A stretch of 64,000 nt of DNA from Beijerinckia indica subsp. indica ATCC 9039 (lineage in GTDB: Bacteria > Pseudomonadota > Alphaproteobacteria > Rhizobiales > Beijerinckiaceae), in contig NC_010581.1 in NCBI RefSeq assembly GCF_000019845.1, positions 1,555,501 to 1,619,500 of the forward strand. Direction: 5' to 3'. The translations under genes and the position numbers were made by a program. A model generated the notes under the pieces. That model made no database searches and was not told where the DNA came from. It worked only from the letters and a program-made list of their open reading frames with translations. How positions within the stretch are numbered: position 1 is the stretch's first letter; each line of letters starts with the position of its first letter. Shown piece by piece: positions 1 to 64,000 of the stretch.

Positions 1-3000
1 TATGATGTCGATGAGTGCCGTCAGCGCGGCATGACCTTCGCCGCGCCGCTGAAGGTTACCTTGCGCCTGATCGTCTTTGATGTCGACCCCGATACGGGAG
101 CGAAATCGGTCAAGGACATCAAGGAGCAGGATGTCTATATGGGCGATATGCCCCTAATGACGATGAATGGTACGTTCATTGTCAATGGGACGGAGCGCGT
201 GATCGTCTCGCAGATGCATCGTTCGCCGGGCGTTTTCTTCGATCACGATAAAGGCAAAAGCCATTCTTCCGGCAAACTCCTGTTTGCCGCCCGCATCATC
301 CCTTATCGCGGTTCCTGGCTCGATATCGAATTCGATGCCAAGGACATCGTCTATGCGCGTATCGATCGCCGCCGCAAAATTCCGGCGACATCGGTGCTTT
401 ATGCGCTGGGCATGGATGGTGAGGAAATTCTCTCCACTTTCTACAAGACCATCGTCTATACGCGCGATAAGGATGGCTGGCGCATTCCCTTCGACGCAGA
501 GCGCATGAAGGGCATGAAGGCGGCGATCGATCTGATCGATGCGGAAAGCGGCGAGGTCGTGCTGGAGGCGGGCAAGAAGCTCACCGTGCGCACGGCGCGG
601 CAATTGGCGGAGCGCGGCCTCAAATTCATCAAGGCACAGGACGAGGATCTGCACGGTCAATATATCGCCAGCGATCTCTATAATCCGCAGACGGGTGAGA
701 TCTTCGCCGAGGCCGGCGAGGAGATCAGTGCGAAAACACTGACGACCCTTGTCGATTCCGGTTTCGAAGAGATCCCGGTTCTCGATATCGACCATATCAA
801 TATCGGACCCTATATCCGCAACACCTTGGCGGTCGACAAGAACAATTCGCGCGAAGACGCTTTGTTCGACATCTATCGCGTGATGCGTCCTGGCGAGCCG
901 CCGACGCTCGAGACTGCGGAAGCGATGTTTCATTCCCTGTTCTTCGATCCCGAGCGCTATGATCTCTCGGCGGTCGGGCGCGTGAAGATGAACATGCGCA
1001 TGGATCTCGACGCGGCCGATACGGTGCGTATTCTCCGTAAAGCCGATATTGTTGCCGTCATGCGCGCGCTCGTGGATCTGCGCGATGGACGTGGCGAAAT
1101 CGATGATATCGACCATCTCGGCAATCGCCGAGTCCGCTCGGTCGGCGAATTGATGGAGAACCAATATCGCCTCGGCCTGCTGCGCATGGAACGGGCCATC
1201 AAGGAACGGATGTCCTCGGTCGATATCGACACGGTCATGCCGCAGGATCTGATCAATGCGAAACCGGCGGCGGCCTCCGTCCGCGAATTCTTCGGTTCCT
1301 CGCAATTGTCGCAGTTCATGGACCAGACCAATCCTCTGTCCGAGATCACGCATAAACGGCGCCTCTCGGCCTTGGGACCGGGCGGTCTGACGCGTGAGCG
1401 CGCGGGCTTCGAAGTGCGCGACGTGCATCCGACCCATTATGGCCGTATCTGTCCGATCGAGACGCCGGAAGGCCCGAATATCGGTCTTATCAACTCGCTC
1501 GCGACCTTCGCGCGTGTCAATAAATACGGGTTTATCGAGGCGCCTTATCGCCGGGTCAGGGATAATCACGTCACCGATGACGTCGTCTATCTTTCGGCGA
1601 TGGAAGAGAGCAAATATTACGTCGCCCAGGCCGATGCCAAGGTTGATGCGGATCGTGGCCTCGTCGAGGATCTGATCGTCTGCCGTCATGCCGGCGATGT
1701 GATCATGGTACCGCGCGAGCGTGTCGACTTCATGGATGTGTCGCCGAAACAGCTCGTCTCGGTCGCCGCGGCCTTGATCCCGTTCCTTGAGAACGATGAC
1801 GCCAACCGCGCGCTGATGGGCTCGAACATGCAGCGCCAGGCTGTGCCTCTGGTGAAAGCCGATGCGCCGCTGGTTGGGACCGGTATGGAAGCGGTTGTGG
1901 CACGCGATTCCGGGGCGGCCATTGCCGCGCGGCGCACGGGCTATATCGACCAGATCGATGCGACCCGTATCGTCATTCGCGCCACGGAAGAGACCGATGC
2001 CGGCAAGCCGGGTGTCGATATCTACCGGCTGATGAAGTTCCAGCGTTCGAACCAATCGACCTGCGTCAACCAGAAGCCTTTGGTCCGCGTCGGCGATTTC
2101 GTGCGCAAGGGCGATATTATCGCCGATGGTCCCTCGACCGATCTGGGTGATCTGGCGCTCGGCCGCAATGTGCTCGTCGCCTTCATGCCCTGGAACGGAT
2201 ATAATTTCGAGGACTCGATCCTGCTCAACGAGCGGATCGTCAAGGATGACGTGTTCACTTCGATCCATATTGATGAATTCGAAGTGATGGCACGCGATAC
2301 GAAGCTCGGCCCGGAGGAAATCACTCGCGATATTCCGAATGTTTCGGAAGAGGCTTTGAAGAATCTCGACGAGGCCGGCATCGTCTATATCGGTGCCGAG
2401 GTTCAGGCGGGCGATATTCTCGTCGGCAAGATCACGCCGAAGGGCGAAAGCCCGATGACGCCGGAAGAAAAGCTGCTGCGCGCCATTTTCGGTGAGAAGG
2501 CCTCTGACGTTCGCGACACGTCCCTGCGTGTGCCTCCGGGCGTGCAAGGGACGATCGTCGAAGTTCGTGTCTTCAACAGGCACGGCGTCGACAAGGACGA
2601 ACGAGCTCAAGCGATCGAGCGCGAGGAAATTGAGCGTCTCGCGAAGGACCGTGACGACGAACTCGCGATCCTCGACCGCAACGTCTATACGCGCCTCATT
2701 GATCTTCTGGATGGCAAGAAGGCGATTGCCGGCCCCAAGGGCTTCAAGAAGGAGACGGTGCTGTCGCGCTCGGTGATCGAGGAATATCCTCGTTCTCAAT
2801 GGTGGACGTTCGCCATCGAAAGCGATCAGCTCATGGCCGAGATCGAAGCCATGCGCAAGCAATATGACGAGGCCAAAAAAGGACTGGAAAACCGCTTTCT
2901 CGACAAGGTCGAAAAGCTCCAGCGCGGTGACGAACTGCCGCCTGGCGTTATGAAAATGGTCAAGGTCTTTGTCGCCATCAAGCGCAAGATCCAGCCCGGC

Positions 3001-3903
3001 GACAAAATGGCGGGCCGTCATGGCAACAAGGGTGTCGTCTCCAAGATCGTGCCGCAGGAGGACATGCCCTTCCTGGCCGACGGTCAGCCGGTCGATATCG
3101 TGCTCAATCCGCTCGGCGTGCCTTCGCGCATGAATGTCGGGCAGATTCTCGAGACGCATCTCGGCTGGGCTTGCGCAGGGCTTGGCAAGCAGGTGAGCGA
3201 GGCGGTCAATGCCTATCTCAGGCAGCAGGATACGCAGCCGATCCGCGACAAGCTGATCGAGATCTATGGTGAAGGTCAACGGGAGCAGATCAGCGCTCTC
3301 GATGAAGAGACATTGGTCGAGGTCGGTGAAAATCTGCGCCGCGGTGTTCCTATTGCCACGCCTGTGTTCGATGGCGCGCGTGAGAAGGATATCGTTGCCA
3401 TGCTCGAGGAGGCGGGGCTCGATCATTCCGGTCAGGTCACGCTTTACGATGGCCGATCTGGCGAGGCCTTCGACCGTAAGGTGACGGTCGGCTACATTTA
3501 TATGTTGAAGCTGCATCATCTCGTCGATGACAAGATCCATGCGCGTTCGATCGGTCCGTACAGCCTCGTGACGCAACAGCCATTGGGCGGCAAAGCGCAG
3601 TTCGGTGGCCAGCGCTTCGGCGAAATGGAAGTCTGGGCGCTCGAAGCTTATGGTGCGGCCTATACGCTGCAGGAAATGCTGACCGTGAAGTCGGACGACG
3701 TCGCGGGTCGTACCAAGGTCTATGAATCGATCGTGCGCGGTGATGATGCTTTCGAATCCGGTATTCCGGAAAGCTTCAACGTGCTGGTCAAGGAAATGCG
3801 TTCGCTCGGCCTCAATGTCGAATTGAATATGGCTCCAAAATTGACCGATCAGCAGCAACAACAGCCGTCGCCGGAACAACCGCCGGCTGAAGCCGCCGAA
3901 TAA
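1..3903 (+). CDS. rpoB: RNA polymerase beta subunit (5' truncated by window)
   Basis: Catalytic beta subunit of DNA-dependent RNA polymerase. The reading frame is open from base 1, and residues before the first ATG ([19 protein letters not shown]) match internal RpoB sequence. The gene therefore begins upstream of the window and lacks roughly the first 80-90 residues expected for an alphaproteobacterial RpoB. The rifampicin-pocket stretch [20 protein letters not shown] lies near bases 1300-1360 and looks wild type. The [15 protein letters not shown] and [12 protein letters not shown] motifs follow. The C-terminus ends in a short Gln/Pro/Glu-rich tail ([18 protein letters not shown]). rpoC follows after 130 bp and is almost certainly co-transcribed. 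Confidence 0.99.
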
Positions 3904-3908
3904 TTGCA

Positions 3909-3943
3909 GGAGGATGGGAGGGCTAGGCGGTCCTCCATCCTCC
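3909..3943 (+). other. rpoB-rpoC intergenic hairpin
   Basis: GGAGGATGG (3909-3917) pairs with CCATCCTCC (3935-3943) around a 17-nt loop, just after the rpoB stop. No T-tract follows, so this is more likely an RNA processing site or pausing hairpin than a terminator. Seen directly; role inferred. Confidence 0.35.
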
Positions 3944-4033
3944 AACCCTTCGCTGAACCCTCTTTGCGAAGGAACAGATTTCCGGCCAGTGGCCACGGCT
4001 CTTGCGCTGATGGCCCGAGCATAGGAGAGAACC

Positions 4034-8218
<4,185 letters not shown>

Positions 8219-8272
8219 TCGGCAAGGCAGGGGCGATTCCTACTCGTCCGCATTCATCAGGCTGATTGATAG

Positions 8273-8308
8273 AGCCTCCCGCTTTTCGGAGCGGGAGGCT
8301 AATTTTTT
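8273..8308 (+). terminator. rho-independent terminator of rpoBC
   Basis: Perfect 10-bp stem AGCCTCCCGC (8273-8282) / GCGGGAGGCT (8291-8300), 8-nt loop, followed by AA and TTTTTT (8303-8308). Textbook intrinsic terminator 54 bp after the rpoC stop. Confidence 0.93.
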
Positions 8309-8787
8309 AGTAACCTCTTAAGATCTATGAAGAATAAGCAATGTTACGGACCTCGCGCGAGCTGTGAGAAAGTGGGTTGACGAGATGCGCGCTGGGCAAT
8401 AAGTTCAGCCCACTTTCAACAGGCTGTAGATTCTCTTTTTGGGACGACGCGTCCTGAACCCATAGAATCTAAACGCTGTTGGCTTCAGCGACTGACAAGT
8501 CACCGAAATCATTCCTTGAGGATGATTGACAGAAGGCATGAACCTGGTTTGCGCTGGGTTCCTCTCCTTGTCCTTGACGCCGAAAGCCCTATGGCCTTTG
8601 GCGTTGAGTTGTTTGCGCATGGAGTTCTTGTTTTACCCTTGTGGACCGGCAGGTGCCTCATAGAAGGTGCCTTTTGGTTCTCAAGCCTGATGGTTTGGGT
8701 GCATCTTCCTAGAGGCTTCACGCGTTATGAAGCTCACGGGAAGATGAACCTCTCGCTGGCGCACGAAAATCGCCCACGGAAGAAAGC
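8309..8787 (+). other. leader region upstream of rpsL, no gene supported
   Basis: This gap of about 480 bp lies between the rpoC terminator and rpsL. Short open frames on both strands lack good ribosome-binding sites and recognisable sequence. It must contain the str-operon promoter. The best -35/-10 match is at 8377-8405. A 9-bp hairpin GAAAGTGGG (8368-8376) / CCCACTTTC (8409-8417) encloses it. An imperfect stem CGCCGAAAGCC / GGCCTTTGGCG at about 8578-8604 could be part of a leader. No known riboswitch was recognised. Confidence 0.5.
8377..8405 (+). promoter_or_regulatory. candidate sigma70 promoter for rpsL-rpsG-fusA-tuf
   Basis: TTGACG (8377-8382), 17-nt spacer, TAAGTT (8400-8405). The -35 is good and the -10 is weak. 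It would give a leader of about 380 nt before rpsL. Other promoters in the gap are possible. Confidence 0.3.
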
Positions 8788-9159
8788 ATGCCGACGATCA
8801 GTCAGTTGATTCGCAAGCCGCGGCACGAAAAGGCCTATCGCGAAAAGGCGCGCCATCTTGAGGCGTGTCCGCAAAAGCGTGGTGTCTGCACGCGTGTCTA
8901 TACGACGACACCGAAAAAGCCGAACTCGGCCTTGCGTAAGGTCGCCAAGGTGCGTCTGACCAATGGGTTTGAGGTCATCGGTTATATTCCGGGTGAGGGG
9001 CATAACCTTCAGGAACACTCGGTGGTCATGATCCGTGGCGGCCGCGTCAAGGATCTTCCTGGCGTGCGTTATCACATCCTACGCGGTGTGCTCGATACGC
9101 AGGGCGTCAAGAACCGCAAGCAGCGCCGTTCGAAATATGGCGCCAAGCGGCCGAAATAA
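8788..9159 (+). CDS. rpsL: 30S ribosomal protein S12
   Basis: Small-subunit protein of the decoding centre, 123 aa, normal length. The conserved core [19 protein letters not shown] and the loop [13 protein letters not shown] are intact. The lysines at which streptomycin-resistance changes occur (in TTTPKKPN and RVKDLPG) are wild type. The N-terminal segment after [12 protein letters not shown] ([14 protein letters not shown]) is a lineage variant. First gene of the str group; rpsG follows after 106 bp. Confidence 0.98.
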
Positions 9160-9244
9160 GATTGTCGCGGGTGGATCGCCGCTCGGCAAAGCAATCGAAC
9201 GTAATGGAATGGAGCTTTTCTTCGCGAGGCGAGGGCTCCGGTGA

Positions 9245-9736
<492 letters not shown>

Positions 9737-9778
9737 GACACGAGGAAGCGCTTTTGCGCTGGAGAAGGAATTTTCATC

Positions 9779-11854
9779 ATGCCTCGCAGCCATCCGATCG
9801 AAGACTACCGAAATTTCGGTATCATGGCCCATATCGACGCGGGCAAGACGACGACGACCGAGCGTATTCTTTATTATTCAGGCAAGTCGCATAAGATCGG
9901 CGAAGTCCATGATGGCGCCGCCACGATGGACTGGATGGAGCAGGAGCAGGAGCGTGGTATCACGATCACCTCTGCCGCCACGACGACCTTTTGGAATGGT
10001 CGGCGCCTGAACATTATCGACACGCCTGGTCACGTCGATTTCACCATTGAAGTCGAGCGTTCTCTGCGTGTGCTCGATGGTGCTGTCTGTGTGCTTGACG
10101 GTAACCAGGGCGTCGAGCCCCAGACCGAAACCGTGTGGCGCCAAGCTGATAAATATAATGTTCCGCGCATCGTGTTCGTCAACAAGATGGACAAGATCGG
10201 CGCCGACTTCTACCGCTGCGTCGAAGACATTAAGACCAAGGTCGGTGGGCGTCCGGTCTGCATTCAATTGCCGATCGGCTCCGAGGCGGATTTCAAAGGT
10301 ATCATCGATCTCGTGCGCATGAAGGCTGTCGTCTGGGAAGATGAGGCTCTCGGCGCGAAATATCATGATGAAGAAATCCCTGACGATTTGAAGGAAAAGG
10401 CGATTCATTATCGCAATCTCCTCGTCGAGGCTGCTGTTGAGCTCGATGATGATGCGATGACCGCCTATCTCGAAGGCGTGGAGCCCGATGAGGCGCTTCT
10501 TAAGCTTTTGATCCGCAAGGCTGTTCGTCAGATCACCTTCATTCCTGTTTTGTGCGGCTCGGCCTTCAAGAACAAGGGTGTCCAGCCTTTGCTCGATGCC
10601 GTTGTTGATTATCTGCCGACCCCAATCGATCGCGAGGCGATCAAGGGTGTCGATGTCAACACCGGCGAGGAGACCGTGCGTCTGCCGAGCGATAGCGAGC
10701 CTTTTTCCATGCTCGCCTTCAAGATTATGGACGATCCCTTTGTGGGCTCGATCACCTTCGCGCGTGTCTATTCCGGTAAGATTGAATCCGGCACCAGCGT
10801 GGTGAATTCCACCAAGGACAAGAAGGAACGTATCGGCCGCATGCTTTTGATGCATGCGAATAATCGCGAAGACATCAAGGAAGCCTATGCTGGTGACATT
10901 GTCGCGCTGGCGGGCCTGAAGGAAACCCGGACGGGTGATACTTTGTGTGATGTCAATAAGCCGGTCATTCTCGAGCGGATGGAATTCCCCGAGCCGGTTA
11001 TCGAGATCGCGATCGAGCCGAAATCTAAGGCGGACCAGGAGAAACTCGGCATTGCTTTGTCGAAACTCGCAGCCGAGGACCCGTCTTTCCGCGTTTCGAC
11101 CGATCAGGAATCCGGCCAGACCATCCTTAAGGGTATGGGCGAACTCCATCTCGACATTAAAGTCGATATTTTGAAGCGGACTTATAAGGTTGATGCCAAT
11201 ATTGGCGCACCGCAAGTCGCTTATCGCGAAAAGCTTATGCGGCGTGTCGAAATTGACGAGACGCATAAGAAGCAGACCGGTGGTACGGGCCAGTTCGCCC
11301 GGGTTAAGATGATCTTCGAGCCGAACGAAGCGGCGGCGGGTAATGCCTTTGAATCGAACATCGTCGGTGGTGCGGTTCCGAAGGAATATATTCCCGGTGT
11401 CGAAAAGGGCCTCTACAGCGTGCTGAACAGCGGTGTGCTGGCGGGCTTCCCCGTTGTCGATGTCAAGGCGACATTGATCGATGGGGCCTTCCATGAAGTC
11501 GACTCGTCGGTTCTCGCCTTTGAAATCTGCTCGCGTGCAGCGACGAGGCGTGCGCTGAAAGAGGGCGGTTCGGTTCTGCTTGAGCCGATCATGAAGGTCG
11601 AAGTGACGACGCCCGAGGAATATACGGGCTCTGTTATGGGCGATCTTCTGGGACGTCGCGGACAGGTCCAGGGTCAGGACATGCGTGGCAATGCCGTGGT
11701 TATTAACGCCATGGTGCCGCTTGCCAATATGTTCGGCTATGTCAATCAGTTGCGGTCCTTCAGCCAGGGCCGTGCCAATTATTCCATGCAATTTGACCAT
11801 TATGAGCAGGTCCCCGCGAATGAAGCGGCGAAAGTTCAAGCGAAATACGCTTGA
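9779..11854 (+). CDS. fusA: translation elongation factor G
   Basis: Ribosomal translocase GTPase, 691 aa. The P-loop [13 protein letters not shown] is near residues 18-30, with the G2/G3 motifs RGITITSAA and DTPGHVDF and the NKMDK specificity motif. Domains II-V follow, with GTGQFARV and the C-terminal [10 protein letters not shown] / [11 protein letters not shown] motifs. Preceded by GGAGAAGGA. 44 bp separate it from tuf, consistent with one str transcript. Confidence 0.99.
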
Positions 11855-11898
11855 TTGGTCGCACGGGGCTAGCAAAGAGATCCTAGAGGAGCCGGACG

Positions 11899-13089
<1,191 letters not shown>

Positions 13090-13096
13090 AAGCTTG

Positions 13097-13123
13097 AAGC
13101 GGCCGGGCTCGGTCCGGCCGCTT
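13097..13123 (+). other. GC-rich hairpin after tuf
   Basis: Perfect 10-bp stem AAGCGGCCGG (13097-13106) / CCGGCCGCTT (13114-13123), 7-nt loop, 7 bp after the tuf stop. There is no T-tract. It could be a weak or factor-assisted terminator, or an mRNA 3'-end stabiliser, between the str and S10 groups. Confidence 0.5.
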
Positions 13124-13258
13124 GGTCTCTCCACTTCCGGCATTTGTTGGAAGTGGATAGGTCTCCGATCTGCTGCCTAGAGCAGTGGATTGGAGGGAGA
13201 AAAGGTTTGAAGCCGGCTGGACCAAGGTCAAGAGCGGTCGACAAGGAACATAACTACA

Positions 13259-13567
13259 ATGAACGGCCAGAATATCCGCATCCGTCTCAAGGCGTTCGAT
13301 CATCGAATCCTTGATACCTCGACAAAGGAGATCGTTTCCACCGCGAAACGGACGGGAGCGCAGGTGCGTGGTCCGATCCCCTTGCCGACGAAGATCGAAA
13401 AATTCACCGTGAACCGTTCGCCCCATGTCGATAAGAAATCGCGCGAGCAGTTCGAAATTCGGACCCATAAGCGGGTGCTCGATATTGTGGATCCGACGCC
13501 GCAGACCGTGGATGCCTTGATGAAGCTCGATCTCGCCGCTGGCGTCGATGTGGAAATCAAGCTCTAA
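13259..13567 (+). CDS. rpsJ: 30S ribosomal protein S10
   Basis: S10/NusE, 102 aa, normal length. It is a 30S head protein and also part of the Nus antitermination complex. The N-terminus [18 protein letters not shown] and the motif [26 protein letters not shown] are diagnostic. First gene of the S10 cluster, 169 bp after tuf. A purine-rich stretch (AAGGAAC) precedes the ATG. rplC follows. Confidence 0.98.
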
Positions 13568-13634
13568 CCTTTGCTGAATTCGAGATGAACTGGGCAGCTT
13601 GCGTCATTGTATGCTCGCCTTGAAGGATGAAACT

Positions 13635-14357
13635 ATGCGGTCAGGTGTCATCGCACAAAAGCTCGGCATGACCCGCGTCTTCACGGACGCCGGCGAGCAC
13701 ATACCCGTCACCGTGCTCAAGCTCGACGGTTGTCAGGTCGTTGGTCATCGTACCAAGGAACAAAATGGCTATGTCGCGGTGCAATTGGGCATCGGGCGCG
13801 CCAAGGTGAAGAATGTGTCGAAGGCCGAGCGTGGCCGTTTCGCGGTGGCCAAGGTTGAGCCGAAGCTGAAGCTCGCGGAGTTTCGTGTCGATGATGCGAC
13901 ATTGCTGCCCATCGGCGCCGAAATCACCGCCGATCATTTCGTGGTCGGGCAATTCGTCGATGTCACCGGCACGAGCACGGGTAAGGGCTTTGCCGGTGCC
14001 ATGAAGCGCTGGAACTTCGGTGGTTTGCGCGCGACCCACGGCGTGTCGATATCGCATCGCTCGCATGGTTCGACCGGTGGTCGTCAGGATCCCGGTAAAA
14101 CCTTCAAGAACAAGAAAATGGCTGGTCATCTCGGCACAGAGCGGGTCACGACGTTGAACCTGCGCGTCGTGCAAACGGATGTCGAGCGCGGATTGATTCT
14201 GGTCGAAGGCGCCGTTCCTGGAACGGCGGGTGGCTGGATCTATGTGCGTGATGCCGTCAAGAAACATTTGCCGAAGGAAGCTCCTTTGCCGGGCAAATTC
14301 CGCTTGGCTAACGAGGGCGCCGAACCTGCGCCGGCAACCGAATCCGCAGAGGGCTAA
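13635..14357 (+). CDS. rplC: 50S ribosomal protein L3
   Basis: 23S rRNA-binding protein near the peptidyl-transferase centre, 240 aa from the ATG at 13635. This start is chosen because [16 protein letters not shown] is the conserved L3 N-terminus and AAGGATG lies just upstream; an in-frame start at 13599 would add 12 non-conserved residues. Longer than the E. coli protein (about 209 aa), through a longer C-terminus ending APATESAEG, as often seen in alphaproteobacteria. Contains [20 protein letters not shown]. Confidence 0.98.
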
Positions 14358-14360
14358 GCC

Positions 14361-14981
14361 GTGAAGATCGATATTACTTCTGTCAACGGCGAGACCGCGG
14401 GGTCGATCGATCTCGACGACGCCATTTTCGGTCTGGAGCCCCGCGTCGATCTGATCGCGCGCATGATCCGCTATCAATTGGCGAAGCGGCGTGCCGGTAC
14501 TCACCAATCGCTTGGCCGCGCGGATATCCATCGCACCGGCAAGAAAATGTACAAGCAGAAGGGCACGGGTTCCGCCCGCCATGGTTCGGCGCGTGCGCCG
14601 CAGTTTCGTGGTGGCGGCAAGGCCTTTGGGCCTGTGGCTCGTTCCCACGAGCATGATCTGCCGAAGAAGATTCGCGCCTTGGCGCTGAAGCATGCTCTTT
14701 CGGCCAAGGCCAAGGATGGTGGCATCATCATCTGGAATGACGCCAAGATCCCAGAGGCCAAAACCAAGGGTCTGAAGGCGAATTTCGAGAAGATCGGGCT
14801 GACCAATGCTCTGATCATCGACGGCGCCGAGCTTGAGACGAATTTCTCTCTTGCTGCTCGCAATATTCCTCAAATCGATGTGCTGCCGGTGCAAGGCATC
14901 AACGTCTACGACATCGTGCGTCGGGACAAGCTGGTTTTGACCACGGCCGCCATTAATGCCCTGGAGGCTCGGTTCAAATGA
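14361..14981 (+). CDS. rplD: 50S ribosomal protein L4
   Basis: L4 lines the peptide exit tunnel, 206 aa. Starts at GTG, 3 bp after the rplC stop; the reading [18 protein letters not shown] fits family N-termini. Conserved loop motifs [19 protein letters not shown] and [15 protein letters not shown] are present. Overlaps rplW by 4 nt (ATGA), indicating translational coupling. In E. coli L4 autoregulates the S10 operon, but no S10 leader structure was recognised here. Confidence 0.98.
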
Positions 14982-15289
14982 GTGCCTCGAAAATCGCTCA
15001 AGACGCCCGCCATTATGATGTGATTGTCTCTCCGGTCATTACCGAAAAAGCGACGATCGCTTCGGAAGAAAACAAAGTGGTTTTCAAAGTGTTGAAGACC
15101 GCGACCAAGCCGGAAATCAAGGCTGCGGTGGAACGGTTGTTCGACGTTAAAGTCGAGGCCGTCAATACGCTTCTCCGCAAAGGGAAGAAGAAGGTTTTTA
15201 AAGGAACCCGTGGGGTTCAGTCCGATGTCAAGCGCGCGGTCGTGACTCTCGCCGAGGGCCACAAGATCGATGTGACGACCGGGCTTTGA
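14978..15289 (+). CDS. rplW: 50S ribosomal protein L23
   Basis: Exit-site protein that docks trigger factor and SRP, 103 aa. Starts within the rplD stop (ATGA overlap). The motif [15 protein letters not shown] and the basic loop [15 protein letters not shown] are typical of L23. Ends 21 bp before rplB. Confidence 0.98.
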
Positions 15290-15310
15290 CGCGGAGCTGG
15301 GATTAGGCCA

Positions 15311-16150
15311 ATGGCACTGAAGACATTCAAGCCGATCACACCGAGCCTGCGACAGCTGGTCATCGTCGATCGCAGCAATCTGTATAAGGGCAAGCCGGTC
15401 AAGCAATTGACAGAGGGTAAGTCTTCCTCGGGCGGTCGCAACAACAACGGCCGGGTCACCGTTCGTTTTCGTGGTGGCGGTCACAAGCAGACCTATCGGA
15501 TCATCGATTTCAAACGGCGTAAGCTGGATATGCCGGCGAAGGTCGAGCGGATCGAATATGATCCCAACCGGACCTCGTTCATTGCTCTGATCCGTTATGC
15601 GGATGATGAATTGTCCTACATCATTGCTCCGCAGAAACTTGCGGTTGGTGATGAAGTGATTTCCGGCCAGCAGGTCGACGTCAAGCCTGGTAATGCCATG
15701 GCTTTGGCGAACATGCCGGTCGGGACGATCGTGCATAATATCGAGATGAAGATCGGTAAAGGCGCGGCTATGGTCCGCTCGGCCGGCACCTATGCGCAGG
15801 TCGTCGGTCGCGATCAGGGCTATGTCATCGTTCGTTTGAATTCCGGTGAGCAGCGTCTGATCCACGGGCAATGTTTTGCGACGGTTGGCGCCGTGTCCAA
15901 CCCGGATCATATGAATGCCTCGATCGGCAAGGCTGGTCGTAGCCGCTGGCTCGGACGGCGCCCGCATAATCGCGGTGTCACGATGAACCCGGTTGACCAT
16001 CCGCACGGCGGTGGTGAAGGCCGGACCTCTGGCGGCCGGCATCCGGTTACGCCTTGGGGCAAGCCGACCAAGGGCAAGAAGACCCGCACGAATAAATCAA
16101 CGGACAAATTTATTGTGACCTCGCGTCATAAGAGCAAGAAGAAGGGTTGA
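15311..16150 (+). CDS. rplB: 50S ribosomal protein L2
   Basis: Conserved 23S rRNA-binding protein needed for subunit association and peptidyl-transferase function, 279 aa. Starts [17 protein letters not shown]. The C-terminal [21 protein letters not shown] loop with the functionally important histidine is intact, followed by a Lys-rich tail. rpsS begins 3 bp downstream. Confidence 0.99.
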
Positions 16151-16153
16151 TCC

Positions 16154-16432
16154 ATGGCGCGCTCGATCTGGAAAGGTCCGTTCGTCGACGGTTATCTGCT
16201 TAAGAAGGCTGAAGCCGCGCGTGCCTCCACCCGTTCGGAGGTTATCAAGATCTGGAGTCGTCGTTCGACGATTCTGCCGCAATTCGTCGGCCTCACTTTC
16301 GGTGTCTATAACGGACATAAACATGTGCCTGTTTCGGTCACCGAGGACATGATTGGCCATAAATTCGGTGAATTTTCTCCGACGCGCACGTTCCATGGAC
16401 ATGCGGCGGATAAAAAAGCCAGAAGGGGCTAA
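16154..16432 (+). CDS. rpsS: 30S ribosomal protein S19
   Basis: 30S head protein near the A/P-site tRNA elbow, 92 aa, identical in length to E. coli S19. [34 protein letters not shown] and [13 protein letters not shown] are conserved. It is tightly packed between rplB (3 bp) and rplV (9 bp). Confidence 0.99.
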
Positions 16433-16441
16433 GAGAGGCCG

Positions 16442-16831
16442 ATGTCGAAAGAGAAAACCCCACGCTCGCTCGGTGACAATGAGGCCAAGGCTGTGGCCCG
16501 CATGCTGCGGGTCAGCCCTCAAAAACTCAATCTCGTTGCCCAGCTTATTCGCGGTAAGAAGGTCGACAAAGCGCTGGCCGATCTTGAGTTTTCGCGCAAG
16601 CGGATCGCTTATGATGTCAAGAAGACATTGGAAAGTGCGATCGCGAATGCCGAAAACAATCATAGTCTCGATGTTGACGATCTGATCGTCGCGGAGGCTT
16701 TTGTCGGCAAGGCCATGGTCATGAAGCGGTTCAGCCCCCGCGCGCGCGGTCGGTCCGGGCGTATCGAGAAGCCTTTCGCGCATTTGACGATTGTCGTGCG
16801 TGAAGTGACTGCCGTAGCGGCCGGAGCCTGA
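16442..16831 (+). CDS. rplV: 50S ribosomal protein L22
   Basis: Tunnel protein whose beta-hairpin reaches the constriction, 129 aa. Longer than E. coli L22 (110 aa) mainly at the N-terminus ([21 protein letters not shown]). The core [21 protein letters not shown] and the loop [19 protein letters not shown] are present. rpsC starts 10 bp later. Confidence 0.98.
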
Positions 16832-16841
16832 GGAGAATACG

Positions 16842-17567
16842 ATGGGACAGAAAGTCAATCCGATCGGCCTGAGGCTCGGGATCAATCGAACCTGGGATTC
16901 GCGCTGGTTTGCGAATAAGGGCGAATATAGCAAGCTTCTGCACGAGGATATGCGTATCCGCGAGGTTCTGATGAAGAACCTGAAGCAGGCGGCTGTTTCC
17001 AAGATCATCATCGAGCGCCCGCATAAGAAATGCCGCGTGACCATTCATTCGGCGCGTCCGGGTGTCGTCATCGGCAAGAAGGGTGCGGATATCGACAAGA
17101 TCCGTAAGCTGGTTTCCAAGCTGACGGATTCGGAAGTCGTCATCAACATCGTGGAAGTGCGCAAGCCTGAAATCGACGCCACTCTGGTTGCGGATTCGAT
17201 TGCGCAGCAGCTCGAAAGGCGCGTCGCTTTCCGGCGTGCGATGAAACGCGCGGTGCAGTCAGCAATCCGCCTCGGCGCTGAGGGTATCCGCATCAATTGT
17301 TCCGGCCGTCTTGGCGGTGCGGAAATTGCCCGGCTCGAATGGTATCGTGAGGGACGTGTGCCGCTGCATACATTGCGTGCGGATGTCGATTACGGTGTCG
17401 CAACAGCCCATACGGCCTACGGTACTTGCGGTATCAAGGTTTGGATCTTCAAAGGAGAAATCCTGGAACATGATCCAATGGCGCAGGATCGCAAAATGGC
17501 CGAACTCGACCATGCGGGCGGTGGTGGCGGCGGTGAACGCCGGCGTCGCGAACGGGATGCGGCCTGA
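16842..17567 (+). CDS. rpsC: 30S ribosomal protein S3
   Basis: mRNA-entry protein of the 30S subunit, 241 aa. Starts [20 protein letters not shown]. The KH domain carries [12 protein letters not shown], and the C-terminal domain has the characteristic [14 protein letters not shown] and [10 protein letters not shown]. The tail is Gly/Arg-rich ([18 protein letters not shown]). GAGGAG precedes the start. Confidence 0.99.
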
Positions 17568-17603
17568 GGCCTCTTGATCTGAATTTATTCGAAAGTTTCC
17601 ATC

Positions 17604-18017
17604 ATGCTGCAACCAAAACGCACCAAATTCCGAAAGGCTTTCAAAGGCCGCATTCATGGCGCCGCCAAGGGTGGGTTCGAGCTGAATTTCGGTGAGTTCG
17701 GCTTGAAGGCGATGGAGCCCGAACGTATTACGGCCCGTCAGATCGAGGCTGCTCGCCGCGCCATGACTCGCCATATGAAACGCGCTGGACGTGTCTGGAT
17801 CAGAATCTTCCCGGATGTGCCGGTGTCGAAAAAGCCGACCGAGGTTCGCATGGGTAAAGGTAAGGGCGCGCCGGAATTCTGGGCGGCCCGCGTGGCACCC
17901 GGGCGTATCATGTTCGAGCTCGATGGCGTACCGGCTGATCTCGCTCGGGAGGCCCTGCGTTTGGCTGCGGCCAAGTTGCCGATCAAAACGCGCTTCATCC
18001 AGCGCATCGAAGAGTAA
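17604..18017 (+). CDS. rplP: 50S ribosomal protein L16
   Basis: L16 organises the A-site tRNA binding region of the 50S, 137 aa, normal length. [19 protein letters not shown] and [20 protein letters not shown] are diagnostic. Lies 36 bp after rpsC and 12 bp before rpmC. Confidence 0.99.
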
Positions 18018-18029
18018 GAGGGCGCAGCC

Positions 18030-18242
18030 ATGAAAAGCAAACAGCGTTTGTCGGATCTTCGGGTCATGACCGTCGACCAGCTGGATCAGGAATTGTTGAA
18101 TCTCAAGAAAGAGCAGTTCAACCTGCGCTTTCAGCGGGCCACCGGCCAGCTCGAAAATACGGCACGTGTGCGCATTGTGCGGCGGGATATCGCGCGGATC
18201 AAAACGCTCGCCGCCAAGCAACGCCAAGCCGCCAGCGCCTGA
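18030..18242 (+). CDS. rpmC: 50S ribosomal protein L29
   Basis: Small helical protein beside the exit tunnel that contacts L23 and SRP, 70 aa. The signature [22 protein letters not shown] followed by [15 protein letters not shown] is clear. Slightly longer than the E. coli protein because of an Ala/Gln-rich tail ([10 protein letters not shown]). Confidence 0.97.
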
Positions 18243-18283
18243 GGACAGGCCCGCCCACTTGCTAGAACAGGTTTAAAAAGATT

Positions 18284-18526
18284 ATGCCGAAGCGAATCCT
18301 CCAAGGCGTCGTGGTGAGCGACAAACAAGAAAAAACCATTGTGGTGAAAGTCGAGCGCCGCTTCACACACCCGCTTTTGAAGAAGACGGTGCGGCGTTCG
18401 AAAAATTATCACGCCCATGACGAAGCAGGTACGTATAAGATTGGCGATACCGTCTCGATTGAAGAGACCAAGCCGATTTCCAGGTTGAAACGCTGGATTG
18501 TTCTCGAGACAGCGGCTAAAGCTTGA
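18284..18526 (+). CDS. rpsQ: 30S ribosomal protein S17
   Basis: Primary 16S rRNA-binding OB-fold protein, 80 aa. [38 protein letters not shown] and ISRLKRWIV are conserved S17 segments. Followed by a 96-bp gap with two small palindromes before rplN. Confidence 0.98.
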
Positions 18527-18538
18527 AAATAAATCATA

Positions 18539-18593
18539 AAGGAGACGCAGGTCTCCTTCAGGCGCAGTCCGGCTTGCACTTGTTGCAGGCCGG
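18539..18593 (+). other. paired hairpins between rpsQ and rplN
   Basis: AAGGAGAC (18539-18546) / GTCTCCTT (18551-18558) forms a perfect 8-bp stem with a 4-nt loop. CCGGC-T-TGCA (18569-18578) / TGCA-G-GCCGG (18584-18593) forms a second. This is the S10-to-spc junction in the E. coli order. They may cause attenuation or processing; there is no T-tract. Confidence 0.4.
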
Positions 18594-18622
18594 AAACCGT
18601 TCTGAATAGAAAGGTCAAGCAG

Positions 18623-18991
18623 ATGATTCAGATGCAGACTAATCTCGACGTGGCCGATAATTCCGGCGCACGGCGTGTGATGTGCATCAAGGTTCTTGGC
18701 GGCTCGAAGCGCAAATATGCCGGGGTCGGCGATATTATCGTCGTATCCGTCAAAGAGGCCATTCCGCGCGGGCGCGTGAAAAAGGGCGATGTGATGAAGG
18801 CGGTGGTTGTTCGGACCGCCAAGGATATCAAGCGCGCCGATGGTTCCGTGATTCGCTTCGATACCAATGCCGCCGTTTTGATTAATAATCAGTCGGAGCC
18901 GGTCGGCACTCGTATTTTCGGGCCGGTGCCGCGCGAATTGCGCGCCAAAAATCACATGAAGATCATCTCGCTCGCTCCGGAGGTGCTGTGA
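18623..18991 (+). CDS. rplN: 50S ribosomal protein L14
   Basis: Intersubunit-bridge protein, 122 aa, normal length. [27 protein letters not shown] and [26 protein letters not shown] are diagnostic. The TGA stop overlaps the rplX ATG by one base (TGATG), indicating coupled translation. Confidence 0.99.
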
Positions 18992-19308
18992 TGGCCGCTA
19001 AAATCAAAAAAGGCGACAAGGTCGTCGTTTTGGCTGGACGCGACAAGGGCCGTTCTGGCGAAGTGCTGCAGGTCCTTCCCAAGGAAGATCGCGCACTGGT
19101 CCGGGGGATCAATCTCGTCAAGCGGCACCAGCGTCAGACCGCCAAGCAGGAAGCTGGCATCTATACGAAAGAAGCGACGATCCATCTGTCGAATCTCGCG
19201 TTGGCCGATCCCAAGGACGGTAAGGCGACCCGCGTCGGGTTTAAGATTCTTGAAGATGGCCGCAAGGTGCGCTTCGCCAAGCATTCCGGAGATGTGATCG
19301 ATGGCTGA
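18991..19308 (+). CDS. rplX: 50S ribosomal protein L24
   Basis: Assembly-initiator protein of the 50S with a KOW motif, 105 aa from the ATG at 18991. A GTG directly before it (18988) is possible but would add only one residue. [22 protein letters not shown] is the KOW region. The last 8 bases overlap the start of rplE. Confidence 0.98.
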
Positions 19309-20005
19309 TAATAAAAAGGGTGGTAAGGCACCGGCCAAGGGTGGCAAGGCGAAAACCCCCGCGAAGACACCGGCCACCAAGAAACCCGCGGGCTCGATCT
19401 CGAGCCGCGATGTGACCCCGATTGCGACGGCCGGAGCAGAGGCGCTGGCCGCTCCGAAGGATTATACGCCGCGTCTCAAGAAATTTTATGAAGAGACGGT
19501 GAAGCCGAAGCTGATCGAGGAATTCGGCTATAAGAATCCGCTGGAAATCCCGACGATTGAAAAAATCGTGCTCAATATGGGCGTCGGTGATGCGGTCAAT
19601 GACACCAAGCGCGTGACGTTGGCTGCGGCCGATCTCTCGCTGATTGCTGGCCAGAAGCCGGTGATCACCCGGGCGCGCAAGGCGATCGCGACCTTCAAGG
19701 TTCGCGAGAACATGCCGATTGGCGCCAAGGTGACGTTGCGTAAGACGAGAATGTATGAATTTCTCGACCGTCTCGTAACGATCGCTTTGCCCCGTGTACG
19801 TGACTTCCGTGGCCTCAATCCCAAAAGCTTCGATGGCCGTGGAAATTATGCCATGGGTATCAAGGAACATATCGTGTTCCCGGAAATCGATTACGACAAA
19901 GCAGAAAGCATCCTCGGGATGGACATTATTGTCTGTACTTCGGCAAAAACCGATGATGAGGCTCGTGCGCTTCTGCGTGCATTCAACTTCCCATTCCGGC
20001 AGTGA
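19301..20005 (+). CDS. rplE: 50S ribosomal protein L5 with N-terminal extension
   Basis: 5S rRNA-binding protein of the central protuberance. The canonical L5 starts about residue 49 ([21 protein letters not shown]) and runs to [12 protein letters not shown]. Before it is an extension of about 48 residues rich in Lys, Pro and Ala ([20 protein letters not shown] and on), giving 234 aa against about 180 in E. coli. No ATG lies close to the canonical core, and the start overlaps rplX by 8 nt, which supports translation of the extension. The extension resembles an added basic disordered tail. Confidence 0.95.
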
Positions 20006-20042
20006 GTTTCGAGCTCAGACGCGGAATCAAGAGGTAAAGTTC

Positions 20043-20348
20043 ATGGCGAAGAAAAGTTCGGTCGAAAAGAACAAGCATCGCGCGCAATTGGTCAAGCAAT
20101 ATGCCGGCCGTCGCGCCCGCTTGAAGGCGATCGCGAACGATGAAACCCTGAGCATGGAGGAGCGCTTCGAAGCGCGCCTCAAATTGGCGGAATTGCCGCG
20201 TAATTCGGCTCCCGTAAGGCTGCGCAACCGCTGTGAAATCAGTGGCCGTCCGCGCGCTTTCACCCGCAAAATGAAAATGTCGCGTATCGCGGTTCGTGAA
20301 TTGGGCTCGCAGGGCCTGATCCCGGGCCTCGTGAAGTCGAGCTGGTAA
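20043..20348 (+). CDS. rpsN: 30S ribosomal protein S14 (zinc-independent form)
   Basis: 30S head protein, 101 aa, same length as E. coli S14. It starts [20 protein letters not shown] and contains [21 protein letters not shown]. Only one cysteine is present, so this is the long zinc-independent type, not the four-Cys short type. The frame is open further upstream, but only the ATG at 20043 gives an S14 N-terminus; GAGGTAAAG precedes it. Confidence 0.98.
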
Positions 20349-20360
20349 AAGGAGCGGATC

Positions 20361-20759
20361 ATGGCAGTCAACGATCCGTTGGGCGATATGCTCACACGCA
20401 TCCGCAATGCTCAGATGCGGCGCAAAGGAAAAGTGCAGACCCCGGGTTCGCGGTTGCGCGCCCATGTGCTCGATGTGTTGCAGGAAGAAGGCTATATTCG
20501 CGGTTATTCGACCACGGAATATGGCAACGGGCGCAGCGAGTTTGAGATTGAGCTGAAATATTTCGATGGCCTTCCGGTCATTCGTGAAATTCAGCGCGTA
20601 TCGAAGCCCGGTCGGCGTGTTTACACCGCGGTGAACGCGATTCCCCGTGTTGCCAATGGGCTTGGTATTTCGATCATCTCCACCCCCAAAGGCGTTATGG
20701 CCGATCACGCGGCACGCGAGGCCAATGTCGGCGGCGAAGTCTTGTGCAAGGTCTTCTGA
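20361..20759 (+). CDS. rpsH: 30S ribosomal protein S8
   Basis: 16S central-domain binding protein, 132 aa. [21 protein letters not shown] at the N-terminus and [20 protein letters not shown] with GGEVLCKVF at the end are classic. S8 represses the spc operon in E. coli. Preceded by AAGGAG, 12 bp after rpsN. Confidence 0.99.
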
Positions 20760-20783
20760 CCTCCGGCTGAGGAGCCCAGTTCA

Positions 20784-21317
20784 ATGTCTCGTATCGGAAA
20801 AAAGCCGGTCGTCATTCCCGCTGGCGTGACAGCCAAGGTCGAAGGACAGGCCATTTCGGTGAAGGGCGGCAAAGGCGAATTGCATTTCACCGCGCCCGAT
20901 TATGTTTCTGTTGCTTTGGAAGGCACGCAGATTGCCGTCTCGCCGCGTTCTGAAGATAAAAAAGCCCGCGCGGCCTGGGGCATGACCCGGTCGATCGTGA
21001 ATAATCTGGTAATCGGAGTCTCGCAGGGTTTTGAGCGCAAGCTCGAGATCACGGGTGTCGGCTACAAGGCTGCGGTGCAAGGAAAGAATCTTCAACTTTC
21101 TCTGGGCTATAGCCACGATATTAGCTTTCCGATTCCGGATGGAATTGCGATTGCTGCGCCCAAGCCGACCGAGGTTTCGATCACCGGGATCGATAAGCAG
21201 CGGGTCGGGCAGATTGCCGCTGAAATTCGGGCCCTGCGTCCGCCGGAACCCTATAAGGGCAAGGGCGTGAAATATGCCGGGGAATTCATCTTCCGTAAGG
21301 AAGGCAAGAAGAAATAA
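20784..21317 (+). CDS. rplF: 50S ribosomal protein L6
   Basis: Two-domain protein near the elongation-factor binding site, 177 aa, same length as E. coli. [46 protein letters not shown] and the C-terminal [25 protein letters not shown] are conserved. Confidence 0.99.
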
Positions 21318-21341
21318 GATTGAGAGCGAAGGGCCAATATT

Positions 21342-21704
21342 ATGGCAAAGGACATTGAGGCGACTGAACGCCGCAAGGCGCGGGTCCGCCGTTCGCTGCG
21401 CGCAAGGGCTTATGGTAAGCCGCGGCTTTCCGTCTTCCGTTCGTCGAAGCAGATTTATTGTCAGATTATCGATGATGGCGAAGGCAAGACCCTCGTTGCA
21501 GCCTCTTCGCTTGAAAAGGCTAACCGGGAAGGCTTGAAGACCGGCGCAACAGTCGAAGCGGCTAAGATTATCGGCAAGCTGATTGCCGAAAGGGCCGTTC
21601 AGGCTGGCATTAAGGACGTGATTTTCGATCGCGGTGCTTATATGTATCACGGGCGTGTCAAGGCCTTGGCTGATGGCGCGCGCGAAGGCGGCTTGAATTT
21701 TTAA
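21342..21704 (+). CDS. rplR: 50S ribosomal protein L18
   Basis: 5S rRNA-binding protein, 120 aa. [30 protein letters not shown] and the C-terminal [29 protein letters not shown] are diagnostic. 99 bp of AT-rich spacer follow before rpsE. Confidence 0.99.
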
Positions 21705-21803
21705 AGCCAGCTGTCGGAAAGGATTTTGGCCTTTTCGACCTTTTTCCATTCGAAGCGAGCGGTCGATCTTTCGGAGGCCGCGTTTAAGTGACGGACAATA
21801 ATA

Positions 21804-22373
21804 ATGGCGCGTGAAGGTGAAGGCGGCGGTCGTGGTGGCCGCGAAGAACGCGATAGCGAATTCGTGGACCGTTTGGTCCATATCAATCGCGTCGCCAAAG
21901 TGGTGAAAGGCGGCCGGCGGTTTGGCTTTGCCGCTCTGGTCGTGGTCGGCGACCAGAAGGGTCGAGTCGGCTATGGCCATGGCAAGGCCCGTGAAGTGCC
22001 GGAAGCTATTCGCAAAGCGACGGAATCGGCTAAGCGGGCCTTGATTCGCGTGCCCTTGCGCGAGGGGCGGACGCTGCATCATGATGTGAATGGTCGCCAC
22101 GGAGCTGGGCGTGTCGTCCTGCGCGCTGCGCCCGCCGGAACCGGGATCATCGCTGGCGGCCCGATGCGCGCCGTTTTCGAAACACTCGGCATGCATGACG
22201 TGGTTGCGAAGTCGCAGGGGTCTTCGAACCCTTACAATATGATTCGCGCAACGTTCGACGCTTTGCAGCGCGAGGATTCACCGCGCGCCGTCGCTGCCCG
22301 CCGTAGCCTCAAGGTTTCGGTTCTCCAAGGCCGGCGCCTGGGCGGTGACACCGAAACCGCTGCGGAAGGTTGA
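21804..22373 (+). CDS. rpsE: 30S ribosomal protein S5
   Basis: 30S body protein important for decoding accuracy, 189 aa. The Gly/Arg-rich N-terminus is longer than in E. coli (167 aa). The S5 double-stranded RNA-binding motif [28 protein letters not shown] and [25 protein letters not shown] are intact. Confidence 0.99.
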
Positions 22374-22386
22374 GGAGTTTTAGACG

Positions 22387-22581
22387 ATGACGACCTCAAC
22401 AAACCGCATCACGATCGAACAGGTCAAAAGCCCGATCGGCCGGCCAGGCTCGCAAAAGGCGACCCTGATTGGACTCGGTCTCAATAAAATTGGTCGCCGG
22501 TCCTCGTTGGAGGATAGCCCGGCGGTTCGCGGAATGATCGCTAAAGTGGCGCATCTGATCCGCGTCATTGACGGGCAGTGA
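22387..22581 (+). CDS. rpmD: 50S ribosomal protein L30
   Basis: Small 50S protein, 64 aa. [30 protein letters not shown] is the family signature and the C-terminus is [11 protein letters not shown]. Lies 13 bp after rpsE and 12 bp before rplO. Confidence 0.98.
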
Positions 22582-22593
22582 GGGCTTTGGGCG

Positions 22594-23076
22594 ATGAAAC
22601 TCAATGATATTTCCGACAATCCTGGCTCTTCCAAATCGCGCATGCGGGTCGGCCGTGGTATCGGCTCCGGCAAGGGTAAGACCTGCGGACGTGGTGTGAA
22701 GGGTCAGAAAGCCCGTACCGGTGTGGCGATCAAGGGCTTCGAAGGCGGTCAGATGCCGATTCATCGGCGCCTGCCAAAGCGCGGTTTCTGGAATCCTTTC
22801 TCGACTGATTATAACGAAGTCAATCTCGGGCGTATTCAGACCGCGATTGATGCCGGCAAGCTCAATGTGGCGCTTCCCGTCACCATTGAAGCGTTGGTCG
22901 AAGCCGGTGTCTGCGCCAAGGCGCGCGATGGCGTCAAGATTCTTGGCAATGGCGAACTCAAGGCGAAGCTGACATTCGAAGTGGCTTCCGCTTCCAAGAC
23001 AGCGGTTGCCGCGATTGAACAGCTCGGCGGCTCGATTACGCTGTTGAAGGCTCAGCCGGCTGCTGCTGAAGCTTGA
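22594..23076 (+). CDS. rplO: 50S ribosomal protein L15
   Basis: Late-assembly 50S protein, 160 aa. [30 protein letters not shown] and the Gly-rich [11 protein letters not shown] / [19 protein letters not shown] region are diagnostic. Last ribosomal gene before a 354-bp gap and secY. Confidence 0.99.
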
Positions 23077-23126
23077 GGCTTCGGGCCTGCGCCAAAGCGC
23101 CAATCGACAAATTGCTCGTTTCCTTT

Positions 23127-23168
23127 TAGGGCCTATGCGGTGGAAAATCATTCACCACATAGGCCCTA
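23127..23168 (+). other. long hairpin upstream of secY
   Basis: Arms TAGGGCCTATGCGGTG (23127-23142) and CACCACATAGGCCCTA (23153-23168) pair over 16 positions with a single mismatch and a 10-nt loop. There is no T-tract, so it is more likely an attenuator, processing site or 3'-end stabiliser for the ribosomal transcript than an intrinsic terminator. Confidence 0.65.
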
Positions 23169-23299
23169 GATGTTTGGTCAAACGGGTATGACAGGCAAAA
23201 GGAGCGTCTTAATCGGCGGTTTTTGGGCTTTTCAATCGTTCCTTTAGGGCGGCGAGGCTGGAGCAGCAAAAGAATTCCACGTTCCATGCCTTTGTAAAT

Positions 23300-23345
23300 G
23301 CATCAAATTTATTCGAAAACGGGTATCCATTTTCGGACTTGATGC
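23300..23345. repeat. dispersed palindromic repeat, copy upstream of secY
   Basis: Outer arms GCATCAA (23300-23306) and TTGATGC (23339-23345). The inner arms CGAAAAC and ATTTTCG resemble the CCGAAAAGTGG/CCACTTTTCGG core of the copy at 38185. This is a diverged member of the family found after glpX, after the RND pump and elsewhere. Confidence 0.6.
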
Positions 23346-23430
23346 TGTATTTGAAATCAATGGTTCAACGCATGGACCCAGCCGCGACTTGTGGGAGGCG
23401 GGGAGGGGCCATGCCTCAGCGGAGCTTTCA

Positions 23431-24765
23431 ATGGTTTCGGCCGCGGAACAACTTGCATCCAATGTCAATTGGGGGGCCTTTTCTAAAGCCACCGAGCTCA
23501 AGCAACGCATCTGGTTTACCTTGGGCGCACTGATCATCTATCGGTTGGGAACGTATATTCCCTTGCCGGGCATTGATCCTGCGGCTTTCGAGGCGAATTT
23601 TACCGGTAATCGGCAGGGTGTTCTCGAGCTTTTCAATATGTTCGCGGGCGGCGCCGTGCAGCGCATGGCCATTTTCGCCTTGAACATCATGCCGTATATT
23701 TCGGCCTCGATCATCATCCAGCTTTTGACCTCCGTGCTTCCTGCGCTGGAAACCCTCAAGAAAGAGGGGGAGGCGGGCCGCAAGGTCATGAATCAATACA
23801 CCCGTTACCTGACGGTGATTCTGGCGGCGTTCCAAGCCTATGGCATAGCGGTCGGCCTCGAGAGCCAAGCGGGCGTCGTGACGGAACCTGGGTTCTTTTT
23901 CAGGATCAGCACCGTCTTGACCCTGATGGGTGGGACGATGTTTCTCATGTGGCTGGGCGAGCAGATCACCTCGCGCGGCATCGGCAATGGATCCTCGCTG
24001 ATTATTTTCGCGGGTATTGTCGCGGCTTTCCCCTCGGCCATCCTCAACACTTTGGAACTCGGACGTCAGGGAGCCATTTCAACCGGCGTGATTATCGGCG
24101 TCATCATCATGTCGATCGCGGTGATCGCCTTCATCGTCTTCATGGAAAGGGCGCAGAGGCGCGTCCTGATCACTTATCCGAAGCGACAGCAAGGCAACCG
24201 TGTCTATGAAGGTCAGACGTCGTTCCTACCTCTCAAGTTGAATACGTCTGGTGTGATCCCGCCAATTTTTGCCTCTTCCTTGCTGCTTTTGCCGACGACG
24301 ATTGCCAATTTCTCGCAGAATCAGGGTGGCACCGGTATTTTGGCGACGGTCTCGGCCTATCTCGCACACGGACGGCCGCTTTATATGGCTGCCTATGTCG
24401 CCTTGATCGTTTTCTTCGCTTTCTTTTATACGGCAATCGTTTTCAATCCGGTGGAAACAGCTGATAATCTCAAGAAGCACGGGGGATTCGTCCCGGGGAT
24501 CAGGCCGGGAGAGAGGACAGCGCAATATATCGATACGATTCTCATGCGCATAACGGTGCTGGGCGCGGCCTATCTGGCAGTGATCTGTCTTTTGCCGGAA
24601 ATCCTGATTTCCTATGCCGCGTTGCCGTTTTATTTCGGAGGCACGTCGCTCTTGATCGTTGTCAGTGTCACCATGGATACAGTGGCCCAGATTCATGGAC
24701 ATCTGCAGGCCCATCAGTATGAGGGTTTGATCAAGAAGGCAAAATTGCGGGGGAAACGGAAATGA
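23431..24765 (+). CDS. secY: protein translocase subunit SecY
   Basis: Central channel subunit of the Sec translocon in the inner membrane, 444 aa, ten predicted membrane segments. The start at 23431 ([20 protein letters not shown]) is chosen because it matches family N-termini and has GCGGAG upstream; an in-frame start at 23389 adds 14 unrelated residues. [15 protein letters not shown], the cytoplasmic loop [21 protein letters not shown] and the C-terminal [20 protein letters not shown] are characteristic. Overlaps adk by 4 nt. Confidence 0.98.
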
Positions 24766-25343
24766 GGCTTATTCTTTTGGGACCGCCTGGCGCTGGCAAG
24801 GGGACTCAATCGGAGCGTTTGCGGGAACAATGCAAAATCCCGCAGCTTTCGACAGGTGATATGCTGCGCGCAGCCGTGAAAGCCGGCACGCCGATCGGTC
24901 TGAAGGCCAAGGCCGTGATGGACGCGGGTGGTCTGGTGTCCGACGATATTGTGGTCGGCATTGTTGCGGATCGGATCGAAGAACCTGATGCGCGCAACGG
25001 ATTCATTCTCGATGGCTTCCCGCGGACGGTCAAACAAGCGGAAGCCCTGACCACTATGCTCCACGAGAAGAAGATGGATCTCGACGCGGTCATCGAGCTT
25101 GTCGTTGATGAAAACGCGCTTCTGGCCCGGATCGAAAAGCGCGCCAAGGAAACTTTGGCGGCGGGCGGCACCGTGCGGGCGGATGATAATCCAGCCGCTT
25201 TCAAAACGCGTATTGATACTTATCGTGAGCAGACCGCTCCGGTTTCGGCCTATTATGCCAGCCAGGGCGTCCTGAAAACAGTGGATGGGATGGCCGATAT
25301 TGATACGGTGACGGCTGCGATCGATAAAATTCTCAAAGCCTAA
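24762..25343 (+). CDS. adk: adenylate kinase (short LID form)
   Basis: Interconverts ATP + AMP and 2 ADP. 193 aa; P-loop [10 protein letters not shown] at residues 7-16, AMP-site motifs [10 protein letters not shown] and [11 protein letters not shown]. The LID is short, without the zinc-binding cysteine insertion of long adenylate kinases, which fits alphaproteobacteria. Starts within the secY stop (ATGA), so translation is coupled. The gene order secY-adk is conserved, but the usual rpsM does not follow. Confidence 0.98.
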
Positions 25344-25365
25344 AGCAAAACAGAGTGTCCGACGC

Positions 25366-25398
25366 GGCGGTTTCGATCAACGAAACCGCCTTTATTTT
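25366..25398 (+). terminator. intrinsic terminator after adk
   Basis: GGCGGTTTCG (25366-25375) / CGAAACCGCC (25381-25390), perfect 10-bp stem, 5-nt loop, then TTTATTTT. It ends the ribosomal/secY/adk transcription unit and lies between convergent genes, so it may also serve the Rrf2 gene. Confidence 0.9.
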
Positions 25399-25417
25399 GC
25401 GTTGGATAGGAAACGTC

Positions 25418-25867
25418 CTAAATATAATACATGAGGTCGGCATCATCGGTTTCGGCAAGCGCCCGCATTTCAGCGAGACTCCGATTGTCGAGAACCATGG
25501 CTATGGCGTTCCGGGCCTCCAGCATCAGCAGCCGCACGGTACATTTCTTCTCGTCAGCGCAATCGTCGCATCGACGATAGGACGTCTTGCTGGCGCATTG
25601 AATGGGGGCCAGAGGTCCGTCGAGCACACGGACGATATGACCGACCATGATTTCATGAGCCGGCCGGGCGAGTGTATAGCCGCCTCCCTTGCCCTTGCGG
25701 GAATTGACGAAACCCGCATTGCGCAATTCCCCGAGAATAGTATCGAGAAATTTCTTCGGGATCTCATTAGCGACAGCAATATCCGTGACCAGGGTCGCTT
25801 CGCCGAGCGGCCGCCCGGCGAGATGCACCATGGCTTTGAGACCGTATTTTCCTTTTTTAGTGAGCAT
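25418..25867 (-). CDS. Rrf2-family transcriptional regulator
   Basis: DNA-binding repressor/activator of the Rrf2 superfamily (IscR, NsrR, RirA, CymR), 149 aa. The N-terminal winged helix starts MLTKKGKYGLKAMVHLAG; the recognition region is IPKKFLDTILGELRNAGFVNSRKG. A cysteine group C-x8-C-x2-C-x5-C lies in the region where IscR-type proteins bind an Fe-S cluster. The spacing differs from E. coli IscR, so the ligand (Fe-S, or a cysteine-metabolism signal as for CymR) cannot be decided. It faces the adk terminator. Confidence 0.88.
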   Translation of the reverse strand: MLTKKGKYGLKAMVHLAGRPLGEATLVTDIAVANEIPKKFLDTILGELRNAGFVNSRKGKGGGYTLARPAHEIMVGHIVRVLDGPLAPIQCASKTSYRRCDDCADEKKCTVRLLMLEARNAIAMVLDNRSLAEMRALAETDDADLMYYI

Positions 25868-25967
25868 CCGAACTCCGATCGGGACATCCCGCGGTCCGCT
25901 CGTCCAAGCAAACGCTGCAGTAGAGCGTTTTAAGCAACCGCCTTGGTACGTGTTCGTAAACTACCGA

Positions 25968-25984
25968 TAGGGTTCGAAGGGAGA
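25968..25984. promoter_or_regulatory. candidate operator upstream of the Rrf2 gene
   Basis: CTA-c-CG-a-TAG forms an interrupted dyad centred at 25975/25976, about 100 bp upstream of the Rrf2 start codon. It could be an autoregulatory site. Weak evidence: one copy, imperfect symmetry. Confidence 0.2.
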
Positions 25985-26011
25985 ATTGTCCACAAGTTTC
26001 ATAGAATTTTA

Positions 26012-26039
26012 GGTCTCGGTGGGGCCGGGACCGCTTTTT
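26012..26039 (+). terminator. orphan terminator-like hairpin
   Basis: GGTCTCGG (26012-26019) / CCGGGACC (26025-26032), 8-bp stem with one G-T pair, 5-nt loop, then GC and TTTTT (26035-26039). On the plus strand no gene precedes it. It might end a small RNA, or in reverse act downstream of the minus-strand gene at 26148. Confidence 0.4.
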
Positions 26040-26147
26040 GAACTCGACCGGGATCGGCCAAGCGCCTCAAACCCAGACGGCGGGACTGAGATGAGATCGT
26101 TCGCTGGTTTTTAGAGGCAAGAGAGACTTGGGCCTGATTCGGCTAAG

Positions 26148-26645
26148 TTAATGGAGCACAGGCCTTTGCGAGGGAGGCGAATGGGGCAAGACCTCCCCGG
26201 ATTGGAGGATGAAGCCGCAGGACTTCAGGCCTTTCGCGGTTGCGCGGCTGGCTTCGACGAGACAATCGACCCTATGGGTGCCGAGTAATTCGGAAGCGGC
26301 CAGAATTTCCGTGAATTCTTCCGCGCATTGAGACGCGTGGATCAGAGAAAGCACCAAGCTTTCATCATGGCAGGGGCATTGGCAGGGACTTGGGTGCCAG
26401 GAGAGATCGCGGACGGCCTGTTCACGCAGGAGCCGCGTGAAGACATGCAAATCCGCGAAGAGGGCCTTGGCCTTTTCCGTCTCCAGTGTGCCGCGCAGGA
26501 CTTCCCATGCACGATCCCAGTAGCAGGTTTTGCGTGTGGCATGGCCCGTCATCCAGTAACGATATTGAACGAGGAGCAAATGTTCCGCCGAGGTCTTGGC
26601 GGCATGGTTCCTCTTGGGAATGAAGACTGTTTTCTCCGATGCCAT
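26148..26645 (-). CDS. conserved hypothetical protein with Cys/His motif
   Basis: 165 aa, function unknown. The start is supported by AAGGA 8 nt upstream of the ATG. An aromatic N-terminal part (LLLVQYRYWMTGHATRKTCYWDRAWEVL) is followed by CQCPCHDESLVLSLIHASQ, a Cys/His cluster followed by a hydrophobic helix. My recollection is that Rhizobiales carry proteins with a similar WRYWM... and C-x-C-x-(D/E)-E-x-L-x-L-x-L pattern annotated only as hypothetical; this was not checked. The cluster could bind a metal. Neighbours give no functional clue. Confidence 0.7.
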   Translation of the reverse strand: MASEKTVFIPKRNHAAKTSAEHLLLVQYRYWMTGHATRKTCYWDRAWEVLRGTLETEKAKALFADLHVFTRLLREQAVRDLSWHPSPCQCPCHDESLVLSLIHASQCAEEFTEILAASELLGTHRVDCLVEASRATAKGLKSCGFILQSGEVLPHSPPSQRPVLH

Positions 26646-27088
26646 GTTTTCATCCTTTGCTGTCTGCCTGGAGGTAGCGCGATGTGTTTCCTATTGAATA
26701 ATGGGTGTTATTACCCTCAATATGCTTTTGAATTTTTATAATTATTATTTAGATGCCACTTATATTTAATATATACGCTTATATTATCGGGATAATACGA
26801 AAATGAACATCATTCAAGTTCTGTTATATTGTATTATTCTAATTCTATACTAGTCGCGCTGGGAACCGAATGGTGCGTCCCGAGTCAAAGAGCTTAACGG
26901 CCGATTGGTTCCATGTATGGTATTATAATACCTCATTCGATAAATATATGATTATACATTCGTTCATCGGAAATAAGGCGCTTGACCCGACGCCTTCGCT
27001 TGAATAGAAGCTGCTCGAGACTACACGCTGGCTCGTCGAGCTGCGTGGCGGATTCATTTCCAGGCTCTCCTGGCAGGACCATATTTTC
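26646..27088. other. AT-rich intergenic island upstream of rplM
   Basis: About 440 bp. Bases roughly 26690-26965 are strikingly AT-rich, with runs such as TTATAATTATTATTTAG and TATTTAATATATACG, unlike the surrounding sequence. No open frame, tRNA or repeat was recognised. It contains the rplM promoter at its right edge. Confidence 0.6.
26982..27010 (+). promoter_or_regulatory. probable sigma70 promoter for rplM-rpsI
   Basis: CTTGACC with -35 TTGACC (26982-26987), 17-nt spacer, -10 TAGAAG (27005-27010), about 80 bp before the rplM start. CTTGAC is the usual alphaproteobacterial -35. Confidence 0.5.
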
Positions 27089-27559
27089 ATGTTTGGCAAA
27101 ACTTATTCAGCCAAGGCGGCAGATATCGAGAAGAAATGGGTGGTGATCGACGCGGCCGGTCTGGTCGTCGGACGTCTCGCCTCGATCGTCGCCTTGCGCC
27201 TGCGCGGCAAACACAAGCCAACCTTCACGCCGCATATGGATGATGGTGACAATATCATCGTCATCAATGCGGAAAAGGTGGTCTTCACCGGCCGCAAGCG
27301 GGATCAGAAGGTCTATCACTACCATACGGGTTATCCGGGCGGCATCAAGGAACGGTCCGCTAAGTTCATCCTCGATGGGCGCTTTCCCGAGCGCGTGGTT
27401 GAAAAGGCCGTCGAACGCATGCTTCCGCGCGGGCCGCTGGGCCGCAAGCAGCTCGGCAATCTGCGGGTCTATAAGGGCTCGGCCCATCCGCACGAGGCGC
27501 AGCAGCCGCAAGTCCTCGATATCGCCAAGCTTAATCCCAAAAACGCCAGGACTGTCTGA
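27089..27559 (+). CDS. rplM: 50S ribosomal protein L13
   Basis: Early-assembly 50S protein, 156 aa (142 in E. coli; a longer C-terminus is usual in alphaproteobacteria). [34 protein letters not shown] and [20 protein letters not shown] are diagnostic. Two bases separate it from rpsI, the conserved rplM-rpsI operon. Confidence 0.98.
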
Positions 27560-27561
27560 TC

Positions 27562-28041
27562 ATGGCTGAAACTCTTTCTTCGCTTCAGGATCTGAAGGCC
27601 GCCACCGCCGTTCCGACGGAAGAAGCGCCGGTTTATGCGCAAAAGCTCGATGCTTTTGGCCGTGCTTATGCCACTGGCAAGCGCAAGGATGCGGTCGCCA
27701 GGGTTTGGATCAAACCCGGTTCCGGCAAGGTCACCGTCAACGGTCGTCCGCTCGATGTCTATTTCGCCCGTCCGGTTCTGCGCATGATCCTGCAGCAGCC
27801 GCTTGGCGTCGCCAAGCGCGTCGATCAATATGACCTGATGGTTACGGTTGCTGGCGGTGGTCTTTCCGGGCAGGCGGGCGCGGTGCGTCATGGCCTTGCC
27901 AAGGCGCTCGTCAATTATGAGCCGGAATTGCGCTCGGCCCTCAAGAAGGAGGGATTCCTGACGCGCGATTCGCGTACCGTTGAACGTAAGAAATACGGTA
28001 AGAAGAAAGCCCGCCGTAGCTTCCAATTCTCGAAACGTTAA
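27562..28041 (+). CDS. rpsI: 30S ribosomal protein S9
   Basis: S9 reaches the P-site tRNA with its C-terminal tail, 159 aa. The N-terminal extension of about 30 residues relative to E. coli is common in Rhizobiales. [22 protein letters not shown] and the tail [17 protein letters not shown] are diagnostic. Followed by a strong terminator. Confidence 0.98.
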
Positions 28042-28066
28042 TCCGGCGTTTTCGGAGGGAAGTTCC

Positions 28067-28092
28067 AAGGCGGCTCACGAGCCGCCTTTTTT
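28067..28092 (+). terminator. intrinsic terminator after rpsI
   Basis: AAGGCGGCT (28067-28075) / AGCCGCCTT (28080-28088), 9-bp perfect stem, 4-nt loop CACG, with a T-run to 28092. Confidence 0.93.
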
Positions 28093-28134
28093 CTTGTCCT
28101 TTTTCTTCTCCTTTTTTCTTTTCATGGGGATGGA

Positions 28135-29064
28135 ATGATGCCGGCACGTCTCTTTATCGATGGTGAAGCGGGAACCACGGGTCTTGGCATCAAGGAGCGC
28201 CTGGCTGAACGGAGCGATATCGAACTGGTCAGCCTGCCCGCCGAGGACCGCAAGAACGAAGAGGCGAAACGCGCAGTCTATGCGAGCGTCGATCTGGCCA
28301 TTCTGTGTCTGCCGGACGATGCGGCGCGGGAGGCGGTCGCCTTGACGGAGGATCTCGGTGCCCGCGCGCCGCGCCTTCTCGATGCCTCCACCGCGCATCG
28401 CACTACGCCTGGCTGGACCTATGGCTTTCCCGAATTAACCCAAGGGCAAGCCGAGGCGATCAAAACCGCACCACGCGTGGCCAATCCCGGCTGTTACGCG
28501 ACAGGCGCCATAGCGCTCTTGCGGCCTCTCGTGGAGGCTGGCTTCGTGCCCTCAGACTGGCCGGTTTCGATTCACGCCGTGTCCGGCTATTCAGGGGGCG
28601 GCAAAAGCATGATCGCGGCTTATGAAGCCGGCACCGCGCCTGCTTTCGAGGCCTATGCCTTGGGTCTTGGACACAAGCATGTGCCAGAGATCATGGCCTA
28701 TGGCCGGCTTGCTCAGCGGCCAATTTTCACGCCCTCGGTTGGCAATTTCCGGCAGGGCATGCTGGTCTTCATCCCCTTGTTTCTCGACGCCTTGCCACGG
28801 CACCCAAAGATTGAGGATCTGTCGGCGGTGTTCGCGGCTCATTATGCCGGCAGCACTTTTGTCCATGTTCGGCAGGCCGATGGTTTGGAAAGGCTTGAGC
28901 CGCAAGCCTTGAACGGGACCAATGAACTCGAGCTTTTTGTCTGTGGTCCGCAAGGGGGGCATCAGGCGGTTCTGGCGGCGAGACTCGACAACCTTGGCAA
29001 GGGCGCTTCAGGCGCTGCCTTGCAGAATGTGGAACTCATGCTCGGGCTCGCCCCGCAAGGATGA
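28135..29064 (+). CDS. argC: N-acetyl-gamma-glutamyl-phosphate reductase (short type)
   Basis: NADPH-dependent reductase of arginine biosynthesis (third step), 309 aa, the short ArgC type. The N-terminal dinucleotide-binding stretch FIDGEAGTTGLGIKERL is followed by catalytic Cys120 in VANPGCYATG and by SGYSGGGKSM. Two in-frame ATGs (28135, 28138) follow GGGGATGG, so the first residue is uncertain by one. The rplM-rpsI-argC order is common in Rhizobiales, but a terminator separates argC from rpsI. Confidence 0.96.
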   Translation: MMPARLFIDGEAGTTGLGIKERLAERSDIELVSLPAEDRKNEEAKRAVYASVDLAILCLPDDAAREAVALTEDLGARAPRLLDASTAHRTTPGWTYGFPELTQGQAEAIKTAPRVANPGCYATGAIALLRPLVEAGFVPSDWPVSIHAVSGYSGGGKSMIAAYEAGTAPAFEAYALGLGHKHVPEIMAYGRLAQRPIFTPSVGNFRQGMLVFIPLFLDALPRHPKIEDLSAVFAAHYAGSTFVHVRQADGLERLEPQALNGTNELELFVCGPQGGHQAVLAARLDNLGKGASGAALQNVELMLGLAPQG

Positions 29065-29088
29065 AGACGGTCCTTTCCATCTTCATCC
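29059..29088. other. hairpin at the argC 3' end
   Basis: GGATGAAGA (29059-29067) / TCTTCATCC (29080-29088) forms a 9-bp stem that includes the argC stop codon. It lies between the convergent argC and phaC genes. No T-tract, so terminator function is uncertain. Confidence 0.4.
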
Positions 29089-29146
29089 CCGCTTTGATGA
29101 AAATTCTATAACCATCTTAAGAAAAAGAGGGTTTTAAGATCTTCAT

Positions 29147-31468
29147 TCAATACCGGACCTTGACATAATCGCCGGGAGCATCGGTGATCGCCGGCAATTG
29201 GCCCTCACCGGGAATCCGAGCCTTAACCTTTGCTGGTGCTTGGGCGGCGACCCAATTCAGCCAGTCCGGCCACCAGCTTCCCGGATGTTCCTTCGTATTG
29301 GCGAACCAAGCGTCGAAATTACCTTCGGGCCGGCATCCCGTCCAATATTGGTACTTCGGCTTGTTGGCGGGATTGATGACCCCGGCTATATGGCCCGAGC
29401 CCGCCACCACGAACCGAATATCGCCGCCAAAGAATTTGGCGCCCAGGAAAACCGAGCGTGCTGGAGCGATATGATCTTCCCGGGTTGCGAGATGATAGAT
29501 CGGGATCTTGACCCGGGCGAGGTTCAGCGGATGACCGTCAAAGGCAATCTCTCCCTTCGTGAGCCGATTGTTGAGATAGAGCTCACGAAGATAAAACAGA
29601 TAGTTAGCCGCCGGCATTCGCGTTGGGTCTGAATTCCAGGCGAGGAGATCGAAGGCTTTGGGCGGCTGACCTTTCAAATAATTATTGACCACATAGGACC
29701 AGATCAGATCCGTCGGCCGTAAGCTATTGAAGGCGTGAGCCATCTTTTCGGCTTCGAGATAGCCGTGCTGGGCCATTTTCTGCTCCAGCATCTGTAATTG
29801 TTCCGGATCGATCAGCAAGCGGAGATCACCCGCTTCACTGAAATCCGTTTGCGTCGTGAAGAAGGACGCGCTCTCGATCCGATCGTCCCCGGTTGCCGCC
29901 ATATAGGCCAGCGCCATCGAAAGCAGGGTGCCGCCGATGCAATAGCCGATCGTTGTGATTTTCTCCTCCCCGCAGGCGAGCCTGATGGCCGTTAGCGCGG
30001 CAAACAGGCCACGATGCATATAGGCCTCAAATCCCATATTGCGGTGGCGTTCGTCCGGATTGACCCAAGAGATCATGAAAACGGTCAAGCCCTGGGAGAC
30101 GGCCCAGCTGACGAAGCTCTTTTCGGGATTAAGATCGAGAATATAGAATTTGTTGATCCAGGGCGGCACGATTAGAAGCGGGCGCTTATAAACTTCATCC
30201 GTCGTTGGAGAATATTGTATTAACTCTATGAGTTCATTTCTGAAAACGACCTTTCCAGGCGTTGTCGCGATGTTCACACCCAAAGTGAACTTCGACATAT
30301 CGGTCTGGCTGATCTTCAGCTTGCCTTTACCGGCTTCGAGATCCTGGGTGAATAAACTCACGCCGCGCACCAGATTTTCGCCGTTGGAGGCGAGCGTTTC
30401 GCGCAATAATTCTGGATTGGTGGCGAGGAAATTCGAGGGCGAAAGCGCGCTGGTAATCTGGCGCACGTAATATTTCGCTTTGTCCTTGGCGAATTGATCG
30501 ACCCCTTCGGCATTATTGATGAGATCGTCTATCCAATTGACGATGATCGCATGAGCTTGGCGAAGAAAATCGAAAAAGGGGCTCTCGCGCCATTCCGGAG
30601 CGCTGAAACGCTTGTCGGCGGGATTGACCGGCACGACAGGCTCCCGGGCTTCGCCCGAGAAACGCCAAAGTGTCTGGGTACAGAGCATGAGGAGAGGTGT
30701 TACGAGCTTGTTCTGCGCTTCCAGCCGGCGGGCGGGGTCTTTCAACCAATGTTCGGCAATACGTCCGATGCTGCGGACCGCATTGCCGACTTCGCTGGAA
30801 ATCTCGTTGCGGATTTCCTCCTGCTCCATGGGTTTGAAATAAGTGGCGAGAACTTTGCCAGCTTGTTCCGTGAGCTTCGCAAGATTGCGGGACAGACGCT
30901 CGAAATCCGGGGTGGGCGTAGTGTTTTCCCCCGCTTTCCCCTCTGTGCCCTTCGAAACACCGAGAAGAGCCGCATTTTTCGTGAAGGCTTTGGTGATCGT
31001 TTCCAAGGTCGGCACCGACAGGGACAAGGGGGCGGGCAGGCCAGGGCGCAACGATGGGGAAACAGACGAAGGGAAGATGAACGGTTTGGGGATACCGTTG
31101 GAAAATGCGGCTTTCGCGGGTGCGCCCGTATCGACTTGGGTCGGCTCCCCAGGCGGCAAAATGATTGGCGCTTGGTCCTGAGCGGGCTGTTTCAGGGGCG
31201 GTTCATCGACATGAGGAGGGGTGAGCGACATATTTGGCCCTTTCGATTGCGTATCGATCAGCAGATCAGCCGCTTCCGGCGCGAGGCCGGGCACCATTGT
31301 GGAGGGCGGCAAAAGGGTCCCGTTTGCTTCGGCTCCAAGTGGTCTGGTCACAGGCGAAGCGACGGAAGAAAGGGTCTTCAAATAGGTCGGGGTGTTCCTT
31401 GAGACTTCGAGCATTTTCCGGCGCTGGCGTCCGGTGACGCTGGAACGACGGCGATTTTTCCTAGCCAT
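29147..31468 (-). CDS. phaC: class I poly(3-hydroxyalkanoate) synthase with long N-terminus
   Basis: Polymerises (R)-3-hydroxyacyl-CoA into PHA granules. The catalytic triad is visible as Cys510 in GYCIGG, Asp665 in REDHIAP and His693 in GSGHIAG; the spacing matches the Cupriavidus necator enzyme. The alpha/beta-hydrolase core and the N-terminal PhaC domain (WRESPFFDFLRQAH onward) are intact. The protein is 773 aa against roughly 590-600 typical, because of about 190 extra N-terminal residues that begin basic (MARKNRRRSSVTGRQRRKM) and continue Pro-rich. The ATG at 31468 has AGGAAAG upstream; an internal ATG at 31231 (GAAAGGG upstream) would give about 694 aa. phaAB are not in the window. Confidence 0.95.
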   Translation of the reverse strand: MARKNRRRSSVTGRQRRKMLEVSRNTPTYLKTLSSVASPVTRPLGAEANGTLLPPSTMVPGLAPEAADLLIDTQSKGPNMSLTPPHVDEPPLKQPAQDQAPIILPPGEPTQVDTGAPAKAAFSNGIPKPFIFPSSVSPSLRPGLPAPLSLSVPTLETITKAFTKNAALLGVSKGTEGKAGENTTPTPDFERLSRNLAKLTEQAGKVLATYFKPMEQEEIRNEISSEVGNAVRSIGRIAEHWLKDPARRLEAQNKLVTPLLMLCTQTLWRFSGEAREPVVPVNPADKRFSAPEWRESPFFDFLRQAHAIIVNWIDDLINNAEGVDQFAKDKAKYYVRQITSALSPSNFLATNPELLRETLASNGENLVRGVSLFTQDLEAGKGKLKISQTDMSKFTLGVNIATTPGKVVFRNELIELIQYSPTTDEVYKRPLLIVPPWINKFYILDLNPEKSFVSWAVSQGLTVFMISWVNPDERHRNMGFEAYMHRGLFAALTAIRLACGEEKITTIGYCIGGTLLSMALAYMAATGDDRIESASFFTTQTDFSEAGDLRLLIDPEQLQMLEQKMAQHGYLEAEKMAHAFNSLRPTDLIWSYVVNNYLKGQPPKAFDLLAWNSDPTRMPAANYLFYLRELYLNNRLTKGEIAFDGHPLNLARVKIPIYHLATREDHIAPARSVFLGAKFFGGDIRFVVAGSGHIAGVINPANKPKYQYWTGCRPEGNFDAWFANTKEHPGSWWPDWLNWVAAQAPAKVKARIPGEGQLPAITDAPGDYVKVRY

Positions 31469-31663
31469 GTCTTTCCTACCCCGTTGTGCTTGCCCTGTTT
31501 CTGTCTGCCTTATTTTGGCTTATGTGCTGAGTCTTTTGAGGCTCATGGTTTCGGATCTTTCCGATTGAGTCCATTGGACCTATATCGGCTGGGAACGTCA
31601 ATTCCGATCATCGGTTTCAGGCTAATGATAGAGGTGGGATTTTTACGGTCTAGTTGCCAGCCG

Positions 31664-32059
31664 ATGCGACGGGGTAGGGCCCTTTTGCGCATCTTTTTGT
31701 GCTTTTTTTTCTTCTCCCTTTGTCTTTGCGATACAGCGGTCAAGGCAGGACAGGCTAAAACGGAGCCAGGAAAACTTTTTGGCGATTCGCCTCTCGACAC
31801 GCTTTTGAAGACGAGGTTGTGGGCGGATGTCCCGGAAGCCAAGGATTTCGTGCGCGAAAATCGGCCAGCTCCCAATACACTCGATTTTACTCCCTTGACC
31901 GGCGCCAGTCCCACGCGTCCGCGAATCAAGAGCAAGGAAGAAATCGAGGCTTTGAAATCGGAACTCGATCAGGCGGCCGCGCAGAGCCGTAGTCGGGCTG
32001 GCCTCGCTCCACCAAGCGCAAAGCCGTCGCCAGGCAAGCCCAAGTCCGCGCATCCATGA
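31664..32059 (+). CDS. small secreted hypothetical protein
   Basis: 131 aa from the ATG at 31664. The N-terminus RRGRALLRIFLCFFFFSLCLC looks like a signal peptide. The mature part is Lys/Pro/Ala-rich with TRPRIKSKEEIEALKSELDQAA, likely a short helix, and a Pro/Lys tail. No family recognised. The frame is open to 31484, but that upstream part does not resemble a secreted-protein start; an ATG at 31625 is a further alternative. It points away from phaC. Confidence 0.5.
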   Translation: MRRGRALLRIFLCFFFFSLCLCDTAVKAGQAKTEPGKLFGDSPLDTLLKTRLWADVPEAKDFVRENRPAPNTLDFTPLTGASPTRPRIKSKEEIEALKSELDQAAAQSRSRAGLAPPSAKPSPGKPKSAHP

Positions 32060-32306
32060 GCCGGAAAAGGTCTGTAAAAGTATATTTTTCAGAGAGTTAT
32101 TAGAAAAGTGACGGCCGCGATCCCATATCGGGGAACGATTCGGCCGGAATGATTCCTGCTTTAGCTTGGCCTTTATTACGGTTTTTTCCAAAAAATCGTG
32201 CCCTCTCGAGAGCGGATGCTTTAGTGAGGGACGAGTAGGGCCCGCCGGCAAGCTTTGTTTCCGGCAGCGGCGCAGGATTGAATTCGGTTGGCGGGTGAGG
32301 AACTAA

Positions 32307-33485
32307 ATGCGCGTTTTGGTAATCGGGGATGGCGCGAGCGAACATGCCTTGTGCTGGAAGCTTGTGGAATCCCCCCTCGTTGACGAACTGGCCTGCGCTC
32401 CAGGCGGCGCCGGAGTGGCCAATCTCGCCGAATGCGTGCCGATTTCCATGACCGCGCGCGATACGATTCTCACCCATTGCGACGATAATGAAGTGGAATT
32501 CGTCATTGTCGATTCGATCGCGTCCATGGAGATCGCGCTCGTCGATATGTTGAATCGCAACGGCTATCCCTCGTTCGGCCCTGATATGGGCGGCGTCAAA
32601 CTGGAGTCTTCGAAGCTCTTCGCCAAGGAATTTTGCAAACGCAACACGATTCCGACCGCGCATTGGGAGGCTTTCACCGATGCGGCTTCGGCCAAAGCTT
32701 ATGTCGCGGGTGCTACCTTGCCACTCGTCGTCAAGAGTGACCTTCGCGTCGATGGCGCCAAGGTGGTGATTTGCCAAACCAAGGAAGATGCCGAGGCGGC
32801 GATCGATGCCCGTTTTACAGGGGCAGAAAATCAAAACGTCATCATTGAGGAATTCCTGACCGGCCAGGAAATCACTTATTCGGCCATCACCGACGGCAAT
32901 GTCGTCTTGCCCTTGACCACGACGACGCCAGCCTGGAACGGCGATAATACCCCCGCCGATCTGCCAGGCTCTCTCTCGCCAGCGCCTGGCGTGACGCCTG
33001 AATTAGAGAGCGAATTGGTCGATCTTTTTTTGTTGCCGACCGTCCAGCAGATGAAGGAAGAGCGCCACCAGTTTCGTGGTCATCTGCAAGTCAATCTCAA
33101 GCTGACCGCCGAAGGGCCGAAGCTTATGGATTACAAGGTCCATTTTTCAGACCCGGAATGGCAGGTGATCATGCTGCGCATGAAGGGTGATCTGATGCCG
33201 GCGCTGATCTCGTCTTTTGACGAGATGCTGTATCGTTTCAACCCGTTCCGCTGGCATGAGGAATCGGCCATGGCGGTTGTCGTGAAGACGGATGGGAAGC
33301 GGGATCCGGAGCAGGTTTGCGCGGCCGTTGATGCGGCCGAGGAACCGGACGGCGATATTGTCGTATTCCAATCCTATCAGGACAGGGAATTAGGCATTAC
33401 CGCATCCGGCAAGGATCTCGATGATGTGCGCAAGCGGCTCTTGGCAGCCACCGAGCGCCTGAAAAATGTGATGAGCTTCGAATAG
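32307..33485 (+). CDS. PurD-like ATP-grasp protein with altered active site
   Basis: 392 aa, clearly related to phosphoribosylamine-glycine ligase (GARS): MRVLVIGDGASEHALCWKLVESPLVD matches the PurD N-domain, GPDMGGVKLESSKLFAKEF the central motif, EEFLTGQEITYSAITDG and SPAP the ATP-grasp core. Hallmarks are changed: IGSGGREHA is IGDGASEHA; VKADGLAAGKGV is VKSDLRVDGAKVV; the GPNTGGMGAYSPAP loop is DNTPADLPGSLSPAP; and the metal-binding (E)(F/Y)N-x-RFGDPE is DYKVHFSDPE, losing the Asn and Arg. Canonical enzymes are about 420-430 aa. It is probably a divergent paralogue with another substrate or no catalysis. GAGG precedes the ATG. Confidence 0.8.
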   Translation: MRVLVIGDGASEHALCWKLVESPLVDELACAPGGAGVANLAECVPISMTARDTILTHCDDNEVEFVIVDSIASMEIALVDMLNRNGYPSFGPDMGGVKLESSKLFAKEFCKRNTIPTAHWEAFTDAASAKAYVAGATLPLVVKSDLRVDGAKVVICQTKEDAEAAIDARFTGAENQNVIIEEFLTGQEITYSAITDGNVVLPLTTTTPAWNGDNTPADLPGSLSPAPGVTPELESELVDLFLLPTVQQMKEERHQFRGHLQVNLKLTAEGPKLMDYKVHFSDPEWQVIMLRMKGDLMPALISSFDEMLYRFNPFRWHEESAMAVVVKTDGKRDPEQVCAAVDAAEEPDGDIVVFQSYQDRELGITASGKDLDDVRKRLLAATERLKNVMSFE

Positions 33486-33506
33486 AGACAGGTTCATTAA
33501 AGAAGA

Positions 33507-33531
33507 AAGCGGCCTTTACGGCCGCTTTTTT
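33507..33531 (+). terminator. intrinsic terminator after the purD-like gene
   Basis: AAGCGGCC (33507-33514) / GGCCGCTT (33520-33527), 8-bp stem, 5-nt loop, then a T-run to 33531. Confidence 0.92.
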
Positions 33532-33594
33532 AGTTTTTACCGAAAGATGTTGTTGTCCGGCTTGAGAACCGCCATTGGCGGCTTTAAGCCGCTT

Positions 33595-34080
33595 TTAGCT
33601 ATTGGTGGTCGCCCATTCCTCGACGAAGTCGGGCATCATCTTGTTGAGCGTGCGCAAAATGCTTTGCGAGCCTTTGCTCATGGCCTCGAAACAGCCGTCC
33701 ATTTCTTCCGACATATCAAAGCCCTCATGCTCGAAACGAACATGGGTGCTGCCATCGGCGTTAGGCGTCAGGGTCCAGATCGCCATCGTATCGATGAAAT
33801 GGCCGAACCCCTTGAGTTCCTGATGGCCACCCTTCCAGGTGTAGGAGATCTTCTGGTTTTCCTCGACGTCAAGGACCTGGCATTGGAACTCGCCATCCCA
33901 CCGCTCGATCGGCCGGCTGCGGAACGTGAATTTGTGACCGAATTCGGGCTTCAGATCGTTCTTCATGAACCAGAGAGCGATATATTCCGAATCGGTGATC
34001 GCGCGCCACACTTGCTCGATGGGGAACGGAACATCCGTTTCCGCGACAATGTTACGCGTCGGCTTCGTCTCCTCCGTCAT
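33595..34080 (-). CDS. SRPBCC / AHSA1-like (START-fold) protein
   Basis: 161 aa from MTEETKPTRNIVAETDVPFP at 34080, chosen because GAGGAG lies just upstream; the frame is open to 34200 but that part has no conserved look. FPIEQVWRAITDSEYIALWFMKNDLKPEFGHKFTFR is typical of the activator-of-Hsp90-ATPase-like branch of the Bet v1/START fold. These proteins bind hydrophobic ligands; the ligand here is unknown. No ArsR partner gene, often found next to this family, is adjacent. Confidence 0.82.
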   Translation of the reverse strand: MTEETKPTRNIVAETDVPFPIEQVWRAITDSEYIALWFMKNDLKPEFGHKFTFRSRPIERWDGEFQCQVLDVEENQKISYTWKGGHQELKGFGHFIDTMAIWTLTPNADGSTHVRFEHEGFDMSEEMDGCFEAMSKGSQSILRTLNKMMPDFVEEWATTNS

Positions 34081-34231
34081 ATTCCACTCCTCACTGCAGT
34101 CGAACGGAACCGGCTGAATGCTCTGGATTGCTGGGCGAAAGGCCTGATTTTCCCGCATGCTGGCCCGTAAAGGTCCTGCCGTGATGGAGGCAGTATCCAT
34201 GCCAGTCAGCAGCCTATGGAGGAGGGGAGAT

Positions 34232-34262
34232 AAAGCAAAAGGCGCGAGCCTTGCCCGCGCCT
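34232..34262 (-). terminator. terminator downstream of the 34328-34642 gene
   Basis: Read on the minus strand, AGGCGCG (34262-34256) pairs with CGCGCCT (34246-34240), followed by TTTTGCTTTA. It lies 66 bp beyond the minus-strand stop codon. Confidence 0.7.
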
Positions 34263-34327
34263 CGAAATAGGATGTCTTTGGACCTTTGATTCGCGTTGGA
34301 TCATGAAAAGCTTTCGCTTTTCCGGGA

Positions 34328-34642
34328 TCAGAGCGAAACGTAGATGAATTTATCTTTTTTCAAGGTCGGATAATTGTCGCGCAAAGCCTTCGCTACTTTG
34401 CCGACCAGGTCCTTGTCTCCAGCCGCTCCCGGCCCGACGAAATCCGTGCCCTGCATCCAGGTTTCGAAGAAACCATGCAGCGTTTCATCGTAATCGGCGC
34501 CTGTCGGATTGGCGGTCTTGTCCTGCAGGCTTGCAATCCCGTCGGTGCTGATTTCGAGCCGCCAATCGCGATCGTCTTTGACGGAACCGATCAGCTTGGC
34601 GAGATCGGCGTCGGTCCATTCTCCCTTGAGGTCTAAGGGCAT
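34328..34642 (-). CDS. small hypothetical protein
   Basis: 104 aa from the ATG at 34642, preferred because AAGGA lies about 10 nt upstream; an upstream ATG at 34675 would add 11 residues without a visible ribosome-binding site. Soluble and acidic at the start (MPLDLKGEWTDADLAKLIGSVKDDRDWRLE), ending LKKDKFIYVSL. No family recognised. Followed by its own terminator; upstream is the isochorismatase-like gene on the same strand. Confidence 0.6.
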   Translation of the reverse strand: MPLDLKGEWTDADLAKLIGSVKDDRDWRLEISTDGIASLQDKTANPTGADYDETLHGFFETWMQGTDFVGPGAAGDKDLVGKVAKALRDNYPTLKKDKFIYVSL

Positions 34643-34734
34643 GCTCTTCAATCCTTGAGGCGAGCCATACGGCATCGTTGCTGTTACCGCTTTTAATGAA
34701 CGCTCGCCTCGTCAAAAAAGCAATGATTTCCCCC

Positions 34735-35382
34735 TCAGGCGGCGGCTGTTTCGACCGTATGAGAGGCCGCGCTAGCGCGCAATTCGCTCAAAAATTCATC
34801 GGCGCTCGCAGGGAGCGAAAACATTGGGAAATTCTTTTCGAAGGCGAAATTTTGTTCTTCCTGACTGACCGTCGCGGTGCAGTCTTTCAAGGTCACGACA
34901 TGGTAACCCTTTTCATAGGCTGAACGCGATGTCGCTTCCACGCAGCAATTGGTCAAGAAGCCGCCGATCCCGAGGGAGGTAATGCCGCGACTGCGCAGGA
35001 TGAAGTCGAGATTGGTACTGGCGAAGCCGCAAAGGCCGCGTTTGCCTTCAATGACAATATCCTGGGGCTTTGGCGTCAGGCATTCGACGATTTCGGCGCC
35101 CCATGTGCCTTTGCGGAAGGAATGTGTATCCACGACCCCTTTCAGAATACCGTAAGGCTTGGCGGACAATTCGTGGTAATCACTGCTGAATTGGATCGGC
35201 ACGAAAATGATTTGGACGCCGAGCGCGCGCGCCGCCTCAACGAGCCGCACTGTATTGTCCAGCATATGCGTCGCCTGCATCACGGGCTTGACGGCGGCAT
35301 GCAGGCTGCCCCCTTCCGAGGTGAAATCGTTCTGATATTCGATTAGGACGAGAGCGGTCGAGCGAGGGTCCATCATCATCAT
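34735..35382 (-). CDS. isochorismatase-family cysteine hydrolase
   Basis: About 215 aa. The family catalytic triad can be read: Asp19 in LVLIEYQNDF, a lysine in IEGKRGLCGFAST and the cysteine in GGFLTNCCVEATSRSA. Substrate specificity (isochorismate, nicotinamide, biuret or another amide) cannot be assigned. Four tandem ATGs occupy 35371-35382; the most downstream has GGATGATG as a possible ribosome-binding sequence, so the true start may be 3-9 bases inside. An open frame extends to 35613 but overlaps hom. Divergent from hom. Confidence 0.85.
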   Translation of the reverse strand: MMMMDPRSTALVLIEYQNDFTSEGGSLHAAVKPVMQATHMLDNTVRLVEAARALGVQIIFVPIQFSSDYHELSAKPYGILKGVVDTHSFRKGTWGAEIVECLTPKPQDIVIEGKRGLCGFASTNLDFILRSRGITSLGIGGFLTNCCVEATSRSAYEKGYHVVTLKDCTATVSQEEQNFAFEKNFPMFSLPASADEFLSELRASAASHTVETAAA

Positions 35383-35551
35383 CCAGATATAGGAGAAGCG
35401 GTCAGGCCATCTTGCCCTTGTCCTTACGCTTTTGACAAGGTGAGGGCTTTCGGCATGATCCAGCTTTCTTGATCGAACCTCGAAAATAGGGCACAAGACG
35501 CCACCGGATCGTTCCGAATCCCGATCGTTCGTCTTGTGGAATTCCCCCTTC

Positions 35552-36853
35552 ATGCAGCGACCTCTGCGTGTCGGCATCGCTGGTCTCGGGACTGTCGGCG
35601 CCGCCGTGATCAAGCTCCTCGACCGTCAAGCCGAGGCCCTGGCAAGCCGTGTTGGCCGCGCTGTGATCGTCACAGGCGTCAGCGCCCGCGATAAAACCAA
35701 GGAGCGCGGGATCGACCTTTCCCGCTTTGTCTGGTTCGATGATCCAGTCGCGCTCGCCCGTTCGGAAGAGATCGATCTCTTCGTTGAACTCATCGGCGGC
35801 GCTGATGGCACCGCGCTCGCGGGCGCCGAACAGGCCTTGGCTTCGGGTAAACCGGTCGTCACAGCCAATAAGGCGCTTCTCGCCCGTCATGGCATGCGAC
35901 TCGCGACTTTGGCCGAGGAAATGAGCCTGGCGCTCGCCTTCGAGGCTTCCGTCGCGGGCGGCATACCCATCGTCAAAACCCTGCGCGAGGGTCTCGCCGG
36001 GAATTCGATCGAGCGCGTCTATGGGATTTTGAACGGCACCTGCAATTACATTCTGAGCCGCATGGAAACGGAAGGCCTGTCCTTCGAAGCCTGTCTCGCT
36101 GAGGCGCAAAAGCTCGGCTATGCGGAGGCCGATCCGACTTTCGACATCGGTGGTTTCGACACGGCGCATAAGCTCGCCATTCTTGCGTCGCTCGCTTTTG
36201 GCACGGCCGTGGACCCGGAGGGGATCAGTGTCGAGGGCATCGAATCGATCAGCCTCGCCGATCTCCAGGCCGCTGACGAATTGGGCTATCGAGTCAAATT
36301 GCTGGGTGTCGCCCAGCGTTCTGCCGATGGTATCGAGCAGCGCGTGCATCCGAGCATGGTGCCCAAAACCTCGGCCATCGCACAGGTCATGGGCGTGACC
36401 AACGCCGTGACGATCGATGCCGATGCCGTGCATGAATTGACTCTCGCCGGGCCGGGCGCGGGTGGCGAGGCCACGGCTTCGGCCATTGTCGCCGATATTG
36501 CTGATATCGCCCGGGGTGTCCGATCCGCTCCCTTTGGTCTGCCGGTCGCGGCCTTGACCAGCTTGCCGCGGCCGCCCATGCGGCTGCATCAGGGCGGTTA
36601 TTATATCCGCCTTTCGGTGGAGGATCGTCCTGGCGCGGCCGCCGCCATTGCCAAGCGCATGGCGGAGCGGGAGATTTCGCTGGAAAGCATTGTTCAGCGG
36701 CGCCGTCCCGGCACTATCGCGAGCGGAGCAGTGCCGGTGATCCTTGTGACCTACGCGACGCATGAACAGACTGTGCGTGAGGCGCTCGATGCCGTCGTCG
36801 CGGATGGCTATCTCGCCGCAAAGCCGCAACTCATTCGGATCGAACGGGAATGA
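35552..36853 (+). CDS. hom: homoserine dehydrogenase
   Basis: NAD(P)H-dependent reduction of aspartate semialdehyde to homoserine (threonine/methionine branch), 433 aa. N-terminal GIAGLGTVGAAV is the nucleotide-binding loop; PVVTANKALLARHG, GGIPIVKTLREGLAGN and GILNGTCNYIL form the catalytic part with KLGYAEADPTFDIGG. A C-terminal ACT domain (RLSVEDRPGAAAAIAKRMAE) indicates feedback control. The ATG at 35552 is preferred to a TTG at 35534. glpX follows on the same strand, a common Rhizobiales arrangement. Confidence 0.97.
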   Translation: MQRPLRVGIAGLGTVGAAVIKLLDRQAEALASRVGRAVIVTGVSARDKTKERGIDLSRFVWFDDPVALARSEEIDLFVELIGGADGTALAGAEQALASGKPVVTANKALLARHGMRLATLAEEMSLALAFEASVAGGIPIVKTLREGLAGNSIERVYGILNGTCNYILSRMETEGLSFEACLAEAQKLGYAEADPTFDIGGFDTAHKLAILASLAFGTAVDPEGISVEGIESISLADLQAADELGYRVKLLGVAQRSADGIEQRVHPSMVPKTSAIAQVMGVTNAVTIDADAVHELTLAGPGAGGEATASAIVADIADIARGVRSAPFGLPVAALTSLPRPPMRLHQGGYYIRLSVEDRPGAAAAIAKRMAEREISLESIVQRRRPGTIASGAVPVILVTYATHEQTVREALDAVVADGYLAAKPQLIRIERE

Positions 36854-37147
36854 GACAATTCGCCTCGTTTTGCCGTTGTGTCATCTGGAAAAGGTAAGGG
36901 AATGCGTTAGGAGCGGCTGTTGCGGGATCTGCCGCACGCCGAAGAAGACGTCCCGCTTGGCATTTTCGTCATTTCTCGAATTTTTGCCATTTCCAGGGGA
37001 TAATAGAAGAACCCGAGAGCGGCTCGCCAGTCGTTCTATATAACGGATGTTATACAAACTGTGCGAGAATAAATCCCGACACTATTGGATACGGAGACGG
37101 CAAACTCCGTATCTTCGACCGCTCTTCTTCTGCCAACGGGGACCCCA

Positions 37148-38143
37148 ATGCCTGATCTCCTTATCAAGAGCCCGGATATTAGCGACCGCATCTTTTCCCT
37201 GGAATTCGCACGGGTGACCGAGCGTGCCGCCGTGGCCGCCGCGCGCCTGCGCGGACGTGGTGACGAGAAAGCTGCCGACAAGGCTGCGGTGGACGCCATG
37301 CGGCGCGAATTGAACCGCTTGCCGATCGACGGCACGATTGTGATCGGCGAAGGCGAGCGCGACGAAGCGCCGATGCTCTATATCGGTGAGGAAGTTGGCC
37401 TGCGCGGCGGCCCGAAGATCGATATTGCCGTCGACCCGCTCGAGGGCACGACCTTGTGCGCCAAGGATATGCCGGGCTCGATCGCCGTATTGTCCATGGC
37501 TCCCGCTGGCACGCTGCTCAACGCGGCCGATGTTTACATGCAAAAGATCGCCATTGGCCCCGGTTATCCAGAGGGTGTCGTCGATCTCGACGCGAGCCCG
37601 ACCGATAATATTCATGCCCTTGCCAAGGCCAAGGGTGTCAAGCCGCACGAGATCTCGGTCATGATCATGGATCGCGATCGGCATAAGGATATTATTGCCG
37701 AATGCCGTAAGATCGGTGTCGCGATCCGCCTGATTACCGATGGCGATGTCGTCGGCGTAATCCATACGACCGAACCCGAGGAAACCGGCATCGATCTTTA
37801 TATGGGCATCGGCGGAGCGCCGGAAGGCGTGCTGGCGGCAGGGGCCTTGCGTTGCGTCGGCGGTCAAATGCAGGGACGCCTGATTTTCGATACGCCGGCC
37901 AAGATCGAGCGGGCCCATAAGATGGGCATCGCTGATCCCAACAAAAAATATACGCTGAACGAAATGGCTGCCGGCGATACGATCGTCAGCGCGACGGGTG
38001 TGACCGATGGCGCCCTTTTGAAGGGGGTGAAATTCGGCAAGGAGATCATCCGCACCGAGACGATCATCTTCCGCTCGGCGACTGGCACGGTTCGCAAGAT
38101 CCAGGCGGAGCATCGCAAGTTGGACAAGTTCGACAGCGAATGA
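37148..38143 (+). CDS. glpX: fructose-1,6-bisphosphatase class II
   Basis: Hydrolyses fructose 1,6-bisphosphate (gluconeogenesis; in some autotrophs also sedoheptulose bisphosphate). 331 aa from the ATG at 37148 (MPDLLIKSPDISDRIFSLEF); the in-frame TTG at 37085 adds non-conserved residues. Metal/substrate motifs IVIGEGERDEAPMLYIGE and DIAVDPLEGTT are intact, as are GIGGAPEGVLAAGALRC and the C-terminal region. Separated from hom by about 290 bp in which no clear promoter was assigned. Confidence 0.97.
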   Translation: MPDLLIKSPDISDRIFSLEFARVTERAAVAAARLRGRGDEKAADKAAVDAMRRELNRLPIDGTIVIGEGERDEAPMLYIGEEVGLRGGPKIDIAVDPLEGTTLCAKDMPGSIAVLSMAPAGTLLNAADVYMQKIAIGPGYPEGVVDLDASPTDNIHALAKAKGVKPHEISVMIMDRDRHKDIIAECRKIGVAIRLITDGDVVGVIHTTEPEETGIDLYMGIGGAPEGVLAAGALRCVGGQMQGRLIFDTPAKIERAHKMGIADPNKKYTLNEMAAGDTIVSATGVTDGALLKGVKFGKEIIRTETIIFRSATGTVRKIQAEHRKLDKFDSE

Positions 38144-38184
38144 TCTGTTCTTTGCGGGAGGGATTGATCCCTCCCGTTCATGCC

Positions 38185-38339
38185 TAGAGCATCAAACCGA
38201 AAAGTGGACACCACTTTTCGGAAAAATTTGATGCTTTTATAAAAATTTAGAGCATCGCTCATGATTCCGATTTAACGAGCGATGCTCTAGAGCATCGAGC
38301 TGGTCCCAAAGTGGGAGCCACTTTTGGTCTGATGCTCTA
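38185..38339. repeat. composite palindromic repeat array after glpX
   Basis: Three consecutive palindromes joined by TAGAGCATC ends. Unit A (38185-38236): GAGCATCAAA...TTTGATGC around CCGAAAAGTGG / CCACTTTTCGG with a 3-nt loop. Unit B (38248-38289): TAGAGCATCGCTC / GAGCGATGCTCTA, 13-bp perfect arms. Unit C (38289-38339): TAGAGCATC...GATGCTCTA around CCCAAAGTGG / CCACTTTTGG. The last bases form the rnd stop codon. The same family recurs at 23300, 41543, 45964, 52368 and 61873. The array could also terminate glpX and rnd transcripts, which converge here. Confidence 0.9.
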
Positions 38340-39503
38340 AGGTGTGGGGTCGCCGTCCTGCCATTCCAGGAGGACGACCTTGCCTTTCTCGACGGTGAGC
38401 GCCAGTCTCCCGCTTTTGAGCTCCAGCGCTCTCGCGCCGAACAGTTCACGCCGCCAGCCGGACAGTGCCGGCACATCGGCTTCATCATCGGCGGCAATGG
38501 CTTCCAGATCATCGACGGTTGCGATCAACTTGCTGGCGACGCCATGGCTTTCGCTGACCTGGCGCAAGAGAACCTTGAGAAGCTCCACTGTGGCACCGTT
38601 GCCGCCGGTCCGTCTTTCACGCTCGATCTTTGGCAAGGATTTAGGATCGCGGGCAAGACCGCGTTCGATGGCCGCGAGAATCTCTATCCCGGCCTTGGTG
38701 CGTTCCATGCCGCGGGGAAAGGCTCTGAGATTGGCGAGATGATCGGCTGAGCGTGGCGCGGCCAGCGACAGCTCGATGAGAATATCATCCTTGAGAACGC
38801 GGGAGCGTGGGATGTCGCGGCCCTGGGCCTCAGCCTCGCGCCAAGCCGCGATTTCCATCAAAATGGCGAGATCGCGCGGTTTGCGAACGCGATTGCGGAG
38901 CCGTTCCCAGGCCGTCTCCGGTGCCTGTTCATAGGTCGATGGAGACGAGAGGAGCGCCATTTCATCGCTGAGCCAGGCGAGGCGGCTGCTGGTTTCCAGC
39001 TTGCGGCGCAGATAAAGATAAATATCGCGCAGATAGGTCACATCGGCGATGGCATAATCCACTTGCGCCGGTGACAGCGGGCGTCGCGACCAATCCGTGA
39101 AGCGCGAGGATTTATCAAGGCTGACCCTGGTCACGGTCTGCACGAGATCGCCATAGGAGATTTGATCGCCGAAACCGCAGACCATGGCGGCGACCTGCGT
39201 ATCGAACAAGGGTGTGGGAATGAGCTTGGCGAGGTTCCAGATGATCTCGAGGTCCTGCCGGGCCGCGTGAAAGACCTTTACCGTGGCTTCATTGGCCATC
39301 AACTCAAAGAGCGGCGAAAGGTCGAGGCCTTCAGCCAAGGCGTCAACGGCAACAGCTTCCTCTGTGGACGCGAGTTGCACCACACAGAGTTTCGGCCAGA
39401 AAGTGGTTTCGCGCAGGAATTCGGTGTCGACGGTTACGAACGGTTGGCGTGCGAGCCTTTGACAAACATCCCTAAGTTCCTGGGTCGAGGCAATCAGAGT
39501 CAT
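38337..39503 (-). CDS. rnd: ribonuclease D
   Basis: 3'-5' exoribonuclease for tRNA 3'-end maturation, 388 aa from the ATG at 39503 (a TTG at 39524 is less likely). DEDDy exonuclease residues are visible: Asp26 and Glu28 in VTVDTEFL, Asp in [10 protein letters not shown], and Asp/Tyr in [15 protein letters not shown]. An HRDC domain follows ([20 protein letters not shown]...[15 protein letters not shown]). The TAG stop is contributed by the palindromic repeat (38337-38339), so the insertion may have set the C-terminus (GDPTP). Confidence 0.95.
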
Positions 39504-39686
39504 GGCTTCTGCATAAGCGAACAATCGGGGCCGGCAAAGCGGATTTGCTGAAAATCGGGAAAAACCCCCGTTTTGGTATTGTGCTGGTGTGGCCGGGTGC
39601 GATGCAGCAAGAGAATCGACTCTCGCACCGGTTTCAAGCTCGTGCTCAAAGCTCTAAAATCGTGCGATCGTTCCAATGGTTCTCTT

Positions 39687-40247
39687 ATGCGAGTTCTCAT
39701 GTTCAAAATTTCTGTTCCGATTGCCCTTGCTCTCTTGTCGCTGACGACAACAGTTTGGACGACAGCGACTTGTCTTGCGGAGAAAGCGAAACCGGCGAGC
39801 CCCGACGCGCAAATGACTGTAACCAATTATGGGGATTGGGCCTTGCGCTGCCAAGCGGGAGGCAACAAGGATGCCAGGAATTGTGAAGTCGCCCTGACCA
39901 TCCAGGCGAAGGATCAGACCGCGCCGATCGCCAAGATCGCACTGGGCCGGCCAACGCTCGAGGCGCCGCTCCAGGCGATCGTTCTCCTGCCGACCAATGT
40001 TTCGTTCCCCAGCACGGTCAAGCTTTTCTCCAGCGACAAGGACCCCTGGGGTCTCGATTTTACTTGGAGGCGTTGCGTGCAAGGCGGGTGCTTCGCGGAA
40101 TCCGTGCCGAGCGATGACGATCTGAAACATTGGCGCGAAGCGAAGGGTGACGGCCGTCTTCTCTTCAAGGACGCAAGCGGGCATGATCTCACGATCCCCG
40201 TGTCGTTCAACGGTCTCGGACAGGCTCTCGACGCCCTCTCGAAATGA
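39687..40247 (+). CDS. invasion-associated locus B (IalB) family protein
   Basis: 186 aa from the ATG at 39687; a second ATG at 39699 is equally possible. A signal peptide (MFKISVPIALALLSLTTTVW...CLA) indicates export to the periplasm. The mature protein has the family core YGDWALRCQAGGNKDARNCEVAL and paired cysteines WRRCVQGGCFAE, likely disulfides. IalB proteins occur widely in non-pathogenic Rhizobiales; their molecular function is not settled. Divergent from rnd. Confidence 0.85.
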   Translation: MRVLMFKISVPIALALLSLTTTVWTTATCLAEKAKPASPDAQMTVTNYGDWALRCQAGGNKDARNCEVALTIQAKDQTAPIAKIALGRPTLEAPLQAIVLLPTNVSFPSTVKLFSSDKDPWGLDFTWRRCVQGGCFAESVPSDDDLKHWREAKGDGRLLFKDASGHDLTIPVSFNGLGQALDALSK

Positions 40248-40557
40248 GGGCGTCCGGCATGAAAAGGTTTGGGCCAGTCCGATGGTCAGCTTGGGGCAGG
40301 GTAGAGGATCTAATGAAGATCTATGCGGGAGCTCAGCAGGCCTGACCGACCGTTCTTGTCTCGTCACGTTCTTCTTTCCAAATCGCGGTCGTGCCGGTTG
40401 GGGATGTCCCATTCCTGTCTGTGGAAGGGCCTCGATCGTTGAAGGAATTCTGGGATTCTTGCCCTGGTGAGTTGAGAGGGTAAGCCGGCCATCGCCGCTT
40501 TCTCTCAGCCGGCTTCTGGTTCCCGACGTCGTGACGCCGAACCGAGGTGCCCTGGGA
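40248..40557. other. intergenic region, nothing recognised
   Basis: About 310 bp between the IalB-family gene and the methyltransferase-like gene. Short frames on the minus strand overlap the next gene and lack support. No hairpin with a T-tract, tRNA or repeat of the local family was found. Confidence 0.5.
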
Positions 40558-41385
40558 ATGGTGAATCACTCTTTTGCTTTTGTTGGTTGTTTCAATTTCG
40601 AATTGCTTCAAGCTCTGCCGCCCGCGCGAAAAATTCTTGAATTGGGCTGTGCCAAAGGGGGACACGGACAGAACGACCTGAGCCAAATCTACAGGGCGCA
40701 ACATCCCGGTGCCTCTTGGACCAGGGTCGATCTCCCGTTTCCGGACTTGAGCAGGGCAAGAGTCCGACAGGAGCGCGATGAAGGGAGGGCCCATTCGGAG
40801 ATTTTCGCGCAGACTCTCGAACACGCGAAGACGTTCGAGGACCTGGATGTGGGCTATGATTTGATTGTCTGCGATGATCTCTCGCCCTATCTGGAAACGC
40901 CTTTGCTGCGGCGCCTCGGGATGATCGCCACGCCAGATGCCAGGCTCTTGTGCGGTTTGCCCATTCTGTATCCGGGCTCAGCTTGCGAACATGATCGGCC
41001 AATCAGGGCGATTGAATGTCTGCTCGATGGCGGCTGGTTGCCGCAACTGGCTGCTGGCATGAAAGATTTCAAGGAGCCGAATGGTCTCGAAGGCTTGGGG
41101 GCCACAATTCGCCGGCTTGCCTTGCCAGAAATGATGATCGTTAAACACGCGCTGCGTCACCAACTCATCCTGGATTGTACGCGTGTTTCGCTCCTCTCAG
41201 GGGAGGCGGAGAAGCAGTTTCGGCCTGAGAAAATGGTTGGCATCGAGAGCAATTCCTTGCCGCAAGACGATACGGACATTCTTTATGCCTTGAGTGCCAA
41301 TGCGACGACGCTTTCTTTTTCGCTTGTGGCGCATGAACGGTTTGTATCGAAATATGCCAGCCAAGGGCAGCAAATGACTGGATAG
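40558..41385 (+). CDS. SAM-dependent methyltransferase-like protein
   Basis: 275 aa from the ATG at 40558 (GAGG about 10 nt upstream); a GTG at 40531 is in frame. The stretch NFELLQALPPARKILELGCAKGG matches motif I of class I methyltransferases, and YDLIVCDDLSPYLETPLLRRL sits where motif IV with the post-motif helix would be. The middle part after motif I diverges. The C-terminal half (KMVGIESNSLPQDDTDILYALSANATTLSFSLV) is not recognised. Substrate unknown; isolated between two gaps. Confidence 0.6.
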   Translation: MVNHSFAFVGCFNFELLQALPPARKILELGCAKGGHGQNDLSQIYRAQHPGASWTRVDLPFPDLSRARVRQERDEGRAHSEIFAQTLEHAKTFEDLDVGYDLIVCDDLSPYLETPLLRRLGMIATPDARLLCGLPILYPGSACEHDRPIRAIECLLDGGWLPQLAAGMKDFKEPNGLEGLGATIRRLALPEMMIVKHALRHQLILDCTRVSLLSGEAEKQFRPEKMVGIESNSLPQDDTDILYALSANATTLSFSLVAHERFVSKYASQGQQMTG

Positions 41386-41721
41386 TCGAGGTACGAGAAA
41401 GGTCTTTGAGCTGGGTTTGGATTGTGTCTTTGGCCGCTCGCACCTCTCTGGGCACAGTCGTCCTGACTACGAAAACGCCATACCTTCCACCAGCTGTTAG
41501 CTTACTTGACGTTCGCGTTTGAAATTTAATGTTCGGTTTCCTCGAGCATCAGATCCAAAAGGGGGAGCCACTTTTGGGATCAATTTGATGCGTTTTCAAA
41601 AAGATAAAGCATCGGACAGGATTCAATTTGAAAGTCCGATGCTCTAGCCCAACGCCTTTGGTGTCATTGCAAGCGGTTCAGCTACAGGTATAGTAAATAA
41701 CGCTTTTCGACTCGGGAGCCT
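41386..41721. other. intergenic region with palindromic repeats upstream of the RND genes
   Basis: About 336 bp. Contains the repeat pair at 41543-41646 and otherwise no recognised gene. The promoter of the efflux operon must lie in the last part, but no convincing -35/-10 was found. Confidence 0.5.
41543..41646. repeat. palindromic repeat pair (units A and B)
   Basis: Unit A (41543-41591): GAGCATCAGATCCAAAAG...CTTTTGGGATCAATTTGATGC. Unit B: AGCATCGGAC (41608-41617) / GTCCGATGCT (41634-41643). Same two-part layout as after glpX and at 52368. Confidence 0.85.
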
Positions 41722-42840
41722 ATGGAAAGAATGCACATTCATTCTGTGATAACGAGGCTCCACCTCTCTCGTTATACCGCTTTGTCCTTGATGCTGGTGT
41801 CATTGCCGCTCGCTGCCTGTCGGGAGGAAACCCAGACGGTGGCGGCCGCCCCACGTCCCGTTCGCACGATGACGATCGAGAAAAGCGAATTGGGCGAGGA
41901 AATTTCCCTGACGGGACATCTTCAAGCGGAAAACGAGGCGACTCTCGCCTTTCGTATCGGCGGCCGAATCATCGAAAGATCAGTCAATGTCGGCGACCAT
42001 GTCACTGTCGATCAAGTTATGGCGAAACTCGATTCGCAGAATGAACTGAATAGCATGCGCTCGGCGCAAGCCAATTTGACCGCGGCTCAGGGCAGATTGA
42101 AGGAAGCCGGCAATAATTTCAGCCGTCAGCAATCTTTGCTCGAAAGAGGTTTTACAACCAGGGTCCTGTTTGATCAGGCACAACAGGTTTACAATACGGC
42201 TTTGTCTCAGGTCGATGATGCGCGGGCGCAATTGAAGATCGCCGAGGATCGGCTCAGCTATACGGAACTCAAGGCCGATGCGGCAGGGGCCATTATCGCG
42301 CGCGGCGCGGAGGCCGGCGAGGTGGTGCAGGCCGGGCAAATGATCTTCAAGCTCGCGCGGCAAGGTGGCTGGGATGCTGTCTTCAATGTCCCTGCTCAAA
42401 CCTTACGCGCGGCGCCGTCTGATCCCAAAATCATTGTGTCCCTGACGGATGATCCAACAGTGACGGCAACGGCGCGTGTCCGGCAAGTTGATCCGCAAGC
42501 CGATCCCGTGACCAGGACCTTTCGAGTGAAGGTCAGCGTGGATGATCCACCCCCCGCCATGCGGCTTGGTGCTACCGTCGTCGGGCGTATGCAATTGGAA
42601 TCCTCGCCGGGTATAGCGATCCCTGCGGCCGCTCTCACTGAAATTGATCGCCAACCGAGCGTGTGGATCGTTGATCCTGCGACCGAGACCGTCTCCATGC
42701 GCCGTATTGGCGTGGTCCGTTTCGACCCAGGGACTGTCGTCGTGAGTGATGGATTGGCGCCGGGCGACATTGTCGTGACGGCCGGTGTCCAGGCCTTGCA
42801 TCCGGGGCAAAAAGTTCGTTTGCTCGGGTCGTCGACATGA
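41722..42840 (+). CDS. RND efflux periplasmic adaptor (lipoprotein)
   Basis: Membrane-fusion protein of an RND pump, 372 aa. A lipoprotein signal ends in LPLAAC with Cys33 as the lipidation site, so it is anchored in the inner membrane facing the periplasm. Order: beta-barrel strand TMTIEKSELGEEISLTGHL, lipoyl half-motif LAFRIGGRIIERSVNVGDHV, alpha-helical hairpin (about residues 105-175), second lipoyl half with ARGAEAGEVVQAGQMIFKLA, then membrane-proximal domain to VQALHPGQKVRLLG. Its last 4 bases overlap the RND gene. No outer-membrane factor or local regulator is next to it. Confidence 0.94.
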   Translation: MERMHIHSVITRLHLSRYTALSLMLVSLPLAACREETQTVAAAPRPVRTMTIEKSELGEEISLTGHLQAENEATLAFRIGGRIIERSVNVGDHVTVDQVMAKLDSQNELNSMRSAQANLTAAQGRLKEAGNNFSRQQSLLERGFTTRVLFDQAQQVYNTALSQVDDARAQLKIAEDRLSYTELKADAAGAIIARGAEAGEVVQAGQMIFKLARQGGWDAVFNVPAQTLRAAPSDPKIIVSLTDDPTVTATARVRQVDPQADPVTRTFRVKVSVDDPPPAMRLGATVVGRMQLESSPGIAIPAAALTEIDRQPSVWIVDPATETVSMRRIGVVRFDPGTVVVSDGLAPGDIVVTAGVQALHPGQKVRLLGSST

Positions 42841-45800
42841 GCGGGCTCAATCTTTCAGCTTGGGCGCTGAAACATCGTTCCTTCACGATCTATTGCATGA
42901 TCGCGGTGACGATTGCCGGGCTTGCGTCCTATTTCCAGCTGGGCCGGAATGAAGATCCTGAATTCACCTTCAGGACGATGATCGTGCAGGCCTCCTGGCC
43001 CGGGGCGACCCTCGATGAAACGCTCTTGCAGGTGACCGAAAGGATCGAGCGCAAGCTGCAGGAAACCAAGAGCCTCGACTTCCTCCGCAGTTACACGAGC
43101 GCCGGGGTCACGACGATTTTCGTCAATCTGAAAGGATCGACCCGGCCGGCCGATGTCCCGGACATTTGGTATCAAGTCCGCAAAAACATAGGGGATATTA
43201 GGCATACATTGCCCGCAGGTGTCGTCGGACCAGGTTTCAATGATGATTTCGGTGACACCTACGGCCTCATCTATGGCTTTACAGCAGATGGCTTCAGTGA
43301 TCGTGAATTGCGCGATCATGTGGAAGAGATCCGCTCGCGGCTTCTGAACGTCCAGGATGTGTCCAAGATCGAGGTTCTTGGCGCGCAGGACGAACGGATT
43401 TTTGTGGAATTCTCGACCGAGAAACTGGCTGGTCTCGGCATTGACAGGACGGCGCTCGTTGCTGCCTTGCAGGCTCAGAACGCAGTAAGCCCTTCCGGTG
43501 TCATTCAGACTGGGAATGAACGGCTTCAGATCCGGGTTTCGGGGGAATTCAAGTCTGAACAAGATATTCTGGACGTCAATGTCCTGTCCAACGGACGCCT
43601 CATCCGTTTGCGTGATATCGCGGAGGTCCGCCGCGCCAATGTGGATCCGCCCCAGCCGGTTTTCCGCGTAAATGGAAAACCGGCGATCGGCCTCGCGATC
43701 GCCATGCGTCCCGGTGGTGATATTCTGGCGCTTGGGCAGAATATCACGCGGACGATTGATGAGGCCAAGGCCGATCTGCCGCTGGGTATCGATGTGAAGC
43801 TGGTTGCCGATCAGCCCGCGGTCGTCCAGCATGCGATCGGCGAATTCATGTCGTCCCTGTGGCAAGCCATTGCCATTATCATGGTGGTCAGCCTGGTCAC
43901 GCTCGGTTTCCGCGCCGGGGCGGTCGTGGCTTTGTCGATCCCCCTGACCATGGCGATCATCTTTCCCATCATGGAAGCCGTCGGGATTGATCTCCAGCGT
44001 ATTTCACTCGGAGCCTTGATTATTGCTCTTGGCCTTTTGGTCGATGATGCCATGACGACAGTCGATGTCATGTCGGCTCGTCTGGCAGCGGGCGATGAGA
44101 AGGAAGCCGCCGCGAGCTACGCTTATCATTCGCTGGCTTTTCCCATGCTGACAGGGTCCTTCGTGTCGGCGGCCGGCTTCGTACCGATCGGCCTCGCCAG
44201 AAGTTCGGCAGGTGAATATACTTTCGCGATCTTCGCTGTGGTCACCATCGCGTTAATCGTTTCCTGGTTCGTGGCGGTTCTGTTCACGCCCTTGCTGGGT
44301 GTGGCTATCCTCACCAAGCCAAAGACTCCGGTAAGCTCCGGGGAAAATAGGATTGTGCGCTTTTTTCGCGCCTTGCTGGTCGGCGCAATGCGGCTGCGGC
44401 GGGTGACCATCGGGACGAGTCTTGCTTGTCTGGTCGTGGCCATTCTGGCACTCCCCTATGTCCAACGGCAGTTTTTCCCATCCTCGGACCGTCCCGAACT
44501 GGTTGTCGATCTCACTTTGCCGCAAAATGCGTCGATCTATGCCAGTGAGGATCTCACGGAAAAAGTCGATGCCATGCTCGCAAAGGATCCTGATGTTGCG
44601 AGCTGGAGCACTTACGTTGGTCGCGGGGCCATCCGTTTCTATTTGCCTCTCGATGTTCAACTGGCGAATGATTTCTTTTCCCAAATTGTGATTATTGCGA
44701 AGGACGTCGCCGCGCGTGAGCGACTTCATGCTCGGCTCGAAACAGTGCTCGCCGAGACGTTTCCCCAGGTCGTTTCGCGTATCGCACCGCTCGAACTCGG
44801 ACCGCCCGTCGGCTGGCCGGTGCAATATCGGGTCAGCGGCCCTGACATTTCCCAGGTTCGCAGCATTGCTCTGCAATTGGCGGAACTCATGGGGAGTAAT
44901 ACCAGTGTCAGAAAGATCAATTTCGACTGGATGGAGCCCGGCCGTATGGTGCGCGTCAAGATCGATCAAGATCAGGCGCGTCTCTTGGGCTTGAGCTCGC
45001 AGGCTCTGTCTCAGGTGATGAATACCGTCGTGACAGGCCAGCCCGTGACCCAGGTGAGGGACGATATCTATCTAGTCAATGTCATCATGCGGGCGAATGA
45101 TGAGCAGCGCATGTCGCTCTCGACGCTCCGTACGTTGCAAGTTCCACTACCGAATGGACGCACCGTTCCGCTCAGTCAACTTGCGAGTTTCGAATTCGAT
45201 CAGGAATTTCCGATCATCTGGCGCCGGCAACGTGTTCCGACCTTGACGGTTCAGGCTGATACTGCGCCGGGCGTCACGCCAGAAACAGCGGCAGCTTCTC
45301 TCGCACCGGCTGTTGCGAAACTGAACGCCAGCCTGCCGGCCCAATATCATATCGACATTGGTGGCACGGTCGAGGAAAGCGCACGATCGCAAGCCTCTGT
45401 GTTCGAACGCGTCCCCTTGATGCTGTTCTTGATGATCACCTTCCTGATGATCCAGTTGAAGAGTTTCAGCCGATTGTTCCTCGTCCTCGCGGTTGTGCCA
45501 ATGGGTCTGATCGGTATCATCGCGGCCCTTCTTCTCTTCAATAAGCCGCTGGGTTTTGTCGCGATCCTTGGTATTTTGGCCTTGCTCGGCATGATCGCGC
45601 GCAATGCCGTGATCCTGATCGAGCAGATTGAGACGGAACGCACGCAGCGGAAGGAACTCTGGGATGCGGTTGTTGAAGCGACCATTTCCCGCTTTCGCCC
45701 AATCATGCTGACAGCGGTTTCCACGGTCCTCGGCCTTATTCCGATTGCCCCAACCGTCTTCTGGGGGCCGATGGCCTTTGCGATTATGGGGGGACTTCTG

Positions 45801-45881
45801 GTGGCGACGCTTCTTACTCTGCTGGTCTTACCGGCTCTTTACGTGGCGTGGTTCCGCGTCAAGGAACCTGCTTATAGCTGA
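42837..45881 (+). CDS. RND-family efflux transporter
   Basis: Inner-membrane proton-driven pump of the HAE/AcrB superfamily, 1014 aa, about 12 membrane segments with two large periplasmic loops. It starts LNLSAWALKHRSFTIYCMIA and contains the transmembrane-4 proton-relay motif GLLVDDAMTTVDVM (the Asp pair of AcrB) and RNAVILIEQIE in the second half. Substrate unknown; a shortened family branch compared with AcrB (1049 aa). Translationally coupled to the adaptor by ATGA overlap. Followed by a perfect 22-bp inverted repeat. Confidence 0.95.
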   Translation: MSGLNLSAWALKHRSFTIYCMIAVTIAGLASYFQLGRNEDPEFTFRTMIVQASWPGATLDETLLQVTERIERKLQETKSLDFLRSYTSAGVTTIFVNLKGSTRPADVPDIWYQVRKNIGDIRHTLPAGVVGPGFNDDFGDTYGLIYGFTADGFSDRELRDHVEEIRSRLLNVQDVSKIEVLGAQDERIFVEFSTEKLAGLGIDRTALVAALQAQNAVSPSGVIQTGNERLQIRVSGEFKSEQDILDVNVLSNGRLIRLRDIAEVRRANVDPPQPVFRVNGKPAIGLAIAMRPGGDILALGQNITRTIDEAKADLPLGIDVKLVADQPAVVQHAIGEFMSSLWQAIAIIMVVSLVTLGFRAGAVVALSIPLTMAIIFPIMEAVGIDLQRISLGALIIALGLLVDDAMTTVDVMSARLAAGDEKEAAASYAYHSLAFPMLTGSFVSAAGFVPIGLARSSAGEYTFAIFAVVTIALIVSWFVAVLFTPLLGVAILTKPKTPVSSGENRIVRFFRALLVGAMRLRRVTIGTSLACLVVAILALPYVQRQFFPSSDRPELVVDLTLPQNASIYASEDLTEKVDAMLAKDPDVASWSTYVGRGAIRFYLPLDVQLANDFFSQIVIIAKDVAARERLHARLETVLAETFPQVVSRIAPLELGPPVGWPVQYRVSGPDISQVRSIALQLAELMGSNTSVRKINFDWMEPGRMVRVKIDQDQARLLGLSSQALSQVMNTVVTGQPVTQVRDDIYLVNVIMRANDEQRMSLSTLRTLQVPLPNGRTVPLSQLASFEFDQEFPIIWRRQRVPTLTVQADTAPGVTPETAAASLAPAVAKLNASLPAQYHIDIGGTVEESARSQASVFERVPLMLFLMITFLMIQLKSFSRLFLVLAVVPMGLIGIIAALLLFNKPLGFVAILGILALLGMIARNAVILIEQIETERTQRKELWDAVVEATISRFRPIMLTAVSTVLGLIPIAPTVFWGPMAFAIMGGLLVATLLTLLVLPALYVAWFRVKEPAYS

Positions 45882-45963
45882 TCGAGTCCCGGCCTAGCCC
45901 CAAATGGGGCGGTGTTTGAAAAGGTGAGACGTTGTTCGCCAGCAATCTGCTTTAGATCCTTGG

Positions 45964-46010
45964 AAATGCATCAGCCCCAAAGTGGTATCCACTTTGGGGC
46001 TGATGCATTT
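45964..46010. repeat. perfect 22-bp inverted repeat after the RND gene
   Basis: Arms 45964-45985 and 45989-46010 are exact reverse complements, starting AAATGCATCAGCCCCAAAGTGG, with the 3-nt loop TAT. This is unit A of the local palindrome family in its most perfect form. Probably also blocks read-through from the efflux operon. A degraded unit B (AGCATTGCTCGTTGAATTGA) follows. Confidence 0.92.
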
Positions 46011-46123
46011 AGCATTGCTCGTTGAATTGAACGTATGAGTGATTTTACAAGTCTTTATAATTGCATAAAATTCTGGAAAAGGGACCGTCCGCTTTGGTTT
46101 GATGCTTCAGGGGCTCCATCGAA

Positions 46124-46414
46124 ATGTTCGTCGTTTTATTACATTACACCAAGCCACTTGCGGAAGTTGACCGTTTTGTTGGCGAACATCGAGAATTCTT
46201 GGAGCGTTATTACGCTTCTGGCCATTTCCTCTTGTCAGGACGACAAGAACCTCGCACAGGCGGCGTGATACTCGCCAAGGGACCGACAAAGGCAGAGATC
46301 GAACACATCATTCGCCTCGATCCATTTTACAAAGAACAAATCGCTGAATACCAGATCGTGGAATTTGTACCGTCGATGTCTGACCCACAACTCGCCAGCT
46401 TGAAGGAATTGTAA
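46124..46414 (+). CDS. YciI-family protein
   Basis: 96 aa. MFVVLLHYTKPLAEVDRFVGEHREFLERYYASGHFLLSGRQ is typical of the YciI/YCII-related ferredoxin-like fold, with the conserved His in the EHREFL stretch. GGVILAKGPTKAEIEHIIRLDPF also fits. Enzymatic role uncertain; some relatives act in small-molecule catabolism. Single gene followed by a strong terminator. Confidence 0.85.
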   Translation: MFVVLLHYTKPLAEVDRFVGEHREFLERYYASGHFLLSGRQEPRTGGVILAKGPTKAEIEHIIRLDPFYKEQIAEYQIVEFVPSMSDPQLASLKEL

Positions 46415-46456
46415 TCTTTTAAGCGATTTTCCGGTTTCATGAATTCAATGGATAAC

Positions 46457-46510
46457 GAGAGCATTTTCTGGTTCTATGGGACCAGAAAATGCTCTCTATC
46501 TTTTTGTTTT
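46457..46510 (+). terminator. intrinsic terminator after the YciI gene
   Basis: GAGAGCATTTTCTGGT (46457-46472) / ACCAGAAAATGCTCTC (46481-46496), 16-bp perfect arms, then TATCTTTTTGTTTT. The GAGCATTTTC end also resembles the local GAGCATC palindromes. Confidence 0.85.
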
Positions 46511-46624
46511 AACGTTAAATTTCCACATTTCGAACAAGTGTGCTTATGAAAGAAAACGCCAGCCCTCGTGACAGAGGAGCGTGGCGCTATCCAAATCATC
46601 CCCGTTTACGTTTCTTTCTTCTTC

Positions 46625-48079
46625 TCAGAACGAACCGACCACGGATCCGATACCGATGACGGCTACAAGGGCGAGAACGGCGCCGACAATGGCGACCATG
46701 ACAATATCCAAATAGGCCTCTTTATGGGTGGAACCGCATACGGCCAGCATTGTCACGACGGCGCCATTATGAGGCAGGCTATCGAGCGTTCCCGCGCCGA
46801 TTACGGCGACGCGATGTAGGAGATCAGGGTTGATACCTTGTTCAGCGGCGAGACGCATATAAGTATCGCCGAGGGCATCGAGCGCGATCGTCATACCGCC
46901 GGAGGCTGATCCGGTCAGTGAAGCGAGCACATTGGTTGCCACTGCCAGCGAAACCAATGGGCCCCCTTCGATGCCAAGCACCCATTCCCGCACCATGTTG
47001 AAGGCTGGCATGGCGGCGACGACTACACCAAAGCCAACCAGGCTCGCGACGCTGAGAGCGGGAAGAACGGAGGCATTGGCGCCGGCGTCGATGGTCGCAC
47101 GGAGCGTCGGCAAGTGACGATAATTCACGGCAACCAGCGTGATAATGGCAGCGGCCAGAGCCACCACGACAGCCCAAACACCACCCACGGCTGCGAGTGT
47201 CGTTGATCCGAAACGCTCTTCGGAGAGATAGGAAACGTCCAGATTCGGCAAGACAAACATGGACATGATAAGATTGACGACAATGACGACCACGAGCGGC
47301 AGGGCGGCAAAGACAATCGACGGTTTCGTGACACTGACCTTGCCGTGGCTGATCTCGGCGGGATCGAAAGCCTGCGACGTGGTCGCGCGCTCACGGATGA
47401 TTTCATCCTGCGCCGCCACTTCGGCATTGCTGCGCGTTGTACCGTCATAGCCCTCGCCCGCGCGGCGTGCTTTGGCCTCGGAGCGATGCAGCCACCAGAG
47501 CCCAAATCCGAGCATGATCGCTGAGGCGATGATACCAAGCCCAGGAGCAGCGAAGGGCGTCGTCCCGAAAAACGGCATGGGAATGGCATTCTGGATCGCC
47601 GGTGTGCCGGGCATGGCGGACATTGTGAAGGTGGATGTGCCGAGGGCGATGGTGGCTGGCATCAGACGGCGCGGGATGGCTGCCGACTGAAACAAGGCAT
47701 GCGCCATGGGGGCGAGGACGAAAAAGGCGACAAACAGGCTGACACCGCCATAGGTGACGAGAGCACCGGCGAGGACGACCGCAAGAATGGCGCGGCTCGG
47801 GCCAAGTTTGTGAGTCATGAAATCTGCGATCGAGGTGACCGAACCGCTGTCTTCCATGAGTTTGCCGAATATGGCGCCGAGCAAGAAAATCGGAAAGAAC
47901 TGTGCCACGAAGCCAGCGGCGCTGACCATGAAGGTCTGTGTCCAATGCGCGAGCAGGGGCTCGCCCGAAAAGGCCGCGGCGATGATCGCGGCGATAGGAG
48001 CGAGCACGAGCACGCTCCAACCGCGAAATGCCAAAGCAATCAAGAAGGCAAGAGCGAGAAGAATACCAAATAGACCCAT
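46625..48079 (-). CDS. GntP-type permease (organic acid/gluconate transporter family)
   Basis: Inner-membrane symporter, 484 aa, about 12 hydrophobic segments. GAIFGKLMEDSGSVTSIADFMTHKLG, LAGALVTYGGVSLFVAFFVLAPMA, TFTMSAMPGTPAIQNAIPMPFFGT and SASGGMTIALDALGDTYM are characteristic of the GntP/CitMHS-like superfamily. A hydrophilic loop of about 60 residues (HRSEAKARRAG...) lies in the middle. Substrate cannot be assigned; no sugar-acid catabolic gene is adjacent. Convergent with the YciI gene. Confidence 0.85.
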   Translation of the reverse strand: MGLFGILLALAFLIALAFRGWSVLVLAPIAAIIAAAFSGEPLLAHWTQTFMVSAAGFVAQFFPIFLLGAIFGKLMEDSGSVTSIADFMTHKLGPSRAILAVVLAGALVTYGGVSLFVAFFVLAPMAHALFQSAAIPRRLMPATIALGTSTFTMSAMPGTPAIQNAIPMPFFGTTPFAAPGLGIIASAIMLGFGLWWLHRSEAKARRAGEGYDGTTRSNAEVAAQDEIIRERATTSQAFDPAEISHGKVSVTKPSIVFAALPLVVVIVVNLIMSMFVLPNLDVSYLSEERFGSTTLAAVGGVWAVVVALAAAIITLVAVNYRHLPTLRATIDAGANASVLPALSVASLVGFGVVVAAMPAFNMVREWVLGIEGGPLVSLAVATNVLASLTGSASGGMTIALDALGDTYMRLAAEQGINPDLLHRVAVIGAGTLDSLPHNGAVVTMLAVCGSTHKEAYLDIVMVAIVGAVLALVAVIGIGSVVGSF

Positions 48080-48847
48080 GGGTTCAGACCTGTTTCAGGA
48101 ATGTGTTGAGACAAGACGAGGAGCGGTTCCCAAGAACCTTTCCATGGCACAATAGGTTAGCGAAGAATGAAATAGACGTGCGAAGAAGACATTGATTCTC
48201 AAAAGAGTGTAGATGAACTGTCAAGTGTCGTCACTCTTGAGCAATCAGAAAATGTAAGCCGACTGCATTTTTAATGTATAGGTTTATCTTGGGGTTTTAT
48301 TTTCTGTCACATCGCTTTCTGTCCCCACGAGCCCTCAATTTGGATGGCGCTCGCGGCCGGTGGATTATGAGGTGTTCTTGTTTTTGATCCTCCGTGCGAG
48401 GATCTGATTGCAGCATTCAGGATTTTGTCCCGTAACTCCGCTCCATCGCTGGAGGGAAGTCGCCTGATGATGATGAGGCATCGCGCTCGGAGCTGACTTT
48501 TGGGTCACGCTGTGAAAAGATGCTCGACCTTGATGCGAGAAAGCGCGAACTTGCCTCTGAGCTGCTGGGTGGGACCGAATGGCCGTCCTTTTGGGGGAGA
48601 ATGAACGTCTCGCTTTGATCGGGTCCAAGCGCGGCCGGGTGGGAAAATGGTTTTCCGAGCCTATCCAAGACCCGTATAAAGGTCTTTTAGGGGGGAGTTT
48701 CGGAGGCGTGCGTTTGGGTTGCTTGCGCGTGCGCTACTTTCCATGCTTGGAAGACGGCCTTGACAGATGTCTTGCCACATGCGGTTCTCCCCCGCTGAAA
48801 CGGCCCATGGGCCTTGGTTTTTCCTGAATCCTGATCGTGATGAGATG
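48080..48847. other. long intergenic region upstream of aspS, no gene supported
   Basis: About 770 bp. Contains the divergent promoters of the permease and aspS. Bases 48230-48320 are locally AT-rich. GCATC (48478-48482) and GATGC (48519-48523) might mark a decayed palindrome of the local family. Open frames here are short, overlapping and unrecognised. No tRNA or riboswitch seen. Confidence 0.5.
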
Positions 48848-50641
48848 ATGCACCGCTACCGTACCCATACTTGCGGCGATTTGCGCGAGGCCCAAGCCGA
48901 CGAGACGACACGCCTTTCGGGCTGGTGCCATCGCATCCGGGATCATGGCGGCGTCTTGTTCATCGATCTGCGCGATCATTACGGCATCACCCAATGCGTG
49001 GTTGATCCCGATTCCAAGGCTTTTCCGCTCGCGGAAAAATTGCGCTCAGAATGGGTCGTGCGAATCGACGGACTCGTGCGTAAAAGGCCAAGTGGCACCG
49101 AAAATCCTGAAATGCCGACCGGTTTCATCGAGATCTATGTCACCGAGATCGAGGTTTTGGGGGCGGCAGCCGAACTGCCCATGCCGGTGTTCGGCGATAT
49201 CGATTATCCAGAAGACATCCGGCTGAAATATCGCTTTCTCGACCTCCGCCGGGAAAAGTTGCATAAAAACATTATGTTGCGTGGGCAGGTCATCGACAGC
49301 CTCCGGCGCCGTATGAAAGAGCAGGGCTTTTTCGAATTCCAGACTCCGATCCTCACCGCTTCAAGCCCTGAGGGGGCGCGCGATTTTCTGGTGCCCTCGC
49401 GCATTCATGCCGGCAAATTTTACGCGCTGCCGCAGGCGCCGCAGCAATATAAGCAATTGCTGATGATGGCCGGCTTCGATCGTTATTTCCAGATCGCGCC
49501 CTGTTTCCGCGACGAGGATCCGCGCGCCGACCGCTTGCCCGGCGAATTCTATCAGCTCGACGTCGAGATGAGCTTTATTACTCAGGAAGATGTCTTCGCG
49601 GCGATGGAACCCGTGATCCGGGGCGCTTTCGAGGAATTCGGCAATGGCCAGCCCGTCACGCAGACTTTCCCGCGCATTCCCTATGCGGAAGCCATGCTCA
49701 AATATGGTTCGGACAAGCCTGATCTCCGCAATCCCTTGGTCATCGCCGATGTGACGGATCTGTTCGCGCGCGACGACGTCAGCTTCAATGCCTTCAAGAA
49801 TGTCATCAAGAAGGGCGGTGTCGTACGCGCCATTCCCGCGACGGGGGCCGCTAGTCAACCGCGCAGTTTCTTCGACAAGCTGAACGATTGGGCAAAGTCA
49901 GAAGGTGCGGCGGGTCTCGGCTATGTTATTTTCGAGGGATCGGACGAAGCCCCCGTTGGCAAGGGACCGATTGCTAAATTTCTTCCCGCAGAAGTCCAGG
50001 CGGCAATCGTCACGCGGGCAGATCTCAAGGCTGGTGATGCGGTCTTCTTCGCCTGCGATATCGAGGAAAAAGCCGCCAAGCTCGCCGGCGCGGCGCGTTT
50101 ACGGATCGGTCATGAGCTGGGCCTTTCGAAAACCGGCGTCTTCGAATTGTGCTGGATCGTCGATTTCCCGATGTATGAGTGGAATGAGGACGATAAAACG
50201 GTCGATTTTTCCCATAATCCTTTCTCCATGCCGCAGGGCGGGCTTGAGGCCTTGCAGACGCAGGACCCATTGACCATCAAAGCCTTCCAATATGACATTG
50301 CCTGCAACGGCTATGAGATCGCTTCGGGTGGTATCCGCAACCATCGCCCCGAAGCCATGGTCAAGGCTTTCGAGATTGCCGGTTATGGCGAAGAAACCGT
50401 GGTTGAGCGTTTCGGTGGCATGTACCGGGCCTTCCAATATGGGGCTCCCCCGCATGGTGGCATGGCGGCGGGCGTCGATCGCATCATCATGTTGCTGGCG
50501 GGCGTCCAGAACTTGCGCGAGATTTCGCTCTTCCCGATGAACCAGAAGGCGGAAGACTTGCTGATGGGGGCACCATCCGAGGCGACCACCAAGCAATTGC
50601 GGGAATTGCATATTCGGCTCAACCTGCCAGAGCCTAAATAA
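48848..50641 (+). CDS. aspS: aspartyl-tRNA synthetase (bacterial type)
   Basis: Class II synthetase charging tRNA-Asp (and in many alphaproteobacteria also tRNA-Asn), 597 aa. [20 protein letters not shown] is the usual N-terminus; an in-frame ATG directly before (48845) and a longer frame to 48767 exist, but that upstream part is not conserved. Order: anticodon-binding OB fold ([20 protein letters not shown]), catalytic core with motif 2 [19 protein letters not shown], the bacterial GAD insertion, and motif 3 [15 protein letters not shown]. Confidence 0.98.
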
Positions 50642-50660
50642 GGGCGTCGGCGCGCAGCTC

Positions 50661-50981
50661 TCACAGATGCGGATGGGAAGCGGCCGGCCGGGCCAATGGC
50701 ATGGCCGGCAAGGTCTTCCTGTCTGCCGTCTTGCCCGATTGATGCGTCTTTTTCGGGATCATTCGTTCGGAGTTCGCCCGCCTTTGGGGCGCCGTGCCAT
50801 GGGTCCGCGGAAAAACTAGAATGGCGCAGGGTTGGGGGTTCGATGGGGGAGAGCCTGTCTCGCTCGTGGGACAGGAATCGGCCTGTGCGTAAAGTAAATC
50901 GATTTCCAAACGTTCATCGGCTGCTTTCGCATCCGCACGCGCATAGAGCGCTTCGATCAAGGCAATCTCCGGATCAACCAT
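50661..50981 (-). CDS. small hypothetical protein under an S24-type operator
   Basis: 106 aa from the ATG at 50981 with GGGG upstream; a longer frame reaches 51047 but crosses the predicted promoter. The N-terminus VDPEIALIEALYARADAKAADERLEIDLLYAQADSC looks helical; the C-terminus is basic and Pro-rich and may be disordered. No family recognised. Its interest lies in the promoter, whose spacer and -10 are covered by a perfect palindrome shared with the repressor gene. Coding status is uncertain. Confidence 0.4.
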   Translation of the reverse strand: MVDPEIALIEALYARADAKAADERLEIDLLYAQADSCPTSETGSPPSNPQPCAILVFPRTHGTAPQRRANSERMIPKKTHQSGKTADRKTLPAMPLARPAASHPHL

Positions 50982-51013
50982 GACAAACCCCAAGGACTTC
51001 GTTTTCGATTTCT

Positions 51014-51044
51014 GTACTGTACGTTTAGTACAGTACGTAGTCAA
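51014..51044 (-). promoter_or_regulatory. promoter and overlapping palindromic operator of the 50661-50981 gene
   Basis: On the minus strand: -35 TTGACT (51044-51039), 17-nt spacer, -10 TACAGT (51021-51016), about 35 bp before the ATG. GTACTGTAC (51014-51022) and GTACAGTAC (51028-51036) form a perfect inverted repeat with a 5-nt centre that covers the -10 and spacer, the classical position for repression. Confidence 0.65.
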
Positions 51045-51045
51045 C

Positions 51046-51084
51046 ACGAAACGTACAGATCCAATTATTTTTTGTACGTTTCGT
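51046..51084. promoter_or_regulatory. second inverted repeat upstream of the same promoter
   Basis: ACGAAACGTACA (51046-51057) and TGTACGTTTCGT (51073-51084) are exact reverse complements 15 nt apart. They share the TGTACGTTT core with the first operator (51019-51027), so this may be an auxiliary binding site. Confidence 0.5.
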
Positions 51085-51274
51085 GGGTATTGCCGAGCAT
51101 GGGGAATTCGGTAAGAGGATTATCTCACGGTTTTCGATCGTGACTCGGGCTTTCCTCAATTGTGGATAATGATCCAGTCTGGCGCGAAGCTGGAACGTCT
51201 GACAGGCACGGGCCGCCAAAAGCAAATCCATTGCATTGACTGGAGAAGTTTTAGCGAGGGCCGAGCGAGGACGC

Positions 51275-51952
51275 TTACCGCTCCAAACGGCGGAAAGGTT
51301 TGCTCGGCTTGCGTTCGAGGAGCATCCATTCGCCGGCGCGGATATTGCCGAAAACCTTACAGGCCCATTCGATCTGTACGTTATGAATGGGGCTGGCATT
51401 ATGGCTGATAAGATCGAAACGATCCTTGCTGACGCGCCGGATGGTTTTGAGATAACGGCGGCCATCAGTCAGGCGAACGGCGGCTTCCCACCCATCGGCC
51501 TCGGTACGGGTCTGCGCGACTTTCCAGCAAATGACGATATCGCCCGGATCATAGCGCGGCCACATGCTGTCGCCGACGATCTCGAAAGCCACGGCGCCGG
51601 AGGGTGCCGGATAAGGGATCTGGACTTCATCAAAGCCGCCTGGCGGTTCCTGCTCGAACTCGGAATCGATCACAGCGCCCGCTCCGATCCGCCCAACGAG
51701 GCGAACGGTATATTTGGGCTCTTTCTCAGGGGCCTGTCTGTCTTCTTCGTTCTCGCCGGTCAGGAGCCAGGCGGCGGAAACATCGAAAGCCTTGGCATAG
51801 CGTTCCGCAATGGCGATACGCAGGCCGCGCTCGCCATTCTCATGACTGCGATAGGTATTTTCGTTCCAGCCGAAAGCACGAGCCGCTTCGGTCGCGCTTT
51901 CGAACCCGGCTTGCTGGCGGGCGATCTGCAATCTGTGAAAGGGCTGATCCAT
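51275..51952 (-). CDS. XRE-S24 repressor (LexA/CI-like, probably self-cleaving)
   Basis: 225 aa. The N-terminal helix-turn-helix of XRE/CI type covers about residues 8-60 (SATEAARAFGWNENTYRSHENG). The C-terminal S24 peptidase domain has the catalytic Ser129 in VGDSMWPRYDPGDIV and Lys169 in RRYLKTIRR. An Ala-Gly pair at residues 91-92 (GRIGAGAVI) lies where LexA and CI are cut, so RecA-stimulated self-cleavage is plausible. It is not the cellular LexA, whose alphaproteobacterial HTH and GTTC-type box differ. No phage genes surround it. Its own promoter carries the same GTACTGTAC palindromes, pointing to autoregulation. Confidence 0.9.
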   Translation of the reverse strand: MDQPFHRLQIARQQAGFESATEAARAFGWNENTYRSHENGERGLRIAIAERYAKAFDVSAAWLLTGENEEDRQAPEKEPKYTVRLVGRIGAGAVIDSEFEQEPPGGFDEVQIPYPAPSGAVAFEIVGDSMWPRYDPGDIVICWKVAQTRTEADGWEAAVRLTDGRRYLKTIRRVSKDRFDLISHNASPIHNVQIEWACKVFGNIRAGEWMLLERKPSKPFRRLER

Positions 51953-52006
51953 GGGCGGATGACTTGCCGGCTCGGTTGGAGGCGAAAGAGGTCAGGCTGG
52001 CGCAAG

Positions 52007-52060
52007 GTACTGTACATATAACGATCCTGCAAATGTACAGTACATTATCGCTGGATACAA
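52007..52060 (-). promoter_or_regulatory. autoregulated promoter of the S24 repressor
   Basis: On the minus strand: -35 TTGTAT (52060-52055), 17-nt spacer, -10 TACATT (52037-52032). ATGTACAGTAC (52033-52043) overlaps the -10, and its inverted partner GTACTGTACAT (52007-52017) lies just past the expected transcription start. The two 11-bp arms are exact reverse complements 15 nt apart and share the 9-mer with the operator at 51014-51036. Confidence 0.6.
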
Positions 52061-52759
52061 CCTTTCAGTGCTTTTCTCCCGTCTATGTAGATTGTTTGAA
52101 CTGGTATCCTGATTCAAATTGGATAAAGAACCGCAAAAAGTCTCCGCACGTGATGGCCCGCGACGGGACGCTACGAATTGCGGTCAAGGCAAGCTTCGCT
52201 GTTGCAAAGAGGGGCTGGCTTGAAAGAGGTGGCGGCTTGGGAAGTCTCAAGCTTGGGGTAGTGGCTCTCAAGACGGACAACGGGGTGAGAAACACAGGCA
52301 GGAAGGACGGGAGCCAAAAGCATCTAAGCTGAAGGTAGGCTAGACGAGAGGGGCCAAAGTTCGCACAAGAGCGTCAGAGCCAAAAGTGGTTCCCCCTTTT
52401 GGGGATCGGTCTGATGCGTTTTCAGAAAGAGAGAGCATCGGATAGGATTCACTTTGAAAGTCGGACGCTCTTGGACGATCTGGCGGGTTCACCCATCAGC
52501 CGATTTTCTGGACCAAGTCGATTAAGCTCTGATGAGTCGGATTTCTTTGATGAAGTCGGGCGCACCCCTTCCAAGTGAACGGGTGGAAGGATTCTACAGA
52601 AGCGAACTGGTCTTTTCCCGCATGTCCCCATTGACGGGTGGAGAAGCTTAAGTAAAGGGACAAAATCTATCCTTGTCCGCAGCCTTCATCTTGGGGAGTG
52701 CAGGAACGATAGGTCAGATCTTGACCTGCGGAGAAAACTGAATTGTCCGTTCACAAAGG
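52061..52759. other. intergenic region between S24 repressor promoter and HlyD gene
   Basis: About 700 bp without a supported gene. Apart from the repeat pair at 52368-52472 nothing was recognised. Short frames here lack start signals and overlap one another. Confidence 0.5.
52368..52472. repeat. palindromic repeat pair (units A and B), diverged
   Basis: Unit A (52368-52418): AGAGCGTCAGAGCCAAAAGTGG...CCCTTTTGGGGATCGGTCTGATGC. Unit B (52431-52472): GAGAGCATCGGA...TCGGACGCTCT with mismatches. Same layout and spacing as at 41543-41646, including the linker with GTTTTCA-AAA-GA. Confidence 0.8.
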
Positions 52760-53668
52760 TTAATGGCGGCGGAACCAGGCGACGATGCGCTGCCAGAGCG
52801 GTTCCTGTTTGACCCAGACCGTGCAGGTCATGCCGGCGGCAAGGGGAACACCTTCTGGTATATCGTCAATGTGGATCCGCACAGGGATGCGCTGTGCTAG
52901 GCGCACCCAAGTGTAGATGGGATCGACATTCGGCAGGCCCTGGGTTCCAGGCGTTGCGTTGATCGTGCTGATGCCACGGGTAAAGCTTTCGATATGACCT
53001 GTCAGGAGGGCCGTATAGCCCATGAGCTGGATATAGACCTTGTCGTTGAGCTTGAGATTGCCGAGCTTGGTCTCTTCGAAATAGCCGTCCACCCAAAATG
53101 AATCGCTGTCGACGATGGAAATGTTCGTGCGCCCGGTCGAGGCGAAATCACCGAGCCGCATCAAGAGATTGGTGACATAGCCGTTGACCGTGCTGTGCAA
53201 TTTCGTGTGTTCGAGATCCAGATTGGCCCGGTCGAGCCGCGCCTGCGCCGCATTGACGGCGGCTCTGGCGGCTGCGGCGGCTCCCGAATATTGCTGCTTT
53301 TCTTCAATGGAGGCGCTGAGCGTCGTCAAGGCCGCTCGCCGTTCAGCCTCGCTGACCTTCACCGCCATATCGGCTTGGCGGCTCGCCAATTCAGCCTGCG
53401 CGCCGGCAACCGCGATTTCATATTCGGCGGGATCGATCTCATAGAGAAGATCGCCGATCTTGACGCTTTGGTTATCGGTTACATGGATGCCGACAATCGT
53501 GCCGGAGACTTCGGGAGCGCTATTGACAACTTGAACGCGAACCCTGCCATCACGCGTCCAAGGCGCATACATATAATGTATGAACAGACCATAGAGGCCG
53601 GCACAGGCCGCGGCCAGCAGCAGGAATGTGATGCCGATGCGGACGAATTCGCGATAGCGTTTGAACAT
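52760..53668 (-). CDS. HlyD/EmrA-type membrane fusion protein
   Basis: 302 aa, inner-membrane anchored by a segment at about residues 11-32 (IGITFLLLAAACAGLYGLFIHYM). YAPWTRDGRVRVQVVNSAPEVSG is the signature of the AaeA/EmrA-like adaptor branch; a coiled-coil hairpin (about residues 80-150, Ala/Gln-rich) and barrel domain follow. With the DUF1656 and FUSC genes directly upstream on the same strand it forms an AaeXAB-like exporter, which in E. coli removes aromatic carboxylic acids. Substrate here is inferred only from that resemblance. Confidence 0.9.
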   Translation of the reverse strand: MFKRYREFVRIGITFLLLAAACAGLYGLFIHYMYAPWTRDGRVRVQVVNSAPEVSGTIVGIHVTDNQSVKIGDLLYEIDPAEYEIAVAGAQAELASRQADMAVKVSEAERRAALTTLSASIEEKQQYSGAAAAARAAVNAAQARLDRANLDLEHTKLHSTVNGYVTNLLMRLGDFASTGRTNISIVDSDSFWVDGYFEETKLGNLKLNDKVYIQLMGYTALLTGHIESFTRGISTINATPGTQGLPNVDPIYTWVRLAQRIPVRIHIDDIPEGVPLAAGMTCTVWVKQEPLWQRIVAWFRRH

Positions 53669-53683
53669 TGGGCGAGGCCGGCT

Positions 53684-53875
53684 TCAAAAGGTGAGGTGGA
53701 GGAGCGCCAGAATGCAAATATAGAGGCTGGCTTCGGCCAGTCGGGGATGCCAGACATAATGTTGCAGTCCCAGACGCAGGAGCACCATGCGTAAGGGAAT
53801 GAAGACAATGAGAGCGAGAAAGACATAGCCGATAAAGGGCGAGACGAGAATTTCTCCCAGAACGACTTCCTGCAT
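53684..53875 (-). CDS. DUF1656 (AaeX-like) small membrane protein
   Basis: 63 aa with two hydrophobic segments. VVLGEILVSPFIGYVFLALIVFIPLRMVLLRLGL and HPRLAEASLYICILALL match the DUF1656 family that accompanies FUSC/HlyD exporters. 15 bp before the HlyD gene, so co-transcribed. Role unknown. Confidence 0.88.
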   Translation of the reverse strand: MQEVVLGEILVSPFIGYVFLALIVFIPLRMVLLRLGLQHYVWHPRLAEASLYICILALLHLTF

Positions 53876-53953
53876 GAAAGGGTCCTATCTCCCGTTTGGT
53901 CCAGAACTTGGATCGCCTTTGTCATAGGATGAAATCAAACTCTTTCCCTTAAT

Positions 53954-54062
53954 ACCAAAGGTCGTAAAGGACGACCTTTGGTTCCTTTCTTGAATTTTCG
54001 CTTTTTCAAAGCGAGAGTGAAAATTCAAGAGCGGTCCAACGGTCATTGATTATGACCGTTGG
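53954..54062. repeat. cluster of three hairpins between FUSC and DUF1656 genes
   Basis: Hairpin 1: ACCAAAGGTCGT (53954-53965) / ACGACCTTTGGT (53971-53982), 12-bp perfect. Hairpin 2: CTTGAATTTTC (53989-53999) / GAAAATTCAAG (54019-54029), 11-bp perfect with an inner GCTTT/AAAGC stem. Hairpin 3: CCAACGGTCAT (54036-54046) / ATGACCGTTGG (54052-54062), 11-bp perfect. Hairpins 1 and 3 have related arms and equal 5-nt loops, so they look like two copies of one element flanking a third. The FUSC stop codon lies inside hairpin 3. Confidence 0.85.
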
Positions 54063-56187
54063 TATAAGAAGGATGCAGTTTTGCACTCGTGGGCGAGATT
54101 GCGGCGATGGGTGGCGGCGGAAGGGATGTTCGCTCGGGCGCGGATACATGGCCACGAGTCTCGTGAAGCTTGAAATGACGCAGAAAGGGCTGGCCCTTCT
54201 TCAGCAGAAGCGTGATGCAATAGAGGCTCGCGGCGGCGCGCAGCAGCATCAGGCTATTCAATCCGCGTTGCCCTTTGGCATCACTGAGGAGATGTTGCGC
54301 CGCCTGAATCAAGGGATCGATTTGCAGACTGGTCAAGGCGGCGCGGGCCTGCGTGCGTTGCTCACTGGTCAAGGGCGCGCGCGCCAGGGCGACCTGAGCC
54401 CGTCTGACGAGAATGCTCAGATCGCCGAGAATGGAGAATTGCTCCAGGAGATTGCGTCGCCCGAGAGTCATTGGGCGCGCCGTGGCATAGCGGTGGACCT
54501 GGCTCCAGCGATCATATTGCACGCTGACTTTATCTTCCTCGCTGACACCGGATTCTCCGCGGAGCGTATGGTGCAGATCATCGGCGAAGGCGAAGGCCAG
54601 GCGCAGCAGTCGGCGCGACAGCGAAACAGGAAGCGCCAGCCATAGGGACGCATAAATGGTCACGCCGCCGAACACCAGGAGGACCGCATGGTCGATGAAA
54701 ACCTGGGGATCGTAGATCTGGGGATTGGCCGGGGCGGTGAGGAGGAAGAAAACCACGCCCGACAACATGCCGATTTGCGATTGCCCCAAGGCGATGAGCA
54801 GGCAGGAGAGCGCGACGAAGGGAAAGATCAGCACCATCAATAAGGGAAAGCCGCTGATCGCTGGGAGCAAAAAGAAGAAGCAGAGACCTGCCGTCAACAC
54901 GCCTAGGGGAAAGCCGATGAGGGCCGCGCGGCCGGTCAGGATCGGATTGTCGCTGACAGCGCCAAGAGCGATGAAGGAAACCGTGTTGACGATGGCGAAG
55001 GACGTGCCGGGCCAGCCCGACAAGACGCAGAGAAAGCAGCTGAGGCCAACCGCCAGAACGACCCGTAGAGCATTCAGGAAGACGGTCATGGGATCTTGAT
55101 GGACCGGCAAGGCGGCGGTACGGATCGGGGTGTGGCCAAGACGCATGGCCCGCAGGCCGTCACGCAGAAAGGCATATTGCTCGAAGAGGCGGTCGAGCCG
55201 GTCGAGAACGAAAGCTTCCTGAAGCGTCAAATCTCCCGCTTCGAGTTGCTTGCGCATCAGATTGGTGAGTTCGAGCCGCAATTGTTCCGGATAGGGTCGG
55301 TTCAAGGCCTTGCGGGCTATGCTAATGCCCTGCGTGATGAAGGGCCGGCGCTCGGGCAATTCTCGCAAGCCGAGCGTGAGAGCGAAGCTGATCGAAATCA
55401 TATCGAACAAGGCGAGGATGACGCTGCGCGCGCCAGCCATGCGTTGAGGACCGTCGGAAAGTTCCGGACCCGCATAGGTCAATTGGCTGCGCAAGGGCAT
55501 GAGGGCGGCGGCAAGCGCCATGCGTTGTTCGACGGTGGGCGCGATTTGTTCGTCCAAGACCGCGCTCAGTTGCAGTTTGATAGTCGCGACATTTACCTTG
55601 ATGGCGCGCAACAGGTTGGACCATGCGTGATGGCGGCTGAAGATTTCATTGACGATAGCGGTCGAGAGAATGGCGATGCTGATTGCCGAGACGCGCGCGA
55701 CGGCGGCATCAAAGACATGCAACGGCTCATCAATATGGGCGATCGAAATGATCGCGACCGTATAGCCGGAGAGCACGGCAGAATAAGAACGAAAATCGCG
55801 CAGGATCGTGCCGACGCCCGCGCAAATACCGATCCACAGCGTAAAGGCTGCGAGCAGCATGGTGCGGTCCTGGGCGAAGGCTGCGGTCAGGAGCAAGGCG
55901 ACGATGGCGCCGACAATCGTGCCGACGAAACGATACATCGCCTTCGACAAGGCCATGCCCGCGACGGGTTGCGCGATAATGATTGTGCTGACGACGGCCG
56001 TCGCGGGATATTCGAGTTGGAGGTAGAAGCAGGATAAAAGGGTCAGGCAGGCGGCAAGCCAGGTGCGGAACACAAAGGCCCAAGTGCCCTCTGCCCAAGT
56101 GCCCTCTGGCAAGTGAAAGCCGTCCGGAAGTTTTCCAATTGCCGCAGAGGAGGGCATCAGCGAGGCGAATGCACGTGGCCAGGTCAT
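54043..56187 (-). CDS. FUSC-family aromatic-acid exporter-like membrane protein
   Basis: 714 aa from the ATG at 56187, chosen because it overlaps the xth stop as ATGA; the frame stays open to 56331 inside xth. Two hydrophobic bundles (about residues 35-180 and 375-530, FUSC/AaeB type) are separated and followed by hydrophilic parts. A 15-bp tandem duplication at 56079-56108 repeats EGTWA near residues 27-36. The C-terminus (SAPERTSLPPPPIAAISP onward) is Pro-rich. Expected to form an efflux unit with the DUF1656 and HlyD proteins. Confidence 0.88.
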   Translation of the reverse strand: MTWPRAFASLMPSSAAIGKLPDGFHLPEGTWAEGTWAFVFRTWLAACLTLLSCFYLQLEYPATAVVSTIIIAQPVAGMALSKAMYRFVGTIVGAIVALLLTAAFAQDRTMLLAAFTLWIGICAGVGTILRDFRSYSAVLSGYTVAIISIAHIDEPLHVFDAAVARVSAISIAILSTAIVNEIFSRHHAWSNLLRAIKVNVATIKLQLSAVLDEQIAPTVEQRMALAAALMPLRSQLTYAGPELSDGPQRMAGARSVILALFDMISISFALTLGLRELPERRPFITQGISIARKALNRPYPEQLRLELTNLMRKQLEAGDLTLQEAFVLDRLDRLFEQYAFLRDGLRAMRLGHTPIRTAALPVHQDPMTVFLNALRVVLAVGLSCFLCVLSGWPGTSFAIVNTVSFIALGAVSDNPILTGRAALIGFPLGVLTAGLCFFFLLPAISGFPLLMVLIFPFVALSCLLIALGQSQIGMLSGVVFFLLTAPANPQIYDPQVFIDHAVLLVFGGVTIYASLWLALPVSLSRRLLRLAFAFADDLHHTLRGESGVSEEDKVSVQYDRWSQVHRYATARPMTLGRRNLLEQFSILGDLSILVRRAQVALARAPLTSEQRTQARAALTSLQIDPLIQAAQHLLSDAKGQRGLNSLMLLRAAASLYCITLLLKKGQPFLRHFKLHETRGHVSAPERTSLPPPPIAAISPTSAKLHPSYTNGHNQ

Positions 56188-56960
56188 GCCAAGGTGACAC
56201 GGACCGGAACATGATCGGAGGGTTTGTCCTCGCCGCGCCGCTCCTTGTCGATCACCACATGTTGCAGATGATCGACTGCTTGCGGCGACAGCAGGAGGTG
56301 ATCGATACAAATCCCCTTGTTGCGCTGCCAAGCGCCAGCCTGATAGTCCCAGAATGTATAGAGGCCCGGTTCATCGCTCACGGCCCGCAAGGCGTTGGTG
56401 AAGCCGAGATTGAGCAGGGAGCGGAAACGCGCGCGGGTGGGGGGCAGAAAAAGAGCGTCGGTGGCCCAGACGGCTGGATCATAGCAATCTCCTGGCATGG
56501 GGATCACATTATAATCTCCGGCCAGCACCAAAAGCTCCTCGCATTGGAGCAGCGTTGAAGCATGGGCAATCAGCCGATCCATCCAGGCCAGCTTATAGGT
56601 ATATTTATCGGTGTCGGGCGGATTGCCGTTGGGGAGATAGAGAGACACGATGCGCAGGCGTCCGATCTCGCTGTCGATCACGCCTTCGACATAGCGGGCA
56701 TGTTCATCCGTGGAATCGCCAGGAAGGCCGCATTTCACTTCGATGGGCTGTTTCGAGAGGATGGCGACGCCATTGAACCCTTTCTGTCCATGCACGGCGG
56801 CGTGATAGCCCTTGGCTTCGATCGCCGCGAAGGGAAAGGCGTCGTCGGTGCATTTGAGTTCCTGAAGACAGACGATATCCGGGGCGACCTCGTCCAAATA
56901 GCGCAAGAGATGCTCGGTTCTCTGGCGGATGGAATTGATATTCCAAGTCGCGATCTGCAC
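56184..56960 (-). CDS. xth: exodeoxyribonuclease III
   Basis: AP endonuclease/3'-5' exonuclease of base excision repair, 258 aa. MQIATWNINSIRQRTEHLLRYL start; catalytic motifs CLQELK, SLYLPNGNP, LAGDYNVIP, DHLLLS and SDHVPVRV are all intact. The stop overlaps the start of the FUSC gene by 4 nt (ATGA), so the repair gene may be translated in one message with the exporter genes. Confidence 0.96.
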   Translation of the reverse strand: MQIATWNINSIRQRTEHLLRYLDEVAPDIVCLQELKCTDDAFPFAAIEAKGYHAAVHGQKGFNGVAILSKQPIEVKCGLPGDSTDEHARYVEGVIDSEIGRLRIVSLYLPNGNPPDTDKYTYKLAWMDRLIAHASTLLQCEELLVLAGDYNVIPMPGDCYDPAVWATDALFLPPTRARFRSLLNLGFTNALRAVSDEPGLYTFWDYQAGAWQRNKGICIDHLLLSPQAVDHLQHVVIDKERRGEDKPSDHVPVRVTLA

Positions 56961-57052
56961 GTGCAGGCTCCTTGCTGAATTTGGTTACGTCTTCGAAATC
57001 AACCGCCGGACAGGCGCCGCCGCAAATGGGTGCCTGATACTCTGTGCGTGCC

Positions 57053-58570
57053 TCATGTTTTGGGTTGCGGCGCGTCGAGGGGGAAAATATCGAGTGTGTT
57101 AATGGGGGGAAGCGTCTTCTTGAATTCCGTCAAGGCTTGATAAGCGCGCTGCGCTTCATTGGCGTCGGTCAAGTAGAAGTCAACATCGGGGAAGGCGATG
57201 CTGACACTTTGGCCATTGAAATGCAAATGGCCAATATGCGTCCAGTGAGGCGGAATATCATCTTTGAACCAGGCCGCGTAGATGAGGGCGAGGCCGACCT
57301 TCTTTGCCGTCACCAATTGTCCCATCCAGCCGGGTTCAGCGGAAAGACGTGCCTTGCGCGCGCTTTCGGAACTCAATCCCCAGAGATCCAGAACATAGTT
57401 CGGATTACCATAAGCAACCCAGCCGAGATCATTGACGGCAATCGGTGCCTTCCAATAGTCTTTGGCAAATCGTCCCATCTGATATTGCTGGTTATAGACA
57501 CTCGCCGTGGCAGCGGGCGTGAGGAGTGTATATCGAACGAAACAAATGGCGCTGAAGACAACGAATAAGACCGAGCCCGCGATGATCGCACGTTTATCGA
57601 GTTTGCGCTGCTCGGGTTGTGAGAACAGGAAATAAAGGGTCATCGCAACGACCACTGTCACCGCATAGATTTCATAGCGCCGCATCCAACCCGTCCGTCC
57701 GAGAATGATATGCCCGAGGCCGACGATGAAGGCGAAGGTGAAAAGCGCCAGCCGTTTGCGGTCGGCGAGGGGATTCTTCTGCGTGAAGAAGATGATGATC
57801 ATCACGAGGAATGGAACGTTCAAGGTCGGGTAAAGCAGTTTCCTGAGGAGCGTTTCCTCCTGCAGTTTCACGAGGACAGAGCTCGGCAAAGGCGGAAGTC
57901 CAAGCAGCATCAGGCCGAGAGAGAAAGCGGCGAGGCAGAGCGCGGTCAATGCCACAATGATCAAGGCGGGCCTTTTGTGTCCGGTCATGAAAAGCGCACA
58001 GGCGGTGGCGGCGGCAACGCCAGCACCTTCAAAACGCAACAGGACGCCAAGAATGACAGCGGGAACGAGCCACGGCGAGAGATGATCGTCTTCCACCGTT
58101 TCGATGAGGCCGACGATGACAGCCAAGGTCGCCGCGACATGAAGCGTATGTTCCATACCGGTGAAGACGAGGCCGAAACTATTCAGCAAGACGGTCATCG
58201 CCAAGGCAAGGGAGGCACTGACGCCGGGCGAGAAATGAAGCCGTTCGAACAGGCGGTTCCAAAAGTAAAAAATGGCAATAATGCCAAGAATATTCCAGAA
58301 TAAGGCGCCAAAACTTCCCATATCCAATGCAACGAAAGGCACTAGAAGGAAAGGCCAAAGGATCGAGGAGGAGGGAGAGGCAAATTCGTTGCTGTTGACG
58401 CCATAATGGAGGCTTTTGATATGATCCGCCAAGGCAAGGTGAATATAGGGATCATCGAGTGAAAATATAACACTCATATTTTTATTGAAATAATAAATCG
58501 AGAGAAGCATCAAGAGAATGATGCTGGCGATGACCGAATATGAAATCAAATAAATATTCAGCCTACGCAT
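57053..58570 (-). CDS. GT-C-like polytopic membrane glycosyltransferase candidate (copy 1)
   Basis: 505 aa, about ten hydrophobic segments, then a soluble C-terminal part. After the first membrane segment (about residues 7-28) the motif SLDDPYIHLALA, with Asp39-Asp40, sits where GT-C lipid-linked-sugar transferases carry their catalytic acidic residues. The C-terminal stretch AVNDLGWVAYGNPNYVLDLWGL resembles a pattern seen in actinobacterial DDAFI-type GT-C proteins. Substrate unknown. A close paralogue lies immediately upstream (58676-60184). Confidence 0.7.
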   Translation of the reverse strand: MRRLNIYLISYSVIASIILLMLLSIYYFNKNMSVIFSLDDPYIHLALADHIKSLHYGVNSNEFASPSSSILWPFLLVPFVALDMGSFGALFWNILGIIAIFYFWNRLFERLHFSPGVSASLALAMTVLLNSFGLVFTGMEHTLHVAATLAVIVGLIETVEDDHLSPWLVPAVILGVLLRFEGAGVAAATACALFMTGHKRPALIIVALTALCLAAFSLGLMLLGLPPLPSSVLVKLQEETLLRKLLYPTLNVPFLVMIIIFFTQKNPLADRKRLALFTFAFIVGLGHIILGRTGWMRRYEIYAVTVVVAMTLYFLFSQPEQRKLDKRAIIAGSVLFVVFSAICFVRYTLLTPAATASVYNQQYQMGRFAKDYWKAPIAVNDLGWVAYGNPNYVLDLWGLSSESARKARLSAEPGWMGQLVTAKKVGLALIYAAWFKDDIPPHWTHIGHLHFNGQSVSIAFPDVDFYLTDANEAQRAYQALTEFKKTLPPINTLDIFPLDAPQPKT

Positions 58571-58675
58571 GAATGTTGACCCTACCTGCGATCCGGTTCT
58601 GGTTTAGTTTAATGAGGGATAGGCTAATGACAATATTCTGACTTTGGGTACTATACGATAAGCTGGAGATAGGTG

Positions 58676-60184
58676 TCAGGTTTTGCGCTCAGGAGGTAAA
58701 ATATCAAGAGAATCTCTCTCCGGCAGGACTTTTTTGAATTCCGCCAGGGCTTCGTAGGCGTGCTCCGCCTCCTTGGGATCGGTCAAATAGAATTCAACAT
58801 TGAGAAAAGAGATTGATGTTTCGTGGCCGGCCACGCGCAATTCCGCGATACGCGACCAGGAAGGTGGGATATCTGGATAGAACCAGGAACTATAGACCAT
58901 GGCAAGACCGACTTTATGCGCGGCGGTGAGCTTTTGCATCCAGCCGGGATCGCCGCTGAAACGGGCCGCGCGCGCTTCGTTGGAACCCAAACCCCATAGA
59001 TCGAGAACGTAATATGGGTTCTGATAGGATGTCCATCCAAGATCATTGACCCCGATCGGTTCCCGCCAATAGTCCTTGGCAAATCGTCCCATCTGATATT
59101 GCTGGTTGTAGATGTCGCTGGCTGCGAAGGGTGTCACAACCGTATTTCTCACGAAGCAGACGGAACAGAAGAGAACGAACAAGACAGAGGCCGCAATGAG
59201 CGTCCGGTCATCAAACTTGCGCTGTTCTGGTTGCGAGAACAGGAAATAGATCGTCATGGAAACGACTGTTGTCACCGCATAGATTTCGTAACGTCTGAAG
59301 GCTCCCAATCCACCGGCCAGAATATGACCAAGGCCGACGATGAAGGCGAACGTGAACAGGGCTAGCCGTTTGCGGTCGGCAAGGGGATCCTTTTGAGTGA
59401 AAAAGACGATGATCATCACGGTGAACGGTATGTTCAAGGTCGGATAAGTCAGTTTTCTGAACCAGGACCCCTCGTGCAGCTTCGCGAGCACGGAGCTTGG
59501 CAAGGGTGGCAGCCCGAGGAGCGTCAGGCCGACGCTGAAAGTGAAGAGGCAGAGCGCGGTCAGCGCGATGATAACGACGGCGGGCTTTTTATGGCCGGTC
59601 ATGAAAAGGGCACAGGCAGCGGCGATGGCGACGCCGGCACCTTCGAAACGCAAAAGAACGCTACAAACGGCGGCGGGAATGAGCCAGGGTGCAAGACGAT
59701 CGTCTTCCACGGTTTCGATCAGGCCGATGACGACGGCCAAGCTGGCGGCGACATGGAGTGTATTCTCCATGCCGGTAAAAACGAGGCCGAAACCGTTCAG
59801 GAGAAAGGTCAGCGCCATGGCGAGGGCGGCACTGACGCCGAGCGAGAAATGCAGCCGTTCAAACAGGCGGTTCCATAAGTGGAAGATGAGGCCAAGGCCG
59901 ATGATATTCCACAGGAGCGCGCCAAAACTTCCAATATTCAGGCCGGCAAAAGGAGCGATGAGAAAGGGCCAGATGATTGAAGAGGAGGGGGAAGCGAATT
60001 CGTTGACGTTGATGCCGTAATGCAGATGAGAGATATTTTCTGCTAACGCGAGATGAATATAAGGATCATCGACTGAGAATATAACACTGAGATTTTTATT
60101 GAGATAATAAATCGAAAGTAGAATCAAAAGAATGATGCTGGCAATGACCGAATATGAAATGAAATATATTTTCTGTCTGCTCAT
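58676..60184 (-). CDS. GT-C-like polytopic membrane glycosyltransferase candidate (copy 2)
   Basis: 502 aa from the ATG at 60184 (the TTG before it is an unlikely start). Same architecture and most of the same residues as the downstream copy: VDDPYIHLALA with Asp39-Asp40, FEGAGVA, LPPLPSSVL, QKDPLADRKRLALFTFAFIVGLGH and GVNDLGWTSYQNPYYVLDLWGL. The two are a tandem duplication separated by 105 bp. The upstream promoter region is AT-rich. Possible role in decorating a surface polysaccharide or lipid; inferred. Confidence 0.7.
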   Translation of the reverse strand: MSRQKIYFISYSVIASIILLILLSIYYLNKNLSVIFSVDDPYIHLALAENISHLHYGINVNEFASPSSSIIWPFLIAPFAGLNIGSFGALLWNIIGLGLIFHLWNRLFERLHFSLGVSAALAMALTFLLNGFGLVFTGMENTLHVAASLAVVIGLIETVEDDRLAPWLIPAAVCSVLLRFEGAGVAIAAACALFMTGHKKPAVVIIALTALCLFTFSVGLTLLGLPPLPSSVLAKLHEGSWFRKLTYPTLNIPFTVMIIVFFTQKDPLADRKRLALFTFAFIVGLGHILAGGLGAFRRYEIYAVTTVVSMTIYFLFSQPEQRKFDDRTLIAASVLFVLFCSVCFVRNTVVTPFAASDIYNQQYQMGRFAKDYWREPIGVNDLGWTSYQNPYYVLDLWGLGSNEARAARFSGDPGWMQKLTAAHKVGLAMVYSSWFYPDIPPSWSRIAELRVAGHETSISFLNVEFYLTDPKEAEHAYEALAEFKKVLPERDSLDILPPERKT

Positions 60185-60450
60185 CAATAATATACCTTTT
60201 TTTATATAAAAAGTATATAATTAGACTTGCTAAGAAGTTCATGTTTTTGAATTGAAAATTTGTGGATGATGATGATCTTAATGCAAGAAATACATTAGGT
60301 TTGATTCAGTAACGAATTTATGAAATCAGTCATGATGACGATTATTGAAATTGAGAGCAGTTTCGCCTTGAAGTCAATATAACAATTGTCCAGTCATTTA
60401 TCGCAACCAGATTTGTTTTGAGAAAACGGTACGTTCAGATCCGATTTGAG
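60185..60450. other. AT-rich region upstream of the GT-C pair
   Basis: About 266 bp between the GT-C gene promoter side and the ubiH-like stop, AT-rich with TTTTTTTATATAAAAAGTATATAA near 60200. Likely holds the promoter for the GT-C genes. No gene seen. Confidence 0.5.
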
Positions 60451-61749
60451 CTAAGGACAAGAGGAGTTTGTGACGGCGTCCACGGGTTGACGCATGAGGC
60501 GGGGAAGATGTCCATGCGGAAGCACGCCTTCGCGCATGATGGCGCGCCGCAGCGGGCCGATGGCTGCGAAGGCAGCCAGGCCCGCGCCGCGCAGAAAGTC
60601 GATCGGCAGGAAATCCGAGAGAAGCGAGCGATTGAGGACGTCGATCCCATCCGTGCGCAAATCGATATCACTGCGCCGAACCCGGGCATAGGATGCAAGG
60701 ACCCGCGCTGCGCCGATATCATGACCAGCGGCCCTCGCATCTTCCAGGCATTCGATCAGGCTGGCGCTATCCCGCAGGCTGAGGTTCAGGCCCTGGGCCG
60801 CCAGGGGAGGGAAGACATGGGCGGCCTCGCCGAGAAGGGCAATGCGATGCCCCGTCAGGCGCGAGACCTTCATGCCGGACATGGGAAAGAAACCGCGCGG
60901 CTCTTCAAGCGACAAGTGACCAAGGCTGCCCTGGATCTGATCCTCGATTTCGGCGGCCAGAAGCACATTATCGAGGCTCGCGCGCCGTTTGGCTTGTTCC
61001 TCGCTCATCAACCAGACCAGACTCGAGCGATGTGGATGCATGTCCAGCGGGGGCAGGGGCACCAGAGTGCATGGCCCGAAACGGGTATGATATTCGGTCG
61101 AGATGAAACGATGGGGACGCTCGTGATCGAGAAAGGCCGTCAAGGCGACTTGCGGATAGGGCCAGGTCCGCGCGCCGATGCCAGCCTTGCGGCGGGCGAG
61201 CGAAGCCCGCCCGTCAGCCGCGACGATGAGCTTGGCTGTCACGCCTGTTCCATCCGCCAGAATGACCTCGACCCGATCTGATTGGAAGTCGATATCCTTT
61301 AAAAGGGTCTCATGGAGGCGCAGGTTGGGAAGATCGCGGGCGATTCCCGCGAGGGTTTCGACGAGCGGGGTATTTTCGATATTTTCCCCGAATGCAGGCA
61401 GGCCAATCTCGCGGGACGCGAAGGAGATGGCATTGATGGGCATGCGCGCGCCTGTCGCATCGATGATGCGAATCTCCTTGAGCGGCGCGCTATGGGCGCG
61501 CAAGGCCGGCCAGAGCCCAAGCGCCTTGTAATAACGCAATGATCCTTCAAACAAGGCGACGGTCCGGCCATTCGGATGCGTCTGCGTCGAGCCGACACAA
61601 ATGACCGAAAAACCGGATTTGGCGAGACCTATGGCCACGGAGAGGCCGGCTGCGCCGGCACCGGCCACGAGAATATCGCAGACGAGCGGTTCAGCGGGGA
61701 AGGTGGGAGTGCTCGTGGATGCGGCAACGGAGACAGGCGAAGACATCAT
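60451..61749 (-). CDS. UbiH/UbiF-family FAD-dependent monooxygenase
   Basis: 432 aa flavoprotein, probably a ubiquinone-biosynthesis ring hydroxylase. N-terminal FAD motif CDILVAGAGAAGLSVAIGLAKSGF; the second FAD motif RIALLGEAAHVFPPLAAQGLNLSLRD has the usual GDAAH Asp replaced by Glu. Two adjacent ATGs (61749, 61746). Other PHBH-type hydroxylations are possible; no ubi gene is adjacent. In many Rhizobiales a UbiH-type gene lies near a GT or EamA gene only by chance. Confidence 0.85.
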   Translation of the reverse strand: MMSSPVSVAASTSTPTFPAEPLVCDILVAGAGAAGLSVAIGLAKSGFSVICVGSTQTHPNGRTVALFEGSLRYYKALGLWPALRAHSAPLKEIRIIDATGARMPINAISFASREIGLPAFGENIENTPLVETLAGIARDLPNLRLHETLLKDIDFQSDRVEVILADGTGVTAKLIVAADGRASLARRKAGIGARTWPYPQVALTAFLDHERPHRFISTEYHTRFGPCTLVPLPPLDMHPHRSSLVWLMSEEQAKRRASLDNVLLAAEIEDQIQGSLGHLSLEEPRGFFPMSGMKVSRLTGHRIALLGEAAHVFPPLAAQGLNLSLRDSASLIECLEDARAAGHDIGAARVLASYARVRRSDIDLRTDGIDVLNRSLLSDFLPIDFLRGAGLAAFAAIGPLRRAIMREGVLPHGHLPRLMRQPVDAVTNSSCP

Positions 61750-62085
61750 GCTGATCGTAACCCATCGATCCTGTTGGACAATACTCTCTAATCCTTACCT
61801 TTGATCTTGCTCTCGTTTTGAGAGGAGCGGGATTGGAAAGATCATCAGGGCTCTAACATGCCTCGCCCCATCGCATCAAACTCAAAAGCGGCGTCTCCTT
61901 TCGGGATCAATCGATGCCTTTCATGCTCCGGTCATCTGATAATGCCTGTGTCTTGATAAACTGTACAAAATTGCCGCATGCTGTTCCTCGATGCCTCCCG
62001 CAGTTCCCGGCGGTGGTGGTGTTCGATGGACCGGTGCGGAAGCAACGGACCCCGTGGAGTGACTTTTCACAGCGCGAGCGTCACA
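61750..62085. other. divergent promoter region with repeat
   Basis: 336 bp between the divergent ubiH-like and EamA genes; includes the diverged palindrome at 61873-61917. The frame upstream of the EamA start is open but not conserved. Confidence 0.5.
61873..61917. repeat. diverged palindromic repeat (unit A)
   Basis: GCATCAAACTCAAAAGCGG ... CCTTTCGGGATCAATCGATGC. Outer arms GCATC/GATGC and the AAAAG/CTTTC core fit the family; several mismatches. Confidence 0.55.
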
Positions 62086-63060
62086 ATGAGCACCGGACAT
62101 AAGGTTGCCCAAGGCCGGGCGGAATTTGTCTTCCTGTTGATTGCATCGACCTTCCTGATGGGCTCGAGTTTTGCCGTGGGCAAAATTCTGCTGCAGGCGG
62201 GGTTTGAGCCGATGATCCTTGTCGGCTGGCGGTTCCTGCTCGCGGCTTTCGCCACTTTGCCGTTCGTTTTCTTGGAGAACGGTCATGTCATGAGCGCTCT
62301 GTTGCCAGCACGTGCCGGCTGGCGTGACGCTGCGCTCGTGATCACGATCGGTTTGCTCCAGACGGCTGGAGTCATGAGCCTGTTGTTTTTGGCGATGCGA
62401 TCCATCTCGGCATCGACTGCTGCAATTTTGCTGTTTACCAATCCGATCTGGGTCGCGGTTCTCGGAAAATTGTTCCTCGGCGAAACGCTTCATCGAACCC
62501 GCCTCGCTGGTCTTTTGGTCGGCGTGACCGGTGTCACGCTCGCCATTGGTCTCGCCCCGGATGCGCTTTCCGGCAATGACGTATCGCGTGGCGAATTGAC
62601 TGGCCTCGCGGCGGCCTTTTGCTGGGCTGGCGCGACGATCATCAACAAACGCGCAAAACTGCCATTCGGCTCTTGGGCGCTCAGTTTCTGGCAGATGTTG
62701 ATTGGCGCGGTTGCGGTTCTGATCATCGCTTATGCGAGCGGCCAGCATTGGCCCGAGCGCACGACACCTTCGCAATGGACTTGGTTTCTCTGGCTCTCAA
62801 TCCCTGCTTCCACAGGATCGTTTGGGCTATGGTTTCTTGCTTTGGCCAAGGGCGGCGCGACGAAGGCGAGCGGCTATTTGTTTTTGGCGCCCTTATTCGC
62901 CGTCATGACCTCCTTTTTCATTCTGGGCACGACCTTATCCTGGATGCAGGCGGCCGGTGGTCTTCTGATCGGTCTGGCTTTGTGGTTGATGAATAGAGAG
63001 GGCTCCGGCGCAAGTCGGCGTGAACGGCTGGAAGAAGCTTTGGCGGAAGGCGAACCGTAA
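62086..63060 (+). CDS. EamA-family (DMT) transporter
   Basis: 324 aa from MSTGHKVAQGRAEFVFLLIA at 62086; the frame is open to 61978 but that part is Trp/Arg-rich and lacks family resemblance. Ten hydrophobic segments in two EamA repeats: FLMGSSFAVGKILLQAGFEPMILVGWRFLLAA, then FCWAGATIINKR in the second half. Inner-membrane metabolite exporter of unknown substrate. The C-terminus is charged and cytoplasmic. Confidence 0.9.
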   Translation: MSTGHKVAQGRAEFVFLLIASTFLMGSSFAVGKILLQAGFEPMILVGWRFLLAAFATLPFVFLENGHVMSALLPARAGWRDAALVITIGLLQTAGVMSLLFLAMRSISASTAAILLFTNPIWVAVLGKLFLGETLHRTRLAGLLVGVTGVTLAIGLAPDALSGNDVSRGELTGLAAAFCWAGATIINKRAKLPFGSWALSFWQMLIGAVAVLIIAYASGQHWPERTTPSQWTWFLWLSIPASTGSFGLWFLALAKGGATKASGYLFLAPLFAVMTSFFILGTTLSWMQAAGGLLIGLALWLMNREGSGASRRERLEEALAEGEP

Positions 63061-63138
63061 TATCGGTTGCCGAGAATGGCCTGCGACGCGGATGGCGGGC
63101 CATTCTGCCACTCCGGCAAGTTTGTCCGCGAAGCCTGG

Positions 63139-63936
63139 CTAGCCCGCCGTGCTTGCATCCTTCAGATGAACCGCGAAGCCGGTCGCCTCTGGATCGCCCA
63201 GGTCGGGACGAAGCTGCATGCTTGGGATCAGATAGTCACCGCCATTCTGCCGTCGATAGGGAATGGGCGCGGTGGTCGCGAGGGTCCGCATCCTTTCGCG
63301 CAGGTGCTCGGCCACGGTCTCGAAGCCGGCTTCATCGAGGCGATCGACTTTGTAGACCACGAAAGGCGGAAGCACGTCGTAACCCGGATAATAGAGGATA
63401 CCGTGATTGATGGGGAACAGCAGGTCGTCGATCGGCCCGTTGATCCCGCGGGCGGAATAATGCTCCTCCCAGCCGCCGGCCGTCACGATCAACATGGCCC
63501 GCTTGCCTGCCAGTTTCCCCTCACCGTAGCGGTCGCCCCAGCGCTTGTCGCTGTGCTCGCCGACCCCATAGGCGAAACCACTCGCATATACCCGCTCGAC
63601 CCAGCCCTTGAGGATCGCCGGCATGGTGAACCACCAGAGCGGAAACTGAAGGATCAAGACATCGGCCCACAGAAGCTTCTCCTGCTCGGCTCTCACGTCT
63701 TCGGTGAGTGTCTTGGCAGCGAACCCCTCTGTTGAGGCTCTCCATACTTTCAACCGTTCGTCCGGCGCCAGCGCCGGGAAGTCGGCGCGGTCGATCTCGG
63801 ATTTCCAATGCATGGCATAGAGGTCCGACACCCGCACCTCGTGGCCTTGAGCCTCGAGTTCCTTGACCGCGATGTCGCGGAGCGCGCCGTTGAGCGAGCG
63901 CGGTTCGGGATGGGCAAAGACAAGCAAAATGTTCAT
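63139..63936 (-). CDS. flavodoxin-fold NAD(P)H:quinone oxidoreductase
   Basis: 265 aa from MNILLVFAHPEPRSLNGALRD at 63936; an upstream start at 63993 is in frame but adds a non-conserved stretch. FAHPEPRSLNGAL is the FMN phosphate-binding loop; LQFPLWWFTMPAILKGWVERVYASGFAYG is the isoalloxazine-binding region of the NQO1/MdaB/KefF-like flavodoxin_2 family. Probably soluble two-electron quinone reductase. Convergent with the EamA gene. Confidence 0.9.
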   Translation of the reverse strand: MNILLVFAHPEPRSLNGALRDIAVKELEAQGHEVRVSDLYAMHWKSEIDRADFPALAPDERLKVWRASTEGFAAKTLTEDVRAEQEKLLWADVLILQFPLWWFTMPAILKGWVERVYASGFAYGVGEHSDKRWGDRYGEGKLAGKRAMLIVTAGGWEEHYSARGINGPIDDLLFPINHGILYYPGYDVLPPFVVYKVDRLDEAGFETVAEHLRERMRTLATTAPIPYRRQNGGDYLIPSMQLRPDLGDPEATGFAVHLKDASTAG

Positions 63937-64000
63937 GAGGTCAGCGATCCGGGATTGGGAAAGGGACCTGCACGGTAGATGACGCCGGAGCAATCCACTA

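Follow-up and report, generated by a model that had tools for sequence, protein, structure and literature searches.

What does a stand-alone phage-type repressor with matching operators do in the chromosome of a soil bacterium, and from where did it come? The locus that raises the question lies in a 64-kb stretch of the Beijerinckia indica genome, the whole of which is referred to here as the window. An original prediction had described an S24 (LexA/CI-like) repressor whose promoter, like that of a small gene, is overlaid by matched operators, and this outline is supported at the sequence level. The account that we consider probable goes further: the locus would derive by domestication from a lambda-like immunity region, of which it would retain cI, the promoter of cI and one PL-type outward promoter, but not cro, and its target would be a small gene that differs between genera. 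In sequence terms, that account is carried by orthology, identity to phage operators, layout, purifying selection and the clustering of operators at repressor loci.

The repressor

The repressor gene (51275..51952, minus strand) encodes P0001, a protein of 225 residues with an N-terminal XRE-type helix-turn-helix (HTH) and a C-terminal S24 domain, each of which scores above its Pfam cut-off (HTH_3 and Peptidase_S24). P0001 also matches the PHROGs family of transcriptional repressors, phrog_4, at 1.8e-26. Its structural model, which is of medium confidence (pLDDT 78.8, pTM 0.54), matches the CI fold as found in phage 186 CI and lambda CI: all seven Foldseek matches at E < 0.001 are phage 186, lambda or hybrid repressors, with TM-scores of 0.30-0.38 for full-length proteins and up to 0.69, by target length, for C-terminal fragments. 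A sequence search of the PDB with P0001 returned nothing at 0.001. The catalytic features named in the original prediction, a Ser129/Lys169 dyad and an Ala91-Gly92 pair, are all present. P0001 resembles LexA as a repressor of the Ser/Lys self-cleaving type, but differs from it in the DNA-binding domain, which is a winged helix in LexA and XRE-type here. The window contains no exact copy of either the alphaproteobacterial LexA box, GTTC-N7-GTTC, or the SOS box, CTGT-N8-ACAG, in keeping with the proposal that the locus is separate from the LexA regulon.

Orthologues with 80-88% identity occur in Beijerinckia and in a second genus, g64 (the Methylocella/Methylocapsa genus, to which named loci correspond by identical promoter sequences). 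Beyond the window, 12 orthologous loci could be compared, 11 from g64 and one from B. mobilis, several of them representing the same species twice. The Ser and Lys are retained in 12 of 12, and the Ala-Gly pair in 10; the remaining two, L036 and L047, which are probably one species, have V-G. As a coding sequence, the repressor is under purifying selection, with dN of 0.04-0.07 against dS of 1.3-2.0 in five species pairs, or a dN/dS of about 0.03-0.05.

These residues bear on the nature of the signal. P0001 might be an ordinary XRE/S24 regulator that responds to a ligand or an antirepressor rather than to RecA, its Ser/Lys dyad inherited but idle. The V-G loci and the loss of the Ser from a second copy described below would sit comfortably with such a protein, as would the use of antirepressors by related switches, namely Gifsy (Lemire et al. 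2011) and DicA (PMC10448788). Retention of the dyad throughout the orthologous loci, and of Ala-Gly in most of them, is nevertheless hard to square with idle residues, and we regard this alternative as unlikely. A self-cleaving repressor derived from a phage switch remains our preferred reading.

Two promoters and their operators

Both of the minus-strand promoters proposed originally can be read from the sequence, each with a 17-bp spacer: that of the small gene has its -35 (TTGACT) at 51039..51044 and its -10 (TACAGT) at 51016..51021, and that of the repressor has its -35 (TTGTAT) at 52055..52060 and its -10 (TACATT) at 52032..52037. The inverted pairs of the 9-mer GTACTGTAC and its partner GTACAGTAC are likewise where they had been described, at 51014-51036 (51014-51022 and 51028-51036) by the small-gene promoter and at 52007-52043 (52007-52015 and 52035-52043, 28 bp from start to start) by that of the repressor. 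A search of the genome (4,418,616 bases) for exact GTACTGTAC-N3-22-GTACAGTAC returned these two sites in the window only, and its reversed control returned none. When up to one mismatch is allowed, the 9-mer has nine matches in the window against 1.34 expected, a number reached by 0 of 100 shuffles.

The 9-mer proved to be part of the operator but too narrow a definition of it. The full unit is a 17-mer of the type CTGTAC-N5-GTACAG, and a second copy lies over the -35. Read along the minus strand before the small gene, the arrangement is CTGTACGTTTCGTGTTG-(8)-CTGTACTAAACGTACAG: operator O1, CTGTACTAAACGTACAG (51017..51033, minus strand), covers the -10, and operator O2, CTGTACGTTTCGTGTTG (51042..51058, minus strand), sits 25 bp upstream of O1 and ends in the -35. 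O2 also overlaps one of the two 13-nt arms of a perfect inverted repeat (51045-51057/51073-51085), and a third, inverted operator-like half-site, TTGTACGTTTCGTGGGT, lies at 51072..51088 on the plus strand (inverted repeat I7).

To score these sites, we used a weight matrix composed of 14 operators from three phage loci (L084, L086 and L089) and no host site. In the window, O2 ranks first at 26.9 bits and O1 third at 15.7 bits (scored on the plus strand). Among 60 resampled windows the best score averaged 13.1 and peaked at 21.9, and seven of the 60 reached 16; O2 alone therefore stands out by score, and O1 only by its place. The half-site TTGTACGTTTCGTGGGT ranks ninth, and its 11.0 bits fall under the mean best of the resampled windows. 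Rank 2, at 15.8 bits, goes to an operator-like 17-mer, CTGTACGTTATGAATGG, on the plus strand within the 3' portion of the repressor gene (51374..51390); its function is doubtful. That intragenic 17-mer also scores high in B. mobilis (L033 3563-3579), and in the g64 loci scanned it is not one of the six best sites.

O1 is the sole CTGT-N9-ACAG in the window and the sole exact CTGTAC-N5-GTACAG in the genome. Its CTGT/ACAG core had been likened to the E. coli SOS box, unexpected in an alphaproteobacterium; we reject that likeness, as the spacing is N9 rather than N8, one base longer than in the SOS box, and phage operators match instead. Looser operator words are no commoner in the genome than their controls. 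With up to one mismatch, CTGTACGTTTYGT occurs in eight places, three at this locus, two at a paralogue on contig C2 and three strays, and the reversed control gives seven, so that the raw count is not in excess; CTGTAC-N5-GTACAG with the same tolerance occurs three times (here, at the C2 locus and as one stray), against 15 per strand for its reversed control. What stands out is the clustering at two repressor genes, which accounts for five of the eight CTGTACGTTTYGT matches.

Probably part of an immunity region

The nearest phage repressors, from phage Mwe-JY08 and two near-identical IMG/VR contigs, are 53-54% identical to P0001, within a range of 37-59% over the matched part for related temperate-phage repressors. 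In those nearest phages, 17-mers of the same type lie upstream of cI and at an outward promoter beyond cI. A broader viral scan covered 45 repressor loci, some of them duplicates of one another; with L168 and L178, which belong to contigs used for the matrix, and L169, near-identical to one of these, set aside, 42 further loci were left. Five of the 42 (L170, L174, L182, L183 and L195) have CTGTAC-type operators of at least 23 bits upstream of cI, and all of these except L183 have the outward pair too. The other 37 have no CTGTAC-type operators of at least 23 bits upstream; L184 carries a weaker CTGTAC form (17.9), and many loci below 23 bits show other words, for example CAATAC, CGATAC or GGGTAC. 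For random pieces of the viral loci, which may contain the loci's own operators, the 99% quantile was 20.6 and the highest score 26.3. An additional scan found the exact O2 17-mer in 20 viral stretches, three of which, in the parts fetched, hold a repressor homologue, two of them on contigs already known; it is not used as support here.

As a side observation, the phage repressors of L168-L212 share a TYRSHENG helix, and the operator-like words at these loci vary mainly in their first three bases; the triplets found before TAC (CTG, CAA, CGA and GGG) may form a set from which a specificity code could be read.

The likeness to phage extends to the sites themselves. The outward promoter of L174, CTGTACATTTTGTGTTG-(8)-CTGTACATATCGTACAG, and the second operator of L170, CTGTGCGATATGTACAG, match host promoters nearly or exactly, and the O1 17-mer of the g64 locus L034 is identical to one in L170. 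Operators in lambda are 17 bp long and spaced 24 bp apart. At seven phage or viral loci the pair spacing is 23-29 bp, with 24 in L084; between O1 and O2 it is 24 or 25 bp at all 12 of the orthologous host loci, and 25 both in the window and on C2. The locus recalls the lambda immunity region in its paired 17-bp operators over promoters, its outward PL promoter beyond cI and the CI fold of its repressor. It differs in holding the cI and PL half only, in its operator words, and in the gene after PL, which here is a small gene for which no phage relatives were found. Three phage loci were checked for the gene that diverges from cI, and each has a small carph-isopro protein in the position of Cro; its match clears the NCBIfam cut-off in L084 and L089 but not in L086, and PHROGs gives no match. 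The window's own genome has no carph-isopro match at E 0.01, in a search that gives matches in four of 14 control genomes, none above the cut-off. At L035 and L037, the gap between the repressor and the gene upstream of it is only some 115-125 bp. Because a divergent cro gene and PR were not found at the host locus, the locus can represent no more than part of an immunity region. The same comparison holds for the individual phage loci: Mwe-JY08 (L084), L086/L168, L089/L178, L092/L184, L170, L174, L182 and L195 share with the host the type of 17-mer and the order of repressor and outward promoter, but they lie on viral contigs, have the divergent carph-isopro gene (in the three checked) and have first ORFs after PL that are unlike the host small genes.

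Shared operators also invite the thought that the host keeps the repressor for immunity, as an orphan that blocks temperate phages with CTGTAC-type operators, the small-gene promoter being a sensor or a by-product. The operators common to host and viral contigs, and the strong conservation of the HTH, speak for such a role. Yet our searches turned up no phage that infects these hosts and carries these operators, 37 of the 42 further viral loci lack them at 23 bits or more, and a conserved outward promoter would be left unexplained; we think the idea quite unlikely.

Orthologues in changing surroundings

Among 397 sampled genomes of the family, nine have an orthologue of the repressor: both Beijerinckia and seven of the 15 from g64. 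An operator-pair pattern, TGTACRTTTYGTGTTG-N6-9-YTGT, was scanned in the 17 genomes of these two genera and is present in nine of nine with the orthologue and none of eight without it, the reversed control giving 0. The pattern was composed after viewing the orthologue promoters, so the nine of nine is partly by construction; what is independent of that choice is the none of eight, together with the absence elsewhere. A stricter CTGTAC pair, a form which overlooks orthologues whose O2 or O1 begins with T, occurs five times in four of the 397 genomes, every time beside a repressor gene, and its control gives 0.

Operators upstream of the repressor follow a different course. The pair at 52007-52043, which is presumed to be autoregulatory, has identical spacing in B. 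mobilis and is a Beijerinckia feature (two of two species); it is absent from the top 20 sites of the phage matrix in the window, and the exact GTACTGTAC/GTACAGTAC pair is not found in L034-L037 of the other genus. There the repressor promoter is arranged differently, with GTACARCACGTWTTGTTA directly before the ATG in nine of 11 loci and CTGTACGTTTTGCTATA in the other two. Since the -10 comes so near the ATG, the arrangement suggests a leaderless repressor mRNA in g64. The expectation that the palindromes would accompany orthologous repressors has accordingly held for the O1/O2 pair, in all nine genomes, and failed for the upstream pair outside Beijerinckia.

More distant homologues in other genera, at 43-51% identity, were considered as orthologues and rejected: the aligned part mostly starts at residue 18-24. 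None of the operator words searched for occurs in L005-L009, the flanks of which were read in part. Two of these loci, L005/L040 and L006/L041, represent a second chromosomal S24 family, 43-51% identical and with another N-terminus, and both have upstream a GcrA-like ORF, recognised by eye.

In the window, the repressor module stands beside aspS. All five neighbouring proteins scanned with Pfam are of host type, with no integrase or structural phage gene among them, as had been foreseen in the claim that no prophage genes are visible. In g64, an mrp-type gene and a moaA-type gene flank the module at L035, L037 and L141 (by Pfam for L141 and by eye for the others); an extra ORF intervenes in this setting at L036, and at L142 the mrp match is about 4 kb off. 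By blastn, L143 shares with L141 the repressor and promoter alone, and the neighbours at L034 differ from the mrp/moaA setting. In B. mobilis, mrp and moaA adjoin each other about 20 kb from the repressor, which is beside an integrase element. The setting of the module varies, and the repressor and its operators remain together. The B. mobilis element (L140 10474-18784, L144 77-904) carries an integrase, a MerR/AlpA-like regulator, an AAA helicase-like protein, an HNH nuclease and an ORF with a Terminase_6C domain.

Such an element, terminase-domain ORF included, is part of the case for a decaying prophage remnant, the switch being a fossil that no longer has a function, as are the clear relatedness to phages, the patchy presence in g64 and the unconserved later part of the Beijerinckia small ORF (below). 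A fossil, however, would hardly combine so low a dN/dS in the repressor, operators kept in all nine genomes despite changed surroundings, and an intact Ser/Lys dyad at every orthologous locus, and we judge this explanation very unlikely.

Different small genes behind one promoter

The presumed target of the operator-bearing promoter in the window is a small ORF of 106 residues, P0002 (50661..50981, minus strand), seen only in Beijerinckia. Between the two species, pS is 0.81 and pN 0.18 over codons 1-37, and pN rises to 0.72 over codons 38-83, so conservation is limited to about the first 35 codons. P0002 has no match in Pfam, NCBIfam or PHROGs, and its first 35 residues, compared with 37 genomes (g64 excluded), match the two Beijerinckia only, apart from two matches at E 0.7-0.9.

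The gene behind the same promoter in g64 encodes another small protein, with the signature SETAEYLxxMASEL...ERLSxLLDxVRxEAE and no Pfam match. It adjoins the repressor in seven of seven g64 genomes with an orthologue, evolves fast (dN 0.23-0.48), and was found in neither Beijerinckia genome. Of 60 relatives, 15 contain a weakly similar protein (E 2e-5 to 0.008), and none of the 15 has a close repressor orthologue. A comparison of the small genes of one genus with those of the other gave no support for homology, though both profiles are very shallow. Searches did not link the small genes to phages either: P0002-P0007, compared by blastp with the ORFs that follow PL at seven viral loci, gave a best E of 0.11, and P0003, a host small-gene protein, had no match among phages at E 0.1 or among plasmids at E 0.01.

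Some further observations concern the SETAEY protein. It seems to be internally duplicated in its core motif (L034 3979-4248, and the G246, G149 and G126 loci). A further, distant match to the small protein lies elsewhere in six of the seven g64 genomes with the repressor (G254, G126, G182, G167, G149 and G208), and one of the eight without it (G221) has a weak match.

That the small gene might encode a co-repressor or antirepressor of the S24 protein, like DdrR with UmuDAb, is suggested by the Acinetobacter layout of an S24 regulator with one small co-regulated gene, as described in PMC7273328, but the other genus has a different small gene, which is unexpected for a dedicated partner and makes the proposal highly doubtful.

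A second repressor on contig C2

The locus had been proposed to control one gene, and in this respect the proposal falls short. Contig C2 (181,736 bases), presumably a plasmid, encodes a paralogue, P0008, that is 53-55% identical to P0001 and has nearly the same HTH. Beside it (L039 6003-7777), on the other strand, lies a near-identical operator pair, CTGTACGTTTTGTGTTG-(8)-CTGTACGTATCGTACAA, about 100 bases before a divergent Haem_oxygenas_2 gene (Pfam E 1.5e-23). With such similar HTHs and operators, both repressors may read both loci.

In the alignment, P0008 has His in place of Ser129 and Gln in place of Gly92. It is probably an uncleavable partner, one that would bind the same operators and resist cleavage. 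Conceivably, P0008 could lock the switch off during damage and, together with P0001, give immunity to phages with these operators, a suggestion that is tentative and on balance unlikely. Non-inducible (ind-) repressors have been made in the laboratory. A predicted uncleavable P0008 with the same operators would be their natural counterpart.

A model and its precedents

We propose that the two 17-bp operators, spaced by 24-25 bp across the -35 and -10, are occupied by repressor dimers, which would thereby shut off the small gene, presumably in a cooperative manner. In Beijerinckia, the pair at 52007-52043 would let the repressor hold down its own expression. When DNA is damaged, RecA-stimulated self-cleavage at Ala91-Gly92 by Ser129 and Lys169 would release the small gene. 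The V-G loci count against the cleavage step. Counting against the wider account are the repressor's own promoter, which is not conserved between the genera, the change of small gene with genus and the patchiness of the orthologues.

The closest precedent is DicA and dicBp of the Qin cryptic prophage of E. coli, where a lambda-like repressor has been left in the chromosome and an adjoining PL-like promoter drives small gene products (PMC10448788). DicA is described there as a protein of 135 residues without an Ala-Gly bond, still in a cryptic prophage and with a Cro-like partner and an antirepressor retained. P0001, unlike DicA, has 225 residues with the Ser/Lys dyad and Ala91-Gly92, has no recognised cro, is common to two genera and, in the window, has no phage genes among the neighbours scanned. 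UmuDAb and DdrR of Acinetobacter offer a further likeness in a DNA-damage regulator that represses one small gene through an overlapping site; they differ in having divergent promoters and error-prone polymerases among the targets, and the abstract of PMC7273328 mentions no phage-type operator pair. In the open literature searched, we found no paper on the present locus.

If the account is true, a lysis-lysogeny switch has been pared to a repressor and one promoter and is maintained in several chromosomal settings. It would target a different small gene in each genus, with operator and repressor still matched. With two promoters and one protein to consider, the locus would make regulatory domestication directly testable.
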